DNA of 64,000 bases from Streptomyces aquilus (GTDB taxonomy: Bacteria; Actinomycetota; Actinomycetes; Streptomycetales; Streptomycetaceae). Shown here piece after piece: positions 1 to 64,000 of this stretch. The stretch is from positions 2,728,001-2,792,000 of the forward strand of contig NZ_CP034463.1 in the NCBI RefSeq assembly GCF_003955715.1, written 5' to 3'. The notes under the pieces were generated by a model. That model was not told where the DNA came from, searched no databases, and was given only the letters and a program-made list of their open reading frames with translations. A program made the position numbers and the translations under genes. Position 1 is the first letter of the stretch. The number at the start of each line of letters is the position of its first letter.

Positions 1-598
1 TGTGCGCGTGGAGGGCGCGGGCGGCGCCGTCGGCGTCACCGTCGAGGGCGAGCCGCAGGATCTCGCGGTGCTCACCGGCCTCCCGCTCCCAGGAGGGCGA
101 GGCCGCCCAGGCGACGGCGGAGACGAGGGCCGCCTGATCACGGACCTCGTCGAGCATGCGGCCCAGCAGCGGGTTGCCGCACGGCAGATACAGGGCGCGG
201 TGGAACTCCCGGTTGGCCAGCGACCGTTCGGCGGCGTCGGTGGCCCGGTCCGCACGGGTCAGCGCGTCCCGGGCCTCGTCCAGGGAAGCGCCTCGCCTGA
301 CGGCCCGCTTCAGCGCCTCGGGTTCGAGGAGCAGCCGGACGTCGTAGACCTCGCGCGCCATGTCCGCGTCCACCATGCGCACCGTGACGCCCTTGTACTG
401 GCTCATCACGACGAGCCCGGTACCGGCGAGGGTCTTGAGCGCCTCGCGCACCGGGGTCTTGGAGACCCCGAACTGCGCGGCGAGGTCGGTCTCGACCAGC
501 GCCTGCCCGGGCGTCAACTGCCCGGTGAGGATGCGGTGTTTGATCGCGTCCAGCACGAACTGCGTGCGGGACGGGATCGGCGTGGGCACAGAGGTCAT
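1..598 (-). CDS. GntR/FadR-subfamily transcriptional regulator (3' end outside window)
   Basis: The visible 199 residues begin at ATG 598. The N-terminal winged helix (about residues 8-75) contains the GntR signature around VSKTPVREALKTL. An all-helical FCD effector domain follows (MAREVYDVRLLLEPEA, then NREFHRALY), which in this family binds a metal and a small organic acid. The protein runs off the left edge, so its length and its target genes are unknown. Two adjacent palindromes lie 52-74 bases upstream and suggest autoregulation (inference). The family is certain; the effector cannot be named. Confidence 0.93.
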   Translation of the reverse strand, partial: MTSVPTPIPSRTQFVLDAIKHRILTGQLTPGQALVETDLAAQFGVSKTPVREALKTLAGTGLVVMSQYKGVTVRMVDADMAREVYDVRLLLEPEALKRAVRRGASLDEARDALTRADRATDAAERSLANREFHRALYLPCGNPLLGRMLDEVRDQAALVSAVAWAASPSWEREAGEHREILRLALDGDADGAARALHAH

Positions 599-649
599 GC
601 GCGCCTCTCGGAAGTCACGTATCAGATCTCGCGTATCGCGTATCGCGTC

Positions 650-672
650 TCATATATGACGTACGAAGTACG
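650..672. promoter_or_regulatory. Adjacent palindromes upstream of the gntR gene
   Basis: A perfect 10-bp palindrome TCATATATGA (650-659) abuts CGTAC-GAA-GTACG (660-672). They lie just upstream of the gntR gene in an AT-richer patch, next to a tandem GCGTATC duplication (about 631-645). FadR-type GntR proteins bind such short dyads, so an autoregulatory operator is inferred, not shown. Confidence 0.45.
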
Positions 673-766
673 ACGCGTTGAAGGTAGAAGTGGGCAACGA
701 GTTCGTCAATGCTTCTGACAAAGGAAGTTGAGGTTGCCGGTCGGACAACGTGGGTCTCACCCTCGC

Positions 767-909
767 GGCGCGGCACCCGGCGACGGCGGGAAGGGGACGT
801 GTCGGGGGGTGTCCGCCCGCATCGGTTGGCGCGTCAACGCGGCCGCCCCTTGTGGAGGACCGATTCCGCGCCGTTCCGAGAACGGACACCCCCGGCGCGG
901 CCCCGGCCC
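767..909 (+). repeat. Dispersed repeat, copy 1 (inverted relative to copy 2)
   Basis: About 143 bp nearly identical to the reverse complement of 31812-31955, with roughly 15 differences. The element has internal complementary arms: 798-815 pairs with 883-899 around a core of about 67 bases. All six frames are conserved equally between the copies, which argues for a nucleotide element rather than a gene. With 650-672 and the gntR leader, this accounts for most of the 599-938 gap. Confidence 0.75.
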
Positions 910-938
910 CCACGCACCGAACCGCACACAACGCGCTC

Positions 939-1529
939 TCAGGACGGCGACCACCCCGGCGTCCGCCCACTCAGCCCCACCGCCCGCTCCAGTACCGTCG
1001 CGTCGTCCGCGACCGGCACCACCGGTCCGAAGATGCCCCCGCCCCGGCTGGGGTCCTCGGCGGCGGCCAGCAGAAAGCCGTACGTCGCCTGAAGCGCGGC
1101 AGGATCGGGCTCGTACCGCTGCCCGGTCGCGACGGCGAGATCCCAGCCGTGGATCACCAGCTCATCGACCGCGACGGCTCCCCCGACCTCCCCCGGCAGA
1201 TCGACCCCGCCGGCCCGGGTCATCCCGGTCCACGCGGCCGGATCGCGCCACGCCTCCGCGAGCTCGGCCAGCACCTTCGGAAGCTCCTCCCGCCAGCCGG
1301 GCCCGATGTCAGGGACCGCGGCGGTCGGCGGCGTGTCGGTCGTGGCGCCGAGATCCTTGCGCGCGGCATCACGGAACGCGACGGACAGATGCAGCAGGTG
1401 GCCCAGGACGTTACGTACCGCGTACTCGGGGCACGGCGTCCCGCCCGCCAGCTGCTCGTCGGTCACCGCCTCCGCGAGGCGCGCCACGACACGGGTCTGC
1501 GGTCCGAGATCCAGGGGCACGTCGGTCAT
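939..1529 (-). CDS. TIGR03086/maleylpyruvate-isomerase-like (DinB-fold) metal-binding protein
   Basis: 196 residues from ATG 1529, with an AGGAG ribosome site just upstream; this start was preferred over longer in-frame options. It has the four-helix layout of the mycothiol-dependent maleylpyruvate isomerase N-terminal family: an N-terminal helix with LAEAVTDEQL, CPEYAVRNVLGHLLHL with the expected metal-ligand His, and VAVDELVIHGWDLAVATGQ near residue 140. The family either uses mycothiol or is uncharacterised; no substrate can be assigned. It stands alone and is divergent from the MFS gene. Confidence 0.85.
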   Translation of the reverse strand: MTDVPLDLGPQTRVVARLAEAVTDEQLAGGTPCPEYAVRNVLGHLLHLSVAFRDAARKDLGATTDTPPTAAVPDIGPGWREELPKVLAELAEAWRDPAAWTGMTRAGGVDLPGEVGGAVAVDELVIHGWDLAVATGQRYEPDPAALQATYGFLLAAAEDPSRGGGIFGPVVPVADDATVLERAVGLSGRTPGWSPS

Positions 1530-1677
1530 TCGCTTCTCCTCAGAACGTCGTCTGAGAGGAAGACCGCCCCCACCCCCGAAACTCATCGCCGCCCGCCGGA
1601 CCCACCCCCTCCCCGGCGCTTTTCTAGGGCACCTTCCCCATCCGCCCACCCCCTCCTTAGCGCCACGATCAACAGGC

Positions 1678-2937
1678 ATGACACCCCGGCCAACCCGTCC
1701 CCACCGCCTCCTCCACGACCCCAACGCCCGCCTCTACCTCACCGCGGTCGTCGTCTCCGGCTTCGGCACCTCCGCGCTGTGGCTGGCCTCCGGCGTCTGG
1801 GTCAAAGACCTCACCGGCTCGAACGGCCTCGCCGCCCTGTGCATGCTCGCGATGTGGGCCCCCACCCTGGCCGGCCCCGCCCTCGGCACACTCGCCGACC
1901 GCACCCGCCGCAAACCGCTCCTCGTCGGAGCGAACCTGCTCCTGGCCACCCTCCTGCTCACCCTCACCACCGTGGACGCCTCCGGCGACCTGTGGCTCCT
2001 GTTCACGGTGCTCTTCGTGTACGGCGCGACCGGCGTCGTCCACGACGCCGCCGAGTCCGCCCTGGTCGCCTCAGCCGTGGACCACACCCTCCTCGGCGAC
2101 TTCAACGGCCTGCGCATGTCGGCGACGGAGGGCATGAAACTCCTCGCCCCCCTGGCGGGGGCGGGCCTCTACGCGGCGTACGGCGGACCCGCCGTCGCCC
2201 TCCTCGACGCCGTCACGTTCCTGGCCGCGGCCGCCCTGTACGCCCGCCTTCGCGTCCACGAACCCGGCCCCGAATCCCACCGCGCCCCCAACCCCAAACC
2301 CCCCACCCCCACCTGGCGCACACAGACCGCCGAGGGCGCCCGCCACCTGTGGCGGCACCCCCGACTCCGCCCCCTCGTCCTGGCCGGCGGCACCACCATG
2401 CTCTTCGCCGGCCTCAACGGCGCGATGATCTACGCCGTCGTCGACAGCCTCGGTCACTCCCCCGCGTACACCGGTGTCCTGTACGCCGTCCAGGGCGCCG
2501 GTTCCATAACGGTCGGCCTGCTCTCCGGCCCCGCGCTGCGGCACCTCGGCGAGCGCCGCTTCGCGGCGTACGGCATCGCCCTGACGGCCGTCGCGGCGGG
2601 CCTGCGCGCGATACCGGCCGACTGGCTGGCGCTGGTGTGCAGCGCGGCGAGCGGCCTGGGCCTGCCGTGCGTGCTGATCACCGTGCTCACGGCCGTACAG
2701 CGGGAGACCCCGGACGCGCTGCTCGGCCGTGCCGTCGCCACGGCCAACACCTTGGTGTTCGCACCGAACGTCCTCGGGCTGGCCGCGGGCGCGGCACTGG
2801 TCGAACTGGTCGGCCTGCGCCCCCTGTTGCCGATCCTGGGCGCGGTGTGGCTGGCGACCGCCGTGCCGCTGCTTCACAGCCCGGCGAGCGCCGACCCAAC
2901 CGCTTCCAGGTCCGCGTCCGACGCCAATCCGGCGTGA
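1678..2937 (+). CDS. MFS transporter, probable exporter
   Basis: 419 residues from ATG 1678. About twelve hydrophobic segments alternate with short basic loops. The loop LADRTRRKPLLV after TM2 is the MFS motif A equivalent (GxLaDrxGrkxxl). The Ala/Leu-rich helices and lack of a periplasmic domain fit the macrolide-efflux/EntS-like MFS branch. The last 64 bases overlap the convergent gene ending at 2874. The substrate is unknown. Confidence 0.9.
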   Translation: MTPRPTRPHRLLHDPNARLYLTAVVVSGFGTSALWLASGVWVKDLTGSNGLAALCMLAMWAPTLAGPALGTLADRTRRKPLLVGANLLLATLLLTLTTVDASGDLWLLFTVLFVYGATGVVHDAAESALVASAVDHTLLGDFNGLRMSATEGMKLLAPLAGAGLYAAYGGPAVALLDAVTFLAAAALYARLRVHEPGPESHRAPNPKPPTPTWRTQTAEGARHLWRHPRLRPLVLAGGTTMLFAGLNGAMIYAVVDSLGHSPAYTGVLYAVQGAGSITVGLLSGPALRHLGERRFAAYGIALTAVAAGLRAIPADWLALVCSAASGLGLPCVLITVLTAVQRETPDALLGRAVATANTLVFAPNVLGLAAGAALVELVGLRPLLPILGAVWLATAVPLLHSPASADPTASRSASDANPA

Positions 2938-4034
2938 TACAGCCGCAGTTCCGTCGCCCCGAGCGCACGCGCGCGTGCCGCGTCCGAGGCGAGGGTGCCG
3001 GGGCTGCCGCCCATGCCGGAGACGACGGTGAAGTTGGCGGCGATGACCGACCCGCCGGACACCTCGGCAAACGGGGCCAGCAGGCCCGGCCCGCCCGCGC
3101 AGGGCACGACCACCCCGTCCGCGACGGACAGGATGTGCGCCGGGTCCACGCCGGCGTTGGCGCCCACGTGGTACGAGACCGGGTCGGCGTGCAGCAGAAT
3201 CCGGAAGCCCGCGGGGGCGGCATCGCGCACCGCCGTCACCGCCGCCTCCTGGAGCGTGCGGGCGGTGTCGTCGCGCCACGCGCGCGTGGCGGCCGCGATC
3301 GAAGCGCCCAGGAGCTTCTCGACTCCGGCCCAGCCCCCGTCGGAGGGCGCCCCGCGCCACACCGGCTCCAGGGCGGCGCGGACGCCGGCCGCCAGTTCGC
3401 CGGCGTCGACGCCCCGGGCGCCGTAGCCCTCCCGGCAGGCGGGGCAGAAGCAGAGCGCCATCAGGTACAGGCCCGCGTCGCCGAGGCCGACGCCGCCGGT
3501 CTTGTCGTGGGCGTGCAGATGCTGGAGGCCGTACCAGCCGAGGGACTCCAGCTCGGTGCCGTGGGCGCCCGGCCGTACCGCCGCCTCGGCGGCCAGGTCG
3601 ACGAGGTACGCGCGCGTGGCGGGCTGGGCGATGCACGGGGCCCAGGGGTAGCGGTCGCCGTAGGCGTTGACGACGGAGGTGTCCGGATGCTCGGCGCCCA
3701 GCCGGGAGTTGTGCGCGAGGACCACCCAGGTGTGCACCTCCAGGCCGGCGTCGGTGAGCGCCGCGGCCGCCTCGCCGAACGCGTCGCCGGGCGCCCAGTC
3801 GCCGGCCGGGTAGGGCCGCAACTCCCGTCCCTGCCAACGGTCGTCGGTGGGGTAGAGCACGGCCGCGTGCTCGGCGGTGACGATGCGATGGCGCGGGTGG
3901 CGGGGGGTCAGCGCGCGCGTGGAGTGGTAGGCGGAGGCGAGCGTCACCTGCTGGACTCCGGTGGCCGCGATGGTCGCGGCGGCCCGGGGGTCTCCGTTGA
4001 CGTCCCAGGGGTAGACGAATGCCGACGCCTTCAC
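2874..4034 (-). CDS. Conserved protein of unknown function coupled to kdgD (possible TIM-barrel hydrolase)
   Basis: 386 residues. Its GTG start overlaps the kdgD stop (GTGA at 4031-4034), so translation is probably coupled. There is no signal peptide or membrane span. Alternating hydrophobic strands and Gly/Ala helices suggest a TIM barrel. A CFCPACREGYG motif near residue 197 resembles the CxCPxC motif seen in some uncharacterised glycoside-hydrolase-like barrels. Coupling to a sugar-acid dehydratase implies a role in uronate or aldarate use, perhaps releasing the substrate. The function is inferred from context only. Confidence 0.8.
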   Translation of the reverse strand: MKASAFVYPWDVNGDPRAAATIAATGVQQVTLASAYHSTRALTPRHPRHRIVTAEHAAVLYPTDDRWQGRELRPYPAGDWAPGDAFGEAAAALTDAGLEVHTWVVLAHNSRLGAEHPDTSVVNAYGDRYPWAPCIAQPATRAYLVDLAAEAAVRPGAHGTELESLGWYGLQHLHAHDKTGGVGLGDAGLYLMALCFCPACREGYGARGVDAGELAAGVRAALEPVWRGAPSDGGWAGVEKLLGASIAAATRAWRDDTARTLQEAAVTAVRDAAPAGFRILLHADPVSYHVGANAGVDPAHILSVADGVVVPCAGGPGLLAPFAEVSGGSVIAANFTVVSGMGGSPGTLASDAARARALGATELRLYHAGLASDADLEAVGSALAGL

Positions 4035-4978
4035 TTGCCCTCCTCCAGCAGCGCGTAGCCGCGTTCGATGATCTGCGCGAGCCGCTTCACATGGTCCTCT
4101 CCCGGCTCGTGCAGCGGCGGCCTGACCTCCCCCACGTCGAGCCCGCGCAGCCGTACCCCCGCCTTGACGAGGGCGACGGCGTAGCCGCGGCCCTGGGCGC
4201 GCAGTTCGACGAAGGGACGGTAGAAGCCGTCGAGGAGGCGGTCCACCGTCGCCCGGTCCCCGCTCTCCAGCGCCTCGTGGAAGGCGAGGGCGATCTCGGG
4301 CGCGAAGCAGAACACGGCGGAGGAGTAGAGCGGCACCCCGACGGCGCGGTAGGCGAGTTGGGTCTGCTCGGCGGTGGGCAGTCCGTTGAAGTAGAGGAAG
4401 TCGCCCGGGACTTCACTTCGTACGGCGCTCACGATCCGCTGCATCAGGTCGAGGTCGCCGAGGCCGTCCTTGAGCCCGACGATCCCTCGGGTACGGGCCA
4501 GTTCGACGACGTTCTCCGGGGTGAAGACGGCGTTGTCGCGCTGGTAGACGATGACGGGCAGCGCGGTGGCGGCGGCGATCTCCCGGTAGTGCCGCAGCAG
4601 TCCTTCCTGCCCGGCGATCACCAGGTACGGCGGCAGGGCGAGCAGCCCGTCCGCGCCGGCCGCCTCGGCGAGCCTCGCGTACCGCACGGCGAGCGCGGTG
4701 CCGTACCCGGCGCCCGCGACGACCGGCACCCGTCCCCCGGTGGCCTCGACCGCGGCCCGTACGCACGCCTCGAACTCCTCGGGCGTGAGCGCGTGGAACT
4801 CCCCGGTGCCGCAGCAGGCGAACACGGCGGCGGCCCCCGCCTCGACGCCCCGGCGCACATGCGTGCGGTAGGTGTCGAGGTCGACGGCGCCGTCGGGGCC
4901 GTAGGCGGTGACGGGGAAGAACAGCGGCCCGCTGGGGATGCCGAGGCGAGCGGCGAGGTCGGCAGGCGTCACGGGCAC
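4031..4978 (-). CDS. kdgD: 5-dehydro-4-deoxyglucarate dehydratase (KDG dehydratase/decarboxylase)
   Basis: DapA-superfamily (beta/alpha)8 enzyme, 315 residues from GTG 4978 with a short AGGGA site; a TTG at 5011 would add 11 residues. It converts 5-keto-4-deoxyglucarate to alpha-ketoglutarate semialdehyde plus CO2 and water. Visible features are the GTGE loop (57-60), Tyr145 in VIVYQRDN and Schiff-base Lys170 in GIVGLKDGLGD. The N-terminal block GIPSGPLFFPVTAY separates KDG dehydratases from true DapA. Divergent from udh, it completes an oxidative uronate route. Confidence 0.92.
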   Translation of the reverse strand: MPVTPADLAARLGIPSGPLFFPVTAYGPDGAVDLDTYRTHVRRGVEAGAAAVFACCGTGEFHALTPEEFEACVRAAVEATGGRVPVVAGAGYGTALAVRYARLAEAAGADGLLALPPYLVIAGQEGLLRHYREIAAATALPVIVYQRDNAVFTPENVVELARTRGIVGLKDGLGDLDLMQRIVSAVRSEVPGDFLYFNGLPTAEQTQLAYRAVGVPLYSSAVFCFAPEIALAFHEALESGDRATVDRLLDGFYRPFVELRAQGRGYAVALVKAGVRLRGLDVGEVRPPLHEPGEDHVKRLAQIIERGYALLEEGK

Positions 4979-5017
4979 TCCCTGGGACGAGAAACGGCGG
5001 CGTCGGGGCAAGGAAAA

Positions 5018-5038
5018 ATCAACGTGCGGGATGTTGAT
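5018..5038. promoter_or_regulatory. Candidate operator in the kdgD/udh divergent promoter
   Basis: ATCAAC-N9-GTTGAT is a perfect 6+6 inverted repeat (5018-5023 and 5033-5038). A second imperfect dyad, GTTTACATTTATGAAC, follows at about 5043-5058. Both lie between two divergent catabolic genes, where a uronate-responsive repressor would act. The cognate regulator is unknown; the GntR protein at the left edge is one candidate. Confidence 0.45.
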
Positions 5039-5074
5039 CGAAGTTTACATTTATGAACACACGCCGCACCACCC

Positions 5075-5104
5075 TTGACGCGACGAGCCGGTGATCCTTA
5101 GCTT
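5075..5104 (+). promoter_or_regulatory. Probable udh promoter
   Basis: TTGACG (5075-5080) and TAGCTT (5099-5104) are separated by 18 bases, a good HrdB-type match. The expected transcription start is about 40 bases before the udh start codon. Confidence 0.55.
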
Positions 5105-5147
5105 GTCCACGAATGTGAATATGGGTCCAGTCCAAGGAGAGCCGAGC

Positions 5148-5957
5148 ATGCCAGCGCCCCGCACCGTTCTGCTCACCGGCGCCGCCGGCGGCCTCGGCAC
5201 CCTGATGCGAGACCTGCTCCCTTCCTACGGCTACGAGCTGCGCCTGCTCGACCTGCTGCCGATCGAGGGCGAACCGGACGCGATCGTCGCGGACCTCGCC
5301 GACAAGGACGCGCTCCGCGAGGCCGTCCGGGGCGTCGACGCGATCATCCACCTCGCGGGCATCTCGCTGGAAGCGTCCTTCGACAAGATCCTCAAGGCGA
5401 ACATCGAGGGCACGTACAACCTGTACGAGGCCGCTCGCGAGGAGGGCGTCCCGCGGATCGTCTTCGCCTCCTCCAACCACGCCGTCGGCTTCACCCCCCG
5501 CCCCCAGGGCGACGACCCGCTCATCCCCGTCGACACCCCGCGCCGCCCGGACACCTTCTACGGCCTGTCCAAGTCGTTCGGCGAGGACCTCGCGCAGCTG
5601 TACTGGGACAAGTACGGCCTGGAGACGGTCTCGGTCCGCATCGGCTCCTGCTTCGCCGAACCCACCAGCGTGCGCATGCTCTCGGTCTGGATGAGCCCCG
5701 CCGACGGCGCCCGCCTCCTGCACGCGGCCCTGACCGCCGAGGACGTCAAGCACACCGTCGTCTACGGCTCCTCTGCCAACACCCGCCTGTGGTGGGACCT
5801 GACCACGGCCCGCGCCCTCGGCTACGACCCCCAGGACGACTCCGAGCCGTACGCCGAGAAACTGATCGCCGAACAGGGCGACCTCGACCCGGACAACATC
5901 GCCCACGCCCACCTGGGCGGCCACTTCGTGAGCGACCCGCCGATCTGGCCGTACTGA
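5148..5957 (+). CDS. udh: NAD-dependent uronate dehydrogenase
   Basis: 269 residues from ATG 5148 with AAGGAGA upstream. An extended short-chain dehydrogenase that oxidises glucuronate or galacturonate at C1 to the aldarolactone with NAD. Visible features are the nucleotide loop TGAAGGLG (10-17), FASSNH (107-111) and the catalytic YGLSK (Tyr138, Lys142). Family-specific blocks include LAGISLEASFDKIL, VRIGSCFAEPTSVRMLSVW and a C-terminal GGHFVSDPPIW. The lack of an epimerase-type C-terminal domain also supports Udh. Divergent from kdgD; a glucarate dehydratase must be encoded elsewhere. Confidence 0.9.
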   Translation: MPAPRTVLLTGAAGGLGTLMRDLLPSYGYELRLLDLLPIEGEPDAIVADLADKDALREAVRGVDAIIHLAGISLEASFDKILKANIEGTYNLYEAAREEGVPRIVFASSNHAVGFTPRPQGDDPLIPVDTPRRPDTFYGLSKSFGEDLAQLYWDKYGLETVSVRIGSCFAEPTSVRMLSVWMSPADGARLLHAALTAEDVKHTVVYGSSANTRLWWDLTTARALGYDPQDDSEPYAEKLIAEQGDLDPDNIAHAHLGGHFVSDPPIWPY

Positions 5958-6027
5958 CGGGCGCGGAACGGGCCGGTCGCGGGCTCATACGGGCGCGGCC
6001 CGCGCCGTGGATCGTGGCGCGCAGCGC

Positions 6028-6080
6028 CACGCCCAGGGGCGCGGGCAACTGCGCGACCAGCCACAACACACCCGCAGCCG
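6028..6080 (+). repeat. Short dispersed repeat (GGGGCGCGGG-AACTGCGCGACCAGCCAC type), copy 1
   Basis: The core at 6028-6064 matches 32044-32083 with only a few differences, and both lie in intergenic DNA. I recall this sequence as recurrent in Streptomyces intergenic regions (knowledge, not checked here). It occupies part of the 284-base gap between udh and the deoR gene. Confidence 0.6.
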
Positions 6081-6118
6081 CCGCACCACCGCACTCCCCG
6101 AGCTCATGGGCGCACCTT

Positions 6119-6130
6119 GCCCGAACGGGC
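6119..6130. promoter_or_regulatory. Palindrome GCCCGAACGGGC, site 1
   Basis: Perfect 12-bp dyad followed by AG; an identical copy lies 85 bases downstream at 6204-6215. Paired sites in front of a DeoR-family gene suggest its own operators (inference). Confidence 0.45.
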
Positions 6131-6203
6131 AGATCCGGTCAGCATCCCCCTCGTAACAGACCTGGTCACCACCCCGTCCCCGCTGTACAACTTCCTGCAT
6201 ACG

Positions 6204-6215
6204 GCCCGAACGGGC
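6204..6215. promoter_or_regulatory. Palindrome GCCCGAACGGGC, site 2
   Basis: Identical to site 1, including the following AG, and located 26 bases before the regulator start codon. A spacing of 85 bp (about eight helical turns) would allow looping by a dimeric or tetrameric repressor (inference). Confidence 0.45.
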
Positions 6216-6241
6216 AGCACGACAGGAAAGCGGGTGACCGG

Positions 6242-7009
6242 ATGACCAGGACCGCGGAAGAACGCCAGCGGGAAATCGTCCACGCCGCCCGCACCACCGG
6301 CGCCGTGGAGGTCAACACCCTCGCCATCCAACTCGGCGTGGCCAAGGAAACCGTCCGCCGAGACCTCCGCGCCCTGGAGGACCACGGCCTCATCCGCCGC
6401 ACCCACGGCGGCGCCTACCCCGTGGAGAGCGCCGGCTTCGAGACGACGCTCGCGTTCCGCGCCACCAGCCACGTCCCCGAGAAGCGCAGGATCGCCACCG
6501 CCGCGGCCGACCTCCTCGGCGACGCCGAGACCGTCTTCGTCGACGAGGGCTTCACCCCCCAGCTCATCGCCGAGGCGCTGCCCAGGGACCGCCCGCTGAC
6601 CGTGGTCACCGCGTCCCTCCCGGTGGCCGGCGTGCTCGCCGAGGCGGAGAACACCTCGGTCCTGCTCCTCGGCGGCCGGGTCCGCCCCGGCACCCTCGCG
6701 ACCGTGGACCACTGGACGACGAAGATGCTCGCCGGCTTCGTCGTCGACCTCGCCTACATCGGCGCCAACGGCATCTCCCGCGAACACGGCCTCACCACCC
6801 CCGACCCGGCCGTCAGCGAGGTCAAGGCGCAGGCCATCCGGGCCGCCCGCCGCACGGTGTTCGCGGGCGTCCACACCAAGTTCGGGGCGGTCAGCTTCTG
6901 CCGGTTCGCGGAGATCGGCACGCTGGAGGCGATCGTCACGAGCACGCTGCTGCCGTCGGCGGAGGCCCACCGCTACTCCCTGCTCGGTCCACAAGTCATC
7001 CGCGTCTGA
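6242..7009 (+). CDS. DeoR/GlpR-family transcriptional regulator of the polyol operon
   Basis: 255 residues from ATG 6242, with AGGAAAG about 11 bases upstream. The DeoR helix-turn-helix is at about residues 20-57 (LAIQLGVAKETVRRDLRALEDHG, split by the signature TVRRDL), with IRRTHGGAYP after it. The C-terminal DeoRC sugar-phosphate sensor domain shows VDEGFT and ANGISREHGLTTP. Such repressors respond to phosphorylated sugars. It lies directly upstream of, and on the same strand as, the ABC/dehydrogenase operon. The effector is unknown. Confidence 0.92.
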   Translation: MTRTAEERQREIVHAARTTGAVEVNTLAIQLGVAKETVRRDLRALEDHGLIRRTHGGAYPVESAGFETTLAFRATSHVPEKRRIATAAADLLGDAETVFVDEGFTPQLIAEALPRDRPLTVVTASLPVAGVLAEAENTSVLLLGGRVRPGTLATVDHWTTKMLAGFVVDLAYIGANGISREHGLTTPDPAVSEVKAQAIRAARRTVFAGVHTKFGAVSFCRFAEIGTLEAIVTSTLLPSAEAHRYSLLGPQVIRV

Positions 7010-7085
7010 GAACCCCACCCACCCCTGAGGCGGCGCGCCACACCCTGTCGCGCCCTTTATCTCCCCATATGTGCAGGAGCGATCC

Positions 7086-8456
7086 ATGCGAACCCCGAGC
7101 CGACGACGGCCACCGCGAGCCCCGCTCGCCCTGGCCGCCGCAGGGACGCTGCTAGCCCCGCTGCTCTCCGGCTGCTGGGCCGGAGCCGGCGGGGCGGGAT
7201 CGGGCGGCGACTCGATCAACGTCCTCATGGTCAACAACCCCCAGATGACCGAGCTTCAGAAGCTCGCGCCCCGCTTCACCGATGAGACCGGTATCAAGGT
7301 CAACTTCACCGTGCTGCCGGAGAACGACGTCCGCGACAAGATCAGCCAGGACTTCGCCAACCAGGCCGGCCAGTACGACGTGGCGACCCTCTCCAACTAC
7401 GAGATACCGATCTACGCCCGCAACGGCTGGCTGCACGAGATGGACTCCTACGTCGCCAAGGACCCGGCGTACGACGAGCAGGACGTCCTCAAGCCCATGC
7501 GCGAGTCCCTGACCGGCGACGACGGCAAGCTCTACGGCCAGCCCTTCTACGGCGAGTCGTCGTTCCTGATGTACCGCAAGGACGTGTTCGCCGCGAAGGG
7601 CCTGACGATGCCCGCGCACCCCACCTGGACCCAGGTCGCCGACCTGGCCGCGAAGGTGGACGGGGCCGAGCCCGGCATGAAGGGCATCTGCCTGCGCGGG
7701 CTGCCCGGTTGGGGCGAGGTGATGGCGCCGCTCACGACCGTCGTGAACACCTTCGGCGGCACCTGGTTCGACAAGGACTGGAAGGCCCGGCTCGACTCCC
7801 CCGAGTGGGAGAAGGCGGCGAAGTTCTACGTCGACCTGGTCCGTGCGCACGGCGAGTCCGGCGCCGCCCAGTCCGGCTTCGCCGAGTGCCTGAACAACAT
7901 GACCCAGGGCAAGGTCGCCATGTGGTACGACGCCACGAGCGCCGCCGGTTCCCTGGAGGCGAAGGACTCCCCGGTCAGGGGCAAGGTCGGCTACGCCGCC
8001 GCTCCGGTGGAGAAGACCGAGTCCTCCGGCTGGCTCTACACCTGGGCCTGGGGCATCCAGGACGCCTCCCGCAACCCCGACAAGGCCTGGAAGTTCGTCT
8101 CCTGGGCCTCCGGCAAGCAGTACGAGGAGCTCGTCGGCGACGAGATCGGCTGGTCCAACGTCCCGGCCGGCAAGCGCGCTTCGACGTACACGAACGCCGC
8201 GTACCGCCAAGAGGCCGCCGCCTTCCAGGAGATGACCAAGGAGGCCATCGAGGGCGCCCGGCCCACCGACCCGGGGGTGCAGCCGCGCCCCGCGCCCGGC
8301 ATCCAGTTCGTCGGCATCCCCGAGTTCACCGATCTCGGCACCAAGGTCTCGCAGGAGATCAGCGCGGCGATCGCCGGACGCCAGTCCGTCGAGTCGGCGC
8401 TGAGCAAGTCCCAGCGGCTCGCCGAGAAGATCTCCGAGGAGTACGAGGGACGATGA
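7086..8456 (+). CDS. Extracellular substrate-binding lipoprotein of a sugar/polyol ABC transporter
   Basis: 456 residues from ATG 7086 with AGGAG upstream. A type II signal peptide ends in the lipobox LLSGC, so the protein is anchored outside the membrane. The mature part is a family-1 solute-binding fold (INVLMVNNPQM, GKLYGQPFYGESSFLMYRKDVF, WLYTWAWGIQDASRNPDKAWKF split by helices). Similarity is to sorbitol/mannitol (SmoE-type) binders. First gene of a four-gene coupled operon. A GGCGCG/CGCGCC hairpin at 7032-7054 lies before it and may modulate read-through from the regulator. Confidence 0.9.
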   Translation: MRTPSRRRPPRAPLALAAAGTLLAPLLSGCWAGAGGAGSGGDSINVLMVNNPQMTELQKLAPRFTDETGIKVNFTVLPENDVRDKISQDFANQAGQYDVATLSNYEIPIYARNGWLHEMDSYVAKDPAYDEQDVLKPMRESLTGDDGKLYGQPFYGESSFLMYRKDVFAAKGLTMPAHPTWTQVADLAAKVDGAEPGMKGICLRGLPGWGEVMAPLTTVVNTFGGTWFDKDWKARLDSPEWEKAAKFYVDLVRAHGESGAAQSGFAECLNNMTQGKVAMWYDATSAAGSLEAKDSPVRGKVGYAAAPVEKTESSGWLYTWAWGIQDASRNPDKAWKFVSWASGKQYEELVGDEIGWSNVPAGKRASTYTNAAYRQEAAAFQEMTKEAIEGARPTDPGVQPRPAPGIQFVGIPEFTDLGTKVSQEISAAIAGRQSVESALSKSQRLAEKISEEYEGR

Positions 8457-9391
8457 CCGCGACGACGACGGCCCCCCTGGCCACCACACCCGTCCGCACC
8501 ACCCGCCAACCGTCGGCCCGGCTGCGCGCCTGGGCCACCCGGGCCCCGCTGCTCCCCGCCCTCATCTTCATGATCGCGGTCACCCAACTCCCGTTCGTGG
8601 CCACGCTGGTGATCTCGTTCTTCGACTGGAACGCCCTCTATCCGAAGGCCCGCCACTTCACGGGTGTCGACAACTACCGCGAGGTACTCACCGACGCGGA
8701 CCTGCGCCACTCGGTGTGGACGACCGTCCTGCTGACGGTGGCCGTGGTCCTGGCCAGCCTGGTCCTGGGCCTGGTCCTCGCGCTGCTCCTCGACCGGAGG
8801 TTCCGGGGCCGGGGCGTGGTCCGCACGCTGCTCATCGCCCCGTTCCTGGTGGTCCCGGTGGCGGCGGCGCTGCTGTGGAAGCACGTCCTCTACAACCCCG
8901 AGTACGGCCTGCTGAACGGCCTGCTGCACTACGTCGGCGGCCCGCAGCCGGACTGGATCTCCAACACCCCGCTACTCGCGGTGGAGGCGTCCCTGGTCTG
9001 GCAGTGGACCCCGTTCATGATGCTGATCCTGCTGGCGGGCCTACAGAGCCGTGACCCCCAGCAGCTCGAAGCGGCGCGGGTGGACGGCGCGAGCGACTGG
9101 CAGATATTCCGCCACCTCACCCTCCCGCACCTGCGCCGCTATCTGGAACTGGGCGCCCTGCTGGGCTCGATCTACATCGTCCAGAACTTCGACGCGGTCT
9201 TCACGATCACCTCGGGCGGCCTGGGCACGGCGAACCTCCCGTACACCGTCTACCAGAGCTTCTACCAGGCCCACGAGAACGGCCTCGCCTCGGCCGCGGG
9301 CGTCCTGGTCGTCATCGGCTCGATCATCATCGCGACCTTCGCCCTGCGGGTCGTGTCGTCTCTGTTCCGCGAGGAGGTGGGCCGGGCATGA
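8453..9391 (+). CDS. ABC transporter permease, polyol/sugar uptake (MalF-type)
   Basis: 312 residues from ATG 8453, overlapping the previous stop (ATGA). Six predicted transmembrane helices follow a basic N-terminal tail of about 30 residues. The cytoplasmic EAA loop reads EAARVDGASDWQIFRHLTLP, the contact for the ATPase subunit. No ATPase gene is present; in Streptomyces such carbohydrate importers are served by the shared MsiK ATPase (established), so this is expected. Confidence 0.92.
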   Translation: MTATTTAPLATTPVRTTRQPSARLRAWATRAPLLPALIFMIAVTQLPFVATLVISFFDWNALYPKARHFTGVDNYREVLTDADLRHSVWTTVLLTVAVVLASLVLGLVLALLLDRRFRGRGVVRTLLIAPFLVVPVAAALLWKHVLYNPEYGLLNGLLHYVGGPQPDWISNTPLLAVEASLVWQWTPFMMLILLAGLQSRDPQQLEAARVDGASDWQIFRHLTLPHLRRYLELGALLGSIYIVQNFDAVFTITSGGLGTANLPYTVYQSFYQAHENGLASAAGVLVVIGSIIIATFALRVVSSLFREEVGRA

Positions 9392-10224
9392 GCGCGACCA
9401 TCGTGAAACGCAAGGGACTTGGCCTCGGCGTGACAGCCTGGCTGCTGGGGATCCTCTTCTTCCTCCCCATCGCCTGGATGGCCCTGACGTCCTTCCACTC
9501 GGAGTCGGACGCCGCGACCAACCCCCCGTCCTTCGGGGCGGCGTTGACCCTGGACGGATACCGCGAGTTCTTCGGCACGGGCGGCGGCGCGAGCCCCTGG
9601 CCGGCGCTGGTCAACTCGACGGTGGCCTCGGTGAGTTCGACGCTCCTCGTCCTCCTCCTGGCACTCCCCGCGGCCTACGCCCTCTCCATCAACCGGGTCC
9701 GGAAGTGGACGGACGTCCTGTTCTTCTTCCTGTCGACGAAGATGCTCCCGGTGGTGGCGGGCCTGCTGCCGATCTATCTGTTCGCCAAGAACACGGACAT
9801 GCTGGACAACATCTGGCTGCTGGTCATCCTCTACACGTCGATGAACCTGCCGATCGCGGTGTGGATGATGCAGTCGTTCCTGGCCGAGGTCCCGGTCGCG
9901 ATCATCGAGGCGGCGCGGGTGGACGGCGCGAGGCTGCCCACGATCCTCGCCCGCGTCGTCGCTCCGATCGCCCTCCCCGGCATCGCGGCGACGTCGCTGA
10001 TCTGCTTCATCTTCAGCTGGAACGAGCTGCTGTTCGCCCGGGTCCTGACCGGCGTGGTCGCCGAGACCGCCCCCGTCTTCCTGACCGGCTTCATCACCAG
10101 CCAGGGCCTGTTCCTGGCGAAGGTGTGCGCCGCGTCGCTCGTCATCTCCCTGCCGGTGCTCGCCGCGGGGTTCGCCGCCCAGGACAAGCTGGTCCAGGGC
10201 CTGTCGTTGGGAGCCGTGAAATGA
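9388..10224 (+). CDS. ABC transporter permease, polyol/sugar uptake (MalG-type)
   Basis: 278 residues; its ATG overlaps the preceding stop by four bases. Six transmembrane helices and an EAA loop EAARVDGARLPTILARVVAP. It pairs with the upstream MalF-type permease to form the membrane channel. The strict operon overlap and the similar EAA loops point to a heterodimeric importer. Its stop is coupled to the dehydrogenase start (ATGA at 10221). Confidence 0.92.
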   Translation: MSATIVKRKGLGLGVTAWLLGILFFLPIAWMALTSFHSESDAATNPPSFGAALTLDGYREFFGTGGGASPWPALVNSTVASVSSTLLVLLLALPAAYALSINRVRKWTDVLFFFLSTKMLPVVAGLLPIYLFAKNTDMLDNIWLLVILYTSMNLPIAVWMMQSFLAEVPVAIIEAARVDGARLPTILARVVAPIALPGIAATSLICFIFSWNELLFARVLTGVVAETAPVFLTGFITSQGLFLAKVCAASLVISLPVLAAGFAAQDKLVQGLSLGAVK

Positions 10225-11210
10225 AGGCCGCCGTCATCGAGTCCGTGGGCAGGGCCGTCGTCGCCGAGGTCCCGGACCCGACGCCGGGCCCGCGGGAGGT
10301 GGTCGTTGAGGTCGCGGCCTGCGGGCTGTGCGGCACCGACCTCCACATCCTCCAGGGCGAGTTCGCCCCGAAGCTGCCGATCGTGCCGGGCCACGAGTTC
10401 GCGGGCGAGGTGGTCGGGGTGGGCACCCAGGTCACGGAGCTGTCCGTGGGCGACCGGGTGGCGGTGGACCCCTCCCTGTACTGCCACGAGTGCCGCTACT
10501 GCCGTACCGGCCACAACAACCTCTGCGAGCGCTGGGCGGCGATCGGCGTGACGACGGCGGGCGGCGCGGCGACCTACGCGCTCGCCCCGGTCGCGAACTG
10601 CGTACGCCTCCCCGACCACGTCCGCACCCAGGACGCGGCGCTGGTGGAACCGCTGTCGTGCGCGGTACGCGGCTACGACGTCCTCCAGTCGCGCCTGGGC
10701 GCCCACGTCCTGATCTACGGCTCCGGCACGATGGGCCTGATGATGCTGGAGCTGGCCAAGCGGACGGGTGCGGCGAGCGTGGACGTGATCGACGTGAACC
10801 CGGCCCGCCTGGAGACGGCCCGCCGGCTCGGCGTCTCGGCGTCCGCGGCGCATGCGGACGAGCTGGACCGCCCCCAGGGCTGGGACCTGGTGATCGACGC
10901 CACGGGCAACGCGGCGGCGATCCAGGACGGCCTGGACCGGGTGGCCAAGGCCGGCACGTTCCTCCAGTTCGGCGTGGCGGACTACGCGACGAAGGTGACC
11001 ATCGACCCGTACCGCATCTACAACCAGGAGATCACCATCACCGGCTCCATGGCGGTCCTGCACAGCTTCGAGCGCGCGGCGGAACTCTTCGCGAACGGGG
11101 TGCTCAACCCGGAGATCTTCATCAGCGACCGCATCCCGCTGGACCGCTACCCGGAGGCGTTGGAGCAGTTCGCCGCGGGGGTGGGCAGGAAGATCGTGGT
11201 GGTGCCGTAG
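10221..11210 (+). CDS. Zinc-dependent medium-chain (polyol) dehydrogenase
   Basis: 329 residues from ATG 10221, coupled to the permease. Catalytic zinc ligands are Cys37 (GLCGTD), His58 and Glu59 (GHEF). The structural-zinc Cys cluster is at 88, 91, 94 and 102. A Rossmann GSGTMG motif lies near residue 167 with an Asp after the second strand (VIDVNP), which favours NAD. It most likely oxidises the imported sugar alcohol to a ketose. The exact substrate (sorbitol, mannitol, arabitol or ribitol) cannot be read from sequence. Confidence 0.9.
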   Translation: MKAAVIESVGRAVVAEVPDPTPGPREVVVEVAACGLCGTDLHILQGEFAPKLPIVPGHEFAGEVVGVGTQVTELSVGDRVAVDPSLYCHECRYCRTGHNNLCERWAAIGVTTAGGAATYALAPVANCVRLPDHVRTQDAALVEPLSCAVRGYDVLQSRLGAHVLIYGSGTMGLMMLELAKRTGAASVDVIDVNPARLETARRLGVSASAAHADELDRPQGWDLVIDATGNAAAIQDGLDRVAKAGTFLQFGVADYATKVTIDPYRIYNQEITITGSMAVLHSFERAAELFANGVLNPEIFISDRIPLDRYPEALEQFAAGVGRKIVVVP

Positions 11211-11230
11211 CGGTTTCCCGGCCGGGGCGG

Positions 11231-11265
11231 GTGGGCGCGGGCGGGCGAAAACCCTTGGCGCCCAC
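11231..11265 (+). terminator. Hairpin after the polyol operon
   Basis: GTGGGCGC (11231-11238) pairs with GCGCCCAC (11258-11265), 20 bases after the dehydrogenase stop, with G/C-rich flanks that could extend the stem. Probable intrinsic terminator without a U-tract. Confidence 0.45.
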
Positions 11266-11292
11266 CCCCACCCCGCCCCCTACCATCCGCCC

Positions 11293-11517
11293 ATGCCCAG
11301 CCCACACGGCTTCCGCTACGAAGCCCACGCCGACGGAACCGTCCGCATCACCCACCACCAGCGCCTCGCCACCACCCTCCACGGCCCCCGGGCCGCCCAG
11401 TTCCTCGCCGAGGTCGAGTCCGCCGCCGACCCCCAGCTCGTCATGGCCCGCTGGACCGGGAACTACAAGCGCGGCAACGAACGCACGGCTCGGAACCACC
11501 CCCGAAACCGCCGCTGA
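11293..11517 (+). CDS. Small conserved protein of unknown function
   Basis: 74 residues from ATG 11293. A TACCAT hexamer ends 6 bases before the start and no ribosome site is seen, so the mRNA is probably leaderless. The N-terminal part (HGFRYEAHADGTVRITHH) looks like beta strands, and the middle (ARAAQFLAEVESAA-like) a helix. The C-terminus is strongly basic (YKRGNERTARNHPRNRR). I recognise it as a conserved Streptomyces type without known function; RNA or DNA contact by the tail is a guess. Confidence 0.75.
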   Translation: MPSPHGFRYEAHADGTVRITHHQRLATTLHGPRAAQFLAEVESAADPQLVMARWTGNYKRGNERTARNHPRNRR

Positions 11518-11580
11518 TCCCGCCCCGTCCCCGCCGCTGATCCCCCGGTCCCCGCCTCCGATCCGAACGGTCGCGGGTAA

Positions 11581-11607
11581 GGGAACGGTAAAGCGGGTTG
11601 GATCGTT
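11581..11607 (+). promoter_or_regulatory. Candidate SigR-type promoter of the TerD gene
   Basis: GGGAAC (11581-11586), 18 bases, then GTT (11605-11607). The known Streptomyces SigR (thiol-oxidative stress) consensus is GGGAAT-N18-GTT. The predicted start falls within a few bases of the ATG. Confidence 0.4.
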
Positions 11608-11615
11608 CACCGGTC

Positions 11616-12833
11616 ATGACAGCTATGACCCCCGGCTCGAACATCCCTCTCTCCGCCGCGCGCGTGACGGTGGACGTCGCCGCCCCGGTGCGGCTCGACG
11701 TATCGGGCCTGCTGCTCACCGCCGACGGCAAGGTGCGCTCCGACGACGACTTCATCTTCTACAACCAGCCCAACGGCCCGGGCGTGACCTACCGCTCGGG
11801 CGGCGGCGCGGCACCGGACGCGATCCTCGTGGACACCGCCGCCGTCCCCCCGGGCATCGAGAAGATCGTCGTCACGGCCAGCCCGGACGCCGCCGGCCAG
11901 ACCTTCCAGGGCATCGAACCGACGGCCACCATCCGCAACGCCGACGACCACTCCGTCCTCGCCACCTTCACGCCCCCGCAGCTCGGCACCGAGACGGCGC
12001 TGGTGGTCGTGGAGATCTACCTGCGCAACGGCGCCTGGAAGGCCCGCGCGGTCGGCCAGGGCTACGCCAACGGCCTGGCCGGCATCGCCACCGACTTCGG
12101 CGTGACGGTCGAGGAGCCGGCCCCGGCCCCGGTGGCACCGCCCCAGCCGGTCGCCCCGCCGGTCGCCCCGCCGCAGCCCACGATCCAGACCCCGGTCACC
12201 CCGCCGGCCCCGCCGATGAGCACGCCCCCGCCGCCGGCGCAGGCGCCCGGCGCCGGGAAGATCAACCTCGACAAGGGCCGCGTCAGCCTCCAGAAGAACC
12301 AGACCGTGTCCCTGGTCAAGGGCGGCCGCCCGCTGCTCTCCCAGGTCAAGATGGGCCTCGGCTGGGAGCCTGCGTACCGCGGCAAGGACATCGACCTGGA
12401 CGCCTCGGTCATCGCCTACGGCCCGCAGCGCAACCACATCGACAGCTGCTACTTCGGCAAGCTGTCGATCGTCGGCGGCGCGATCAAGCACTCCGGCGAC
12501 AACCTCACGGGTGAGGGCGGTGGCGACGACGAGGTGATCGTCGTCGACCTCGGCCGCCTCCCGCAGGAGGTCACGGGCCTGGTCTTCACCGTGAACTCCT
12601 TCTCCGGCCAGAAGTTCACCGAGGTCGCCAAGGCCTACTGCCGCCTCCTGGACGCCGCCACCGGCGAGGAACTGGTCCGCTTCGACCTCACCAACGCCGA
12701 GGCCCAGACCGGCGTGATGATGGCGAAGCTGATCAAGCAGTTCTCCGGTGAGTGGGAGATGACGGCGATGGGCGACTTCGTGAAGTCGCGCACGGTCCGG
12801 GGAATGGTGAAGCCGGCCGCCCAGGCCCTGTAA
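11616..12833 (+). CDS. Two-domain TerD-family (tellurium/stress resistance) protein
   Basis: 405 residues from ATG 11616 (ATG 11625 is also possible). Domain 1 (about 1-175) is a TerD fold with SDDDFIFYNQPNGP, a Ca2+-binding type motif. A Pro-rich linker rich in VAPPQP repeats spans about 170-215. Domain 2 (about 225-400) begins with INLDKGRVSLQK and has LDASVIAYG plus GEGGGDDEVIVVDL. TerD-family proteins bind Ca2+ and act in stress responses. Duplication joined by a Pro-rich spacer suggests a scaffold. Monocistronic. Confidence 0.93.
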   Translation: MTAMTPGSNIPLSAARVTVDVAAPVRLDVSGLLLTADGKVRSDDDFIFYNQPNGPGVTYRSGGGAAPDAILVDTAAVPPGIEKIVVTASPDAAGQTFQGIEPTATIRNADDHSVLATFTPPQLGTETALVVVEIYLRNGAWKARAVGQGYANGLAGIATDFGVTVEEPAPAPVAPPQPVAPPVAPPQPTIQTPVTPPAPPMSTPPPPAQAPGAGKINLDKGRVSLQKNQTVSLVKGGRPLLSQVKMGLGWEPAYRGKDIDLDASVIAYGPQRNHIDSCYFGKLSIVGGAIKHSGDNLTGEGGGDDEVIVVDLGRLPQEVTGLVFTVNSFSGQKFTEVAKAYCRLLDAATGEELVRFDLTNAEAQTGVMMAKLIKQFSGEWEMTAMGDFVKSRTVRGMVKPAAQAL

Positions 12834-12860
12834 GCCACCGCCCCGCCGACCACCCCGGAA

Positions 12861-12895
12861 CGGCCGCCCCCGCCTGACAGGCGCAAGGGCGGCCG
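12861..12895. terminator. Bidirectional terminator between the TerD and lysR genes
   Basis: CGGCCGCCC (12861-12869) pairs with GGGCGGCCG (12887-12895), enclosing a second hairpin CGCCTG-A-CAGGCG (12871-12883). It lies between two convergent genes. Confidence 0.7.
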
Positions 12896-12981
12896 CGCCG
12901 TTTCGGCGACGCCGCCCAGCCAGGGCCTGTGGCGACGGTGGCGTCTGCCGCGCGACGCCCGGCACGCACAAGAGGGGAACT

Positions 12982-13875
12982 TCACCCGCCGGGTCCGGCC
13001 CCCACCTCCCACTCCCACTCGGTGATCACCGTACGCATCAGACGGGCGGCGGCCGGCAGATGGTTCTGGGCGCCCCAGTGCAGCGTGACCGTGCGGCGGC
13101 AGTCCGGGCTGTCCACCGGGATCCAGGCGACCGGCGCCTGGGTGGCGCTGCGGCGGGCGATCGCGGGGGCGAGGCCGATGCCGAGGCCCGCGCTGATCAG
13201 GTCGGCGATGGCGCTGTGCTCGTCGGTCTCGCAGACGATCCGCGGGGTGAGACCCCGCGCCGCGAATTGCCGGTCGAGCAGCCGGCGCAGCCAGTGCCCT
13301 TCGCGCGCGGTGACGAAGGGCTGGTCGGCGAGTTCGTCGACGGTGACGGACGTGCGCCCGGCCAGCGGATGGCCGAGCGGTGTGCCCACGCCCACCTGCT
13401 CCTCGAACAGCGCCACGGACTCCAGCCCCTCGGCGGGGATCGGCTGCGAGGCGACGCACAGGTCGACCTCCTGGGCGCGCAGCCGACGGGCCATGTCCTC
13501 GGGCGGCGACCAGTGCAGCGCGATCTCGACGGCGGGATGCGCGCGCTTGTAGGCGGCCAGCGGTCCGGAGAGGGTCAGGAAGGTCTCCGACGCCAGCCGC
13601 ACGACGCCCGGCCCCTCGCCGCCGGCCTCGGCGACGGCACGCCGTCCCGCGTCGAGTTCGCCCAGGGCACGTTCGACGTGGCCGCGGAAGATCCTGCCGC
13701 TGTCGTTCAGCCGGAGCCGGCCGCCCCGGTCGAACAGCGGGGTGCCCAGTTCGCTCTCCAGCCGGGCGATGGTCCGACTCAGCGACGGCTGGGCGAGACG
13801 CAACTCCTCGGCGGCCCGGCTGAGGTGCTCCAGTCGCGCCACCACCAGGAACTGCCTGAGCGCGTTCAGCTCCAT
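12982..13875 (-). CDS. LysR-family transcriptional regulator
   Basis: 297 residues from ATG 13875; the ATG at 13878 is too close to GGAGG. The N-terminal winged helix (1-60) contains LEHLSRAAEELRLAQPSLSR. The periplasmic-binding-like effector domain spans about 90-290. It is divergent from the SnoaL-like gene 75 bases away, the usual LysR arrangement, so that gene is the likely target. The co-inducer is unknown. Confidence 0.93.
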   Translation of the reverse strand: MELNALRQFLVVARLEHLSRAAEELRLAQPSLSRTIARLESELGTPLFDRGGRLRLNDSGRIFRGHVERALGELDAGRRAVAEAGGEGPGVVRLASETFLTLSGPLAAYKRAHPAVEIALHWSPPEDMARRLRAQEVDLCVASQPIPAEGLESVALFEEQVGVGTPLGHPLAGRTSVTVDELADQPFVTAREGHWLRRLLDRQFAARGLTPRIVCETDEHSAIADLISAGLGIGLAPAIARRSATQAPVAWIPVDSPDCRRTVTLHWGAQNHLPAAARLMRTVITEWEWEVGAGPGG

Positions 13876-13950
13876 CATGCCTCCGGATGCATAACCCCAT
13901 AGCGATATCGGTCTTGGACAAGATAACCACGCGGTCATACCGTCGAGTTC

Positions 13951-14379
13951 ATGAGAAGCGAGGAAGCAGAGATCCGCCGGCACATCGAGAAGCTCGTCGA
14001 GGGCCTCCAGGCCAAGGACCCCGACGCCCTGAGGCCTCTCTACGCGCCGGACATCGTGTCCTTCGACGTCCAGCCACCGCTCCAGCACGTGGGCGTCGAG
14101 GCCAAACTCAAGAACTGGGAGCCCGTGTTCACGGGATTCGAGACGGTCAGGTACGAGATCCGCGACCTGACCCTCACCGTGGGCGACGACCTCGCGTTCG
14201 GGCACGCCTTCGGCCGTCTCGGCGGCACCCTGAAGGACGGGACGGCGATCGGCGGCATGTGGGTCAGGGTCACCTACTGCCTCCGGAAGACCGGCGACGG
14301 ATGGCTGATCACGCACGACCAGGTCTCCGTGCCGTTCGACATCGCGACCGGCAAGGGAGTGGTCGACCTCGAACCCTGA
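13951..14379 (+). CDS. SnoaL/NTF2-like (SgcJ/EcaC family) protein
   Basis: 142 residues from ATG 13951. A cone-shaped alpha+beta NTF2-like fold is predicted: N-terminal helices (RRHIEKLVEGLQAKD), LRPLYAPDIVSFDV, then beta strands ending in GDGWLITHDQVSVPF. Members are small hydrolases, isomerases or ligand binders; the reaction here is unknown. Divergent from the LysR gene and convergent (14 bases) with acdS. Confidence 0.88.
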   Translation: MRSEEAEIRRHIEKLVEGLQAKDPDALRPLYAPDIVSFDVQPPLQHVGVEAKLKNWEPVFTGFETVRYEIRDLTLTVGDDLAFGHAFGRLGGTLKDGTAIGGMWVRVTYCLRKTGDGWLITHDQVSVPFDIATGKGVVDLEP

Positions 14380-14393
14380 CCCCGCCCCACCGG

Positions 14394-15410
14394 CTAGAAC
14401 AGCGCGCTGTACGCGTTCAGCGCCGGCTGCCCGCCCAGGTGCGCGTACAGCACGGTCGCGTCCGCCCCGATCTCGCCGCGTTCGACGAGGTCGATCATCC
14501 CGGCCATCGACTTGCCCTCGTAGACGGGGTCGGTGACCATCCCCTCGGTGCGGGCGGCGAGACGCATCGCGGCGAGGGTGGTGTCGTCGGGGATGCCGTA
14601 CACGCCGGCGTGGTAGCGCTCGTCCAGCTCGACGTCGGCCACCGTCAACTCCCTCTTCACACCGATGAGTCCGCCGGTGGCGTGGGCGATCCTGGCGATC
14701 TGCTCCCGGGTGGCGGCGGGCTTCGCCGAGGCGTCGATCCCGAGTACCCGCCGCGGCCGGCCGCCCGCCTCCTCCAGCGCGGCGAACCCGGCGACCATGC
14801 CCGCCTGGGTGGAGCCGGTCACCGAGCAGACCACGACGGTGTCGAAGAAGACCCCCAACTCCCGTTCCTGCTCGGCGACTTCGTACGCCCAGCCGGCGAA
14901 GCCGAGGCCGCCGAGCGGATGGTCGGAGGCGCCGGCCGGGATGGCGTACGGCGTGCCGCCCGACTCCTCGACCTCCCGGAGCGCCTGCTCCCAGGACTCC
15001 TTGAACCCGATCCCGAACCCGGCCCGCACCAGCCGTACGTCGGCCCCCGCGAGCCGGCTGATCAGGATGTTGCCGACCTTGTCGTAGACCGCGTCCGGCC
15101 AGTCCACCCAACTCTCCTGCACCAGCACGCACTTGAGCCCGGCGCGGGCGGCGACGGCCGCGACCTGCCGGGTGTGGTTGGACTGGACGCCGCCGATGGA
15201 GACGAGGGTGTCGCAGCCCTGGGCCAGGGCGTCGGCGACGAGGTACTCCAGCTTGCGCGTCTTGTTCCCGCCGTACGCGATCCCGGAGTTGCAGTCCTCC
15301 CGCTTGGCCCACAGGGACGCGCCACCGAGGTGCGCGGTGAGGCGTTCCAGGGGATGGACGGGCGAGGGTCCGAAGAGGAGCGGGTAACGCTCGTACGAGG
15401 AAAGGGACAT
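14394..15410 (-). CDS. acdS: 1-aminocyclopropane-1-carboxylate (ACC) deaminase
   Basis: 338 residues, a PLP fold-type II enzyme that converts the plant ethylene precursor ACC to alpha-ketobutyrate and ammonia. PLP Lys50 is in [11 protein letters not shown] and the phosphate loop is GGVQSNHTR. Relative to the Pseudomonas enzyme, residues are shifted by three: Tyr297, Glu298 (PVYEGKSM) and Leu325 ([13 protein letters not shown]) match the diagnostic Tyr294/Glu295/Leu322 that separate true ACC deaminase from D-cysteine desulfhydrase. The next gene upstream is a same-strand GntR regulator. Confidence 0.95.
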
Positions 15411-15425
15411 GGGGAGCCTCCCTGG

Positions 15426-16064
15426 TCAGTCGCTGTCCGCGAGCTCGGCCAGCCCGCGCCAGATCTCCGCGGTGACCCGCACCGCCGCGTCCACGTCACC
15501 GGCCGCGCAGGCCGCGATGAGCCGCTCGTGCAGCCCGGCCGAGCGGCAGCTGCCGCCCTCGCCGAAGCGGCGGCGTTCCAGTCTGCGGATGAGGGGGGTG
15601 TAGCGGGCGGCGGTCGCGGCGGCGGCGCGGTTGCCGCTGACGCGGACGAGGACGTCGTGGAGGTCGTCGTCGGCCTGGAGCGCGCCGTCCACGTCACCCG
15701 CGCCGACGGCCGCGGCGAACCGTTCGTTGGCCGTGCGCATGGCCTCGATGTCCGCGGCGAACAGCCGGGGCACGGCGATCCGGGTGACCAGCTCGTGCAT
15801 GGCGCCGACGACCGCGGCGGCGTCCCGTACGTCGGCGGCCACGACCGGCGTCACCCGGGTGTAGCTCTGCGGCTTGCTCTCCAGCAGCCCTTCGTCGACG
15901 AGCCGCGAGAACGCCTCCCGTACCGGCGCCCGCGACAGTCCGAGCCGCTCGGCGAGATCGGCGTCCCGCACGACCGCGCCGGGCTCCAGCTCCCCGGCCA
16001 CGATGGCGTCCCTGATCGCCGCGTAGGCGCGGTCCCTGAGCAACGTACGCGGTATGGCCTCCAC
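15426..16064 (-). CDS. GntR/FadR-subfamily regulator next to acdS
   Basis: 212 residues from GTG 16064. The winged helix is at about 10-70 (GRLGLSRAPVREAFSRLVDE-like), followed by an FCD domain with MHELVTRIAVPRLF. There is no ribosome site. A promoter-like pair ends 7 bases before the GTG, so the mRNA is probably leaderless. The gene ends 15 bases before acdS on the same strand, implying an operon in which it controls ACC use. The effector may be an amino acid (inference). Confidence 0.9.
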   Translation of the reverse strand: MEAIPRTLLRDRAYAAIRDAIVAGELEPGAVVRDADLAERLGLSRAPVREAFSRLVDEGLLESKPQSYTRVTPVVAADVRDAAAVVGAMHELVTRIAVPRLFAADIEAMRTANERFAAAVGAGDVDGALQADDDLHDVLVRVSGNRAAAATAARYTPLIRRLERRRFGEGGSCRSAGLHERLIAACAAGDVDAAVRVTAEIWRGLAELADSD

Positions 16065-16071
16065 AACTGAA

Positions 16072-16101
16072 ATGTTAGATGTCAGCTCTGGGCGCAGACA
16101 A
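16072..16101 (-). promoter_or_regulatory. Leaderless promoter of the gntR-acdS operon
   Basis: On the minus strand TTGTCT (16101-16096), 18 bases, TAACAT (16077-16072), 7 bases, then the GTG start. The -35 lies inside the first unit of a 25-bp tandem repeat. Confidence 0.6.
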
Positions 16102-16189
16102 GGGTGCGGGCCCTGGGCGCAGACATGAGTGTGGGCCCTGGCCACACACAAGGGTGCGGGCCCTGGGCGCACACAAGGGTGTGGCCCGC
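16090..16189 (+). repeat. 25-bp tandem repeat, four units
   Basis: Units start at 16090, 16115, 16140 and 16165. The consensus is about GGGCGCAGACAAGGGTGCGG plus GCCCT; the units vary at a few positions. The array sits between the gntR start and the Ro60-gene terminator, and its last unit supplies one terminator arm. Confidence 0.8.
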
Positions 16190-16217
16190 ACCCCCCGTGA
16201 AGTGCGGGCCACACCCT
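16176..16217 (-). terminator. Strong terminator of the Ro60 gene
   Basis: A perfect 16-bp inverted repeat (16176-16191 and 16202-16217; AGGGTGTGGCCCGCAC and its complement) with a 10-base loop, just after the Ro60 stop at 16233. Confidence 0.8.
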
Positions 16218-16232
16218 GCCTGCTCGCCAGCC

Positions 16233-17813
16233 TCAGGCCGCCCACGGCCAGTCGGCGTCGCGGGCGCTCTCCAGCAGCGGCACCATCCGGAACGCCGCGT
16301 CCGACAGGCCCCCGAAGGTGTGCCGGTTCGCCGTGCCCGACGGGCCGTGGCCCGCCCGGTAGCCGGCCAGGTTCCAGGTGTAGACCGGCACGTCGGCGGG
16401 GACCTGCTCGGTCGGGTCGCCGTAGTGGCTGTACGCGTACTGCTCGTCGGTGACGATCAGCACCCGGTCGTGCCTGCGGTAGTGCCGGCGCACCGCGCCC
16501 GTGGTGTCGGTGCCGCCCAGGTTGCCGAAGCGCTCCAGGATCTTGAGCACCGACTCGCCCTTGCGGAACCGCACCTCGGCGCTGGTGGTGCCGAACTGCA
16601 CCAGGTCCGCCCGCTCCGCGCGCAGCGCGAGCGCCGTGCCGAAGATCGCCGCCGCGTCCGCCCGGTTGAGCTGCGAGCGGTCGGACAGCCGGCCCCACAT
16701 CGAGCCCGAGCGGTCGACGAGGACGAGCGTCCGGCCGGGCAGCGCGGGCACGTTGGCCAGCGAGTGGCCGAGCGCCTGCTCCAGCGGGTACGCCCAGCGC
16801 AGCGACGGCGCGTGCTGGTACGCGGCGAGGTACCGGAAGGGGAACTGCCGCGACCGCGCGACCTCCGCCGGGTCACTGATCCGGGCCGCGACCTGGGCCG
16901 CGACCTCGTCGGAGACCCCGGCCTGGTCGAAGTTGCGGAGATTCCGCACGAGCGCCATCGCGCCCATGGACGGAATGACCGCCTCCCAGGCCGCCTTGTC
17001 CATCGGCCCCTGCAACCACCCGGCCAGCGCCTCCCAGGTCATCCCGGCCGCGGCGAGCCGCTCGGCGCCGCCCGCGGACGTGACGACCGCGCGCCGCTCC
17101 GCGACCGGCAGCGCCATCAGCTCACGGTGGGCGACCAGCGTCCGGTTCGACGCGGGCGGCACGGCCGTGTCCGGGTTGTGCCGGCGGTCGAGGGCGTACC
17201 GGAACAGCTCGCCCTGCCACGGCTTGTCCGGGTCGGGCACCGCGTGCACCAGGTTGAGGATGTCGCCGAAGCGGTAGCCCTTGGCCGCGGTGTCGTACTT
17301 CAGCAGCGACTTTCCGCTGTAGAGACGTCGTACGGCGTCGGCGACGCCGCGCTTGACGGGCTTGGGCACATTGCGGCCGTAGGTCGCCGTCCAGTATGCG
17401 AGCAGCTCGCCGGGCTCGTCCGGACGCCGGAGCACGGAGTCGACGACCTGCCGGTTGGAGGGGCCGCCGGTGGCGCCCGCGTCGAGGCGCGCCTTCACGT
17501 ACTCGGCGGCGCCGACGACGGAGGCGGTACGGAGGTTGCCCTCGCCGCGCAGCCAGCCGAGCAGGCCTGCGGTCCACTCCGGGTCGGTGACGGCGAGCTC
17601 CCGCACGAGCGTCGCGAAGCGGTCGTCGCGGTCGGCGCCGGTCTCGTAGAAGGTCTGCTGGGAGACGAAGTTGGCGACGGCGAGCAGAAAGAGCTCGGAG
17701 CGCGCGTCCCGCTCACGGCCTCGGCCGCCCTGGAAGGTGCGCAGCACGCGGCCCGTGGAGGTGACGCGCGAAGTGGGCTGCGCCCGTGCTGTCTTCCTGT
17801 TGAATCGCGACAT
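16233..17813 (-). CDS. rsr: Ro60/Rsr-type TROVE-domain RNA-binding protein
   Basis: 526 residues from ATG 17813, with GGGGGA upstream. The N-terminal two thirds is a HEAT-repeat-like TROVE ring that in Ro60 binds misfolded RNA ends and Y RNA. The C-terminal third is a von Willebrand A domain with the MIDAS motif DRSGSM (367-372). Bacterial Rsr works with Y RNAs and 3' exonucleases such as PNPase in RNA maturation and decay (established). The length matches the family. Two Y-RNA-like genes lie directly upstream on the same strand, which strongly supports the function. The symbol is by analogy to Deinococcus rsr. Confidence 0.95.
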   Translation of the reverse strand: MSRFNRKTARAQPTSRVTSTGRVLRTFQGGRGRERDARSELFLLAVANFVSQQTFYETGADRDDRFATLVRELAVTDPEWTAGLLGWLRGEGNLRTASVVGAAEYVKARLDAGATGGPSNRQVVDSVLRRPDEPGELLAYWTATYGRNVPKPVKRGVADAVRRLYSGKSLLKYDTAAKGYRFGDILNLVHAVPDPDKPWQGELFRYALDRRHNPDTAVPPASNRTLVAHRELMALPVAERRAVVTSAGGAERLAAAGMTWEALAGWLQGPMDKAAWEAVIPSMGAMALVRNLRNFDQAGVSDEVAAQVAARISDPAEVARSRQFPFRYLAAYQHAPSLRWAYPLEQALGHSLANVPALPGRTLVLVDRSGSMWGRLSDRSQLNRADAAAIFGTALALRAERADLVQFGTTSAEVRFRKGESVLKILERFGNLGGTDTTGAVRRHYRRHDRVLIVTDEQYAYSHYGDPTEQVPADVPVYTWNLAGYRAGHGPSGTANRHTFGGLSDAAFRMVPLLESARDADWPWAA

Positions 17814-17847
17814 GCTGAATTCCCCCGAATTCACTGTGGGTTTCGGA

Positions 17848-18035
17848 GGGAGGCGCAGCAAAAGGAGGGTGCCCGAGTTCGAAGTCGGCTGCGGAAAAGA
17901 CTGGCGCGTCTGCCGTTCCGCCACATCGACCCTGAGTCGATGACGGGATTCGAACCCGCACGAGGGTTTACCCCCACCAGTTCCGGAAGTATCCGCTGCC
18001 TGCGCACCGGGCACCCACCTTGAGCTGCGCCTCCC
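17848..18035 (-). ncRNA. Y-RNA-like RNA B with class-II (tRNA-Leu-like) permuted tRNA module
   Basis: The ends (18035-18024 and 17859-17848) form a perfect 12-bp stem, followed by an almost perfect second stem. A Ro-type motif pair lies at 18008-17996 (GGTGCGCAGGCAG) and 17880-17868 (GAACTCGGGCACC). Inside is a complete tRNA body in permuted order: anticodon-stem ACTGG, long variable arm GGGGGTAAACCCTC, T-arm (17959-17943, TTCGAAT loop), closed acceptor hairpin CATCGAC-TCAGG-GTCGATG (17942-17924), D-arm GCG..CGC, anticodon-stem CCAGT. The anticodon loop is replaced by the Y stem. This is the layout expected of bacterial YrlA RNAs. Confidence 0.88.
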
Positions 18036-18066
18036 CGAGTTCAAAAAGTTCGCACCGGGAGGTGCA
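18026..18066 (-). ncRNA. Minimal Ro-motif hairpin between the two Y-like RNAs
   Basis: CCTCCC near the 5' side pairs with GGGAGG, enclosing GGTGCGAA (18056-18049), a T5 stretch and GAACTCGGG (18042-18034). These are the same two motifs that flank the tRNA-like modules of RNAs A and B, but with no module. Its 3' arm is also the 5' arm of RNA B, so the two folds exclude each other. It could be a degenerate Y RNA, a processing signal or a switch. Confidence 0.5.
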
Positions 18067-18078
18067 TGAAATTGTGGT

Positions 18079-18216
18079 GTCCAGAGTTCAGGTCGGCGGA
18101 ACCGACATTAGGTGCTCTAACCCCTGAGCTACACCGGCGCGTTGTACCGGTGGCGGGACTCGAACCCGCGGCCGCCCCATTATGAGTGGAAGTAGGTCCT
18201 GCCTTCGCACCTGGAC
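18079..18216 (-). ncRNA. Y-RNA-like RNA A with class-I permuted tRNA module
   Basis: Terminal stem GTCCAG (18216-18211) with CTGGAC (18084-18079). The Ro-type motifs are GGTGCGAAGGCAG (18211-18199) and GAACTCTGGACACC (18089-18076). The tRNA-like module is permuted: T-arm GCGGG-TTCGAGT-CCCGC (18169-18153), acceptor hairpin CACCGGT-ACAACGC-GCCGGTG (18152-18132), then T8-A9 and a canonical D-arm GCTC-AGGGGTTA-GAGC (18129-18114). It has no anticodon loop and no CCA end. A hairpin TCGG-TTCCG-CCGA follows. The 5' end lies 7-8 bases after a TAGAGT -10 box. Confidence 0.88.
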
Positions 18217-18223
18217 GTTCTTC

Positions 18224-18229
18224 ACTCTA
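18224..18229 (-). promoter_or_regulatory. -10 box of the Y-like RNA / Ro60 transcription unit
   Basis: TAGAGT on the minus strand, ending 7-8 bases before the 5' stem of RNA A. The -35 is weak. No second promoter was seen before RNA B or the Ro60 gene, so one transcript may contain all three. Confidence 0.55.
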
Positions 18230-18263
18230 GGAGGCGTGCCGCGGGCGAGCGACTCAATTAATG

Positions 18264-19706
18264 TCAGCCGCGCTTCTGGCGCTTCCAGGGGCCGGTGATG
18301 GCGAGCATGATGCCCGGCGTCTGGATGTTGGCGAAGAGGGTCCGGCCGTCGCAGGAGAAGGTGACGCCGGTGAACTCGCTGTACTCGGGCTCCTCTTCGG
18401 TGCCGATGTTGAGTTCGTTGCGGGCGATCGGGTACGTCTTGCCGCTGTCCGTGGCGCCGAAGAGGTGCTGGACGCCCTCGCCGTCCTCGGCGATGACGAG
18501 GCCGCCGTACGGGGAGACGGTGATGTTGTCGGGGCCGTCGAAGGCGCCGTCGACGGAGGGGTCGGGGTTGACGCCGAGGAGCACCTTCAGGGTGAGGGTG
18601 CGGCGCTTGGGGTCGTAGAACCAGACCTGGCCGTCGTGCTGGACGGGGCTCTCCGTGCGGGCGTAGGAGGAGACGATGTAGGCGCCGCCGTCACCCCACC
18701 ACATGCCCTCCAGCTTGCGGGCGCGGGTGACCTGTCCGTCGGAGAACTGCTTGCGGACGGCGACGGTCTTGGCGTCGCGGTCGGGGACGTCCACCCAGTC
18801 GACGCCGTAGACGGTGCCGATCTTGGTGGCGCGGGAGAGGTCGTCGACGAACTGGCCGCCGGAGTCGAAGCACTTGAAGGCCTGGAGGGCGCCGGCGTCG
18901 TCGGCGAGGGTGCGCAGCTTGCCGCGGCCGTGCTCGAAGCCCTGGGGCGGGGTCCAGCGGAAGAGCAGGCCGTTGGGGCCGGCGGCGTCCTCGGTGAGGT
19001 AGGCGTGGCCGCGCCTGGGGTCGATGACGACGGCCTCGTGGGCGTAACGGCCGAAGAACTTCAGGGGCTTGGGGGCGCGGTTGGCGCGGTGGTCGATCGG
19101 GTCGACCTCGAAGACGTAGCCGTGGTCCTTGGTCATGCCGTTGGTGCCGGCCTTGTCCTCGGTCTCCTCGCAGGTGAGCCAGGTGTCCCAAGGGGTGCGG
19201 CCGCCCGCGCAGTTGGTGGAGGTGCCGGCGATGCCGACCCACTCGGCGACGTGCCCGCCGGGGCGGACCTCGACGACCGTGCAGCCGCCGGACGCGGCGG
19301 GGTCGTAGACCAGGCCCTCGGTGAGCGGCACGGGGTACTTCCAGTTGGCGCGCGGGCCCTTCAGCTCGTGGTTGTTGACGAGCAGGGTGGTGCCGCGGGG
19401 GCCGTCGAAGGTGGCCGTGCCGTCGTGGTTGGACGGGGTGATCTCGCCCGACTCCAGCTTGGTCTTGCCGCTGTAGGTGATGACGCGGTACTTGAACCCG
19501 GCGGGCAGCGCGAGGATGCCGTCGGGGTCGGGGATCAGGGGCCCGTAGCCGACTCCGCCGCGAGCGTCCGCCCCGCTCTCGGCGTCGATGTCGGTGGACG
19601 CGAGGGCTTGCGGCGCGGTGGCGAGGGCGCCGACGCTGCCGGCCAGCGCGACACCGGCACCGGTGATCGCGGAGTTTCTGGCGAAGTCCCTGCGGGTGAG
19701 CGACAT
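18264..19706 (-). CDS. PhoX/DUF839-family secreted phosphatase
   Basis: 480 residues from ATG 19706 with AGGAG upstream. The Tat signal peptide has SLTRRDFARN and a hydrophobic core ending near ALAS, so the protein is exported folded with its cofactor. The beta-propeller DUF839 domain shows NNHE, CEETEDKAG, GRYAHEAVVIDP and EDAAGPNG, the region where PhoX enzymes bind Ca2+ and Fe3+. It probably releases phosphate from organic esters outside the cell. A PHO box 71 bases upstream indicates PhoP control. Confidence 0.9.
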   Translation of the reverse strand: MSLTRRDFARNSAITGAGVALAGSVGALATAPQALASTDIDAESGADARGGVGYGPLIPDPDGILALPAGFKYRVITYSGKTKLESGEITPSNHDGTATFDGPRGTTLLVNNHELKGPRANWKYPVPLTEGLVYDPAASGGCTVVEVRPGGHVAEWVGIAGTSTNCAGGRTPWDTWLTCEETEDKAGTNGMTKDHGYVFEVDPIDHRANRAPKPLKFFGRYAHEAVVIDPRRGHAYLTEDAAGPNGLLFRWTPPQGFEHGRGKLRTLADDAGALQAFKCFDSGGQFVDDLSRATKIGTVYGVDWVDVPDRDAKTVAVRKQFSDGQVTRARKLEGMWWGDGGAYIVSSYARTESPVQHDGQVWFYDPKRRTLTLKVLLGVNPDPSVDGAFDGPDNITVSPYGGLVIAEDGEGVQHLFGATDSGKTYPIARNELNIGTEEEPEYSEFTGVTFSCDGRTLFANIQTPGIMLAITGPWKRQKRG

Positions 19707-19776
19707 GGTGTCTCCTGTGTGGCGGTGGGTGTGCCGTGGGAGGTGGCGGACCTCGGGTCGGCGTCACCGTCCCGCC

Positions 19777-19798
19777 CACGCCTGAACGGGGGTTGAAC
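19777..19798 (-). promoter_or_regulatory. PHO box upstream of the PhoX-like gene
   Basis: Two 11-base direct repeat units on the minus strand: GTTCAACCCCC (19798-19788) and GTTCAGGCGTG (19787-19777). They match the known Streptomyces PhoP repeat (GTTCA core, 11-base period). Confidence 0.7.
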
Positions 19799-19904
19799 AC
19801 GGGACGACGTCCGCATGTTCGCTTCCATGAATCCGTCCACCGCCGACCCGTGCCCCGGCACGGCCGCGGCGGCACCGCCGCGGCCCTCGGTACCGCTCGG
19901 AGGG

Positions 19905-21332
19905 TCAACCGCCGTGCTGCGAGCGGGCCTTGAAGGCCGCCTTGCGCGCTTCCTTCGCGATCTTCTTGTCCGGGTGCAGCCGCCCCATCGCCTCCAGCAC
20001 GTCCGCGGTGGCCGGGTGGTCCACCCGCCACGCGGCGGCGAAGAACCCGCTGTGCTGCTGGGCGAGGCCCTCCACGAGCCCCCGCAGCTCCTCGGAGTTG
20101 CCCTCGGCGGCGAGCTGTGCGGCGACGGTGTCGACGGTGAGCCAGAAGATCATCGACTCCGAGGGCGGCGGTACGTCCGTGGCGCCGCGCTCGGTGAGCC
20201 AGACGCGGGCCAGCCCGCCGAGCTCCGGGTCGTTGAGCACCGCCCGCAGCGCCGGTTCGGCCTCCGGCCCCACGAGGGACAGCGCCTGCTGGCAGCGCAG
20301 CCGGCGCAGCGGTGCGCCCGCGTCCCCGCCCCGGCTGGCGGCCAGCAACTCCCGGGCGGCGGCGAGGGGTTCACGCCGGTCCAGCCACTGCTCGGTCTCC
20401 GCCTGCGCGGCCCCGGGCGGGAAGCCGGCGGTGCCGTCGAGGAGGGCGTCCGCGCCCTTGTCGACGAGGTCCCCGACGGCCGGCGCCGCGAAGCCGGCCT
20501 CGAGGAGCCGGGCCCGCAGCCCGTACAGCCCGAGCGGGGTGAGCCGCACCATGCCGTAGCGGGAGACGTCGGTGTCGTCGACCGGCGCGGCGGGCTCCTC
20601 GTCGGCGTCGGCCATGAGCGCCTCGTCGACGGGCTGGTACTCGACGAGCCCGATCGGCTCCAGGACCCGGAACTGGTCGTCGAGGCGCATCATCGCGTCG
20701 GAGACCTGTTCGAGGACATCGTTGGTGGGCTCCCCCATGTCGTTGGGCACGATCATGGATGCGGCGAGCGCGGGGAGCGGCACCGGCCGGTCACCGGGGC
20801 CGTCCTCGTTGACGGTGAGCAGATAGAGGTTGCCGAGCACGCCGTCGAGGAAGTCGGCCTCGGCCTCCGGGTCCCAGTCGAGGGAGGAGAGGTCGATCTC
20901 GCCGCGCTCGTCCATGGCGTCCATCAGGTCGTCGAGGTCGGGCACGCTCGCGTCGGCGACGACCGTGTCCAGCGCGCCGAGCCACACCCCGAGCACGTCC
21001 TGCGGGGAGCCGCCGGTGAGCAGGGCGAGGTCCTCGCCGGCCGCGACGGTGCCCTCCTCCTCGTCGGCGATCTCGACGAGCCCGGTGTCGATCGCGACCC
21101 GCCAGGCCTCGCTCGCCCAGGCCGCGGCGTCGTCCCCGGTGAGGCCGAGGAACTCGGCGGCGGCGGGGAGCTGGTCCTCGACCAGTCCGCCGCCGGCGTC
21201 GACGCGGGTCTCGGGAGAGGCCCAGCGGGCCAGCCGGGCGGCCCGGGAGAGCAGCGGCGTGGACAGCGCGTCCCGCGCCAGCTCCGCTTCGGGGTGCAGC
21301 CGCACCGGCGGCAGGGGGGAGCTGTCTGACAT
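19905..21332 (-). CDS. Conserved Streptomyces protein of unknown function
   Basis: 475 residues from ATG 21332, with AGGAG upstream. Predicted soluble and mostly helical, Ala/Leu/Asp/Glu rich and acidic in the middle (MDAMDERGEIDLSSLDWDPEAE, in two pieces). A short winged-helix-like stretch (SRYGMVRLTPLGLYGLRARLL) lies near residue 255. HEAT-like repeats are plausible in the C-terminal third, which ends in a basic tail (HPDKKIAKEARKAAFKARS). No recognised domain or catalytic motif. Divergent from the nuclease gene. Confidence 0.82.
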   Translation of the reverse strand: MSDSSPLPPVRLHPEAELARDALSTPLLSRAARLARWASPETRVDAGGGLVEDQLPAAAEFLGLTGDDAAAWASEAWRVAIDTGLVEIADEEEGTVAAGEDLALLTGGSPQDVLGVWLGALDTVVADASVPDLDDLMDAMDERGEIDLSSLDWDPEAEADFLDGVLGNLYLLTVNEDGPGDRPVPLPALAASMIVPNDMGEPTNDVLEQVSDAMMRLDDQFRVLEPIGLVEYQPVDEALMADADEEPAAPVDDTDVSRYGMVRLTPLGLYGLRARLLEAGFAAPAVGDLVDKGADALLDGTAGFPPGAAQAETEQWLDRREPLAAARELLAASRGGDAGAPLRRLRCQQALSLVGPEAEPALRAVLNDPELGGLARVWLTERGATDVPPPSESMIFWLTVDTVAAQLAAEGNSEELRGLVEGLAQQHSGFFAAAWRVDHPATADVLEAMGRLHPDKKIAKEARKAAFKARSQHGG

Positions 21333-21473
21333 CGGCTGCTTCTCCTAGACATCGCGTCTTACCACTCAGCCGCTCAGCCTAGACGGATTTGGACCCATGC
21401 CGCCCGGTTCATCTCCCCGCCAGGTCCCGTACATGGCCGAAACCTTGACAACTGACGTGATCACGCAGGAGAT

Positions 21474-21544
21474 TACGCGCGTAGAAATTCACTGCACACC
21501 TGTTCACCGCCCTGACACCTGCGCACGCTACTTTCTACGCGCGT
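21474..21544. promoter_or_regulatory. 13-bp inverted repeat and PHO-like box before the nuclease gene
   Basis: ACGCGCGTAGAAA (21474-21486) and its exact complement TTTCTACGCGCGT (21532-21544) flank a 45-base core. The core holds GTTCACCGCCC and TGACACCTGCG (21502-21523), a weak PHO-type 11-base repeat. A TTGACA at 21445-21450 may be a -35. This is the main content of the 297-base divergent intergenic region. Confidence 0.5.
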
Positions 21545-21629
21545 CGCTTCCGCCCCACCGGTCGCGGCTCCCACCGTTCCACGCTCCACCCTCGTCCCGG
21601 CGCATCTGAACGTCCCCGGAGGGATCCCG

Positions 21630-23459
21630 TTGCCGAGCAAGTCTTCCGCGCGCCTCGCCGCGCTCACCGTCGCCGCCGTGTGCTCCGCCGCGTCCACGGT
21701 CGTCCTGATCTCCCCCGCGCACGCGGACTCCGTGCGCATCCATGACATCCAGGGCACGACCCGGATATCCCCGTACGCCGGCCAGAAGGTCGCGGACGTG
21801 TCCGGCATCGTCACCGGCATCCGTACGTACGGATCGTCCAAGGGCTTCTGGATCCAGGACCCGAACGCGGACGACAACCCCGCCACCAGTGAGGGCGTCT
21901 TCGTCTTCACCAGCTCCACCCCGAAGGGCGTCGCCGTCGGCGACCTCGTCACGGTGTCCGGCACGGTCTCGGAGTACGTCCCCGGCGGCACCTCCTCCGG
22001 CAACCAGTCGATCACCGAGATCACCAAGCCGACCACCACGGTCGTCTCCAGCGGCAACGCCGTCCCGGCCGCCGTGGTCGTGGACGCCAAGTCGGTCCCG
22101 GCCGCCTACGCACCGGCCGGCGACGCCGCCGCGGGCAACTCGATCAACGGCCTGACCCTGGAGCCGTCGAAGTACGCCCTGGACTACTACGAGTCCCTGG
22201 AGGGCGAGAACGTCCAGGTCGCCGACACCCGCGTGGTCGGCGCCAGCGACCCGTACACCGAGCTGTGGGTGACGGTGAAGCCGCGCGAGAACGCCAACCG
22301 CCGCGGCGGCACGGTCTACGGCTCCTACGACTCCCAGAACACCGGCCGGATCCAGATCCAGTCGCTCGGCTCGACCGCCGCCTTCCCGAAGGCGAACGTC
22401 GGCGACGTCCTGGAGGGCGCCACGACCGGCCCGCTGGACTACAACCAGTTCGGCGGCTACACCCTCGTCGCGAACTCGATCGGCACGCTGAAGAGCGGCG
22501 GCATCGAGCGCGAGACGACCCAGAAGCAGAAGCGCGGCGAGCTCGCGGTCGCCACGTACAACGTCGAGAACCTCGACCCGTCCGACGACACCTTCGCCGC
22601 GCACGCCGCCGCGATCGTGAACAACCTCCAGTCGCCCGACATCGTGTCCCTGGAGGAGATCCAGGACAACAACGGAGCGACCAACGACGGTACGGTCGCC
22701 GCCGACCAGACGGTGCAGAAGCTGATCGACGCGATCGCGGCCGCGGGCGGCCCGACGTACGACTGGCGCTCCATCGACCCGACGAACGGCACGGACGGCG
22801 GCGAGCCGGGCGGCAACATCCGCCAGGTGTTCCTGTTCAACCCGGAGCGGGTCTCCTTCACCGACCGCGCCGGCGGCGACGCCACCACGGCCGTCGGGGT
22901 GACCAGGGAGCACGGCAAGGCGGCCCTGACGATCTCCCCCGGCCGCATCGACCCCGCGAACGAGGCCTGGACGTCCAGCCGCAAGCCGCTGGTCGGCGAG
23001 TTCGTCTTCCGCGGCCGCACGGTCTTCGTGATCGCCAACCACTTCAACTCCAAGGGCGGCGACTACGGTCTGACCTCGGCGACCCAGCCGGTGCCGCGCA
23101 GCTCGGAGGTGCAGCGCCACCAGCAGGCCACCCTGGTCAACGCCTTCGTCAAGGACATCCTCGACACCCAGAAGAACGCGGACGTCGTCGCCCTCGGCGA
23201 CATCAACGACTTCGAGTTCTCCGACACCGCCAAGATCCTGGAGACGGACGGCGCCCTGTGGTCGGCGATCAAGTCGCTGCCGAAGAGCGAGCGTTACTCG
23301 TACGTCTACCAGGGCAACACCCAGGTCCTGGACCAGATCCTGGTCTCCCCGTCGATCCGGCGCGGCTGTGACTTCGAGTACGACAGCGTGCACGTCAACT
23401 CGGAGTTCAACGACCAGATCAGCGACCACGACCCGCAGGTCCTGCGCTTCAAGCCGTAA
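21630..23459 (+). CDS. Secreted endonuclease/exonuclease/phosphatase-family nuclease
   Basis: 609 residues from TTG 21630, with GGAGGG just upstream. A Sec signal peptide ends near AHADS. An OB-fold-like domain (about 35-290, as in YhcR/ExeM extracellular nucleases) precedes a metal-dependent EEP catalytic domain (about 305-609) with ATYNVENL, SLEEIQDN, VIANHFNSKGG, LGDINDF and the terminal SDHDP. It probably degrades extracellular DNA or RNA for phosphate. The PHO-like box supports this. Confidence 0.92.
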   Translation: MPSKSSARLAALTVAAVCSAASTVVLISPAHADSVRIHDIQGTTRISPYAGQKVADVSGIVTGIRTYGSSKGFWIQDPNADDNPATSEGVFVFTSSTPKGVAVGDLVTVSGTVSEYVPGGTSSGNQSITEITKPTTTVVSSGNAVPAAVVVDAKSVPAAYAPAGDAAAGNSINGLTLEPSKYALDYYESLEGENVQVADTRVVGASDPYTELWVTVKPRENANRRGGTVYGSYDSQNTGRIQIQSLGSTAAFPKANVGDVLEGATTGPLDYNQFGGYTLVANSIGTLKSGGIERETTQKQKRGELAVATYNVENLDPSDDTFAAHAAAIVNNLQSPDIVSLEEIQDNNGATNDGTVAADQTVQKLIDAIAAAGGPTYDWRSIDPTNGTDGGEPGGNIRQVFLFNPERVSFTDRAGGDATTAVGVTREHGKAALTISPGRIDPANEAWTSSRKPLVGEFVFRGRTVFVIANHFNSKGGDYGLTSATQPVPRSSEVQRHQQATLVNAFVKDILDTQKNADVVALGDINDFEFSDTAKILETDGALWSAIKSLPKSERYSYVYQGNTQVLDQILVSPSIRRGCDFEYDSVHVNSEFNDQISDHDPQVLRFKP

Positions 23460-23477
23460 CCGCACGGCGGCTCAACA

Positions 23478-23508
23478 GGCCCGGCTGGACGACGAGTCCA
23501 GCCGGGCC
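23478..23508. terminator. Bidirectional terminator
   Basis: A perfect 13-bp stem (23478-23490 with 23496-23508; GGCCCGGCTGGAC and complement) with loop GACGA, between convergent genes. Confidence 0.8.
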
Positions 23509-23516
23509 CGGCCGTG

Positions 23517-24218
23517 TCAGGCGGGCAGCAGTCCGAGCACGTGCTCGTAGCGGCTGACCGTACTGCCCTTCAGCCCCGGCCAGTTCTGGACCCGCTTCCA
23601 CAGCTCGGTCGCCGAGCCGACGCCGTCGCCGGGGGCGGCCATCGCGTCGATGTGGTCCTGGGCGGTCTCCCACTCGGCGTAGTTCAGGACGCGAGTGCCG
23701 TCGGTGCCGAGGTGGAAGTGGGCGCCGATGCCGCCGGGGTGCGGGTTCGGCTCGCTCTCCAGGGCCTCGAAGACGGCGTCGACCCAGGCCCGCTGCCGCT
23801 CCGGATCAGGGCCCTCGAACTCCACCTCGACGATCACGACACACCCCGGCACGCGCGTGTCACCGTCTTGGGTGCCGCTGCGGTAACGCCGGTAGCGGTC
23901 GAGCCGGACCCGTTCGATGCCCGGCACCGCGGTGTCGACCTCGTCGACGCGCTCCTGCCGTTGGGTCTTCACGAACGCCTCGTACGCCGACTCGCTCGTC
24001 CACTGCGAGTGGTGCAGCAGGGTGGAGCCGTCGTGCCCGGCGTAGACGTGGTAGCCGAGCAGACCGGCGGCCGGCCAGTCCCGGCGCTCCCAGGTCCGCG
24101 CGATCGCCTCCACCGTCAGGCGCTGCCGTTCGGGAGTGCCGACGCGCCAGGTGCTGAAGAAGGGCGCGCCGACGCGCGGGTCGGTCAGGTCGGGGTGGTC
24201 GCCGGTACGACGGGTCAT
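23517..24218 (-). CDS. Duplicated antibiotic-biosynthesis-monooxygenase (ABM) domain protein
   Basis: 233 residues from ATG 24218. Two ferredoxin-like ABM repeats: the first around FFSTWRVGTPERQR to LLHHSQWTSESAYEAFV, the second around VVIVEVEFEGPDPERQ to RVLNYAEWETAQDHIDAM. ABM proteins are cofactor-free monooxygenases or heme-degrading or quinone-active enzymes; the reaction here is unknown. Tandem fusion would make a single-chain dimer. It is monocistronic, and no biosynthetic genes lie nearby. Confidence 0.88.
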   Translation of the reverse strand: MTRRTGDHPDLTDPRVGAPFFSTWRVGTPERQRLTVEAIARTWERRDWPAAGLLGYHVYAGHDGSTLLHHSQWTSESAYEAFVKTQRQERVDEVDTAVPGIERVRLDRYRRYRSGTQDGDTRVPGCVVIVEVEFEGPDPERQRAWVDAVFEALESEPNPHPGGIGAHFHLGTDGTRVLNYAEWETAQDHIDAMAAPGDGVGSATELWKRVQNWPGLKGSTVSRYEHVLGLLPA

Positions 24219-24290
24219 GTCGGTCTCCGCTGCTCGGTGCCGGATGCGTGTACCGACGACCCTCCAACCTCAACCGCGATTCAGGTCAAG

Positions 24291-24824
24291 TCACCTCTTG
24301 GGGTAGCGCCATGACACCACGACCACCGCGGCGAGGGCCGCGCCGATGACGAGCGCCGGGCGCGGATGCCGGATCGCCGCCCGGACGACGGGCCGGGCGG
24401 GCTGCGGAACGCCGTGCTCGACCCGGTGCTGCAACTCGTGACCGGTCTTCGTCGCCCGGTCCTGTGTCTGATGGCCGGTCCTCGTGGCCCGGTCCTGGAC
24501 CTTGTGGCCGACCTGCGTGGCCTTGTCCTGCACCGTGTGGCGGGCCTGTGCGGCCCGGTCGTGCAGGGTGTGGCCAGCGTGCGTGGCCCGGTCGTGGGCC
24601 GTGTGGCCGGCCTGCGCCGCGGTGCTGCGCAGCTGCACGGTCATCGCGCCCGCCTTGTCCCTGAGGTCGGCCGCCCGCGCCCGCGCTCGGCCCTTGACAT
24701 CCATCTTTCCTGCCAACTCCTCCACTGTGTCGCCGAGTTGGCTGCGGGTCCGCTCGATCTGCTCGCGCAGCTCCTCGGGGCCCTTGGCCCCGCTGTCCAC
24801 ACCCGGCGTCGTCCGGTCCGTCAT
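24291..24824 (-). CDS. DUF3618 membrane-anchored coiled-coil protein
   Basis: 177 residues from ATG 24824, overlapping the previous stop (ATGA at 24821-24824). The DUF3618 signature PEELREQIERTRSQLGDTVEELAGK is at about 14-38. Heptad-like repeats of ATQVGHKVQDRAT type run from about 65 to 130. One transmembrane helix (ALVIGAALAAVVVVSW) is near the C-terminus. Commonly paired with holin-like proteins in actinobacteria; the function is unknown, perhaps envelope organisation. Confidence 0.88.
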   Translation of the reverse strand: MTDRTTPGVDSGAKGPEELREQIERTRSQLGDTVEELAGKMDVKGRARARAADLRDKAGAMTVQLRSTAAQAGHTAHDRATHAGHTLHDRAAQARHTVQDKATQVGHKVQDRATRTGHQTQDRATKTGHELQHRVEHGVPQPARPVVRAAIRHPRPALVIGAALAAVVVVSWRYPKR

Positions 24825-25231
24825 CGATGCGCCCTTTCCCTGATCTCCTCGACATCGGCCCTGACGCTGCCGAGGGCCTCCTCGGGCGTGGGGGGTGCGG
24901 CGCGGCGGAGCTGGGCACGGCCGCGCGCGGCGAGCAGGGCGGCGGTCGCGAACAGCACGGCCGTCACGATGAGCGCCGCGGCCCAGACGGGCAACGTCAG
25001 CGAGAGGGCGGCGGCGGCCGTGGCGGCGAGGGCGAGCAAGCCGGCGTAGGCGACCGCGCCGGCGGCGCCGATCATGCCGCCGCCGCGTCCGGCGCGCCGC
25101 CCCTTCTCGGCGAGCTCCTCCTTGGCGAGGGCCACTTCCTGCCGTACCAGCTGGGAGAGCTGTTCGGTGGCCTGGCCGACGAGTTCGCCGACGGAGCGCT
25201 GGGCCTGCCCGGGCTCCTGGGTCTGGGTCAC
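24821..25231 (-). CDS. Phage-holin-family (DUF1469-like) membrane protein
   Basis: 136 residues from ATG 25231. An amphipathic helix (SVGELVGQATEQLSQLVRQE) precedes two transmembrane hairpins (AGAVAYAGLLALAATAAAAL and PVWAAALIVTAVLFATAALL) and an acidic-basic tail. This chromosomal family of actinobacterial holin-like proteins is not prophage-derived here: no phage genes are nearby. Translationally coupled to DUF3618, so the two probably form a membrane complex. Confidence 0.88.
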   Translation of the reverse strand: MTQTQEPGQAQRSVGELVGQATEQLSQLVRQEVALAKEELAEKGRRAGRGGGMIGAAGAVAYAGLLALAATAAAALSLTLPVWAAALIVTAVLFATAALLAARGRAQLRRAAPPTPEEALGSVRADVEEIRERAHR

Positions 25232-25284
25232 GGTGTCCGCCTCCTCTCGGTTTCGGACCGACCGAGTACCCGGACCCGTCCCCG

Positions 25285-25956
25285 CTACCCCTGCGAACCC
25301 GCCTCCGGCCCCCGTTCCCCCAGCCGCGCCAGCTGGGTCTGGAACCAGTCGAGGCGGGCCTGCAACAGGGCCGCCTCCGCGGCGAGTTCGGAGACGCCGA
25401 GGTCCGCCGGTGCGGTGCTCCCGCTGCCCGCCACCACCCGCAGCCCCTCCCCCGCCAGCCGTGCGAAGGAGGCGAGCGAGACGGACGTACGACCCCGTAG
25501 GCAGGCCGCGCAGGACGGGGCGAGGCCGCGCCAGCCCGGTCGGCCCCAGCCGGCGTCGGCGAGGGCGGAGGCGGTCGTGCCGCAGGCGCAGGGGCCGACG
25601 GTGGCGGTGCGGACGCGCTGGCGGGCGTAGCGGTAGCCGAGTTCGAAGCGGAGGTAGCGGCCGAGGACGGAGACCTCCAGCAGGACGGCGGCGCGGTGCT
25701 CGGCGGTGCAGAGCAGCGCCTCGGCCGTCGTACGGTCGTGGACGCAGTGGAAGCCGCAGTCGCAGCGGCGGTGCGGTGCCGGGTGCCGCAGGCCGTAGAC
25801 GCAGGACGCGTCGGCCAGGACTCCGTACGGCAGCGCGCCGCCCAGCGACACCCCGGTGAACCCGGCCCGGGTGCCGTCATGGGACAGCACCGGGTGGGCG
25901 ATCTTGTATCCGGTCGGCGGCTCCGTCGGGCGTTCCTCCGGAAGCCGGAACCTCAT
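25285..25956 (-). CDS. Cys-rich conserved protein of unknown function
   Basis: 223 residues from ATG 25956, overlapping the stop of the small upstream gene. The N-terminal part contains a CDCGFHCVH cluster and single Cys-His pairs, followed by CACGT and CAACLRG, enough for one or two zinc or Fe-S sites. The C-terminal half is a predicted helix (ELAAEAALLQARLDWFQTQL). I do not recognise a named family; a metal-binding regulatory or structural role is inferred. Confidence 0.78.
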   Translation of the reverse strand: MRFRLPEERPTEPPTGYKIAHPVLSHDGTRAGFTGVSLGGALPYGVLADASCVYGLRHPAPHRRCDCGFHCVHDRTTAEALLCTAEHRAAVLLEVSVLGRYLRFELGYRYARQRVRTATVGPCACGTTASALADAGWGRPGWRGLAPSCAACLRGRTSVSLASFARLAGEGLRVVAGSGSTAPADLGVSELAAEAALLQARLDWFQTQLARLGERGPEAGSQG

Positions 25957-26081
25957 CGGGCGGCCGGTACCTCTTCGGGCGCCTTCAGTTCCTCGATCTC
26001 CTCGGGGAGTTCCAGCGCGGGTTCCTCCGCGCGGTCCCGCTCTTCCGCGACTCCGGTGGCGAGTGCCTTGCCGAGCTTCAT
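25953..26081 (-). CDS. Small acidic protein coupled to the Cys-rich gene
   Basis: 42 residues from ATG 26081 with a strong GGGAGG site. It starts MKLGKALATGVAEERD and continues as a Glu/Pro-rich acidic tail. Its stop overlaps the next start (ATGA), good evidence that this short frame is translated. The function is unknown. Confidence 0.65.
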   Translation of the reverse strand: MKLGKALATGVAEERDRAEEPALELPEEIEELKAPEEVPAAR

Positions 26082-26247
26082 GACGCCTCCCATGACCTGG
26101 GGCCGATGACCGTCCTGGCCATGGTGACCCATGAGGGGCCGATTTGGACATAGGGCCTCCACCGGACCCCACCTCTCAGCATCACTTACCAATACATCGT
26201 AGAAGAATTAAGTGGAGCTTCACGATGGCAGTGCCGAGACTACTCCC

Positions 26248-27144
26248 ATGACGTACTCCGGCTCCCCCGCCCCGCTCTTCGGCCGCGCCCTCTGCGCGAT
26301 GATCACGCCCTTCACCGAGGGCGGCGCCCTCGATCTGGCAGGGGCGCAGCGGCTCGCCGAGCGGCTGGTGGCGGAGGGCTGCGACGGCCTGGTCCTGTCC
26401 GGCACCACGGGCGAGTCGCCGACCACGTCGGACGCCGAGAAGGCGGACCTCGTCCGGGTGGTACGGGAGGCGGTCGGCAGCCGGGCATCGATCCTCACCG
26501 GCATCGGCACCTTCGACACCCGGCACACCGTCGAACTCGCCCTGGAGGCCGAAAAGGCGGGCGCGGACGGGGTGTTGCTGGTCAGCCCGTACTACAGCAA
26601 GCCTCCGCAGGACGCCCTGGAGGCGCACTTCCGCCAGATCGCGGACGCCTCCGGCCTGCCGATCGCCCTCTACGACATCCCGGGCCGCACCGGCACCCGC
26701 ATCGAGCCCGACACGCTGCTCCGGCTCGCCGAGCACCCGAGGATCGTCGCGGTCAAGGACTGCTCCTACGACTTCCTCGCCGCCCAGAAGGTCATCGCCC
26801 GCACGGAGTTGGCGTACTACGCGGGCTGCGACGAGCACAACCTCGCCCTGTACGCGGTGGGCGGGGCGGGGTACATCAGCACGGTGGCGAACGTCGTCCC
26901 GGCCCGACTCCGTGCCGTCCTGGACGCGTTCGACGCGGGCGACACGGCCGAGGCGGCCCGCCTCCAGCAACAGGCCACCCCGCTCATCGAGTTGATGATG
27001 TCGGCGGGCCTGCCCGGCACGGTCACGGCGAAGGCCCTGCTCAACGAAGTGGGCCTGCCCGCGGGCCCGGTCCGCGCGCCGCTGCTGCCCGCCGGCCGGG
27101 AGGCGGTCGACGGGCTGCTGGCGGCGTACCGGGCGCTGCGCTGA
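26248..27144 (+). CDS. dapA: 4-hydroxy-tetrahydrodipicolinate synthase
   Basis: 298 residues from ATG 26248; an in-frame GTG at 26212 would add 12. Condenses pyruvate with aspartate semialdehyde, the first step to diaminopimelate and lysine. Visible: GTTGESPT phosphate-like loop, LLVSPYYSKPP, YDIPGRTG with the proton-relay Tyr, and Schiff-base Lys in IVAVKDCS. The length is typical. dapD lies 3.5 kb away, so two DAP-pathway genes cluster loosely. The leader has an AT-rich stretch (26187-26211) but no clear promoter. Confidence 0.95.
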   Translation: MTYSGSPAPLFGRALCAMITPFTEGGALDLAGAQRLAERLVAEGCDGLVLSGTTGESPTTSDAEKADLVRVVREAVGSRASILTGIGTFDTRHTVELALEAEKAGADGVLLVSPYYSKPPQDALEAHFRQIADASGLPIALYDIPGRTGTRIEPDTLLRLAEHPRIVAVKDCSYDFLAAQKVIARTELAYYAGCDEHNLALYAVGGAGYISTVANVVPARLRAVLDAFDAGDTAEAARLQQQATPLIELMMSAGLPGTVTAKALLNEVGLPAGPVRAPLLPAGREAVDGLLAAYRALR

Positions 27145-27145
27145 G

Positions 27146-28363
27146 TCAGCGCTCCGCGAAGACCGGCTCCCACGCCAGGTTCGGCGGGCCGTCGTCCGGG
27201 TCGCGCTCGCCGCTCAGGACCACGACCTTGTCGCTGCCGATCGTGACGAGGACGAGGTGGTCCTTGTAACCGGCGTTCTTGAGCGGCGTGGTGCGTTCCC
27301 AGGCGATGAGGCGCTTGTCGTCGACCCAGGCGAGCAGGTGGCCACCGCGGACCTTGGTGATCTCCTTGCCGGTGAGCGGGTTCCGGATCGAGGAGTAGGA
27401 CTTGCCGGGGAGCTTCTTGCCCATGTTGACCTCTTTGGTCAGACCGAGGGCGGCCAGCTCGCCGTTCGGGGAGATCCGGGCCGGGACGTCCCAGCGCAGG
27501 TACTTCTCCTTCGCGGGCGCGGTGATCTTCTTGCCGGAGAGGTTGTAGAACTCCTCCATGCCGTCGCTGCCGCCGATGATCCGCGCGTACAGCGCCTTGT
27601 CGTCGTCGGTGAAGGCGAAGTCGGCGCGGCTCGGGACATCACGGCTGGACTTGATCTGCCACCAGGCTCCGTTGTGACTCACCATGTCGAAGATCATGTA
27701 TCCGGTCCGGGACGTGGTCCGGTCCGCCATCCAGGCGTTCGCGCCGCCGTCGGCGCTCTTGACCTCGGTCACGTGGTCCGGGTTCTTGTCGTACGTCGTG
27801 AGGACCAGCTTGGTCCCGTCGTGGGAGAACGACAGCCCGCCGAGCCCCATCCTGATGTCGATCCACTGCTTGACCTTCCCTGTCGTGAGGTCGAGCAGCC
27901 CGAACCGGGAGGCGGGCACGGTCCGTTCGAGGACGGCGGCGGTCTTGGCGCCGGGCGCGACGGCGACGTAGGACCATCGGGTGTCCTTCTTGTACCGGCC
28001 GGTGCCGGGGTCGAGGAGCCGGTAGGTCCGTTCGGTGACCCCCTCGCCCTTGCCGGTCTTCCGGGTGGTCGTCGTGTAGTAGGCGGCGGCGACGGTCCGC
28101 CCGGCCGAGATCGCCGTCACCGGCAGCGAGTGCCCCCCGGTCACCCGGCTCGGCCGTACGTCGTCCCGGCCGCCGGAGACCAGCTGCGGCACCGCCACCG
28201 AGACGGCGACCACGGCCGCGGTGGCCGCCGCGACGGACGCGAAGGTACGGGTCCGCCGGCGCCGGCGCACGGCGAGTACGCGGTCGGCGAACCCCGGCGC
28301 CACCGGCTCCTGTGCACCGGCCAGGTCCCGCAGGGAGTCCCGTACGAGTTCCTCGACGTTCAC
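27146..28363 (-). CDS. Membrane protein, probable anti-sigma partner
   Basis: 405 residues from GTG 28363, overlapping the sigma-factor stop (GTGA). A short cytoplasmic N-terminus with RVLAVRRRRRTRTF leads to one transmembrane helix (VAAATAAVVAVSVAVPQLV). The rest is an extracytoplasmic WD40/TolB-like propeller (RFGLLDLTTGKVKQW, SFSHDGTKLVLTT, ARISPNGELAALGL). Coupling to a SigE-family factor suggests membrane signalling control. No classical zinc anti-sigma motif is visible. Confidence 0.8.
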   Translation of the reverse strand: MNVEELVRDSLRDLAGAQEPVAPGFADRVLAVRRRRRTRTFASVAAATAAVVAVSVAVPQLVSGGRDDVRPSRVTGGHSLPVTAISAGRTVAAAYYTTTTRKTGKGEGVTERTYRLLDPGTGRYKKDTRWSYVAVAPGAKTAAVLERTVPASRFGLLDLTTGKVKQWIDIRMGLGGLSFSHDGTKLVLTTYDKNPDHVTEVKSADGGANAWMADRTTSRTGYMIFDMVSHNGAWWQIKSSRDVPSRADFAFTDDDKALYARIIGGSDGMEEFYNLSGKKITAPAKEKYLRWDVPARISPNGELAALGLTKEVNMGKKLPGKSYSSIRNPLTGKEITKVRGGHLLAWVDDKRLIAWERTTPLKNAGYKDHLVLVTIGSDKVVVLSGERDPDDGPPNLAWEPVFAER

Positions 28364-28908
28364 GGCCGTACCTCCACGGGTGCGTAGTCACGGGACGGCC
28401 GGCTCGGGGCGTTGAGGGCGGCCAGTTCGGGGGCGAGAGTGCGCAGTCGGGCGAGCGAGCGGTGGGTGGTGGACCGTACGGTGCCGACCGAGCAGCCCAG
28501 GATGCGGGCCACGTCGGCCTCCGGCAGGTCCTCGAAGTAGCGCAGCACCAGCACGGTGCGCTGCCGGGCGGTGAGCCGCGCGAGCGCGCCCCGCATCACC
28601 AGGCGCACCTCGGCGGCCGCGGAATCATCGCCGCCGGTACGGCCCTCCGGTGGCTCGGCGACGCTGAGCTCGCGTCTGGGCCACTTCAGCCGCCAGCGGC
28701 TGATCTGCTGACGGTAGAGGATCTGCCGTACGTACGCCTCGGGCTCGTCGATGCGGTGCCAGCGGCCGGCCGCCTTGATCAGCGCGTTCTGCAGCAGGTC
28801 CTCGGCGGTGTGCCGGTCGCCGCCGCTGAGCAGCACGGCCGTCTTCAGCAGCGCGGACGACCGGTGCTCCACGAACTCCCGGAAACTGTCCTGCGCCTCG
28901 GCATCCAT
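28360..28908 (-). CDS. SigE-family ECF RNA polymerase sigma factor
   Basis: 182 residues from ATG 28908 with AGAAGG upstream. Region 2 (about 10-75) has LSGGDRHTAEDLLQNALIKA and YVRQILYRQQISRW. Region 4 (about 115-170) has RLTARQRTVLVLRYFEDL and a helix-turn-helix ARILGCSVGTVRSTTHRSL. Short two-domain layout typical of ECF factors. Coupled to the downstream membrane protein. CCCCGGGG palindromes lie in its leader (about 28925-28970). Confidence 0.93.
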   Translation of the reverse strand: MDAEAQDSFREFVEHRSSALLKTAVLLSGGDRHTAEDLLQNALIKAAGRWHRIDEPEAYVRQILYRQQISRWRLKWPRRELSVAEPPEGRTGGDDSAAAEVRLVMRGALARLTARQRTVLVLRYFEDLPEADVARILGCSVGTVRSTTHRSLARLRTLAPELAALNAPSRPSRDYAPVEVRP

Positions 28909-29073
28909 CGTCACCTTCTCTTCCCCGGGGTGCTGTCCCCGGGGCCCGTCCCCGGAACGGACCCGGTGTCCGTCCCCTCCGCCCCTTGTGACGCGCGCGG
29001 CCACGCCCCGCTATGCCTGCCGCGCACAGAAAATTCCAGCGAACCGCATCCCTCCCTGTCGTACGGTGATCCG

Positions 29074-29568
29074 GTGAGCCGCCCTCTGCTCTTCCTCGAC
29101 GTCGACGGCCCCCTGAACCCGTACGCGGCGAAGCCGGAGCGCCGCCCCGAGGGTTACACGACGATCCGGGTGGCCCTGCACCCGGGCCGCCCGCTGCGCG
29201 TGTGGCTCAACCCGTCCCACGGCCCGGCCCTCCTCTCCCTGCCCTACGACCTGTGCTGGGCGACGACCTGGATGGACGCGGCCAACCGCTGGATCGCCCC
29301 GGTCGTCGGACTCCCCGAGCTCCCCTACGTCGACTTCGGCGACCGTCTCCTCACCCACCGCCCGGACGGGGTGCACTGGAAGACGGAGGCGATCGTGGCG
29401 TACGCCGAGGGCCGGCCCTTCGCGTGGGTGGACGACGAACAGAGCCCCGCGGACGAGGCGTTCGTCGCCGAGCACCATCCCGGCCCCGCCCTGCTGCACC
29501 ACGTCGACCCCCGAATCGGCCTGCGCGAGCGGGACTTCGCGATGTTGCGGAACGCTACGCTGACCTGA
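29074..29568 (+). CDS. HAD-like protein
   Basis: 164 residues from GTG 29074, 6 bases after a TACGGT hexamer and without a ribosome site, so possibly leaderless. Begins with the HAD motif I FLDVDGPLNPY (nucleophile Asp). A later VDDEQSPADE could be motif IV, and CWATTWMDAAN fits the motif II region. No clear cap domain. A small phosphatase acting on an unknown substrate is likely. Confidence 0.85.
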   Translation: MSRPLLFLDVDGPLNPYAAKPERRPEGYTTIRVALHPGRPLRVWLNPSHGPALLSLPYDLCWATTWMDAANRWIAPVVGLPELPYVDFGDRLLTHRPDGVHWKTEAIVAYAEGRPFAWVDDEQSPADEAFVAEHHPGPALLHHVDPRIGLRERDFAMLRNATLT

Positions 29569-29600
29569 ACGCGCCTCCGGCACAGAGCGGGAACCACTTG

Positions 29601-30527
29601 ATGCTGCCTCAGAGTCCTCCCGAAGACCCCGACCTTCCCGGCGTGTTCGGGTCGGCGGACGCGATATCCGTGGAGGGACAGCGGGATTACCTCAAGTGGA
29701 CTCGCGGACGCCTTCAACTCGCCCTGGCCGCAGCCCTGTTCGGCGGCATCGCGGCCGCCGTCGACCGGCACGGCGCGGTGGAGAAGACGGCGGCGGCCCT
29801 GGCCCTGACCGCCTTCATCGCCGCCCTGCTCACCGAGGTCCATCTGCTGCGGGACAAGCCCGAGGAGCGCTGGTACACCGGCCGGGCGCTCGCCGAGTCC
29901 GTGAAGACGCTGGCGTGGCGCTACATGGCGGGCGCGGCGCCGTTCCCGCCGTCCCTCGGGGACGACGACGCCCGCGCCGTGATGCTGACCCGCATCCACG
30001 ACCTGACGACGGAGGCGAACCTCCCCGGCCTCACGTTCGGCCAGGTCCAGGTCCAGGTCACGGACCGGATGCGGGAGATCAGGAAGCTGGACTTCACGGG
30101 CCGGAAGTCCGCGTATCTCACGCTGCGGGTGGCGGACCAGGAGACCTGGTACGAGAACAAAGCCAGGTTCAACAAGCAGAACTCCGGCAAATGGCGGACC
30201 ATCCTGATCGTCTTCGAGGTCCTCGGCGTGGCTGTCAGCACCGTCAGCCTGCTGGACATCGCCGACGTCGACGCGGGCGGCGTGGTGGCCGCCGCCGTCG
30301 CCGCGGCGGGGGCGTGGCTGGAGGTCAAGCAGTACGACAACCTCGCCTCTGCCTACTCCCTCACGGCCACGGAACTCGGCTTCGTCCGCATGACCGGCGA
30401 GAACGTCACGGCCGAGGCGGACTGGTCGCGGTACGTCGTCTCGGCGGAGCAGGCGATCAGCAGGGAGCACACGATGTGGCTGGCGCGGCGGCTGGGGATG
30501 CGGGCGGTACGGATGAATCCGGAGTGA
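29601..30527 (+). CDS. DUF4231 (SLATT-like) membrane protein
   Basis: 308 residues from ATG 29601. Two pairs of transmembrane helices: about 30-70 (LQLALAAALFGGIAAAV, then AALALTAFIAALLTEV) and about 200-245 (TILIVFEVLGVAVSTVSLL, then VVAAAVAAAGAWLEV). Each pair is followed by a charged cytoplasmic helical segment, and the second ends in QYDNLASAYSLTATEL. SLATT-type 2TM proteins are predicted pore-forming effectors in nucleotide-signalling defence systems. No sensor or cyclase gene is adjacent, so the role is open. Confidence 0.82.
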   Translation: MLPQSPPEDPDLPGVFGSADAISVEGQRDYLKWTRGRLQLALAAALFGGIAAAVDRHGAVEKTAAALALTAFIAALLTEVHLLRDKPEERWYTGRALAESVKTLAWRYMAGAAPFPPSLGDDDARAVMLTRIHDLTTEANLPGLTFGQVQVQVTDRMREIRKLDFTGRKSAYLTLRVADQETWYENKARFNKQNSGKWRTILIVFEVLGVAVSTVSLLDIADVDAGGVVAAAVAAAGAWLEVKQYDNLASAYSLTATELGFVRMTGENVTAEADWSRYVVSAEQAISREHTMWLARRLGMRAVRMNPE

Positions 30528-30538
30528 GAGGGGAGCGA

Positions 30539-30558
30539 GACCGCCTCTGAGGGCGGTC
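30539..30558 (+). terminator. Hairpin after the DUF4231 gene
   Basis: GACCGCC (30539-30545), loop TCTGAG, GGCGGTC (30552-30558), 11 bases after the stop. Confidence 0.5.
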
Positions 30559-30618
30559 GACCGGGAAGGCGGCCTCGCTCAAGGCCCTCTGATCTGATCA
30601 GTTTGTGGCTGATGTTGT

Positions 30619-30657
30619 GGCTGATCAGTTGGGCTGATCAGTTGGGCTGATCAGTTG
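30619..30657 (+). repeat. 13-bp tandem repeat over the dapD 3' end
   Basis: Three perfect copies of GGCTGATCAGTTG (30619-30631, 30632-30644, 30645-30657), with decayed copies just upstream. Each holds the palindrome TGATCA. The last copy contains the dapD stop codon. Confidence 0.85.
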
Positions 30658-31640
30658 TGGCTGTGCAGGATCTCGTTCAGACCGCCCCACACCGCGTTGT
30701 TCGGGCGGGCCTCGACCGTGCCGGTGACCGAGTTGCGGCGGAAGAGGATGTTGGAGGCGCCGGAGAGCTCGCGGGCCTTGACGATCTGACCGTCGGGCAT
30801 GGTGACACGGGTGCCGGCGGTGACGTACAGCCCGGCCTCGACCACGCACTCGTCGCCGAGCGCGATACCGACGCCGGCCTCGGCGCCGACGAGGCAGCGC
30901 TCGCCGATGGAGATGATGACGCTGCCCCCACCGGAGAGGGTGCCCATGGTGGAGGCGCCGCCACCGATGTCCGAGCCGTCGCCGACGACGACACCGGCGG
31001 AGATACGGCCCTCGACCATGGACGTGCCGAGGGTGCCGGCGTTGAAGTTGACGAAGCCCTCGTGCATGACGGTGGTGCCCTCGGCGAGGTGCGCGCCGAG
31101 CCGGACCCGGTCGGCGTCGGCGATCCGGACACCCTTCGGCGCCACGTAGTCGGTCATCCGCGGGAACTTGTCGATGGAGGTCACCTGAAGGTGCAGCCCC
31201 TCGGCCCGCGCATTGAGCCGCACCTTCTCGACGTCGTCGACGGCGACGGGGCCGAGGGAGGTCCAGGCGACGTTGGCGAGGAAGCCGAACATGCCCTCCA
31301 GGCTCTGGCCGTGCGGCTTGACGAGCCGGTGGCTGAGGAGGTGGAGGCGCAGGTAGACGTCGTGGGCGTCGATGGGCTTGGCGTCGAGCGACGAGATGAC
31401 CGTACGAACCGCGACGACCTCGACGCCACGCCGCGCATCCGTCCCGATCGCCTTGGCGGCGCCCTCGCCGAGCGCCTCGACGGCCTGCTCGGCGGACAGC
31501 CGCGCGGTGCCGGAGGGGCCGGCCTCTTCCGTCAGCTCGGGCGCGGGGAACCAGGTGTCGAGAACGGTGCCGTCAGCGGCGACGGTGGCGAGCCCGGCGG
31601 CCACGGCACCGGTCGTACGAGGAACAGTCGTGTCGGTCAT
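30651..31640 (-). CDS. dapD: 2,3,4,5-tetrahydropyridine-2,6-dicarboxylate N-succinyltransferase
   Basis: 329 residues from ATG 31640. Transfers succinyl from succinyl-CoA in the DAP/lysine pathway. An N-terminal domain (1-165) leads to a left-handed beta-helix of hexapeptide repeats (about 175-285: [39 protein letters not shown]). [17 protein letters not shown] and [14 protein letters not shown] are active-site segments of the actinobacterial DapD type. Monocistronic. The 667-base region upstream is repeat-filled. Confidence 0.95.
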
Positions 31641-31725
31641 GAGGGCAACCTAACCGGCCGGGGGCTGCGGAGGCTAACCAGCGGGGGTCGCGTCTCAGGT
31701 GGCGGGCCAGGCGAGGGGTGCGTGA

Positions 31726-31796
31726 CGGGTCGGGGCCGCGGCGGGGGGCGTGGCGGGTCGGGGCCGCGGCGGGGGGCGTGGCGGGTCGGGGCCGCG
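31726..31796 (+). repeat. 28-bp tandem repeat adjoining dispersed repeat copy 2
   Basis: Two perfect 28-bp units (31726-31753, 31754-31781) and a partial third. The unit core GGGTCGGGGCCGCG is the same as the terminus of the dispersed element that starts at 31812. Confidence 0.8.
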
Positions 31797-31811
31797 CGGG
31801 AGGTTCGCCGT

Positions 31812-31955
31812 GGGTCGGGGCCGCGCCGGGGGGTGTCCGTCCTCGGAACGGCGCGGAATCGGTCCTTCATAAGGGGCACCCGTGCGGACGCGCCAACCGC
31901 TGCGGGCGGACACCCCCCGACACGTCCCCTTCCCGCCGTCGCCGGGTGCCGCGCC
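31812..31955 (-). repeat. Dispersed repeat, copy 2
   Basis: The reverse complement matches 767-909. Arms 31822-31839 and 31907-31924 are complementary at 16 of 18 positions (both exceptions could be G-U in RNA), so transcribed copies could fold into a large stem-loop. Confidence 0.75.
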
Positions 31956-32043
31956 CCAGGGGTGCCCGCCCTCTGCCCCACGCCGGGGCGGGCAACGCCC
32001 TCACGAGCACGGGGGCCTTCCTCGCTTCACACGCCGGTGCGGG

Positions 32044-32210
32044 CCACGCCCCCAGGGGCGCGGGGAACTGCGCGACCAGCCACGACGCACCCGCACCCGC
32101 CCACCCAGCCCCTCCGCCGACGGGGGTCTGGGGGCGGAGCCCCCAGGAGCAGCGGGGTCGAAGGGGCGGCAGCCCCTGGGGATGGGAACGGGTAGGGGCG
32201 GCGGGGGCGA
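32044..32210 (+). repeat. Composite intergenic repeat with GC-rich hairpins
   Basis: Starts with the element shared with 6028-6064 (core 32044-32083). It continues with a perfect hairpin CTGGGGGC-GGA-GCCCCCAG around 32129-32147 and a GGGGCGGCAGCCCC-type dyad around 32164-32178. No convincing coding frame. Together with 31726-31955 it accounts for nearly all of the 667-base gap between dapD and the hxlR-like gene. Confidence 0.6.
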
Positions 32211-32245
32211 AATCCACCACCCACCACCGGCACACCCTGCCCTAA

Positions 32246-32260
32246 GTTCCTTCTGGGAAC
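32246..32260. promoter_or_regulatory. Palindrome before the HxlR-peroxiredoxin gene
   Basis: GTTCC-TTCTG-GGAAC, a perfect 5+5 dyad 48 bases before the start codon; possible autoregulatory operator. Confidence 0.4.
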
Positions 32261-32307
32261 CGGCTATGCCAACATGACAGCCTCGACGAACGAAGGGACG
32301 GCACGCC

Positions 32308-33195
32308 ATGGCCCGCAGGACGCGCCTGGAGGACTCCACCTGCGCCATCGCGCAGGCCCTGGACGTCGTCGGCGACTGGTGGACCCTGCTGATCGTCCGC
32401 GACACCGCCCGCGGAGTACACCGCTTCGACGAACTCCAACGCGAACTCGGCATGTCCAGAAAGGTGTTGACCGAACGCCTGCACCTCCTCGTGGACGCCG
32501 ACGTCCTCACCCGAGTGCCGTATCAGGAACGCCCCGTGCGCTACGAGTACCGGCTCACCCCACGCGGCCACGCCCTGCTCCCCGTCCTCGTCGCCCTCCA
32601 GGACTGGGGCGACGCCTGGGTCCTCGGCGACGGCGGTACGACGGCCACCGCGACCGAGGCCTCGACGGAGGCCCGACGGGTCCACGAACTCGTCGGCACC
32701 CGCCTCCCCGAGCTCCAACTCCTGGACGATCACGCCGAGTTGCGCGACCCGGTCGCGAAGGGCACCCCGTTCACCGTCCTGTACGGCTTCCCCGGCGCCT
32801 ACGCCCGCGCCGACTCCTATCCACCGGGCTGGTCGGACATCCCCGGCACCCCGGGCTGCACCCTGGAGTCCCGCACCTACCGCGACCACCAGCCCGACTT
32901 CGCCGCGGCGGGCGCCACGGTCCACGGCGTCTCCACCCAACGCCCGGACGAACAAAGGGCGTTCGCGGAGAAGGAGAACCTGGGCTTCCCGCTCCTCTCC
33001 GACGCCGACCTGTCCCTCATCGCCGCTCTGCGCCTGCCGACGTTCCGCGCGGCGGGCGCGAGCCGGCTCAAGCGGCTCACCCTCGTGATCGACCGGGAGC
33101 GGGTGGTGCGGGACGTGCAGTACCCGGTGACGGACATCGCGGGGAGTGTGACAGCGGCACTGGCGACGGTCAGGCGTCTGAGCGGGGCGGAATGA
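32308..33195 (+). CDS. HxlR-type regulator fused to a peroxiredoxin domain
   Basis: 295 residues from ATG 32308. Residues 1-100 are an HxlR winged helix (CAIAQALDVVGDWWTLLIVRD, DELQRELGMSRKVLTERL) with a conserved-type Cys at 12. After a short linker, residues about 130-295 are an AhpC/TSA (PrxQ/BCP-like) domain with GTPGCTLESRTYRDH (Cys184 as candidate peroxidatic residue) and LLSDADLSLIAAL. HxlR proteins often sense electrophiles or oxidants through Cys. The fusion suggests a peroxide sensor or a regulator with its own reductase. Confidence 0.9.
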   Translation: MARRTRLEDSTCAIAQALDVVGDWWTLLIVRDTARGVHRFDELQRELGMSRKVLTERLHLLVDADVLTRVPYQERPVRYEYRLTPRGHALLPVLVALQDWGDAWVLGDGGTTATATEASTEARRVHELVGTRLPELQLLDDHAELRDPVAKGTPFTVLYGFPGAYARADSYPPGWSDIPGTPGCTLESRTYRDHQPDFAAAGATVHGVSTQRPDEQRAFAEKENLGFPLLSDADLSLIAALRLPTFRAAGASRLKRLTLVIDRERVVRDVQYPVTDIAGSVTAALATVRRLSGAE

Positions 33196-33721
33196 TCCGC
33201 GCCAGCACCTCGCGGGCGTACGCCTCGTCGTACACCCCGTCCGTCAGCAGCACCTGAAGACAGATCCCGTCCATCAACGCGGCCAGCGCCCGCGCCGTGA
33301 CCGGATCGGTGTGGCGGGCCACCAGCTCGACGAGCCGCTCGGTCCACTCGGCGGCGACCGGCCGCAGGGCGGGTCGGCGCAGGGCGGCGAGGTAGAGCTC
33401 GTACTCCAGCTCCACACCGGTACGGTCACCGGCGAGCCACTCCCCCATCCAGCCCGCGAGCTCCGTGGCCAGGTCGGCGTGCGGGTCCTCCAGTCCGCCG
33501 CGCGCCGCGATCACCTTGGCGAAGCCCTCGTTCGCCTGCCGCAGCGCCGCGACCATCAGCTCGTCGAGGGTCTTGAAGTGGTACGTCGTCGAACCGAGCG
33601 GCACATCGGCCTCGGCGGCGGCCGTGCGGTGGCTCAGCCCGGCCAGCCCCTTCTCGCCGACGACCCGGATCGCCGCGTCGATGATCCGCTGCCGGCGCTC
33701 GGGATCGTAGCGCCGGCCCAT
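33170..33721 (-). CDS. TetR/AcrR-family repressor of the SMR pump
   Basis: 183 residues; its ATG (33721) shares one base with the SMR stop (TGATG). The N-terminal helix-turn-helix (about 8-50) has IDAAIRVVGEKGLAGLSHRTAAAEADVPLG split over the recognition helix, then TTYHFKTLDELM. The C-terminal helical ligand pocket shows DGICLQVLLTDG. Two palindromes at the SMR start are its likely operators. The 3' end overlaps the convergent Prx gene by 26 bases. Confidence 0.92.
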   Translation of the reverse strand: MGRRYDPERRQRIIDAAIRVVGEKGLAGLSHRTAAAEADVPLGSTTYHFKTLDELMVAALRQANEGFAKVIAARGGLEDPHADLATELAGWMGEWLAGDRTGVELEYELYLAALRRPALRPVAAEWTERLVELVARHTDPVTARALAALMDGICLQVLLTDGVYDEAYAREVLARIIPPRSDA

Positions 33722-34041
33722 CAGTGCGCACCGCCCAGGTTCAGCACGACCACCCCGACGATGATCAGCACGATCCCGGCGGCCTTGGCGGCCGTCATCC
33801 CCTCCCCCAGGAACGCCATTCCGATGGCGGCGATGGAGGCGGTGCCGACACCGGCCCAGATCGCGTACGCGGTGCCGACCGCGACCGTCCGCAGGGTCTG
33901 CGCGAGCAGCGCGAACGAGACCACGTACCCGAGCACGGTCAGCAGCGAGGGCAGCAGCCGGCTGAACCCCTCACTGTACTTCATCGCGGTCGTCGCGCCC
34001 ACCTCGGCCGCGATGGCCGCACCCAGCAGCACATATCCCAT
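33721..34041 (-). CDS. Small multidrug resistance (SMR/EmrE-type) efflux protein
   Basis: 106 residues from ATG 34041. Four transmembrane helices and the essential Glu14 in AAIAAEVGATTAMKYSEGF, which couples proton and cation exchange in EmrE. WAGVGTASIAAIGMAFLGE is the family signature in TM3. It functions as a dimer, antiparallel in EmrE. In operon with the downstream TetR gene. It likely exports quaternary ammonium or guanidinium-like compounds. Confidence 0.93.
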   Translation of the reverse strand: MGYVLLGAAIAAEVGATTAMKYSEGFSRLLPSLLTVLGYVVSFALLAQTLRTVAVGTAYAIWAGVGTASIAAIGMAFLGEGMTAAKAAGIVLIIVGVVVLNLGGAH

Positions 34042-34079
34042 GTGTACGAGTGTACACATGGTGCGTACAGCCGTACACA
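34039..34079. promoter_or_regulatory. Twin TetR-type operators
   Basis: Site 1 CATGTGTAC-GAGT-GTACACATG (34039-34060) overlaps the SMR start codon. Site 2 TGCGTAC-AGCC-GTACACA (34062-34079) shares the pattern TGYGTAC-N4-GTACACA. The centres are 21 bp apart, two helical turns. The rest of the gap to 34284 shows nothing else clear. Confidence 0.7.
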
Positions 34080-34284
34080 ACGATGCCGGGCAATGTCCAG
34101 ACCAAAGGATGTGGAAGAGGTCGCGAAAGCCATGTGAACGGTCCGTGGAGAACGATATGGAAACCGCTCACTGAAAGGGCTGCTGCGAAGGAAGCCGTTC
34201 CACTACTGTGCCGTTTGCTTCACCGTTCACACACCCCCCATTACAGCCGCGGCCTTGCCATGGGCTCCGCCGGAGGAACCGCGC

Positions 34285-35103
34285 ATGCCAGAAAACCAGT
34301 CCCGTCCTCCCCAGCCCTGGGAGAACGGGTGGGTCCCCGACACCTCCCGAGCCCCCGGGACCCGACGTCTCTATCTCGCGGGCGCGCTGGCGGTGGCCAC
34401 GATCATCGCCTGCGTGACGGCGATAGCCTGGACGGACAGGGGACCTGAGGCCCCGTCACAGCCGCCGGCCTCGGGCACCGCGACACAGCCCGGCCTGCTC
34501 TCGTTCGGCACCCCGCCCCCGCCGGTGGTGACGCCGCCGAAGGGAAAGAGCGGCCTCACCACCGACGAGGCCACGAGCCCGGCCCCGCACCAACAGGGCT
34601 CCGCGTCCCCGTCCCCGGCGGCGCACCCCACCACCAAGTCCCCCTCCAGGCACCCGAGTTCATCGGCCGACCCGAAGCCGGCGGCAACCTGGCGCTCGGT
34701 CCGCTCGGTCAACTACCCCGACCGCTACTGGCACGTGAGCGGCGGCTACGTGAAACTCGACCCCGTCGGCGGCTCGGAGTCCCGCGAGGACTCCACCTTC
34801 AAACTGGTCAAGGGCCTGGCGGACAGCTCCTGTTACTCCTTCGCCACCGCCGACGGCCAGTACCTGCGCCACCGCAGCTTCGTCCTGGTGGCGAACCGCA
34901 ACGACGGCTCGCCCCTGTTCCGCCAGGACGCGACCTTCTGCCCCCGCCCGTCGTCGTTCCCCGGCGCGATCATGCTGGAGTCGGTGAACTACCCCGGCCG
35001 CTTCCTCCGCCACCAGAACTTCCAACTCAAGCTGGACCCGTACCAGTACAACGACATGTACCGCCAGGACTCGGCCTTCCGCCTGGTGACGGGGCTGGCC
35101 TGA
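34285..35103 (+). CDS. Membrane-anchored AbfB (beta-trefoil) domain protein
   Basis: 272 residues from ATG 34285, with GGAGGA 7 bases upstream. One transmembrane helix (LYLAGALAVATIIACVTAIAW, about 38-58) acts as a signal anchor. A Pro/Ser/Thr-rich stalk spans about 60-140. An AbfB-like trefoil (about 145-272) has repeats SVNYPDRYWHV, YLRHRSFVLV and SVNYPGRFLRHQNFQLKLD. AbfB modules bind arabinofuranosyl chains. Without a catalytic domain it may be a surface lectin. Confidence 0.85.
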   Translation: MPENQSRPPQPWENGWVPDTSRAPGTRRLYLAGALAVATIIACVTAIAWTDRGPEAPSQPPASGTATQPGLLSFGTPPPPVVTPPKGKSGLTTDEATSPAPHQQGSASPSPAAHPTTKSPSRHPSSSADPKPAATWRSVRSVNYPDRYWHVSGGYVKLDPVGGSESREDSTFKLVKGLADSSCYSFATADGQYLRHRSFVLVANRNDGSPLFRQDATFCPRPSSFPGAIMLESVNYPGRFLRHQNFQLKLDPYQYNDMYRQDSAFRLVTGLA

Positions 35104-35111
35104 GCATGCGA

Positions 35112-35142
35112 AAGGGGCCGCGGCACACGGCCACGGCCCCTT
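35112..35142. terminator. Bidirectional terminator AbfB gene / suf operon
   Basis: AAGGGGCCG (35112-35120) pairs with CGGCCCCTT (35134-35142); outer GCATG/CATGC bases can extend the stem. Convergent gene ends on both sides. Confidence 0.7.
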
Positions 35143-35155
35143 CACACATGCTCTG

Positions 35156-35488
35156 TCAGACGTTGAACCCAAGCGCCCGAAGCTGCTCGCGTCCGTCGTC
35201 CGTGATCTTGTCCGGGCCCCACGGCGGCATCCAGACCCAGTTGATGCGCAGCTCGTTGACGAGGCCGTCCGTGGCGGACTTGGCCTGGTCCTCGATGACG
35301 TCCGTCAGCGGGCAGGCCGCCGAGGTCAGGGTCATGTCGATCGTCGCGATGTTGGCGTCGTCGATGTGGATGCCGTAGATCAGGCCCAGGTTGACGACGT
35401 CGATGCCCAGTTCGGGGTCGACGACGTCGTACAGCGCCTCGCGGATCTCCTCCTCCGAGGCCGGCTTCATCTCAAGCGTCTCGCTCAT
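35156..35488 (-). CDS. sufT: SufT-type (MIP18/DUF59) iron-sulfur assembly factor
   Basis: 110 residues from ATG 35488, overlapping the sufU stop. DUF59 fold: EEEIREALYDVVDPELGIDV near the N-terminus, the Cys motif LTSAACPLTD and a final WGPDKITDDGREQL. It aids Fe-S cluster maturation or transfer. Last gene of the suf operon. Confidence 0.92.
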   Translation of the reverse strand: MSETLEMKPASEEEIREALYDVVDPELGIDVVNLGLIYGIHIDDANIATIDMTLTSAACPLTDVIEDQAKSATDGLVNELRINWVWMPPWGPDKITDDGREQLRALGFNV

Positions 35489-35952
35489 GCCGTCTTCCTT
35501 TCGGCGTCGGCTCCGCCCAGGGCCTGGGCCGTCGCGTCCTTCCACGCCATCCAGCTGAGGAGGGCGCACTTCACCCGGGCCGGGTACTTGGAGACACCGG
35601 CGAACGCGACCGCGTCCTCCAGCACCTCCTCCATCGCGTCGTCGGGCTCGATCTTGCCCTTGGACTGCATCAGCTCCAGGAAGGTCTCCTGGATCCGCTG
35701 CGCGTCGGACACGTCCTTGCCGACCAGGAGGTCGTTCAGGACCGAGGCCGAGGCCTGGCTGATCGAGCAGCCCTGGCCCTCGTACGAGATGTCCGCGATC
35801 TGCTCGCCGTCGTACTTCACGCGCAGCGTGATCTCGTCGCCGCACGTCGGGTTGACGTGGTGCACCTCGGCGTCGCCATCCCGGAGACCGCGCCCGTGCG
35901 GGTGCTTGTAGTGGTCCAGGATGACTTCCTGGTACATCGAATCAAGCTTCAC
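35485..35952 (-). CDS. sufU: SufU zinc-dependent sulfur acceptor / scaffold
   Basis: 155 residues from GTG 35952. Zinc/sulfur ligands are Cys37 and Asp39 (NPTCGDEI), Cys62 (GQGCSIS) and a later Cys in RVKCALLSW; the SufU-specific insertion lies between Cys62 and the last Cys. It accepts persulfide from SufS. In the same direction as, and 15 bases after, sufS. Confidence 0.94.
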   Translation of the reverse strand: MKLDSMYQEVILDHYKHPHGRGLRDGDAEVHHVNPTCGDEITLRVKYDGEQIADISYEGQGCSISQASASVLNDLLVGKDVSDAQRIQETFLELMQSKGKIEPDDAMEEVLEDAVAFAGVSKYPARVKCALLSWMAWKDATAQALGGADAERKTA

Positions 35953-35967
35953 GACTCAGCCAGCTCC

Positions 35968-37224
35968 TCAGCCGAAGAAGTTCCGTACGTGCTCCAGACC
36001 GTCGACCAGAGCGTCGATCTCGGCCGGCGTGGAGTACAGATAGAACGACGCTCGCGTGGTCGCAGGAATTCCGTACCGGAGGCAGACCGGGCGGGCGCAG
36101 TGGTGACCCACGCGGACCGCGATGCCCTGCTCGTCCAGTACCTGGCCCACGTCGTGGGGGTGGATGTCACCGAGGGTGAACGAGATCGCCGCGCCCCGGT
36201 CCTCGGCCGTCGTCGGGCCGATGATCCGCAGGTCCGGGACCTCGTTGAGCTTCCGTACCGCGTACTCGGTCAGCGCGTGCTCATGGGCGAGGATCTTGTC
36301 CATGCCGATCGAGTTCAGGTAGTCGATCGCCGCGCCGAGACCGACCGCCTGGGCGATCGGGGGCGTGCCCGCCTCGAACTTGTGGGGGGCGGGAGCGTAC
36401 GTCGACGAGTGCATCGACACCGTCTCGATCATCTCGCCGCCGCCCAGGAACGGAGGCAGGTCCTCCAGGAGCTCCTGGCGGCCCCAGAGCACGCCGATGC
36501 CCGTCGGACCGCACATCTTGTGGCCGGTGAAGGCCACGAAGTCGGCCTGGAGGGCCTGCACGTCCAGCGGCATGTGCGGCGCGGCCTGGGAGGCGTCGAT
36601 GCAGACGAGCGCACCGACCTCCTGAGCGCGGCGGATTATCGTCTCGACCGGGTTGACCGTACCGAGGATGTTCGACACCAGCACGAAGGAGACGATCTTC
36701 GTCTTCTCCGTGATGATCTCGTCGATGTTGGACAGGTCGAGGCGGCCGTCGTCGGTCAGGCCGAACCACTTCAGCTTCGCGCCCGTGCGCTGCGCGAGCA
36801 GCTGCCACGGCACGATGTTGGAGTGGTGCTCCATCTCCGTGATGACGATCTCGGTCTCGGAGTCCACCCGGTAGGGCTCGTCGGCCCAGCCCAGCATGTT
36901 CGCCACGAGGTTGAGCGACTCGGAGGCGTTCTTGGTGAAGATCACCTCGTCGCGCGAGGGCGCGTTGATGAACGCGGCGACCTTGTCGCGCGCGCCCTCG
37001 TACAGCGCCGTGGCCTCCTCGGCGAGCACATGCACACCGCGGTGGACGTTGGCGTTGTAGCGCTCGTAGTACTCGCTCAGGGCGTCCAGTACCTGGCGCG
37101 GCTTCTGCGAGGTCGCCGCGTTGTCCAGGTACACGAGCTTCTGACCGTCGTGGACCTGGCGGTCCAGGATGGGGAAGTCCTTGCGGATCGCCTCGGTGTC
37201 GAGGAGGCCCGGCAGCTGTGTCAC
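35968..37224 (-). CDS. sufS: Cysteine desulfurase
   Basis: 418 residues from GTG 37224, overlapping the sufC stop (GTGA). Fold-type I PLP enzyme that removes sulfur from cysteine as a persulfide. Visible: VYLDNAATSQKP, EMEHHSN with the PLP-stacking His, FTGHKMCGPTGIGVLWG with the PLP Lys, and the catalytic Cys in VGHHCARPVCLR. Group II (SufS) length. Confidence 0.95.
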   Translation of the reverse strand: MTQLPGLLDTEAIRKDFPILDRQVHDGQKLVYLDNAATSQKPRQVLDALSEYYERYNANVHRGVHVLAEEATALYEGARDKVAAFINAPSRDEVIFTKNASESLNLVANMLGWADEPYRVDSETEIVITEMEHHSNIVPWQLLAQRTGAKLKWFGLTDDGRLDLSNIDEIITEKTKIVSFVLVSNILGTVNPVETIIRRAQEVGALVCIDASQAAPHMPLDVQALQADFVAFTGHKMCGPTGIGVLWGRQELLEDLPPFLGGGEMIETVSMHSSTYAPAPHKFEAGTPPIAQAVGLGAAIDYLNSIGMDKILAHEHALTEYAVRKLNEVPDLRIIGPTTAEDRGAAISFTLGDIHPHDVGQVLDEQGIAVRVGHHCARPVCLRYGIPATTRASFYLYSTPAEIDALVDGLEHVRNFFG

Positions 37225-37985
37225 GCGGATGCGCCACCCTTCGTGTAAGCCTCGTAGCCCTCGTTCTCCAGCTTGTCCGCGAGCTCGGCGCCGCCGGACT
37301 CGACGATGCGGCCGCCGGAGAAGACGTGGACGTAGTCGGGCTTGATGTAGCGCAGGATGCGCGTGTAGTGCGTGATCAGCAGAGTGCCGACCTCGCCGGT
37401 CTCGCGGACGCGGTTGACGCCCTCGGAGACGATGCGGAGGGCGTCGACGTCCAGACCGGAGTCCGTCTCGTCGAGGATCGCGACCTTCGGCTTGAGCAGT
37501 TCGAGCTGGAGGATCTCGTGGCGCTTCTTCTCACCGCCGGAGAAGCCCTCGTTGACATTGCGCTCGGCGAAGGACGGGTCCATGTTGAGGCGCTCCATGG
37601 CCTCCTTGACCTCCTTCACCCAGGTGCGCAGCTTGGGGGCCTCGCCGCGGACGGCGGTGGCGGAGGTGCGCAGGAAGTTGGAGACGGAGACACCGGGGAC
37701 CTCGACCGGGTACTGCATCGCCAGGAACAGGCCCGCGCGGGCGCGCTCGTCGACGGACATCTCCAGGACGTCCTCGCCGTCCAGCGTCACGGTGCCGCCG
37801 GTGATCGTGTACTTCGGGTGACCCGCGAGGGAGTAGGCGAGGGTCGACTTGCCGGAGCCGTTGGGGCCCATGATGGCGTGCGTCTCGCCCTGCTTCACGG
37901 TCAGGTCGACGCCCTTGAGGATCTCCTTCGTGGCGTTGTCGGCCTCGACGGTGACGTGCAGGTCTCGGATTTCAAGCGTTGCCAT
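37221..37985 (-). CDS. sufC: SufC ATPase
   Basis: 254 residues from ATG 37985. ABC ATPase of the SufBCD scaffold: Walker A GPNGSGKST, signature FSGGEKKRHE, Walker B VAILDETDSGLD, followed by ITHYTRIL. Soluble. Drives conformational change of SufBD during cluster assembly. Confidence 0.96.
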   Translation of the reverse strand: MATLEIRDLHVTVEADNATKEILKGVDLTVKQGETHAIMGPNGSGKSTLAYSLAGHPKYTITGGTVTLDGEDVLEMSVDERARAGLFLAMQYPVEVPGVSVSNFLRTSATAVRGEAPKLRTWVKEVKEAMERLNMDPSFAERNVNEGFSGGEKKRHEILQLELLKPKVAILDETDSGLDVDALRIVSEGVNRVRETGEVGTLLITHYTRILRYIKPDYVHVFSGGRIVESGGAELADKLENEGYEAYTKGGASA

Positions 37986-37992
37986 GGGTGCC

Positions 37993-38310
37993 TCAGGACT
38001 CCTGGGTGAGGGAGACGAGCACGTCGTCCCCTTCGATCTTTACGGGGTATACGGGGACGGGGCGCGTCGCGGGAAGGCCGGACGGCTTGCCGGTGCGGAG
38101 GTCGAAGCTGGAGCCGTGCAGCCAGCACTCGATCTGGCAGTCCTCCACCTCGCCCTCGGAGAGGGAGACGTTCGCGTGGGAGCAGATGTCGTGGATCGCG
38201 AACACCTCGCCCTCGGTCTTGACGACCGAGACCGGCGTGCCGTCGAGTTCCACCCGCTTCGGGGTGTCCTCCTCCAGCTCGCTCAGCCCACAGGCGCGTA
38301 CGAAAGCCAT
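37993..38310 (-). CDS. Rieske [2Fe-2S] protein within the suf operon
   Basis: 105 residues from ATG 38310, directly abutting the sufD stop. Rieske ligands: first pair in AIHDICSHANVSL (C-x-H), second in IECWLHGSSFDL (C-x2-H). Bacterial dioxygenase-ferredoxin type. It may carry electrons for cluster assembly or be an early client. The family is certain; its role in Suf is inferred from position. Confidence 0.93.
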   Translation of the reverse strand: MAFVRACGLSELEEDTPKRVELDGTPVSVVKTEGEVFAIHDICSHANVSLSEGEVEDCQIECWLHGSSFDLRTGKPSGLPATRPVPVYPVKIEGDDVLVSLTQES

Positions 38311-39491
38311 CAGACCGTGGCCTCCAGCTCGGCCTCGATCTTCTCCAGCAGGCGAGCCTCGATGTCCTCGACGCCGATCTGCTGGACCAGCTCGGCGAAG
38401 AAGCCGCGGACCACCAGGCGACGGGCCTCGTCGGCGGGGATGCCGCGGGCCATCAGGTAGAAGAGCTGCTCGTCGTCGAAGCGGCCGGTCGCGGAGGCGT
38501 GCCCGGCGCCGACGATCTCGCCGGTCTCGATCTCCAGGTTCGGCACGGAGTCGACCCGGGCGCCGTCCGTGAGGACGAGGTTCCGGTTCATCTCGTAGGT
38601 GTCGGTGCCCTCGGCCTTGGCCTCGATCAGCACGTCACCGATCCACACGGCGTGCGCGTCGTCGCCCTGGAGCGCGCCCTTGTAGACGACGTTGGACTTG
38701 CAGTGCGGGGTGTTGTGGTCGACCAGGAGACGGTGCTCCTGGTGCTGACCGGCGTCCGTGAAGTACAGACCGAACAGCTCGGCCTCGCCACCGGTGCCGG
38801 CGTAGGTCACGCGCGGGTGCAGTCGTACGAGGTCGCCGCCGAAGGTGACGACCACGGACTTGAAGGAGGCGTCCCGGCCGACGAGCGCGTTGTGCTGCGC
38901 CACGTGCACGGCCTTGTCGTCCCAGTCCTGGACGGAGACGACGGTCAGCTTGGCGCCGTCGCCGAGCACGTAGTCGACGTTGGCGGCGAGGACGGCGTCA
39001 CCGGTGTGGTCGATGACGACGACGGCCTCGGCGAAGGCGCCCAGCTCGATCACCTGGTGGGCGAAGGCGGTGCCGCCCTCGCCGTGCACGGCGATCCGGA
39101 CGGGCTCGGTGAGGACCGTCTCCTTGGGGACGGTGATGACACCGGCCTTCTCGAACGCCGAGTACGCCTGGGCGGCGATGCGGTCCACCGGGGTGCCCGC
39201 CTTGCCGAGGCGCGCGTCGTCACGGCCGACGGTCTCGACGGTGACACCCTCGGGGGCCTCCACCTCGACCTTCAGACCGTCGCCGGTCGCGACCGCGGTG
39301 CCGTCGTGCAGCCCGCGCAGGCGCTCCAGCGGGGTGAACCGCCACTCCTCCTCGCGGCCGTGCGGGACCGGGAAGTCCGCCACGTCGAAGGACGGGGGCG
39401 CGCTCATGCGCGTGGCGACGGTCGACTCGGCGGCCACCGCGATCGAACCGGCGGTGGTGGACCCCACCGGGATGTTCTGAGCCTCAGCCAT
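38310..39491 (-). CDS. sufD: SufD Fe-S scaffold subunit
   Basis: 393 residues from ATG 39491. Right-handed beta-helix protein pairing with SufB. The N-terminal segment has PHGREEEWRFTPLERLRGL, the core has LVDHNTPHCKSNVVYKGAL (with the conserved His) and the C-terminal helices EIVGAGHASATGRFDDEQLF. The scaffold interface lies at HCKS. Confidence 0.94.
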   Translation of the reverse strand: MAEAQNIPVGSTTAGSIAVAAESTVATRMSAPPSFDVADFPVPHGREEEWRFTPLERLRGLHDGTAVATGDGLKVEVEAPEGVTVETVGRDDARLGKAGTPVDRIAAQAYSAFEKAGVITVPKETVLTEPVRIAVHGEGGTAFAHQVIELGAFAEAVVVIDHTGDAVLAANVDYVLGDGAKLTVVSVQDWDDKAVHVAQHNALVGRDASFKSVVVTFGGDLVRLHPRVTYAGTGGEAELFGLYFTDAGQHQEHRLLVDHNTPHCKSNVVYKGALQGDDAHAVWIGDVLIEAKAEGTDTYEMNRNLVLTDGARVDSVPNLEIETGEIVGAGHASATGRFDDEQLFYLMARGIPADEARRLVVRGFFAELVQQIGVEDIEARLLEKIEAELEATV

Positions 39492-39545
39492 GGCTGTCGG
39501 TCTGCTCTCTTCCTACGTAAGTGACTTGACGGAGACGGGTCGCTA

Positions 39546-40970
39546 CTAGCCGACCGCGCCTTCCATCTGGAGCTCGATCAGCCGGTTGAGTTCCAGCGCG
39601 TACTCCATCGGCAGCTCCTTCGCGATGGGCTCGACGAAGCCGCGCACGATCATGGCCATCGCCTCGAACTCGGAGAGACCGCGGCTCATCAGGTAGAAGA
39701 GCTGGTCCTCGGAGACCTTGGAGACGGTCGCCTCGTGGCCCATGGACACGTCGTCCTCGCGGACGTCCACGTAGGGGTACGTGTCGGAGCGGGAGATGGT
39801 GTCGACGAGCAGCGCGTCGCACAGCACGTTGGACTTGGAGCCGTGGGCGCCCTCACCGATCTCGACGAGACCGCGGTAGGACGTACGACCGCCACCGCGC
39901 GCCACCGACTTGGAGACGATGTTGGAGGAGGTGTTCGGCGCCATGTGGACCATCTTGGAGCCGGCGTCCTGGTGCTGGCCCTCGCCCGCGAAGGCGATGG
40001 ACAGGGTCTCGCCCTTGGCGTGCTCGCCCATCAGGTAGACGGCCGGGTACTTCATGGTGACCTTGGAGCCGATGTTGCCGTCGATCCACTCCATGGTTGC
40101 GCCCTCGTACGCCACGGCGCGCTTGGTGACCAGGTTGTAGACGTTGTTCGACCAGTTCTGGATGGTCGTGTAGCGGCAGCGGGCGTTCTTCTTGACGATG
40201 ATCTCGACGACCGCGGAGTGCAGCGAGTCCGACTTGTAGATCGGGGCCGTACAACCCTCGACGTAGTGCACGTAGGCACCCTCGTCGACGATGATCAGGG
40301 TCCGCTCGAACTGGCCCATGTTCTCCGTGTTGATACGGAAGTAGGCCTGGAGCGGGATCTCCACGTGGACGCCCGGCGGGACGTAGATGAAGGAGCCGCC
40401 GGACCACACCGCGGTGTTCAGCGACGCGAACTTGTTGTCGCCGACCGGGATGACGGTGCCGAAGTACTCCTTGAAGAGCTCCGGGTGCTCCTTCAGGGCG
40501 GTGTCGGTGTCGAGGAAGATGACGCCCTGCTCCTCCAGGTCCTCACGGATCTGGTGGTAGACGACCTCGGACTCGTACTGGGCCGCGACACCGGCGACGA
40601 GGCGCTGCTTCTCCGCCTCGGGGATGCCGAGCTTGTCGTACGTGTTCTTGATGTCCTCGGGCAGGTCCTCCCAGGACTCCGCCTGCTTCTCCGTGGAGCG
40701 CACGAAGTACTTGATGTTGTCGAAGTCGATGCCCGACAGGTCCGAGCCCCAGTTCGGCATGGGCTTCTTGTCGAACAGGCGCAGGCCCTTGAGACGGAGC
40801 TTGGTCATCCACTCCGGCTCGGACTTCTTCGCGGAGATGTCGCGGACGACGTCCTCGCTCAGACCACGCTTGGCAGAGGCACCGGCCTCGTCGGAGTCCG
40901 CCCAGCCGTATTCGTACTTACCCAGGCCCTCGAGCTCGGGGTGGGCAGTCTCCTCGATGGGGAGAGTCAT
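39546..40970 (-). CDS. sufB: SufB Fe-S scaffold subunit
   Basis: 474 residues from ATG 40970, overlapping the sufR stop (ATGA). Catalytic scaffold core of Suf[34 protein letters not shown] (proximal Cys), [20 protein letters not shown] and a C-terminal Cys in [12 protein letters not shown]. Length typical; no intein is present, unlike some mycobacterial SufB. Confidence 0.96.
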
Positions 40971-41710
40971 GCGGGGTTCCTCCCGGCCGTGCTTGCAGAT
41001 GCGTTGTGTGTGGTGTGGGAAATCTTGGGGATGAACGTCGTGCAGACGCCGTCACCGTGCGCGATGGTCGCCAGTCGCTGGACGTGCGTCCCGAGCAGCT
41101 GGGAGAAGATCTCGGTCTCCGCCTCGCAGAGCTGCGGGAACTTTTCCGCGACGTGGGCGACGGGGCAGTGGTGCTGGCACAGCTGCTCGCCGACCGGTGC
41201 GCTGCGCGCCGTAGCAGCGTACCCGTCCGCGCTCAAGGCCTTGGCCAGGGCTTCGGTGCGCTCCTCGGGGGCGGCGGACTCGATCGCCCGCCGGTAGGCG
41301 GTCGCCTGCTCGGCGATCCTGGCGCGCGCGAAGGCGACGACGGCCTCGTCCCCGCCGAAGCGCTCCCTGATGAAGTTGAGGGCGTCCGCGGCGAGCTTGT
41401 CGTAGGACTGGTCGAAGGCGTCCCGGCCGCAGTCGGTGAGCGCGAAGACCTTGGCGGGACGTCCGCGCGTACGCGCGCCGTAGACCTTCTGCTCGCGCGC
41501 CTCCACGACGTCGTCGGCGACCAGTGCGTCGAGATGCCTGCGTACGGCGGCCTGGGTCAGGCCCAGCCGGCCGGCCAGCTCGGCGACGGTCGACGGCCCG
41601 TGGTCCAGGATCGACCGCGCGACCCGGTTGCGGGTGGACCGCTCCCCGGTCGCGAGTTCCTCCTGAGGGGCCCCCGTGGGGGTCTCCCGAGCCTCGCCGA
41701 CGTTTTTCAC
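40967..41710 (-). CDS. sufR: SufR, [4Fe-4S] repressor of the suf operon
   Basis: 247 residues from GTG 41710. Winged helix at about 30-90 ([20 protein letters not shown]). The C-terminal cluster-binding region has [21 protein letters not shown], three Cys as in known SufR. In Streptomyces SufR represses suf when its cluster is present (established). A CAAC-N6-GTTG site covers the start codon and supports a leaderless autoregulated mRNA. Confidence 0.94.
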
Positions 41711-41747
41711 AACGCCATTGTTGCGTAATTCCTCAGAGTCGGGCAAG
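41710..41747 (-). promoter_or_regulatory. sufR promoter/operator
   Basis: CAAC-GCCATT-GTTG at 41710-41723 matches my recollection of the Streptomyces SufR palindrome (CAAC-N6-GTTG). TTGCCC (about 41747-41742), 18 bases, AACAAT, 6 bases, GTG form a weak leaderless promoter across it. Confidence 0.65.
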
Positions 41748-41871
41748 CCGCGTCCGGATCGATCAGCGGTGGGGTGCATCACTTAGGTAAGGCTGACCTG
41801 ACCTGCGGAAACGATCTTTGATCGATCAATTCGGTGGCATCGCGAGCCCCGGTCGGGGACACTCCACAACC

Positions 41872-42669
41872 ATGCCCTCACCCCCTCCGACCGGCCCTCT
41901 TGTCACCCGCGGCACCCTCGCCGCGCAGCTGCGCGAACTGGGTGTGCGCGACGGCGAGATCCTGCTCGTCCACTCCTCGCTGAAGTCCCTCGGCTGGGTC
42001 TGCGGCGGACCTGTAGCCGTCGTCCAGGCACTCCTCGACACCCTCGGTCCGAACGGCACCCTGGTGGTCCCCACCCAGACCGGCGACCTCTCCGACCCGG
42101 CCGTGTGGGAGAACCCTCCGGTGCCCGAGGAGTGGTGGGGCACGATCCGCACGTCCATGCCGGCCTACGACCCGCTGATCACCCCCAGCCGCGGGGTCGG
42201 GGTGCTCCCCGAGACCGTCCGCACCTGGCCCGGCGCCCTGCGCAGCGCGCACCCCCAGACGTCGTTCGCGGCGCTCGGCGCCCACGCGCGTGAGGTGATC
42301 GACGGGCATGCGACCGACTGCCGCCTCGGCGAGCGGAGCCCACTGGCCCGCCTGGAGGAGCTCCACGCGCGCGTGCTGCTGCTCGGCGCGGGCTACGACA
42401 CCTGCACCAGCTTCCACCTCGCCGAGTACCGCATACCGTCCCCGCTCGTGAAGGTCGGCCGCCCCGGCCCCGTCGGCTGGGAGACGGTGACCGAGGTCTC
42501 GATCACCTCCGACCGCTTCGACGAACTCGGGCACGACTTCGAGCGGGACCGTCCCGTCGTACGGGGGAAGGCGGGCGCCGCCGACGCCCGGCTGTTCCCG
42601 GTGGCCGACGCGGTGGCGTACGCGGAGCGGTGGCTGGCGGTGCATCGCCCCCGTGAGGAGGAGATCTGA
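41872..42669 (+). CDS. AAC(3)-like aminoglycoside N-acetyltransferase family protein
   Basis: 265 residues from ATG 41872. Antibiotic_NAT signatures: [64 protein letters not shown] and [18 protein letters not shown]. Chromosomal homologues in Streptomyces may act on endogenous amines, so resistance is not certain. No ribosome site is visible. Divergent from sufR. Confidence 0.9.
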
Positions 42670-42714
42670 ACCCGGCGACCGGAGCCGCCGTCGCCGTACC
42701 TAGACTCTTGAGCC

Positions 42715-43638
42715 ATGCGAAGTGAGCCCGTGGTCCAGGTCCAGGCCCTGGTGAAGCGGTACGGCACGAAGACCGCGGTGGACGGCCTCGACCTGGTGGC
42801 CAGGGCGGGTGTCACCGCCGTGCTCGGTCCCAACGGAGCGGGCAAGACGACCACGATCGAGACCTGCGAGGGATATCGCCGGCCGGACTCCGGCACGGTC
42901 CGCGTCCTGGGCCTCGACCCGGTCCGGCAGTCCCGTGAGCTGCACACCCGGATCGGCGTGATGCTCCAGTCCGGTGGCGTCTACTCCGGCGCCCGCGCGG
43001 ACGAGATGCTCCGCCATGTCGCGAAGCTGCACGCCCACCCCCTCGACGTGGACGCCCTCATCGAGCGCCTGGGTCTCGGCAGCTGCGGCCGGACGACGTA
43101 CCGCCGTCTGTCGGGCGGCCAGCAGCAGCGGCTGGCGCTGGCCATGGCCGTCGTGGGCCGCCCGGAACTCGTCTTCCTCGACGAACCGACCGCCGGCCTC
43201 GACCCGCAGGCCCGCCACGCCACCTGGGACCTGGTCCGCGACCTGCGCGCCGACGGCGTCTCCGTCATCCTCACCACGCACCACATGGACGAGGCCGAGC
43301 AGCTCTCCGACGACGTCGCGATCATCGACGCGGGCCGGGTCATCGCCCAGGGCTCGCCCGAGGAGCTGTGCAAGGGCGGCGCCGAGAACACGCTCCGCTT
43401 CAGCGGCCGCCCCGGCCTCGACGTCGGCTCCCTGCTGAAGGCCCTCCCTGCGGACTGCACGGCGGCCGAGCTGACGCCGGGCTCCTACCGGGTGGGCGGC
43501 AAGGTGGACCCGCAGCTGCTCGCCACCGTCACGTCCTGGTGCGCCCAGCACGGCGTGATGCCGGAGAAGATCTCGGTCGAGCGGCACACGCTGGAAGACG
43601 TCTTTCTGGAGCTGACCGGCAAGGAGCTGCGCTCATGA
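42715..43638 (+). CDS. ABC-2 exporter ATP-binding subunit
   Basis: 307 residues from ATG 42715; a TAGACT -10 ends 8 bases before the ATG, so the mRNA is probably leaderless. Walker A GPNGAGKTT, Q-loop MLQSGGVYS, signature LSGGQQQRL, Walker B LVFLDEPTAGLD, then TTHHMDEAEQL. The C-terminal 80 residues are an extra regulatory part. Coupled to the permease gene; the substrate is unknown (drug or lipid exporter class). Confidence 0.93.
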   Translation: MRSEPVVQVQALVKRYGTKTAVDGLDLVARAGVTAVLGPNGAGKTTTIETCEGYRRPDSGTVRVLGLDPVRQSRELHTRIGVMLQSGGVYSGARADEMLRHVAKLHAHPLDVDALIERLGLGSCGRTTYRRLSGGQQQRLALAMAVVGRPELVFLDEPTAGLDPQARHATWDLVRDLRADGVSVILTTHHMDEAEQLSDDVAIIDAGRVIAQGSPEELCKGGAENTLRFSGRPGLDVGSLLKALPADCTAAELTPGSYRVGGKVDPQLLATVTSWCAQHGVMPEKISVERHTLEDVFLELTGKELRS

Positions 43639-44405
43639 CCGCGACCGGTACGTACAGCCCTAAGCCGGGCGCGGCCCCCTTGGGACGCATGATCGCGACG
43701 CAGGCGGCGCTGGAGACGAAGATGCTCCTGCGCAACGGCGAACAGCTCCTGCTGACCGTCGTGATCCCGACCCTCCTCCTGGTCCTCTTCAGCTCCGTCG
43801 ACATCGTCGACACGGGCACCGGCGAGGCGGTCGACTTCCTCACCCCCGGCATCCTCGCGCTCGCGGTCATGTCCACGGCCTTCACGGGCCAGGCCATCGC
43901 GACGGGCTTCGAGCGGCGCTACGGCGTCCTGAAGCGGCTGGCCGCCTCCCCGCTGCCCCGCTGGGGCCTGATGACGGCGAAGACGGCGTCGGTCCTGGTC
44001 ACGGAGATCCTCCAGATCGTCCTGCTGACGGTGATCGCCTTCGCGCTGGGCTGGGACCCGCAGGGCAACCCGATCGCCGTCCTGCTCCTGCTGATCCTCG
44101 GCACGGCCGCCTTCTCCGGCCTCGGCCTGCTGATGGCGGGCACGCTCAAGGCGGAGGCGACGCTCGCCGCCGCCAACCTCGTCTTCCTGCTGCTGCTCGT
44201 CGGCGGCGGCGTCATCGTCCCGCTGGACAAGTTCCCGCCCGGCGCGCAGGACGTGCTCGGCCTGCTGCCCATCTCCGCGCTGTCGGACGGCCTGCGGGAC
44301 GTGCTCCAGCACGGCGCCGGGATGCCATGGGGCGACCTGGGGATTCTCGCGGTGTGGGCGGTCGTCGGGCTGGCGGCGGCGGGACGGTTCTTCCGCTGGG
44401 AGTAG
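43635..44405 (+). CDS. ABC-2 exporter permease subunit
   Basis: 256 residues from ATG 43635 (ATGA overlap). Six transmembrane helices, the ABC-2 signature region GLGLLMAGTLKAEATLAAANLVF, and an FERRYGVLKRLAASPLPRW cytoplasmic coupling stretch. Partner of the upstream ATPase. The last four residues (FRWE) are encoded by the first unit of a 22-bp tandem repeat. Confidence 0.92.
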   Translation: MTATGTYSPKPGAAPLGRMIATQAALETKMLLRNGEQLLLTVVIPTLLLVLFSSVDIVDTGTGEAVDFLTPGILALAVMSTAFTGQAIATGFERRYGVLKRLAASPLPRWGLMTAKTASVLVTEILQIVLLTVIAFALGWDPQGNPIAVLLLLILGTAAFSGLGLLMAGTLKAEATLAAANLVFLLLLVGGGVIVPLDKFPPGAQDVLGLLPISALSDGLRDVLQHGAGMPWGDLGILAVWAVVGLAAAGRFFRWE

Positions 44406-44456
44406 TCCGCTCTTCCGCTGGGAGTGGTCCGCTCTTCCGCTGGAAATGGTCCGCTG
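44391..44456 (+). repeat. 22-bp tandem repeat at the permease 3' end
   Basis: Units at 44391, 44413 and 44435 of TTCCGCTGGGAGTGGTCCGC plus TC, differing at a few bases. The stop codon is in unit 1. Confidence 0.85.
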
Positions 44457-44520
44457 GGAGGAGGTGGGACCACGGACCCCTCGTGAAAGCGTGCACAAGC
44501 AGCCCCCTACGATGGACCCC

Positions 44521-45531
44521 GTGCCAAAGCTGACCCGCGCCGACGCCACGGACGCCGTGCGCAACCCCCTCGCCTTCATCGCCGCACGCTGGACCCCGGA
44601 ACCCCGGACGGTGCAGCGGGCGGCTCTCGCCGCGCTCGTCATGTCGGTGGTCATCGTGGTCACCGGCGGCGCGGTGCGGCTGACCGGCTCGGGCCTCGGC
44701 TGCCCGACCTGGCCCAAGTGCACCGACGACTCGCTCACCACCACGAGCGCCATGGGCGTGCACGGCGTGATCGAGTTCGGCAACCGCATGCTGACGTACG
44801 TCCTGTGCGCCGCGGTCGGCTGGGCCATCATCGCCGCGCGCTCGGAGAAGCCGTACCGGCGCAGCCTCACCCGGCTCGGGTGGGCCCAGTTCTGGGTCGT
44901 GATGAGCAACGCCGTCCTCGGCGGCATCGTCGTCCTCGTCGGCCTCAACCCGTACACGGTCGCCGCGCACTTCCTGCTCTCCACCGCCCTGATCGCGGTC
45001 GCCACGGTGATGTGGCAGCGCACCCGGGAGGGCGACGACGCGCCGCGTCCGCTGGTCGGCAAGTCGGTGCAGCAGCTGGTGTGGTTCCTGGTCGCCGCGG
45101 CCGTCCTGCTGATCGCGGTGGGCACGGTCGTGACCGGCTCGGGCCCGCACGCGGGTGACTCCAGCGAGGTCGAGCGGATGCCGCTGGACTGGGAGACGGT
45201 CAGCAAGCTGCACGCCGTGCTGGCGTGGATCGTGGTGACCCTGACGTTCGCCCTGTGGTTCGTCCTCAAGGCCGTCGACTCCCCCAAGGGCCCGCTGGAC
45301 CGCACCCGCGACCTCTTCCTGGTCCTGCTCGCGCAGGGTGTCATCGGCTACGTCCAGTACTTCACCGATCTGCCCGAGATCCTCGTCGGCCTGCACATGT
45401 TCGGCTCGTGCCTGGTGTGGATCGCGGTCCTGCGGGTGCTGCTCGCGCTGCGCGAGCGGCCCGAGGTCGAGGTCACGCTGCCGGATCAGCCGTACGCCGC
45501 CACGAGCTCGTCGATCGCCGGGCCCAGGTAG
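44521..45531 (+). CDS. ctaA: Heme A synthase
   Basis: 336 residues from GTG 44521, chosen because TACGAT (44508-44513) ends 7 bases before it (leaderless); ATG 44512 would add three residues. COX15/CtaA: eight transmembrane helices in two four-helix bundles, with heme-ligand His residues in GVHGVIEFGNRML and VGLHMF. The paired extracytoplasmic Cys are in GCPTWPKC. Oxidises heme O to heme A for cytochrome aa3. ctaB lies 2.4 kb away. Confidence 0.94.
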   Translation: MPKLTRADATDAVRNPLAFIAARWTPEPRTVQRAALAALVMSVVIVVTGGAVRLTGSGLGCPTWPKCTDDSLTTTSAMGVHGVIEFGNRMLTYVLCAAVGWAIIAARSEKPYRRSLTRLGWAQFWVVMSNAVLGGIVVLVGLNPYTVAAHFLLSTALIAVATVMWQRTREGDDAPRPLVGKSVQQLVWFLVAAAVLLIAVGTVVTGSGPHAGDSSEVERMPLDWETVSKLHAVLAWIVVTLTFALWFVLKAVDSPKGPLDRTRDLFLVLLAQGVIGYVQYFTDLPEILVGLHMFGSCLVWIAVLRVLLALRERPEVEVTLPDQPYAATSSSIAGPR

Positions 45532-46217
45532 CCCCGGGTCAGCTCGCCCCTGCGCGCCGCCCACGCCTCGGTGGTCGGCGCGGGCGTCCGCTCGTACCGC
45601 CGCGCCCGGATGTCCTCGACGGGCGCGCCGAGTTCCGGCAGCAGCTCCAGCGCCTCCCGCTTGGACAGGAGCCGTCCGTCGCGCAGGGTGGCGGTCGCGC
45701 GGGCGAAGGTCGTCAGGCCCACGTCGACCCAGGGGGCCTGCCGCCACCGCGCCGCCTTCGCGAGCTTGGGCCGCCAGAAGTCCCGCTGATCGCGTACGAC
45801 GAACTCGTCCAGTTCGAGATCCAGCACCGGCGGCAACAGCCCCGTGGGCGCCTTCCCGTGCAGCACCCGCCCGAAGGTGTGCAGTTCACGCCGGGTCACC
45901 GGGGTGACCGGGCGCTTGAACAACCGCTGGTGCGCCCAGGTCAGATGGGACCGCCGGGAGTCCTCCACCGCATCCGGCGTCAGATACGTGCAGTGCAGCA
46001 GCCCGGCGAGCGGCTCGTTCCGCAGCCGCGCGTGCAGCGTCGCGAGCCGCCAGGTGGTGTGCCGGGTGAGGGGGCCGTCCAGGACGGCGATCAGGTCGAG
46101 GTCGCTGCGGCCCTCCTGGTAGTCCCCGCCGGCGAGCGACCCGTGCGCCCACACGGCGAGCGGGTCCAGCGGGGCGAGGCCGGACAGGAAGCGGTCGAGT
46201 AACGCGTCGGTCTGCAT
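45486..46217 (-). CDS. Nucleotidyltransferase-domain protein
   Basis: 243 residues from ATG 46217. Minimal nucleotidyltransferase motif GSLAGGDYQEGRSDLDLIAV (metal-binding Asp pair) near residue 40; a helical C-terminal half follows. Resembles aminoglycoside adenylyltransferase-like proteins, but the second-domain residues cannot be verified. Its 3' end overlaps ctaA by 46 bases. Confidence 0.85.
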   Translation of the reverse strand: MQTDALLDRFLSGLAPLDPLAVWAHGSLAGGDYQEGRSDLDLIAVLDGPLTRHTTWRLATLHARLRNEPLAGLLHCTYLTPDAVEDSRRSHLTWAHQRLFKRPVTPVTRRELHTFGRVLHGKAPTGLLPPVLDLELDEFVVRDQRDFWRPKLAKAARWRQAPWVDVGLTTFARATATLRDGRLLSKREALELLPELGAPVEDIRARRYERTPAPTTEAWAARRGELTRGYLGPAIDELVAAYG

Positions 46218-46300
46218 GCCCTCATCCTGTACAGCGCGTACGGGTTCGTACACCCCGTACGCGTGACTCCAGGGCGGACAGGTTCATACCCCCGTAGGCG

Positions 46301-47407
46301 TCACTCCAGCCCGTACACCCGGCGCGCGTTCCCCGCCGCGATCAGCCCGGCCACCCGCTGCGCGTCCGCGAGCGACCACGCCCCCTCGGCGACCCACGTG
46401 CCGAGGACCCGCCCGAGGGCCTCGCGGAACAACCGCGCGCCCACCACATGCAGTTCCGGCAGTCCCTGGGCGCCGCTGGAGAAGAGGATCTTGCCGAAGG
46501 GGGCGAGTTCCAGGATCTCCGCCAGGACGGTCGCCGCCCGGGCCCCCGTCCGCACGAGCGCCGCGCCCGAGTCGGCGTAGACGTGCGGGAAGACGCCCGC
46601 GAGATGGGCGGCGTGCCGGTGGTACGGGTAGCCGTGCAGCAGGACCAGGTCGGTGCCGAGGCCGGCCGTGGCGCGGACGAAGTCGGTGAGCAGCACGGGG
46701 TCCGTGCGGTCGATCCGCTGGCCCGGCTCACCGAGCCCGGCGTGCAGTTGGAGCGGCAGTCCCGAGGCGACGGCGATCCACAGCAGATGCCGTAGCAGCA
46801 CCGGATCGGTCAGTTCGCCGCCCACCCGGCGGCCCGCCAGCCACCGCCCGGCCGCGCCCCGCACCTCACCCGCCCCCGGCGGTTCGGGGGCGAGGGCGAG
46901 GCCGTGCCGTACGCCCGCCACCGAGGTGAAGGCGACCGCGCTCGTGGCCGCCCCGTGCACGGATTCCGCGAGGTTGGCGAGGAAGGACTCGACGGTGCCG
47001 GAGGTGTCGGCGACCTGTTCGGCGAGGAGTTCGAGCCGCACGATCTCGCGGGCCTCGGCGTCCGACGCCACCGCCATCTCGTCGGGGCCGGTCAGATCGC
47101 CGGGCAGGCCCGCGTCGACGAGGAACGTCGTGATGCCACTGCCCCGCAGCAGCCTGCGGCCCGCTTCCAGTACGCCGAGTTCACGGCGCTGGGCGAGATA
47201 ACGGGCGGGCGGGCAGTGCGGTTCCAGGCCGAGCAGGGGTGGACACCATCGCCGTACGGCGAAGCCCGTCTGGGTGTCGAAGAGGGTCGTACCGGGGGCG
47301 GGCGGCCCCTCGGTACGGGCCAACTGGGCCTCGAAGGTGCCGAGGCCCAGCTCGGTTCTCAGTACGCCGTGGCAGTACTGGTCCACGAGGGACGGCGTTT
47401 CGATCAT
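46301..47407 (-). CDS. Amidohydrolase-family (TIM-barrel) protein
   Basis: 368 residues from ATG 47407. VDQYCHGVL near the N-terminus is the metal HxH-type site with only one His. Later signatures are LQLHAGLGE, VLLHGYPYHRHAAHL, VYADSGAAL and ILFSSGAQGLPE. Belongs to the amidohydrolase_2 family close to the FluG N-terminal domain. The incomplete N-terminal HxH makes the metal content and reaction uncertain. Confidence 0.85.
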   Translation of the reverse strand: MIETPSLVDQYCHGVLRTELGLGTFEAQLARTEGPPAPGTTLFDTQTGFAVRRWCPPLLGLEPHCPPARYLAQRRELGVLEAGRRLLRGSGITTFLVDAGLPGDLTGPDEMAVASDAEAREIVRLELLAEQVADTSGTVESFLANLAESVHGAATSAVAFTSVAGVRHGLALAPEPPGAGEVRGAAGRWLAGRRVGGELTDPVLLRHLLWIAVASGLPLQLHAGLGEPGQRIDRTDPVLLTDFVRATAGLGTDLVLLHGYPYHRHAAHLAGVFPHVYADSGAALVRTGARAATVLAEILELAPFGKILFSSGAQGLPELHVVGARLFREALGRVLGTWVAEGAWSLADAQRVAGLIAAGNARRVYGLE

Positions 47408-47507
47408 CCGGACTCCCGCGGTCGGCCCCTGTCCTACTACGGGGCCTAACGGGTGAACGGGGCGTCAGGTGATGCTCTCGCACACCCGGTGTGAAAACCG
47501 GCGCGCG

Positions 47508-47840
47508 TCAGTCGTTGGCGGGGCCGCCCACCTGGATGCCCGCCATGCGGCTCCACTCGTAGCGGCCGGTCTTCACCTTGGCCGCGAACTCGCCGTCGAA
47601 GTCCTCGTGGACGGTGAGGCCGGACTTCTCGACGGCCTTCTGGGCGATCTCGTAGGTGGGGGCGACCAGGTTGCCCCAGTTGCCGTCCTCGCCGACGAGG
47701 GCGATCCGGGCGCCGCGCTGGCCGAGGTAGGCCACCTGGCCCTCGGCGCCGCCGTGTGCCTTGGAGAAGGCGGTGATCTGCTTGGCGAGCTTGGCCGCCT
47801 TGCGGTCCGCCTTCGCGTCAACCTGCTGCGTGTCTGCCAT
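47508..47840 (-). CDS. Small conserved actinobacterial protein
   Basis: 110 residues from ATG 47840. A lysine-rich N-terminal helix (KADRKAAKLAKQITAFSKAH) is followed by alpha/beta sequence with GDGNWGNLVAPTYEIAQKAV-like content and a final basic/aromatic RYEWSRMAGIQVGG. No known domain is recognised. Located between the amidohydrolase and ctaB. Probably a soluble cytoplasmic protein. Confidence 0.8.
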   Translation of the reverse strand: MADTQQVDAKADRKAAKLAKQITAFSKAHGGAEGQVAYLGQRGARIALVGEDGNWGNLVAPTYEIAQKAVEKSGLTVHEDFDGEFAAKVKTGRYEWSRMAGIQVGGPAND

Positions 47841-47900
47841 GGCCAGGATGCTACCGACGAGTAGATCAATCGGCGACGGGCGGGGTGCGTGACCCTTGCC

Positions 47901-48848
47901 TCAGCGCAGGAACGGGTCCACGGCGATCGCCACGAAGAGCAGCGACACATAGGTGATCGACCAGTGGAACAGGCGCATCTCCTTCAGCTTCGCGCCCGTC
48001 ACCTCCGCCTTCGCGCGGTTCTGGAGCGCGTGCGCCTCCCACAGCCACCAGCCGCCCGCGACCAGGGCGACCAGCGTGTAGAACCAGCCGGTGTAGCCGA
48101 GGGGGGTCAGGAGCAGGGAGACGGCGACCATCACCCAGCTGTAGATGACGATCTGCTTGGCGACCGTCTTGTTGGAGGCGATGACCGGCAGCATGGGCAC
48201 GCCCACGCGCGCGTAGTCCTCCTTCACCTTCATGGACAGCGGCCAGTAGTGCGGCGGCGTCCAGAAGAAGATGACCAGGAAGAGGATGACCGGCGCCCAG
48301 GTGAGGGAGTTCGTCACGGCCGACCAGCCGATCAGGACCGGCATGCAGCCGGCGATGCCGCCCCACACGATGTTCTGTGAGGTGCGGCGCTTGAGGATCA
48401 TCGTGTAGACGACGACGTAGAAGAGCAGCGCGCCGAGGGACAGCCAGGCCGACAGCCAGTTGACGGTCAGCCCGAACAGCAGCGTCGAGACGACCGCGAG
48501 GCTGATGCCGAAGACCAGGCACTCGCGCGGCGACACCATGCCGGTGACCAGCGGACGCTGCGAGGTGCGGTCCATCAGGGCGTCGATGTCCCGGTCGATG
48601 TACATGTTCAGCGCGTTCGCGCCGCCCGCCGACAGGTAGCCGCCGACGCAGGTGAGCAGCACCAGCGTCAGGTCGGGCACACCCTGCTCGGCGAGGAACA
48701 TCACCGGAACGGTGGTGATGAGCAGGAGCTCGATGATCCGCGGCTTGGTCAGCGCCACGAATGCCTTGACACGGGCCCCGAACGGCCGGTGACTCGAGCG
48801 CTTGCTCTCCCCCAGCACCCCGGCTGGACGGGATTCGACGGCCGTCAC
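47901..48848 (-). CDS. ctaB: Protoheme IX farnesyltransferase (heme O synthase)
   Basis: 315 residues from GTG 48848. UbiA-family with nine transmembrane helices; first Asp-rich motif [15 protein letters not shown] binds the farnesyl diphosphate Mg2+; [23 protein letters not shown] is the CyoE-specific loop with the second conserved Asp. Makes heme O for CtaA. A TACAGT hexamer at 48928-48923 is a likely -10. Confidence 0.94.
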
Positions 48849-49235
48849 GCACACCCCTACAGAGACATCCCAGCAAGCCCCAGCCGTGTGAAGTCCCGGT
48901 AAAGGCCCGCGCGTACCACGCCACTGTAGACGTTGCCCATACCCCGACATTCGCGGGGGTGGGGTCGTGTTGGGAGGCACCCCCGGATGAACGGCTCAGG
49001 AGGGTGCCGGAAGAGCCGATCCGCACTCGGTTGAGCACTCGAACGAGCGCGTCCGTATTCAGTTGCCGAATGACGGTTCGGCCCAGTCAGGAGGCGGATC
49101 GTCTCGACTCCCGGCAGTCTGGAATGACGCGCAAAAACGCACGTACATACGGGGGTAGGCTCGACAACGGCCGGGGCGCCCCGTGCACCGGCATTTTCGA
49201 CATGCCTGACATGTGGAGAGGAGCCCTGACCCAGG
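48849..49235. other. Divergent intergenic region ctaB/tkt
   Basis: 387 bases without a supported gene. It contains the ctaB -10 (48923-48928) and a TAGGCT (49156-49161) that could be the tkt -10. No hairpin or riboswitch-like structure was recognised. Confidence 0.4.
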
Positions 49236-51323
49236 GTGAGCACCAAGCCGACCACCACAGACCTCGAGTGGACCGAGCTGGACCAGCGGGCCGTCGACAC
49301 CGCCCGCGTCCTGGCCGCCGACGCCGTACAGAAGGTCGGCAACGGCCATCCGGGTACGGCGATGAGCCTTGCCCCCGCCGCGTACACCCTCTTCCAGAAG
49401 GTGATGCGGCACGACCCGGCGGACCCTGAGTGGGTCGGGCGCGACCGGTTCGTGCTGTCCGCGGGCCACTCGTCCCTGACCCTGTACACGCAGCTCTACC
49501 TGGCCGGCTTCGGCCTGGAGCTGGACGACCTGAAGTCGTTCCGGACGTGGGGCTCGAAGACCCCCGGTCACCCGGAGTACGGCCACACCAAGGGCGTGGA
49601 GACCACCACCGGTCCGCTGGGCCAGGGTGTCGCCAACGCGGTGGGCATGGCCATGGCCGCCCGCTACGAGCGCGGTCTGTTCGACCCGGAGGCTCCGCAG
49701 GGCGAGTCCCCCTTCGACCACTTCATCTACGCGATCGCCGGTGACGGCTGCCTCCAGGAGGGCATCTCCGCCGAGGCGTCCTCCCTCGCGGGCCACCAGA
49801 AGCTCGGCAACCTGATCCTGCTGTGGGACGACAACCACATCTCGATCGAGGGCGACACCGAGACGGCCGTCTCCGAGGACACCGTCAAGCGGTACGAGGC
49901 GTACGGCTGGCACGTCCAGCGTGTCGCCCCGAAGCCGGACGGCGACCTCGACCCGCACGCCCTCTACGACGCCATCGAGGCCGCGAAGAAGGTGACGGAC
50001 AAGCCGTCCTTCATCGCGATGCGCTCGATCATCGCCTGGCCCGCCCCGAACGCGCAGAACACCGAGGCCGCCCACGGCTCGGCGCTCGGCGACGACGAGG
50101 TGGCCGCCACCAAGCGCGTCCTCGGCTTCGACCCGGAGCAGACCTTCGAGGTCGCCGACGAGGTCATCGCCCACACCCGCCAGGCCCTCGACCGCGGCCG
50201 TGAGGCCAAGGCCGAGTGGGAGAAGCAGCTCCAGGAGTGGCGCAACAACAACGCGGAGCGCGCCGCCGAGTTCGACCGCATCGCCGCGGGCGAGCTGCCC
50301 AAGGGCTGGGAGGAGAAGCTCCCGGTCTTCGAGCCCGGCAAGGGCGTCGCCACGCGTGCCGCGTCCGGCAAGGTGCTCCAGGCGCTCGGCGCGGTGATCC
50401 CCGAGCTGTGGGGCGGCTCCGCCGACCTCGCGGGCTCGAACAACACCACGATCGACAAGGCCTCCTCGTTCCTCCCCGCGGACAACCCGCTGCCGGAGGC
50501 GAACCCGTACGGCCGCACGATCCACTTCGGCATCCGCGAGCACTCCATGGCCGCGGAGATGAACGGCATCGCGCTGCACGGCAACACCCGCATCTACGGC
50601 GGCACGTTCCTCGTGTTCTCCGACTACATGCGCAACGCCGTCCGCCTGTCGGCCCTGATGCACCTGCCGGTGACGTACGTGTGGACGCACGACTCCATCG
50701 GTCTGGGCGAGGACGGCCCGACGCACCAGCCGGTCGAGCACCTCGCCTCGCTGCGCGCCATCCCGGGCCTGAACGTGGTCCGCCCGGCCGACGCCAACGA
50801 GACGGCCATCGCCTGGCGCGAGATCCTCAAGCGCTGGACCAAGGTCTTCGGCAAGGGCGCCCCGCACGGCCTCGCGCTGACCCGCCAGGGCGTGCCGACG
50901 TACGAGCCCAACGAGGACGCCGCCAAGGGTGGTTACGTGCTCTTCGAGGCGTCGAACGGCACCCCGGAGGTCATCCTCATCGCCACCGGTTCCGAGGTGC
51001 ACGTCGCCGTCGAGGCGCGCGAGCAGCTGGAGGCCGACGGCGTTCCCACGCGCGTGGTGTCCATGCCGTCCGTGGAGTGGTTCGAGGAGCAGGAGCAGGG
51101 GTACCGGGACAGCGTCCTGCCGCCCGCCGTCAAGGCCCGTGTCGCGGTCGAGGCCGGGATCGGTCTGACCTGGCACAAGTACGTCGGTGACGCCGGTCGC
51201 ATCGTTTCCCTGGAGCACTTCGGTGCTTCCGCCGACGGCAAGGTCCTTTTCCAGGAGTTCGGCTTCACTGCCGAGAACGTGGCCGCGAAGGCCCGGGAAT
51301 CCCTGGCCGACGCCCAGCGCTGA
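49236..51323 (+). CDS. tkt: Transketolase
   Basis: 695 residues from GTG 49236, with GGAGAGGAG upstream. Thiamin-diphosphate enzyme of the non-oxidative pentose phosphate pathway. GNGHPGTAMSLAP carries the substrate His, AGDGCLQEG begins the TPP/Mg motif, and HDSIGLGEDGPTHQP and FGIREHSMAAEMNG lie in the pyrimidine domain. First gene of tkt-tal-zwf-opcA-pgl. Confidence 0.96.
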   Translation: MSTKPTTTDLEWTELDQRAVDTARVLAADAVQKVGNGHPGTAMSLAPAAYTLFQKVMRHDPADPEWVGRDRFVLSAGHSSLTLYTQLYLAGFGLELDDLKSFRTWGSKTPGHPEYGHTKGVETTTGPLGQGVANAVGMAMAARYERGLFDPEAPQGESPFDHFIYAIAGDGCLQEGISAEASSLAGHQKLGNLILLWDDNHISIEGDTETAVSEDTVKRYEAYGWHVQRVAPKPDGDLDPHALYDAIEAAKKVTDKPSFIAMRSIIAWPAPNAQNTEAAHGSALGDDEVAATKRVLGFDPEQTFEVADEVIAHTRQALDRGREAKAEWEKQLQEWRNNNAERAAEFDRIAAGELPKGWEEKLPVFEPGKGVATRAASGKVLQALGAVIPELWGGSADLAGSNNTTIDKASSFLPADNPLPEANPYGRTIHFGIREHSMAAEMNGIALHGNTRIYGGTFLVFSDYMRNAVRLSALMHLPVTYVWTHDSIGLGEDGPTHQPVEHLASLRAIPGLNVVRPADANETAIAWREILKRWTKVFGKGAPHGLALTRQGVPTYEPNEDAAKGGYVLFEASNGTPEVILIATGSEVHVAVEAREQLEADGVPTRVVSMPSVEWFEEQEQGYRDSVLPPAVKARVAVEAGIGLTWHKYVGDAGRIVSLEHFGASADGKVLFQEFGFTAENVAAKARESLADAQR

Positions 51324-51356
51324 CGCTGACATACGACACGTAGGAGATGTAATTCC

Positions 51357-52475
51357 ATGACAGACGCACTCAAGCGCCTCTCCGAAGAAGGCGTCGCGAT
51401 CTGGCTGGACGACCTGTCGCGCAAGCGGATCACGTCCGGCAACCTCGCCGAACTGATCGACCAGCAGCACGTCGTGGGCGTCACCACCAACCCGTCGATC
51501 TTCCAGAAGGCGATCTCCCAGGGCGACGGCTACGACCAGCAGCTGTCCGACCTCGCCGCCCGCAAGGTCACCGTCGAAGAGGCCATCCGCATGATCACGA
51601 CGGCGGACGTCCGTGACGCCGCCGACATCCTGCGCCCGGTCTTCGACGCCACCGGCGGCCAGGACGGCCGCGTGTCGATCGAGGTCGACCCGCGCCTGGC
51701 CCACAACACCAAGGCGACGGTCGCCGAGGCCAAGCAGCTCGCGTGGCTGGTCGACCGCCCCAACACCCTCATCAAGATCCCGGCCACCAAGGCGGGCCTG
51801 CCGGCCATCACCGAGGTGATCGGCAACGGCATCAGCGTCAACGTCACGCTGATCTTCTCGCTGGAGCGCTACCGCGAGGTCATGGACGCCTACCTCGCCG
51901 GTCTGGAGAAGGCCAAGGCCAAGGGCCTCGACCTGTCCCTGATCCACTCGGTCGCCTCCTTCTTCGTGTCCCGCGTGGACACCGAGATCGACAAGCGGCT
52001 CGACGCGCTCGGCACCGACGAGGCCAAGGCCGCCCGCGGCAAGGCCGGTGTCGCCAACGCCCGGCTCGCCTACGAGGCGTACGAGGAGGTCTTCTCGTCC
52101 GACCGCTGGGCCGCCCTCGACAAGGCGCAGGCCAACAAGCAGCGCCCGCTGTGGGCCTCGACCGGCGTGAAGGACCCCGCCTACAAGGCGACCCTGTACG
52201 TCGACGAGCTGGTCGCCCCCAACACGGTGAACACCATGCCGGAGGCCACCCTCCAGGCCACCGAGGAGAGCGGCGAGATCCGCGGCAACGCCGTCGCCGG
52301 CACCTACGAGCAGTCCCGCGCGGAGCTCGACGCCGTCGAGAAGCTCGGCATCTCGTACGACGAGGTCGTGCAGCTGCTGGAGGACGAGGGCGTCGAGAAG
52401 TTCGAGGCGTCCTGGAACGACCTGCTCAAGTCGACCGAGGCGGAGCTGGAGCGCCTCGCACCCTCGGAGGGCTAA
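51357..52475 (+). CDS. tal: Transaldolase
   Basis: 372 residues from ATG 51357 with GGAG upstream. TIM barrel of the longer actinobacterial class: [26 protein letters not shown] active site with Schiff-base Lys, and [15 protein letters not shown]. Links sedoheptulose 7-P and glyceraldehyde 3-P. 33 bases after tkt. Confidence 0.96.
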
Positions 52476-52478
52476 ACC

Positions 52479-54017
52479 TTGCCAGCCTTTTCCGGTTCCG
52501 GAGCGAACCCGCTTCGTGACCCCGCGGACCGACGGCTCCCGCGTATCGCGGGGCCGTCGGGCCTGGTCATCTTCGGCGTCACGGGCGACCTGTCCCGTAA
52601 GAAGCTCATGCCCGCCGTGTACGACCTCGCCAACCGGGGTCTGCTGCCGCCGGGCTTCTCCCTGGTCGGCTTCGCACGCCGGGAGTGGGAGCACGAGGAC
52701 TTCGCCGCCGAGGTCCACGACGCCGTCAAGGCGCACGCCCGTACGCCGTTCCGTGAGGAGGTCTGGCAGCAGCTCATCCAGGGGATGCGCTTCGTCCAGG
52801 GCACCTTCGACGACGACGACGCGTTCGAGCGGCTGCGCGGCACCATCGAGGAGCTCGACAAGGCGCAGGGCACGGGCGGCAACTTCGCCTTCTACCTGTC
52901 GGTGCCGCCGCGCTCCTTCCCGGTGGTCATCCAGCAGCTGAAGAAGCACGGCCTCGCCGACCAGTCCGCCGGTTCCTGGCGGCGCGCGGTCATCGAGAAG
53001 CCGTTCGGCCACGACCTGAAGTCGGCCGAGGATCTCAACAAGGTCGTCCACGAGGTCTTCGCCCCGGACCAGGTCTTCCGTATCGACCACTACCTGGGCA
53101 AGGAGACCGTCCAGAACATCCTGGCGCTCCGCTTCGCCAACCAGATGTTCGAGCCGATCTGGAACCGGTCCTTCGTGGACCACGTGCAGATCACCATGGC
53201 CGAGGACATCGGCATCGGTGGTCGCGCGGGGTACTACGACGGCATCGGCGCGGCCCGTGACGTCATCCAGAACCACCTCCTCCAGCTCATGGCCCTCACG
53301 GCCATGGAGGAGCCCTCGTCCTTCGACGCGGACGCGCTGGCCGCCGAGAAGACCAAGGTGCTCGGCGCCGTCCGGCTGCCGAAGGACCTGGGCCGGGACA
53401 CCGTCCGCGGTCAGTACGCCGAGGGCTGGCAGGGCGGCGAGCAGGCGGTCGGCTACCTCCAGGAGGAGGGCATCGACCCCAAGTCGAAGACCGACACGTA
53501 CGCCGCGATCAAGCTGGAGGTCGACAACCGCCGCTGGGCGGGCGTCCCCTTCTACCTGCGCACCGGCAAGCGGCTCGGCCGCCGGGTCACGGAGATCGCG
53601 GTCGTCTTCCAGCGGGCTCCGCACTCCCCCTTCGACTCGACGGCGACCGAGGAACTCGGCCAGAACGCGATCGTCATCCGCGTCCAGCCGGACGAGGGCA
53701 TCACCGTCCGCTTCGGCTCCAAGGTGCCCGGCACCTCGATGGAGATCCGGGACGTGTCGATGGACTTCGCGTACGGCGAGTCCTTCACGGAGTCCTCGCC
53801 CGAGGCGTACGAGCGTCTGATCCTCGACGTGCTGCTCGGCGACTCGAACCTCTTCCCGCGCACCGAGGAGGTCGAGCTGTCCTGGAAGATCCTCGACCCG
53901 ATCGAGGAGTACTGGGACAAGCACGGCAAGCCCGCCCAGTACCCGTCCGGTACGTGGGGGCCGGTCGAGGCGGACGAAATGCTCGCACGCGAGGGACGGA
54001 GCTGGCGCCGGCCATGA
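52479..54017 (+). CDS. zwf: Glucose-6-phosphate dehydrogenase
   Basis: 512 residues from TTG 52479 with GGAGGG upstream, 3 bases after tal. NADP loop VIFGVTGDLSRKKLMPAV; active-site RIDHYLGKETVQNI with the substrate Lys; family lengths match. First oxidative pentose phosphate step, the major NADPH source for secondary metabolism. Its stop overlaps opcA. Confidence 0.96.
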   Translation: MPAFSGSGANPLRDPADRRLPRIAGPSGLVIFGVTGDLSRKKLMPAVYDLANRGLLPPGFSLVGFARREWEHEDFAAEVHDAVKAHARTPFREEVWQQLIQGMRFVQGTFDDDDAFERLRGTIEELDKAQGTGGNFAFYLSVPPRSFPVVIQQLKKHGLADQSAGSWRRAVIEKPFGHDLKSAEDLNKVVHEVFAPDQVFRIDHYLGKETVQNILALRFANQMFEPIWNRSFVDHVQITMAEDIGIGGRAGYYDGIGAARDVIQNHLLQLMALTAMEEPSSFDADALAAEKTKVLGAVRLPKDLGRDTVRGQYAEGWQGGEQAVGYLQEEGIDPKSKTDTYAAIKLEVDNRRWAGVPFYLRTGKRLGRRVTEIAVVFQRAPHSPFDSTATEELGQNAIVIRVQPDEGITVRFGSKVPGTSMEIRDVSMDFAYGESFTESSPEAYERLILDVLLGDSNLFPRTEEVELSWKILDPIEEYWDKHGKPAQYPSGTWGPVEADEMLAREGRSWRRP

Positions 54018-55075
54018 AGATAGACCTCACGGACACCACCGCCAGCAAGATCAACAAGGCGCTGGTCAAGGGCCGCCGGGCCATCGGCACGCCGGCCGTC
54101 GGCATGGTGCTGACGCTGGTCATCGTCACGGACGAGGAGAACGCGTACGACGCGCTCAAGGCCGCCAACGACGCGTCGCGCGAGCACCCCTCGCGCACGC
54201 TGGTGGTCATCAAGCGCGTCTCGCGCTCGCCCCGCGACCGGACGAAGTCCCGCCTGGACGCCGAGGTACGGGTGGGCGCGGACGCGGGCACCGGCGAGAC
54301 GGTCGTGCTGCGGCTGTACGGCGACGTCGTCAACCACGCCCAGTCGGTCGTCCTGCCGCTGCTGCTGCCCGACGCCCCCGTGGTCGTCTGGTGGCCGGTG
54401 GACGCGCCGCTCGACCCGGCGAACGACCCGCTGGGCGCGCTGGCCCAGCGCCGGGTCACCGACACCTATGCGTCGGAGCAGCCGGTACGGGACCTGGGCG
54501 CCCGTGCCGACACCTACACCCCCGGCGACACCGACCTGTCCTGGACCCGCATCACGCCCTGGCGCTCGATGCTGGCGGCGGCCCTCGACCAGGTCACCGT
54601 GGACGTCAAGGGCGTCGAGGTGGAGGGCGAGGAGTTCAACCCGAGCTGTGAGCTGCTGGCGATGTGGCTCGCGGACCGGCTGGACGTGCCGGTGAAGCGG
54701 TCGCTGTCCTCGGGGCCCGGCCTCACCGCGGTCCGCATGGACACCAACCACGGTCCGATCGTCCTCGACCGCGCGGACGGCGCCCTCGCGACGCTGTCCA
54801 TCGAGGGTCAGCCGGACCGTGCGGTGGCGCTCAAGCGGCGCGAGACGGCCGAGCTGATCGCGGAGGAGCTGCGGCGCCTCGACCCGGACGACACGTACGC
54901 GTCCGCGCTGCGGTTCGGGGTGGAGAAGCTGAACGTCGCTTCGGCGACGGACGGTGCCCCGGCTGCGGGCGGTGTCCCGGCTGCCGTCGAGACGCCTGTG
55001 GAGGAGGCCGTGAAGGCTCCGGCGAAGAAGGCCGCCGCCAAGCGCGCCCCGGCCAAGAAGGCGGCGGCGAAGTGA
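54014..55075 (+). CDS. opcA: OpcA, glucose-6-phosphate dehydrogenase assembly protein
   Basis: 353 residues from ATG 54014 (ATGA overlap with zwf). Typical blocks are DTTASKINKALV, PVVVWWPVDAP and NPSCELLAMWLADRLD. The family activates Zwf in actinobacteria and cyanobacteria. The C-terminus carries an unusual tail from about 310, ending APAKKAAAKRAPAKKAAAK, resembling histone-H1-like repeats. Confidence 0.95.
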   Translation: MKIDLTDTTASKINKALVKGRRAIGTPAVGMVLTLVIVTDEENAYDALKAANDASREHPSRTLVVIKRVSRSPRDRTKSRLDAEVRVGADAGTGETVVLRLYGDVVNHAQSVVLPLLLPDAPVVVWWPVDAPLDPANDPLGALAQRRVTDTYASEQPVRDLGARADTYTPGDTDLSWTRITPWRSMLAAALDQVTVDVKGVEVEGEEFNPSCELLAMWLADRLDVPVKRSLSSGPGLTAVRMDTNHGPIVLDRADGALATLSIEGQPDRAVALKRRETAELIAEELRRLDPDDTYASALRFGVEKLNVASATDGAPAAGGVPAAVETPVEEAVKAPAKKAAAKRAPAKKAAAK

Positions 55076-55854
55076 GCACTCCGCAGCTGGTCGTGCACCG
55101 CGACAAGGAGCTGATGGCCCAGGCCGCGGCGGCCCGCCTGATCACGAAGATCGTGGACGCGCAGGCCTCCCGGGGCCAGGCGTCCGTGGTCCTCACCGGC
55201 GGCCGCAACGGCAACGGCCTGCTGGCCGCGCTGGCGGCGGCTCCGGCCCGGGACGCGATCGACTGGGGCCGGCTCGACCTGTGGTGGGGAGACGAGCGCT
55301 TCCTGCCCGAGGGCGACCCGGACCGCAATGTCACGCAGGCCCGCGAGGCCCTGCTGGACGCGGTGCCGCTCGACCCGAAGCGGGTGCACGCCATGCCCGC
55401 CTCGGACGGCCCCTACGGCGCCGACGTGGACGCGGCGGCGGCCGGGTACGCGGAGGAACTGGCCCGCGCGGCCGTCCCCGAGAACCACGGCTCGGTGCCG
55501 ACCTTCGACGTCCTGATGCTGGGCGTCGGCCCGGACACGCACGTGGCGTCGCTGTTCCCGGAGCTCCCCGCGGTGCGCGAGACGGACCGCACGGTGGTCG
55601 GCGTCCGCGGCGCCCCCAAGCCGCCGCCGACCCGGGTCACCCTCACCCTGCCCGCCATCCGCGCCGCCCGCGAGGTCTGGCTCCTGGCGGCGGGCGAGGA
55701 CAAGGCCCAGGCCGCGGCGATCGCCCTGTCGGGCGCGGGCGAGATCCAGGCCCCGGCAGCCGGCGCCCAGGGCCGCTCCCGCACCCTGTGGCTCCTGGAC
55801 GCGGCAGCGGCCTCCCAGCTGCCACGCTCGCTGTACCCGCCGGCGTCACCCTGA
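55072..55854 (+). CDS. pgl: 6-phosphogluconolactonase
   Basis: 260 residues from GTG 55072, overlapping the opcA stop (GTGA). DevB-type signatures: VVLTGGRNGNGLLAALA, WGRLDLWWGDERFLP, PDRNVTQAREALL and FDVLMLGVGPDTHVASLFP. Hydrolyses 6-phosphogluconolactone. Last gene of the operon. Confidence 0.95.
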   Translation: MSTPQLVVHRDKELMAQAAAARLITKIVDAQASRGQASVVLTGGRNGNGLLAALAAAPARDAIDWGRLDLWWGDERFLPEGDPDRNVTQAREALLDAVPLDPKRVHAMPASDGPYGADVDAAAAGYAEELARAAVPENHGSVPTFDVLMLGVGPDTHVASLFPELPAVRETDRTVVGVRGAPKPPPTRVTLTLPAIRAAREVWLLAAGEDKAQAAAIALSGAGEIQAPAAGAQGRSRTLWLLDAAAASQLPRSLYPPASP

Positions 55855-55871
55855 CGCCTTCGGCCCGCTGA

Positions 55872-55904
55872 GGAACCCGTACGGTCAACTTCCGTACGGG
55901 TTCC
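55872..55904. terminator. Bidirectional terminator containing a stop codon in its loop
   Basis: A 13-bp perfect stem (55872-55884 and 55892-55904; GGAACCCGTACGG and complement). The 7-base loop carries the stop codon of the convergent minus-strand gene (55885-55887). Confidence 0.8.
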
Positions 55905-56853
55905 CGCCGTTGTAGGGGTTTCCGGAGGGCGGGCCGTACGGGTTGGTCCCCTGGTTGTACGGGCGCCCCGGCTGCGGCCCGTACGGGTTGCCGGGCGGGG
56001 GGCCGTACGGGTTGCCGTAGGGACTGCCGCCGTACGGATTGCCCTGCGGCGGGACGTACGGCGGGGTGCCCGGCGGCATGGGTGGGGCGTTCGGCGGCAT
56101 CGGTGGGATGTACGGGGTCGGTGTGGCCGGGTGAGCCTTCAGGCGGATGCCGTACTGCTGGTCCAGGCGGCGCATCTCCAGCAGCGCGATCGCGGTGACC
56201 GTCACCGGTGCGCCCAGGATGAACAGGACGCCCATCCCGAGGCTGAGGCCGTGCAGGTCGCCGGTGAGGAGGTCGGGCAGGGCCATCAGCCAGCTGGTGA
56301 CCGTGGCGAGCAGCGGCGGCAGACAGCGGTGCACGCCCGCGGTGCCGAAGAAGTTCGCGCCGACGTGCCAGGCACCGCGGGCCACGAATCCGGCCAGCCA
56401 GATCACCAGCGGGCCGAGGAGCAGGATGAACAGCCCCGCGCCGCCCGCCGACTGCAACAGCAGCACCGTGATCACGATCGATCCCACGAAGGCCAGCAGC
56501 AGCTTCAGCGAGTTGAACAGCGGGGGCTTCAGCACCCGGATGTCGCCGTCGCGCTTCCACACCAGCAGCATGACGCCGACCGTCAGCGGCGTGATGAAGA
56601 GCAGGACGACGGACGCCGTCAGCATGTTCTCCAGCATCTCGTCGAAGGCGAAGCCGCCCTCGACGAAGGTGTAGACGCCGACCGCCGCGACCGTCCCGGC
56701 GATGAGGCGGATCTTCTTGAGCTGCTCGACCGCCGGGTCGATGGACTCCGGGATCCACGCCGGATGGAACACGGCCCGCGCGACGTGCTTGGGTTTCCAC
56801 AGGTCCCTCGCCGCCAGCGAGCCACCTGTCCAACTGCCTTGCGAGCCAGCCAC
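55885..56853 (-). CDS. Multi-pass membrane protein with Pro/Asn/Tyr/Gly-rich tail
   Basis: 322 residues from GTG 56853 with GGGGAGGG five bases upstream. About six transmembrane helices (TVAAVGVYTFVEGG to VLFILGAPVTVTAIALL) lead to a cytoplasmic tail of about 90 residues with repeats of GNPYG, GPPPGNPYG and similar. The tail is low-complexity and probably disordered, as in actinobacterial RDD/DUF4870-like proteins. The function is unknown. Confidence 0.85.
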   Translation of the reverse strand: MAGSQGSWTGGSLAARDLWKPKHVARAVFHPAWIPESIDPAVEQLKKIRLIAGTVAAVGVYTFVEGGFAFDEMLENMLTASVVLLFITPLTVGVMLLVWKRDGDIRVLKPPLFNSLKLLLAFVGSIVITVLLLQSAGGAGLFILLLGPLVIWLAGFVARGAWHVGANFFGTAGVHRCLPPLLATVTSWLMALPDLLTGDLHGLSLGMGVLFILGAPVTVTAIALLEMRRLDQQYGIRLKAHPATPTPYIPPMPPNAPPMPPGTPPYVPPQGNPYGGSPYGNPYGPPPGNPYGPQPGRPYNQGTNPYGPPSGNPYNGGNPYGS

Positions 56854-56966
56854 TTTGCCCTCCCCCGAGCCATGGCCTCCATGATCGTCGGGGATTCTAC
56901 GGGAAGCGGACGCCCCTGCACCGCCCGCTTTCCCGCATCGAGAACAATCGAGAACGTCCGCGGCGG

Positions 56967-58619
56967 TTACCGGCCGCGCAGCTCGCGGTACTTGGCGACC
57001 AACGCCCGCGTCGAGGCGTCCAGCCCCGGCACGTCCGCGCCCTCGGTCAGCGCGGGCTCGACCCGCTTGGCGAGCACCTTGCCCAGCTCGACACCCCACT
57101 GGTCGAAGGAGTCGATGTTCCACACGGCGCCCTGCATGAACACCTTGTGCTCGTACAGCGCCACGAGCTGCCCGAGCACGGACGGCGTGAGCTCCTTGGC
57201 GAGGATCGTCGTCGTCGGGTGGTTGCCCAGGAACGTCTTGTGGGCCACCAGCTCCTCGGGCACCCCCTCGGCCCGCACCTCGTCCGGCGTCTTGCCGAAG
57301 GCCAACGCCTGCGTCTGGGCGAAGAAGTTGGCCATCAGCAGGTCGTGCTGCGCCTTCAGCCCCTCACTGAGCTCGGCCACCGGCTCGGCGAAGCCGATGA
57401 AGTCCGCCGGGATCAGCTTGGTGCCCTGGTGGATCAACTGGTAGTAGGCATGCTGCCCGTTGGTGCCGGGCGTGCCCCACACCACCGGCCCGGTCTGCCA
57501 GTCCACGGCGAGCCCGTCGCGTCCGACGTACTTGCCGTTGGACTCCATGTCGAGCTGCTGGAGGTAGGCGGTGAACTTGGACAGGTAGTGGCTGTAGGGC
57601 AGCACCGCGTGTGACTGCGCGTCGTGGAAGTTGCCGTACCAGATGCCCAACAGGCCAAGGAGCAAAGGCACGTTGGACTCGGCGGGGGCGGTGCGGAAGT
57701 GCTCGTCGACGATGCGGAAGCCGTCGAGCATCTCCCGGAAGCGGTCCGGGCCGATGGCGATCATCAGGGAGAGACCGATCGCCGAGTCGTAGGAGTACCG
57801 TCCGCCGACCCAGTCCCAGAACTCGAACATGTTCGCCGTGTCGATGCCGAAGTCGGCGACCTTCCCGGCGTTGGTCGACAGGGCCACGAAGTGCTGGGCG
57901 ACCGCTTCCTGACCGGCCTTCAGCTCACCGAGCAGCCACTCGCGCGCCGAGGTGGCGTTGGTGATCGTCTCGATGGTCGTGAAGGTCTTGGACGCGATGA
58001 CGAACAGCGTCTCCGCCGCGTCCAGGTCGCGGGTGGCCTCGTGCAGGTCGGCACCGTCGACGTTCGACACGAAACGGACGGTGAGGTCGCGGTCGGTGTA
58101 GGCGCGCAGCACCTCGTACGCCATCGCGGGGCCGAGGTCGGAGCCGCCGATGCCGATGTTGACGACGTTCTTGATGCGCTTGCCGGTGTGGCCCGTCCAC
58201 TCCCCCGAGCGGACCCGGTCGGCGAAGCCGGCCATCTTGTCGAGGACGGCGTGCACCTGCGGGACGACGTTCTCCCCGTCGACCTCGACCACCGCGTCAC
58301 GCGCCGCCCGCAGCGCGATGTGCAGGACGGCACGGTTCTCGGTGGTGTTGATCTTCTCGCCGCGGAACATGGCGTCCCGCAGCCCGAACACGTCCGTCGC
58401 GGCGGCCAGTTCACGCAGCAGCCGCAGGGTCTCGTCGGTGACCAGGTGCTTGGAGTAGTCGATGTGCAGGTCGCCGACCTGCGCCGTGTAGCCGGTACCG
58501 CGCCCGGGGTCGGCGGCGAACAGCTCGCGCAGCCGCACCTCGCCGAGTTCCTCGCGGTGCTTGGCCAGAGCGGTCCACTCGGGCGTCTGGTTGAGCCTGG
58601 TACGGCCGTCTGCGTTCAT
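56967..58619 (-). CDS. pgi: Glucose-6-phosphate isomerase
   Basis: 550 residues from ATG 58619. Two SIS-type domains: [18 protein letters not shown], then [21 protein letters not shown] with the catalytic Glu nearby and [16 protein letters not shown] (catalytic His) and a C-terminal Lys in [11 protein letters not shown]. Interconverts glucose 6-P and fructose 6-P, connecting the neighbouring pentose phosphate operon with glycolysis. Confidence 0.96.
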
Positions 58620-58672
58620 GTCCGACTTCCGCCTTCTTTTCGTGCCTGTCCCAGCCGGTCCAACCTAGTTGA

Positions 58673-59941
58673 TCAGCGGGGGACGTGAGCTGTCGTGGCG
58701 CTGTCCTGCGGTGCAACAACAGGTACGTCCCGCTTGAACGCCGGTATCAACGAGGCGACGGACAGCGTGAAGAACGCGGCGGCCAGCAGCGCCGGGGTGT
58801 TGAGTCCCCAGGCCGTGGCGACGGCCCCGCCCAGCAGGGCTCCTATGGGTGCCCCGGCGACGCCCAGGGTCCGGAAGGCGGAGCTGACCCGGCCGAGCAT
58901 GTCGGCGGGGCTGCGCTGCTGCATGAGGGTCGTGGTGTTCACGTTCCACACCATGCCCATGAGTCCGAAGAGGGCCATCGCGGCGACCAGCGCGAGCAGG
59001 CTGCGGACGGTTCCCATGACGACGAGCGCGCCGATCTGCACGCTCCCCCCGAGCAGTACCGCCCGCACCCGGCCCACCCGGGAGACGAGCAGCCGGTTGA
59101 CCGCTCCCCCGGCCAGCGAGCCGACGGTGTAGGCCGTCGTCGCCACCACGAACCCGGTGTGGCCCGCGTCCAGCCAGCCGGTCACCAGCAGCACCATGGT
59201 CGCGATGAGGGCGCCCACGCCGATGTTGCACAGGGCGGTGGCAGCGCACAGGCCGCGCAGGGCACGGTCGCGGGCCAGGGTGCGCAGGCCCTCGGTGATC
59301 TCCCGGCGCAGGGTGCTGCCCGCCGGTCTGGGCCCCCGGGCGGGGGACGCCGGCCGCAGTGAGGCCACCAGCGCGGCGGCCAGCAGGAAGGTCGCCGCGT
59401 CGGCCGCGAAGGGCAGCGCGGCGCCGCCCGCGAGCAGCAGCGGCACGACGGGGGCGCCCAGCAGTCCGCCCGCGATCTTCTGCCCGGTCATCAGCCGGGC
59501 GTTGGCGCTGCCGAGGGCGTCGTCGTCGACCAGGGACGGCAGCAGGGCCGTGGAGGCGTTGTCGAAGAGGGTCTGGAACGTGGTCAGCGCGAAGGCGAGC
59601 GCGATCAGCAGGCCGATGGAGGCGTGGCCGAGGCCGACGGCGACCGCGAAGCAGGCGACGAGCAGACCGCGTAGGGCATCCACCGTCCACATCGCGCGCC
59701 GCTGGTCCACGCGGTCGGCGACGGCGCCGCCGAGCAGTCCGAAGACCAGCCAGGGCAGATAGCCACAGGCGGTGACCGCCGCTATCGCCAGGGGCTCGTC
59801 GGTCAGCGTGGTGGCCAGCAGGGGCAGCGCCGCCGTACGCAGCGCGTCTCCGAAGCTGGAGAGCACGGCGGCACCCCACAGCCGCCCGAACCCCCCGCGC
59901 CACGCGGGCGCACGCCCGCCCGCAGCCTCGACCGTAGCCAC
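58673..59941 (-). CDS. MFS transporter
   Basis: 422 residues from GTG 59941 with GAGGGGGAG upstream. Twelve transmembrane helices; motif A variant GGAVADRVDQRRAMW after TM2. MFS_3/macrolide-efflux-like family, the same class as the MFS at 1678. 53 bases after the pgi start in gene order but with its own probable transcription unit. Substrate unknown. Confidence 0.9.
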   Translation of the reverse strand: MATVEAAGGRAPAWRGGFGRLWGAAVLSSFGDALRTAALPLLATTLTDEPLAIAAVTACGYLPWLVFGLLGGAVADRVDQRRAMWTVDALRGLLVACFAVAVGLGHASIGLLIALAFALTTFQTLFDNASTALLPSLVDDDALGSANARLMTGQKIAGGLLGAPVVPLLLAGGAALPFAADAATFLLAAALVASLRPASPARGPRPAGSTLRREITEGLRTLARDRALRGLCAATALCNIGVGALIATMVLLVTGWLDAGHTGFVVATTAYTVGSLAGGAVNRLLVSRVGRVRAVLLGGSVQIGALVVMGTVRSLLALVAAMALFGLMGMVWNVNTTTLMQQRSPADMLGRVSSAFRTLGVAGAPIGALLGGAVATAWGLNTPALLAAAFFTLSVASLIPAFKRDVPVVAPQDSATTAHVPR

Positions 59942-60091
59942 GGCTCCCCCTCACGATTCACCTGCACCGAAGCGATGCACAAACCGTAGAGGTCACCACT
60001 GACAGTCGGTCGGGCCTGTGGACAACTCAGGCGCCCGCGGTGAAAACAGCTCCGGCCAGACACCCCTCGGTGCCTGGCCGGCTCTCAACTC

Positions 60092-60427
60092 CTAGATCTC
60101 GCCCCGCAGTTTGGCGAGCGCCTCGGCGAGGATCGCCTCGCCGTCCGCGTCGCTGCGCCGCTCCCGTACGTACGCGAGGTGCGTCTTGTACGGCTCGGTA
60201 CGCGGCGGGTCCGGCGGGTTGTCCCGGTCCTGTCCTGCGGGGAAGCCGCAGCGCGGGCAGTCCCAGGTTTCGGGAACCTGCGCGTCGCTGGCGAAGCTGG
60301 GCTGCGTCTCGTGCCCGTTGGAGCACCAGAAGGAGATGCGCAGTCGGGGCGCGGACTCGCCCCGCTCGGCCTCGCCCATCGGCCCCGCCCCGACCCGGCT
60401 TCCTCGGATCGCGTTGCCACTTGCCAC
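60092..60427 (-). CDS. rbpA: RbpA-family RNA polymerase-binding protein
   Basis: 111 residues from ATG 60427. Zinc-type motif with Cys35, His39, Cys57 and Cys60 (CSNGHE to CPRCG), flanked by an N-terminal tail MASGNAIRGSR. The C-terminal YKTHLAYVRERRSDADGEAIL is the sigma-interacting helix; RbpA stabilises HrdB-RNA polymerase. The sequence differs noticeably from the main RbpA I know from S. coelicolor, so it may be a paralogue. A TAGACT -10 lies at 60499-60494. Confidence 0.85.
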   Translation of the reverse strand: MASGNAIRGSRVGAGPMGEAERGESAPRLRISFWCSNGHETQPSFASDAQVPETWDCPRCGFPAGQDRDNPPDPPRTEPYKTHLAYVRERRSDADGEAILAEALAKLRGEI

Positions 60428-60556
60428 GGTCGTAACTCCCTGCGTGATGGTGCCGCGAAGCGAGTCGGCGTTTCGCTTCGTTGCGAGCGCCTCAGTCTAC
60501 GTAAGGCCCAACGCGCGTCCAGTGATTGGAGTTACAGCCCCCACATCTAGACGCAA

Positions 60557-60601
60557 GCCCCATGATAGGCCGCGCTCAGGGGCGCGTACCGAACATGGGG
60601 C
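60557..60601 (-). terminator. Hairpin after secG
   Basis: GCCCCATG (60557-60564) pairs with CATGGGGC (60594-60601), 26 bases after the secG stop. The loop contains GCGC-type inner pairs. Confidence 0.5.
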
Positions 60602-60626
60602 CTTACGTACGGAATGTGCGTGGCGG

Positions 60627-60863
60627 TCAGTTGTTCGTCTTCATCAGGAGACCGAGCACGATGATGCAGGCGAACCAGAGCAGACCGACCACGATGGTGA
60701 TCCGGTCGAGGTTGCGCTCGGCGACGGAGGAACCGCCGACGGACGACTGCATGCCGCCGCCGAACATGTCGGAGAGGCCGCCACCCTTGCCCTTGTGCAT
60801 CAGCACCAGCAGCATCATCAGCGCGCTGAAGACGATCAGGGCGATCGAGAACCCCATAACCAC
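60627..60863 (-). CDS. secG: Preprotein translocase subunit SecG
   Basis: 78 residues from GTG 60863 (ATG 60857 also possible). Two transmembrane helices (FSIALIVFSALMMLLVLM and ITIVVGLLWFACIIVLGLL) around a Gly/Ser cytoplasmic loop KGKGGGLSDMFGGG. Part of SecYEG. Follows tpiA on the same strand. Confidence 0.94.
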   Translation of the reverse strand: MVMGFSIALIVFSALMMLLVLMHKGKGGGLSDMFGGGMQSSVGGSSVAERNLDRITIVVGLLWFACIIVLGLLMKTNN

Positions 60864-60959
60864 GGCTGGACCAACTTCCTCGGATCTGGACGGACGACAG
60901 GGGCACAGCCACCGGGCTGTGCCCCCGCAAGGGTACGACGGATCGCCGCTACCGCATAC

Positions 60960-61736
<777 letters not shown>

Positions 61737-61742
61737 GCGGGG

Positions 61743-62954
61743 TCAGTCCTCCAGTGCGGCGAGGCCGGGGAGCGTCTTGCCCTCGAGGTATTCGAGGGAG
61801 GCGCCGCCGCCGGTCGAGATGTGGCCGAACGCGTTCTCGTCGAAGCCCAGGATGCGGACGGCCGCGGCGGAGTCGCCACCGCCGACCACGGTGAAGGCCT
61901 GGGAGTCGAGGAGAGACTGGGCGACCGCCTTGGTGCCCTCGGCGAATTCGGGGTGCTCGAAGACGCCCATCGGGCCGTTCCAGAAGACGGTGGCGGCGTC
62001 GGTGATCTTCGAGGCGTACAGCTTGCCGGACGCGGGGCCGATGTCCAGGCCCATCCGGTCGGCGGGGATGGCGTCCGCGGCGACGGTGGTGGCGTCGGCC
62101 GGGGCCTTGGTCTTCAGGTCCGGGAACGCGGGCGCGACCACGGCGTCGACCGGCAGGGCCAGCTCGACGCCGGTCTTCTCGGCGCGTTCGATGTACTCCA
62201 GGACCGCGGGGATCTGGTCCTCCTGGAGCAGGGAGGCGCCGACCTCGTGGCCCTTGGCCTTGAGGAAGGTGAAGGCCATGCCGCCGCCGATGAGGATGCG
62301 GTCGGCCTTGCCGAGCAGCTCGTCGATGACGGCGAGCTTGTCGGAGACCTTGGCGCCGCCGAGGACGACCACGTAGGGCCGCTGGACCTCGTCGGTGAGC
62401 TTCTTCAGGACGCCGACCTCGGTGGCGATGAGGTAGCCGGCGTAGTGCGGCAGCCGGGCCGGGAGGTCGAACACCGAGGCGTGCTTGCGGTGCACCGCAC
62501 CGAAGCCGTCACCGACGTAGACGTCCGCGAGGGCGGCGAGCTGGTCGGCGAACTCGCCGCGCTCGGTGTCGTCCTTGGAGGTCTCACCGGCGTTGAAGCG
62601 CAGGTTCTCGATGACCGCGACCTGGCCGGGCTGCAGGCCGTTCACCGCGTCGTGCGCGGCGGGACCGACCGTGTCCTGGGCGAAGGCCACGGAGCCACCC
62701 AGGAGTTCGCCGAGCCGCTCGGCGGCCGGAAGCAGGGAGAAGGCGGGGTCCGGGGCGCCCTTGGGGCGGCCCAGGTGCGAGGCCACGACCACCTTGGCGC
62801 CCGCGTCCGCGAGGGCCTTGACGGTGGGCAGCACGGCGCGGATGCGGCCGTCGTCGGTGATGCGGCCGTCGGCGAGCGGCACGTTGAGGTCGGCGCGGAC
62901 GAAGACCCGCTTGCCGTCCACGCCTTCGGCGAGAAGTTCGTCGATCGTCTTCAT
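61743..62954 (-). CDS. pgk: Phosphoglycerate kinase
   Basis: 403 residues from ATG 62954 with AGGAG upstream. N-terminal VFVRADLNVPL, substrate-binding SHLGRPKG, nucleotide site VVLGGAKVSDKL, hinge WNGPMGVFE and terminal VGGGDSAAA, STGGGASLEYLEGK. Transcribed toward tpiA and secG. Confidence 0.97.
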   Translation of the reverse strand: MKTIDELLAEGVDGKRVFVRADLNVPLADGRITDDGRIRAVLPTVKALADAGAKVVVASHLGRPKGAPDPAFSLLPAAERLGELLGGSVAFAQDTVGPAAHDAVNGLQPGQVAVIENLRFNAGETSKDDTERGEFADQLAALADVYVGDGFGAVHRKHASVFDLPARLPHYAGYLIATEVGVLKKLTDEVQRPYVVVLGGAKVSDKLAVIDELLGKADRILIGGGMAFTFLKAKGHEVGASLLQEDQIPAVLEYIERAEKTGVELALPVDAVVAPAFPDLKTKAPADATTVAADAIPADRMGLDIGPASGKLYASKITDAATVFWNGPMGVFEHPEFAEGTKAVAQSLLDSQAFTVVGGGDSAAAVRILGFDENAFGHISTGGGASLEYLEGKTLPGLAALED

Positions 62955-63011
62955 GAAGGAACTCCTGGTGAGGGTGCTCTGATCGTACGAGAGCTGATCT
63001 GCACGTGAGTC

Positions 63012-63049
63012 AGGGCCCGGGCGGCGCGTCCCTGCGCCGCCCGAGCCCT
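63012..63049 (-). terminator. Terminator between gap and pgk
   Basis: A 16-bp stem with one mismatch (63012-63027 and 63034-63049), loop GTCCCT, 31 bases after the gap stop. Suggests gap is at least partly transcribed apart from pgk-tpiA-secG. Confidence 0.8.
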
Positions 63050-63079
63050 GCTCTCATGTCAAGGTGCCTGCTCTGTGGA

Positions 63080-64000
<921 letters not shown>

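Follow-up and report, generated by a model that had tools for sequence, protein, structure and literature searches.

Candidate Y RNAs with class-I and class-II permuted tRNA-like heads on a common scaffold upstream of ro60 in Streptomyces

Which RNAs are encoded on the minus strand of Streptomyces aquilus in the interval that separates a PhoX-type gene (18264-19706) from a TROVE gene, and what would a Ro60 protein do with them? A survey by Chen 2014 reportedly found Y RNAs close to Ro60 in more than 250 bacteria and phages, each species having one tRNA-like RNA or more. In the consulted parts of the literature, bacterial Y RNAs are described as having tRNA-like domains, Rsr binding, DusA/TruB modification and PNPase tethering (PMC8394870, PMC4726728, PMC7790460, PMC8058203), and the structure of Salmonella YrlA (6CU1) as a circular permutation (the consulted part of PMC11472068). 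The stretch analysed here (the window, 64,000 nucleotides) lies in a genome that is a single contig of 10.39 Mb, and all coordinates refer to the window unless the genome is named. Between the two genes we found three units, A, M and B, with a common lower scaffold, which judged by sequence are probably an array of three Y RNAs read toward ro60:

18079-18216, minus strand: RNA A, Y RNA with a class-I circularly permuted tRNA body (from sequence; Rfam YrlA 35.0 bits, below the cut-off; own-model match at genome 2746079-2746216, model R1, 45.2 bits, E 1.5e-6)
18030-18062, minus strand: RNA M, minimal Y-type hairpin that lacks a tRNA body (from a pattern)
17867-18016, minus strand: RNA B, Y RNA with a class-II, tRNA-Leu(GAG)-like permuted body (from covariation in 37 relatives and comparison with the genome's own tRNAs; own-model match at genome 2745867-2746016, R1, 175.1 bits)
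16233-17813, minus strand: ro60, a TROVE-VWA gene of 526 aa (Pfam TROVE, E 1.8e-13)

The ro60 product also matches the PDB TROVE chains 9kop and 9l5y (E about 1e-26). RNA B runs in the same direction as ro60 and lies 53 nt from its start codon, as near to a Ro60/TROVE gene as is expected of a YrlA-type RNA. In the bodies of both A and B a variable region and a T arm come first, then an acceptor stem capped with a short loop and lastly the D arm; as predicted, this is the architecture of a tRNA that has been opened within its anticodon loop and whose acceptor end is sealed. The parts are as follows:

18153-18169, minus strand: T arm of RNA A (from sequence)
18132-18152, minus strand: closed acceptor hairpin of RNA A, 7 bp (from sequence)
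18114-18129, minus strand: D arm of RNA A (from sequence)
18009-18016 with 17867-17874, minus strand: terminal stem of RNA B, 8 bp (from sequence)
17977-17981, minus strand: anticodon stem of RNA B, 39-43 side, with its partner at 17900-17904 (ACTGG/CCAGT, 5 bp; two-sided changes in 5/5 pairs)
17960-17976, minus strand: variable arm of RNA B, 17 nt, a GGGGG/CCCTC hairpin (two-sided changes in 5/5 pairs; parsed per sequence)
17943-17959, minus strand: T arm of RNA B (from sequence)
17924-17942, minus strand: closed acceptor hairpin of RNA B, 7 bp, loop TCAGG, no CCA end (covariation, helix 6)
17906-17921, minus strand: D arm of RNA B (GCGGAACGGCAGACGC), tRNA-Leu type (41 of 42 class-II B bodies are closest to a Leu D arm)
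17900-17904, minus strand: anticodon stem of RNA B, 27-31 side (covariation, helix 3)

The acceptor loop has 7 nt in A and 5 nt in B and CCA is absent from both, while the anticodon stem of A, assessed by eye, is weak (about 3 bp). The Y scaffold that carries the bodies is made of a terminal stem, an internal motif of the type GGUGCG-N-AGG / ACUUNGAUCUC, a GGC/GCC stem, a one-base mismatch and a UACUUC box. RNA M of the window retains only the outer part of this scaffold and is a shortened form of a body-less Y RNA of ~75 nt; at the M position of the 102 Ro60 loci described below, a pattern search gave the full version in 88, the mini form in 11 and none in 3. The permuted tRNA-like domain with D, T and acceptor arms is present in A and B and absent from the body-less M. 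The UACUUC-type box follows the Ro60-type motif at 17986-17991 in B and 18189-18194 in A (both on the minus strand), and by eye it is also seen in solo copies. An [AC]CUUC box stands 3′ of the motif in all units examined (68 of A, 83 of full M, 94 of B). The vertebrate-type Ro60 site is described in the consulted part of PMC4726728 as a 7-bp helix with a bulged C and a 3-nt bulge opposite; on comparison, our conserved internal motif is at the right place and the exact bulges are unmatched.

It may be noted that the first-pass annotation of this DNA had described two permuted-tRNA units on the minus strand next to a Ro60 gene, with paired terminal stems and a common motif pair. We recovered the coordinates and the arms, the TROVE match identifies the neighbour, and the scaffold is shared by A and B. 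The class-I body that we parsed in A agrees with its description as a class-I mimic. The inventory of two RNAs was right for A and B, and incomplete, as RNA M and a solo tRNA-Glu-like copy elsewhere in the genome had been missed.

That tRNA finders would miss such units, as had been predicted, was borne out, with ARAGORN giving zero tRNAs over the whole window. Rfam at gathering cut-offs likewise gave zero matches over the window. When the Rfam YrlA model (RF02553) was used at lower thresholds, a check that had been proposed beforehand, RNA A scored 35.0 bits against a gathering cut-off of 69 bits and RNA B was unmatched at E 10, so that the check detects one of the two units and that below the cut-off. 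Weak matches to miRNA, tRNA and other Rfam families beside YrlA in the same scan were taken as chance. Among 15 loci searched at E 0.1, RF02553 matched the class-I B units in 8/8 cases and the class-II B units in 0/7, and every match in these loci was below the gathering score (best unit 48.8 bits). Since the class-I B units of 8 other loci align to RF02553 end to end (1-114 of 114), the sub-gathering scores point to a limit of the Rfam model more than of the anatomy. Minimum-free-energy folding of the single window sequences was ordinary (z of -0.07 for A, -1.18 for B and -0.15 for M, where the B stretch that was folded lacks the first 5 nt of RNA B), and the fold of lowest energy for this B stretch differs from the cloverleaf. 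At another locus (L014) the full M folds better than its shuffles (z -2.97) and the class-I B somewhat better (z -1.69).

To which tRNAs the heads are similar was assessed against 71 ARAGORN tRNAs (70 distinct) taken from 72 of the 74 tRNA places of the genome. When the parts of B are put back in tRNA order, its best matches are the two tRNA-Leu(GAG) genes (68.5 and 67.0), followed by tRNA-His (54.0), as its earlier description as a class-II Leu mimic would have it, with a modest overall identity to tRNA-Leu(GAG) of 52 of 78 aligned positions. The D arm alone gives a clearer picture, in which Leu-GAG scores 18.0 of 20, Leu-CAG 15.5 and the next 10. A Leu D arm is also the best match for 41/42 parsed class-II B bodies, and the single exception, L094 (best match Ser, at no more than 4.5), was parsed wrongly at a repeat. 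In the B unit of L025 and L094 the acceptor region is enlarged by a short tandem repeat (TGTCAGAATTC-like) ahead of the Leu-type D arm. The B of the window has the features of a class-II mimic, namely a long paired variable arm, a Leu-type D arm and A15-U48. The variable region of class-II B spans 6 to 19 nt (at least 11 nt in 29/37 and 6 nt in 8/37), and as these 8 of 37 have a Leu-type D arm and yet a 6-nt variable region, 'class II' is not a uniform label. The A heads are Arg/Val/Ile-like (Arg-CCT is best for 53 of 68) and the class-I B heads have Trp-CCA as best match in 28 of 56 cases; both are near to several isotypes and are therefore generic.

The solo Y RNA of the same genome (C1:9547265-9547400) has a tRNA-Glu-type D arm, with a score of 16.0 against 10.0 for the next. 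This copy (about 1501-1640 in L170) is far from Ro60 and by eye is followed by a GC-rich terminator-like hairpin and a T run. Weakly Ser-like class-II heads with a TGGCCGAG D arm, identified mostly by eye, occur in L281, L282, L285, L286, L426, L427, L429, L430 and L431. These RNAs stand away from any Ro60 match found, and several of the loci have a common downstream sequence of the TGTCAGTGG type.

The positions that form the tRNA elbow are nearly invariant. Over the 164 parsed bodies (A, class-I B and class-II B), U8 is present in 163, A14 in 164 and the D-loop GG in 164, and the 15-48 pair is G-C in 73, A-U in 90 and A-C in 1, all counts being inflated by common ancestry. In class-I B only, this pair is A-U in 49, G-C in 5 and A-C in 1; in class-II B it is A15-U48 in 41/41. 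The Streptomyces body parser relied on the T loop, the T stem and the acceptor hairpin and not on these tertiary positions. The D-arm and tertiary counts cover parser-found bodies (without L023 and L080, and for the tertiary positions also without L083 and L094). Other genera are less constant, with U8 in 28/34 and A14 in 24/34 parsed bodies, some of which are chance hairpins.

We then compared 102 distinct Ro60 loci, which are the best Ro60 matches and so are biased to close relatives (110 loci, minus L043 where the gene start is absent, minus 7 duplicates). In 57 of them RNA B is class I and in 43 class II, and the remaining 2 have lost it, with the label given by eye in L023, L025, L039, L052, L061, L077, L080, L083, L086 and L094; RNA A is present in 68/101 loci. 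The tandem of two classes that the first-pass annotation had remarked upon thus holds for the window and is not a fixed arrangement. On a quick maximum-likelihood ro60 tree of the 102 loci (one tree), 18 class changes are needed. Also, in 10 of 34 pairs with ro60 genes of equal length and >94% identity the class differs. In one such relative (L032) ro60 is 96.7% identical to that of the window, yet A is absent, M is full and B is class-I. The first 31 nt of B are 93% identical between the classes (94% and 97% within), and the last 22 nt, the 3′ Y arm, are 69% identical between and 79% and 78% within. Among the near pairs listed, class I is accompanied by loss of A, and the swaps may therefore be exchanges of the whole array and not of the head. 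The case of L033, which has A and mini-M as in the window and a class-I B, indicates that the head can change alone. That the types are repeatedly swapped suggests a tRNA-like head which serves as a handle or decoy and can be exchanged.

To rationalize these features, we consider it probable that A, M and B make up an array of Y RNAs held by Ro60, in which the permuted and sealed tRNA heads of A and B dock a tRNA-binding partner via the elbow. We infer that the units are transcribed, probably from a conserved promoter-like site, and that the common Y stem scaffold would be the Ro60-binding handle, with the stem held on the outer surface of Ro60. As the acceptor end is sealed by a hairpin, the L-shaped head should escape aminoacylation, and by its elbow it would dock a partner that is most likely PNPase, as in the RYPER complex of Deinococcus. 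The heads alternate between class I and class II with U8, A14, GG and 15-48 retained, so the partner probably reads the elbow and not the isoacceptor identity. A different function, which we regard as rather unlikely, would be that of a decoy array whose different tRNA identities titrate tRNA-cutting or tRNA-modifying toxins, with the turnover of heads reflecting a conflict with changing enzymes. Several identities do coexist (Arg/Val/Ile-like in A, Leu-like in B, Glu-like in the solo copy), the turnover is fast as counted above, similar RNAs occur on viral contigs, and competitive inhibition of an anticodon nuclease has been proposed for Salmonella YrlA in the consulted part of PMC7790460. 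But opening of the anticodon loop leaves anticodon nucleases without a site, the same part of that report gives YrlA fragments as undetected (PMC7790460), and the class-I heads, which are about equally near to several isotypes, argue against a precise mimicry of identity.

The docking model would have the RNAs go together with Ro60, and this linkage is observed. At E 1 our class-II model (R1) finds B (175.1 bits), the solo copy (63.6) and A (45.2) in the own genome. Among 121 evenly drawn Streptomyces genomes R1 has matches in 66, and all of these are among the 68 genomes with a Ro60 match better than E 1e-100. The Y RNA model thus matches in 66/68 genomes with strong Ro60 against 0/53 others (Fisher p 2e-32, with seven genomes of weak or partial Ro60 counted as without and the cut chosen after the list was seen). 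In 13 of the 121 genomes R1 reaches at least 125 bits, and the 12 of these 13 loci that were classified are all class II. R1 gave 23 further matches away from any Ro60 found, of which 20 were read (some in draft genomes); their heads are Glu-like in 10, generic class-I in 2, Gln/Glu-like in 1 and weakly Ser-like class-II in 4 (L281, L282, L285 and L286, two of them scored), and 3 are bodiless.

In other Actinomycetota genera, 17 of 26 Ro60 loci (L172-L197) have one or more permuted bodies by our strict parser, which gave zero upstream of the remaining 9. The heads there are Glu-like, Gln/Glu-like or have class-I D arms, with up to four bodies at one locus (L182). For 45 divergent Streptomyces Ro60 loci (L198-L210, L212-L243) the same parser gave bodies in 26 and none in 19. 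A Leu-type head is absent from all 71 of these loci. A pattern scan of the phylum (396 genomes) gave zero Leu-type heads outside Streptomyces: the strict class-II pattern had 15 matches, 2 of them permuted (G000 and G095, same genus), and the other 13 were set aside as tandem ordinary tRNA genes in appearance (by eye). Zero Leu-type heads were also found outside the genus at 125 bits or more in a sample of the order (245 genomes, most of the listed ones Streptomyces), where the 13 matches read had class-I-like or other D arms and none of the Leu type (by eye; one on the wrong strand). RNA B was unmatched in the phage and plasmid collections. When 345 genomes were searched for the TROVE family, a threshold of E 1e-20 proved too strict, as it misses the gene of the window itself. 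On these sequence searches the Leu-type head looks limited to one part of Streptomyces.

Upstream of the array and of ro60 we identified three further elements:

18224-18229, minus strand: -10-like TAGAGT, 7 nt short of the assumed RNA A start (loose pattern)
18256-18261, minus strand: TTAATT box, which starts 32 nt before the start of the -10-like box (conservation)
17817-17832, minus strand: GAATTC-GGGG-GAATTC palindrome that covers the presumed ribosome-binding site of ro60 (in 95/102 loci)

The -10-like box is seen in 93/101 loci (with a loose pattern and without a chance control) and the TTAATT-like box in 83/101; both are present in 80/101, at a spacing of 33 in 72 and 32 in 8. In 25 loci listed (L041 is cut by the contig end) the -10-like box precedes whichever unit comes first. 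The spacing of TTAATT is unlike that of a usual -35 box, which is perhaps a sign of another sigma factor or of an activator site. The palindrome is a possible translational control hairpin for ro60. A rival proposal is that the whole set are leader-RNA regulators of ro60 and not free RNAs. The units do lie upstream of ro60 in the same direction with only 53 nt from B to the start codon, no clear terminator is seen by eye ahead of ro60, and the palindrome over the presumed ribosome-binding site is conserved. We nevertheless judge this proposal improbable, given the copies away from any Ro60 found (C1:9547265-9547400 in the own genome and 20 in other genomes, some of them drafts) and the terminator-like hairpin seen by eye after the own solo copy.

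For class-II B the predicted structure was tested by covariation. From the 43 class-II loci 39 units were cut out (without L020, L056, L074 and L094), of which 38 are distinct, and on leaving out L069 the alignment (A1) has 37 distinct sequences. Standard pairs fill 98.6% of its 1421 cells and two-sided changes occur in 17/40 pairs (71 cells). In 0/500 shuffles was any of five measures reached, and the structure beats all six slides, with the slid versions pairing 38-49% of cells; it may be noted that kinship can beat shuffles without structure, and that a structure derived from one member beats slides. The end-to-end stem (helix 1) has 98.0% of cells paired and two-sided changes in 3/8 pairs, so that B also has the long stem of the family. 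All 5/5 anticodon-stem pairs and 5/5 variable-arm pairs show two-sided changes over the 37 relatives. The variable arm has 96.9% of cells paired despite replacement of its sequence, which is complete in some species, e.g. L071 and L097; this complete replacement is the part hardest to explain by kinship or by a slide artefact. The stems of B that the first-pass annotation had described are conserved and covary in relatives, and the lack of conservation that it had named as a refutation did not occur. In class-I B 99.4% of cells are paired, with two-sided changes in 7/23 pairs (29 cells) and 0/300 shuffles as high. A and M are too conserved in Streptomyces for most of their stems to be assessed in this way, with two-sided changes in 1/26 pairs for A and 2/15 for M.

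The covariation bears on the idea that class II is mere drift, i.e. that B is a class-I mimic with functionless divergence of the D arm and variable loop. The spread in length of the variable region (6 to 19 nt) would fit with it, but the pairing kept through sequence replacement largely refutes drift and the Leu D arm is best in 41/42 parsed bodies, and we consider it very unlikely. As to maturation of A and B into working tRNAs, permuted tRNA genes of red algae have the 3′ half first and then the 5′ half, and the order of parts here is the same, but the acceptor loops of 5 nt (TCAGG in B) and 7 nt (A) lack CCA, no recognisable anticodon loop is seen, two intact tRNA-Leu(GAG) genes are present in the genome and the Y scaffold is common with the body-less M, so this is hardly credible.

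The proposed Ro60-held array may now be set beside known systems. With YrlA (RF02553, 6CU1; consulted parts of PMC8394870 and PMC11472068) the window shares the location near ro60, the long stem of paired ends and the permuted T/acceptor/D body, and it differs by the Leu-type D arm, 5-bp anticodon stem and long variable arm of RNA B. As in the Ro60 / Y RNA / PNPase complex (RYPER) of Deinococcus radiodurans, a Ro60 orthologue stands beside a Y RNA and by analogy a tethering role would be expected; unlike there, the Streptomyces genome has several Y RNAs with different heads. In the rsr-yrlBA-rtcBA operon of Salmonella, too, Ro60 is accompanied by a tandem of Y RNAs, whereas Ro60 and three scanned neighbour proteins here include no RtcA, RtcB or RtcR, and B is class II.

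Similar RNAs were encountered in viruses. A scan for Leu-type permuted bodies gave at least 121 matches at at least 120 loci, at least 9 of them with a 6- or 7-bp acceptor hairpin; several of these 9 are tandem tRNAs by eye. Among the matches listed, L394 and L338 have a Leu-type body near a DUF7873 (PF25283) gene (in the L394 contig the gene is at 2521-3255 and the RNAs start from about 3300). In both, a second, class-I-like body lies downstream with weak YrlA matches (33.2 and 37.5 bits, cut-off 69). With a DUF7873 profile we found 93 relatives and used the best 80 of them (L435-L514, both discovery loci included). At least one strict permuted body is present in 58 of these best 80 loci against 0/80 reversed controls, with 72 bodies in all; an exact match to the Leu-type GGCGGAA is seen in 9 of them, and the start of 36 is class-I-like, T(A/G)GC(T/C)(C/T)A. 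Of the first plus-strand bodies, 55/57 lie within 500 nt after the DUF7873 gene. On deduplication of the best 80 of 93, 60 bodies remain at 48 loci, two or more of them in 12/48. The 15-48 pair is A-U or G-C in 58/60 (the parser demanded a purine at 15), and the flanks pair better with their own partner than when swapped (-28.4 vs -20.1 kcal/mol).

Like the window, these loci have a permuted tRNA body on paired flanks, in some with a Leu-type body followed by a class-I-like one. Unlike the window, the Ro60-type motif is found in only 1 of the best 80 and 36/60 acceptor loops open with NCCA. A TROVE match is absent from the two DUF7873 records tested and from a third viral record (L380) without a recognised DUF7873, each of which may be a fragment. 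The predicted model of DUF7873 (244 residues) is a mixed helix-strand fold with mean pLDDT 92.8 and pTM 0.69. Its profile search of the PDB gave two chains alone at E 0.65, searches of PHROGs (E 0.001), PADLOC and NCBIfam (E 0.01) gave zero matches, and DUF7873 is unnamed in the literature searched.

The mimicry of tRNA by bacterial Y RNAs (YrlA) and the presence of multiple Y RNAs are already known. The novelty would seem to lie in the class-II body, in the way it and class-I bodies replace each other within one Y scaffold, and in the use of several tRNA flavours; the literature searched, with incomplete coverage of primary papers, gave no mention of class-II heads or of head exchange. As a wider and tentative reading, for which we would claim less than even confidence, the heads may be exchangeable cassettes, with Leu-, Ser-, Glu-, Gln- and class-I-like heads in Actinomycetota placed on a common Ro60-binding stem as handles or decoys of fast turnover, and viruses doing likewise with the unrelated protein DUF7873 in a Ro60-independent RNP. 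If confirmed, the viral DUF7873 loci would be a second protein context for tRNA-mimic RNAs. With the Leu-type heads it is also seen that some members of the family escape the Rfam YrlA model. Since class-I and class-II heads have naturally replaced each other in one scaffold, with the tertiary-contact positions kept, head swaps can test what such a head binds and whether the mimicry is general or of a single tRNA.
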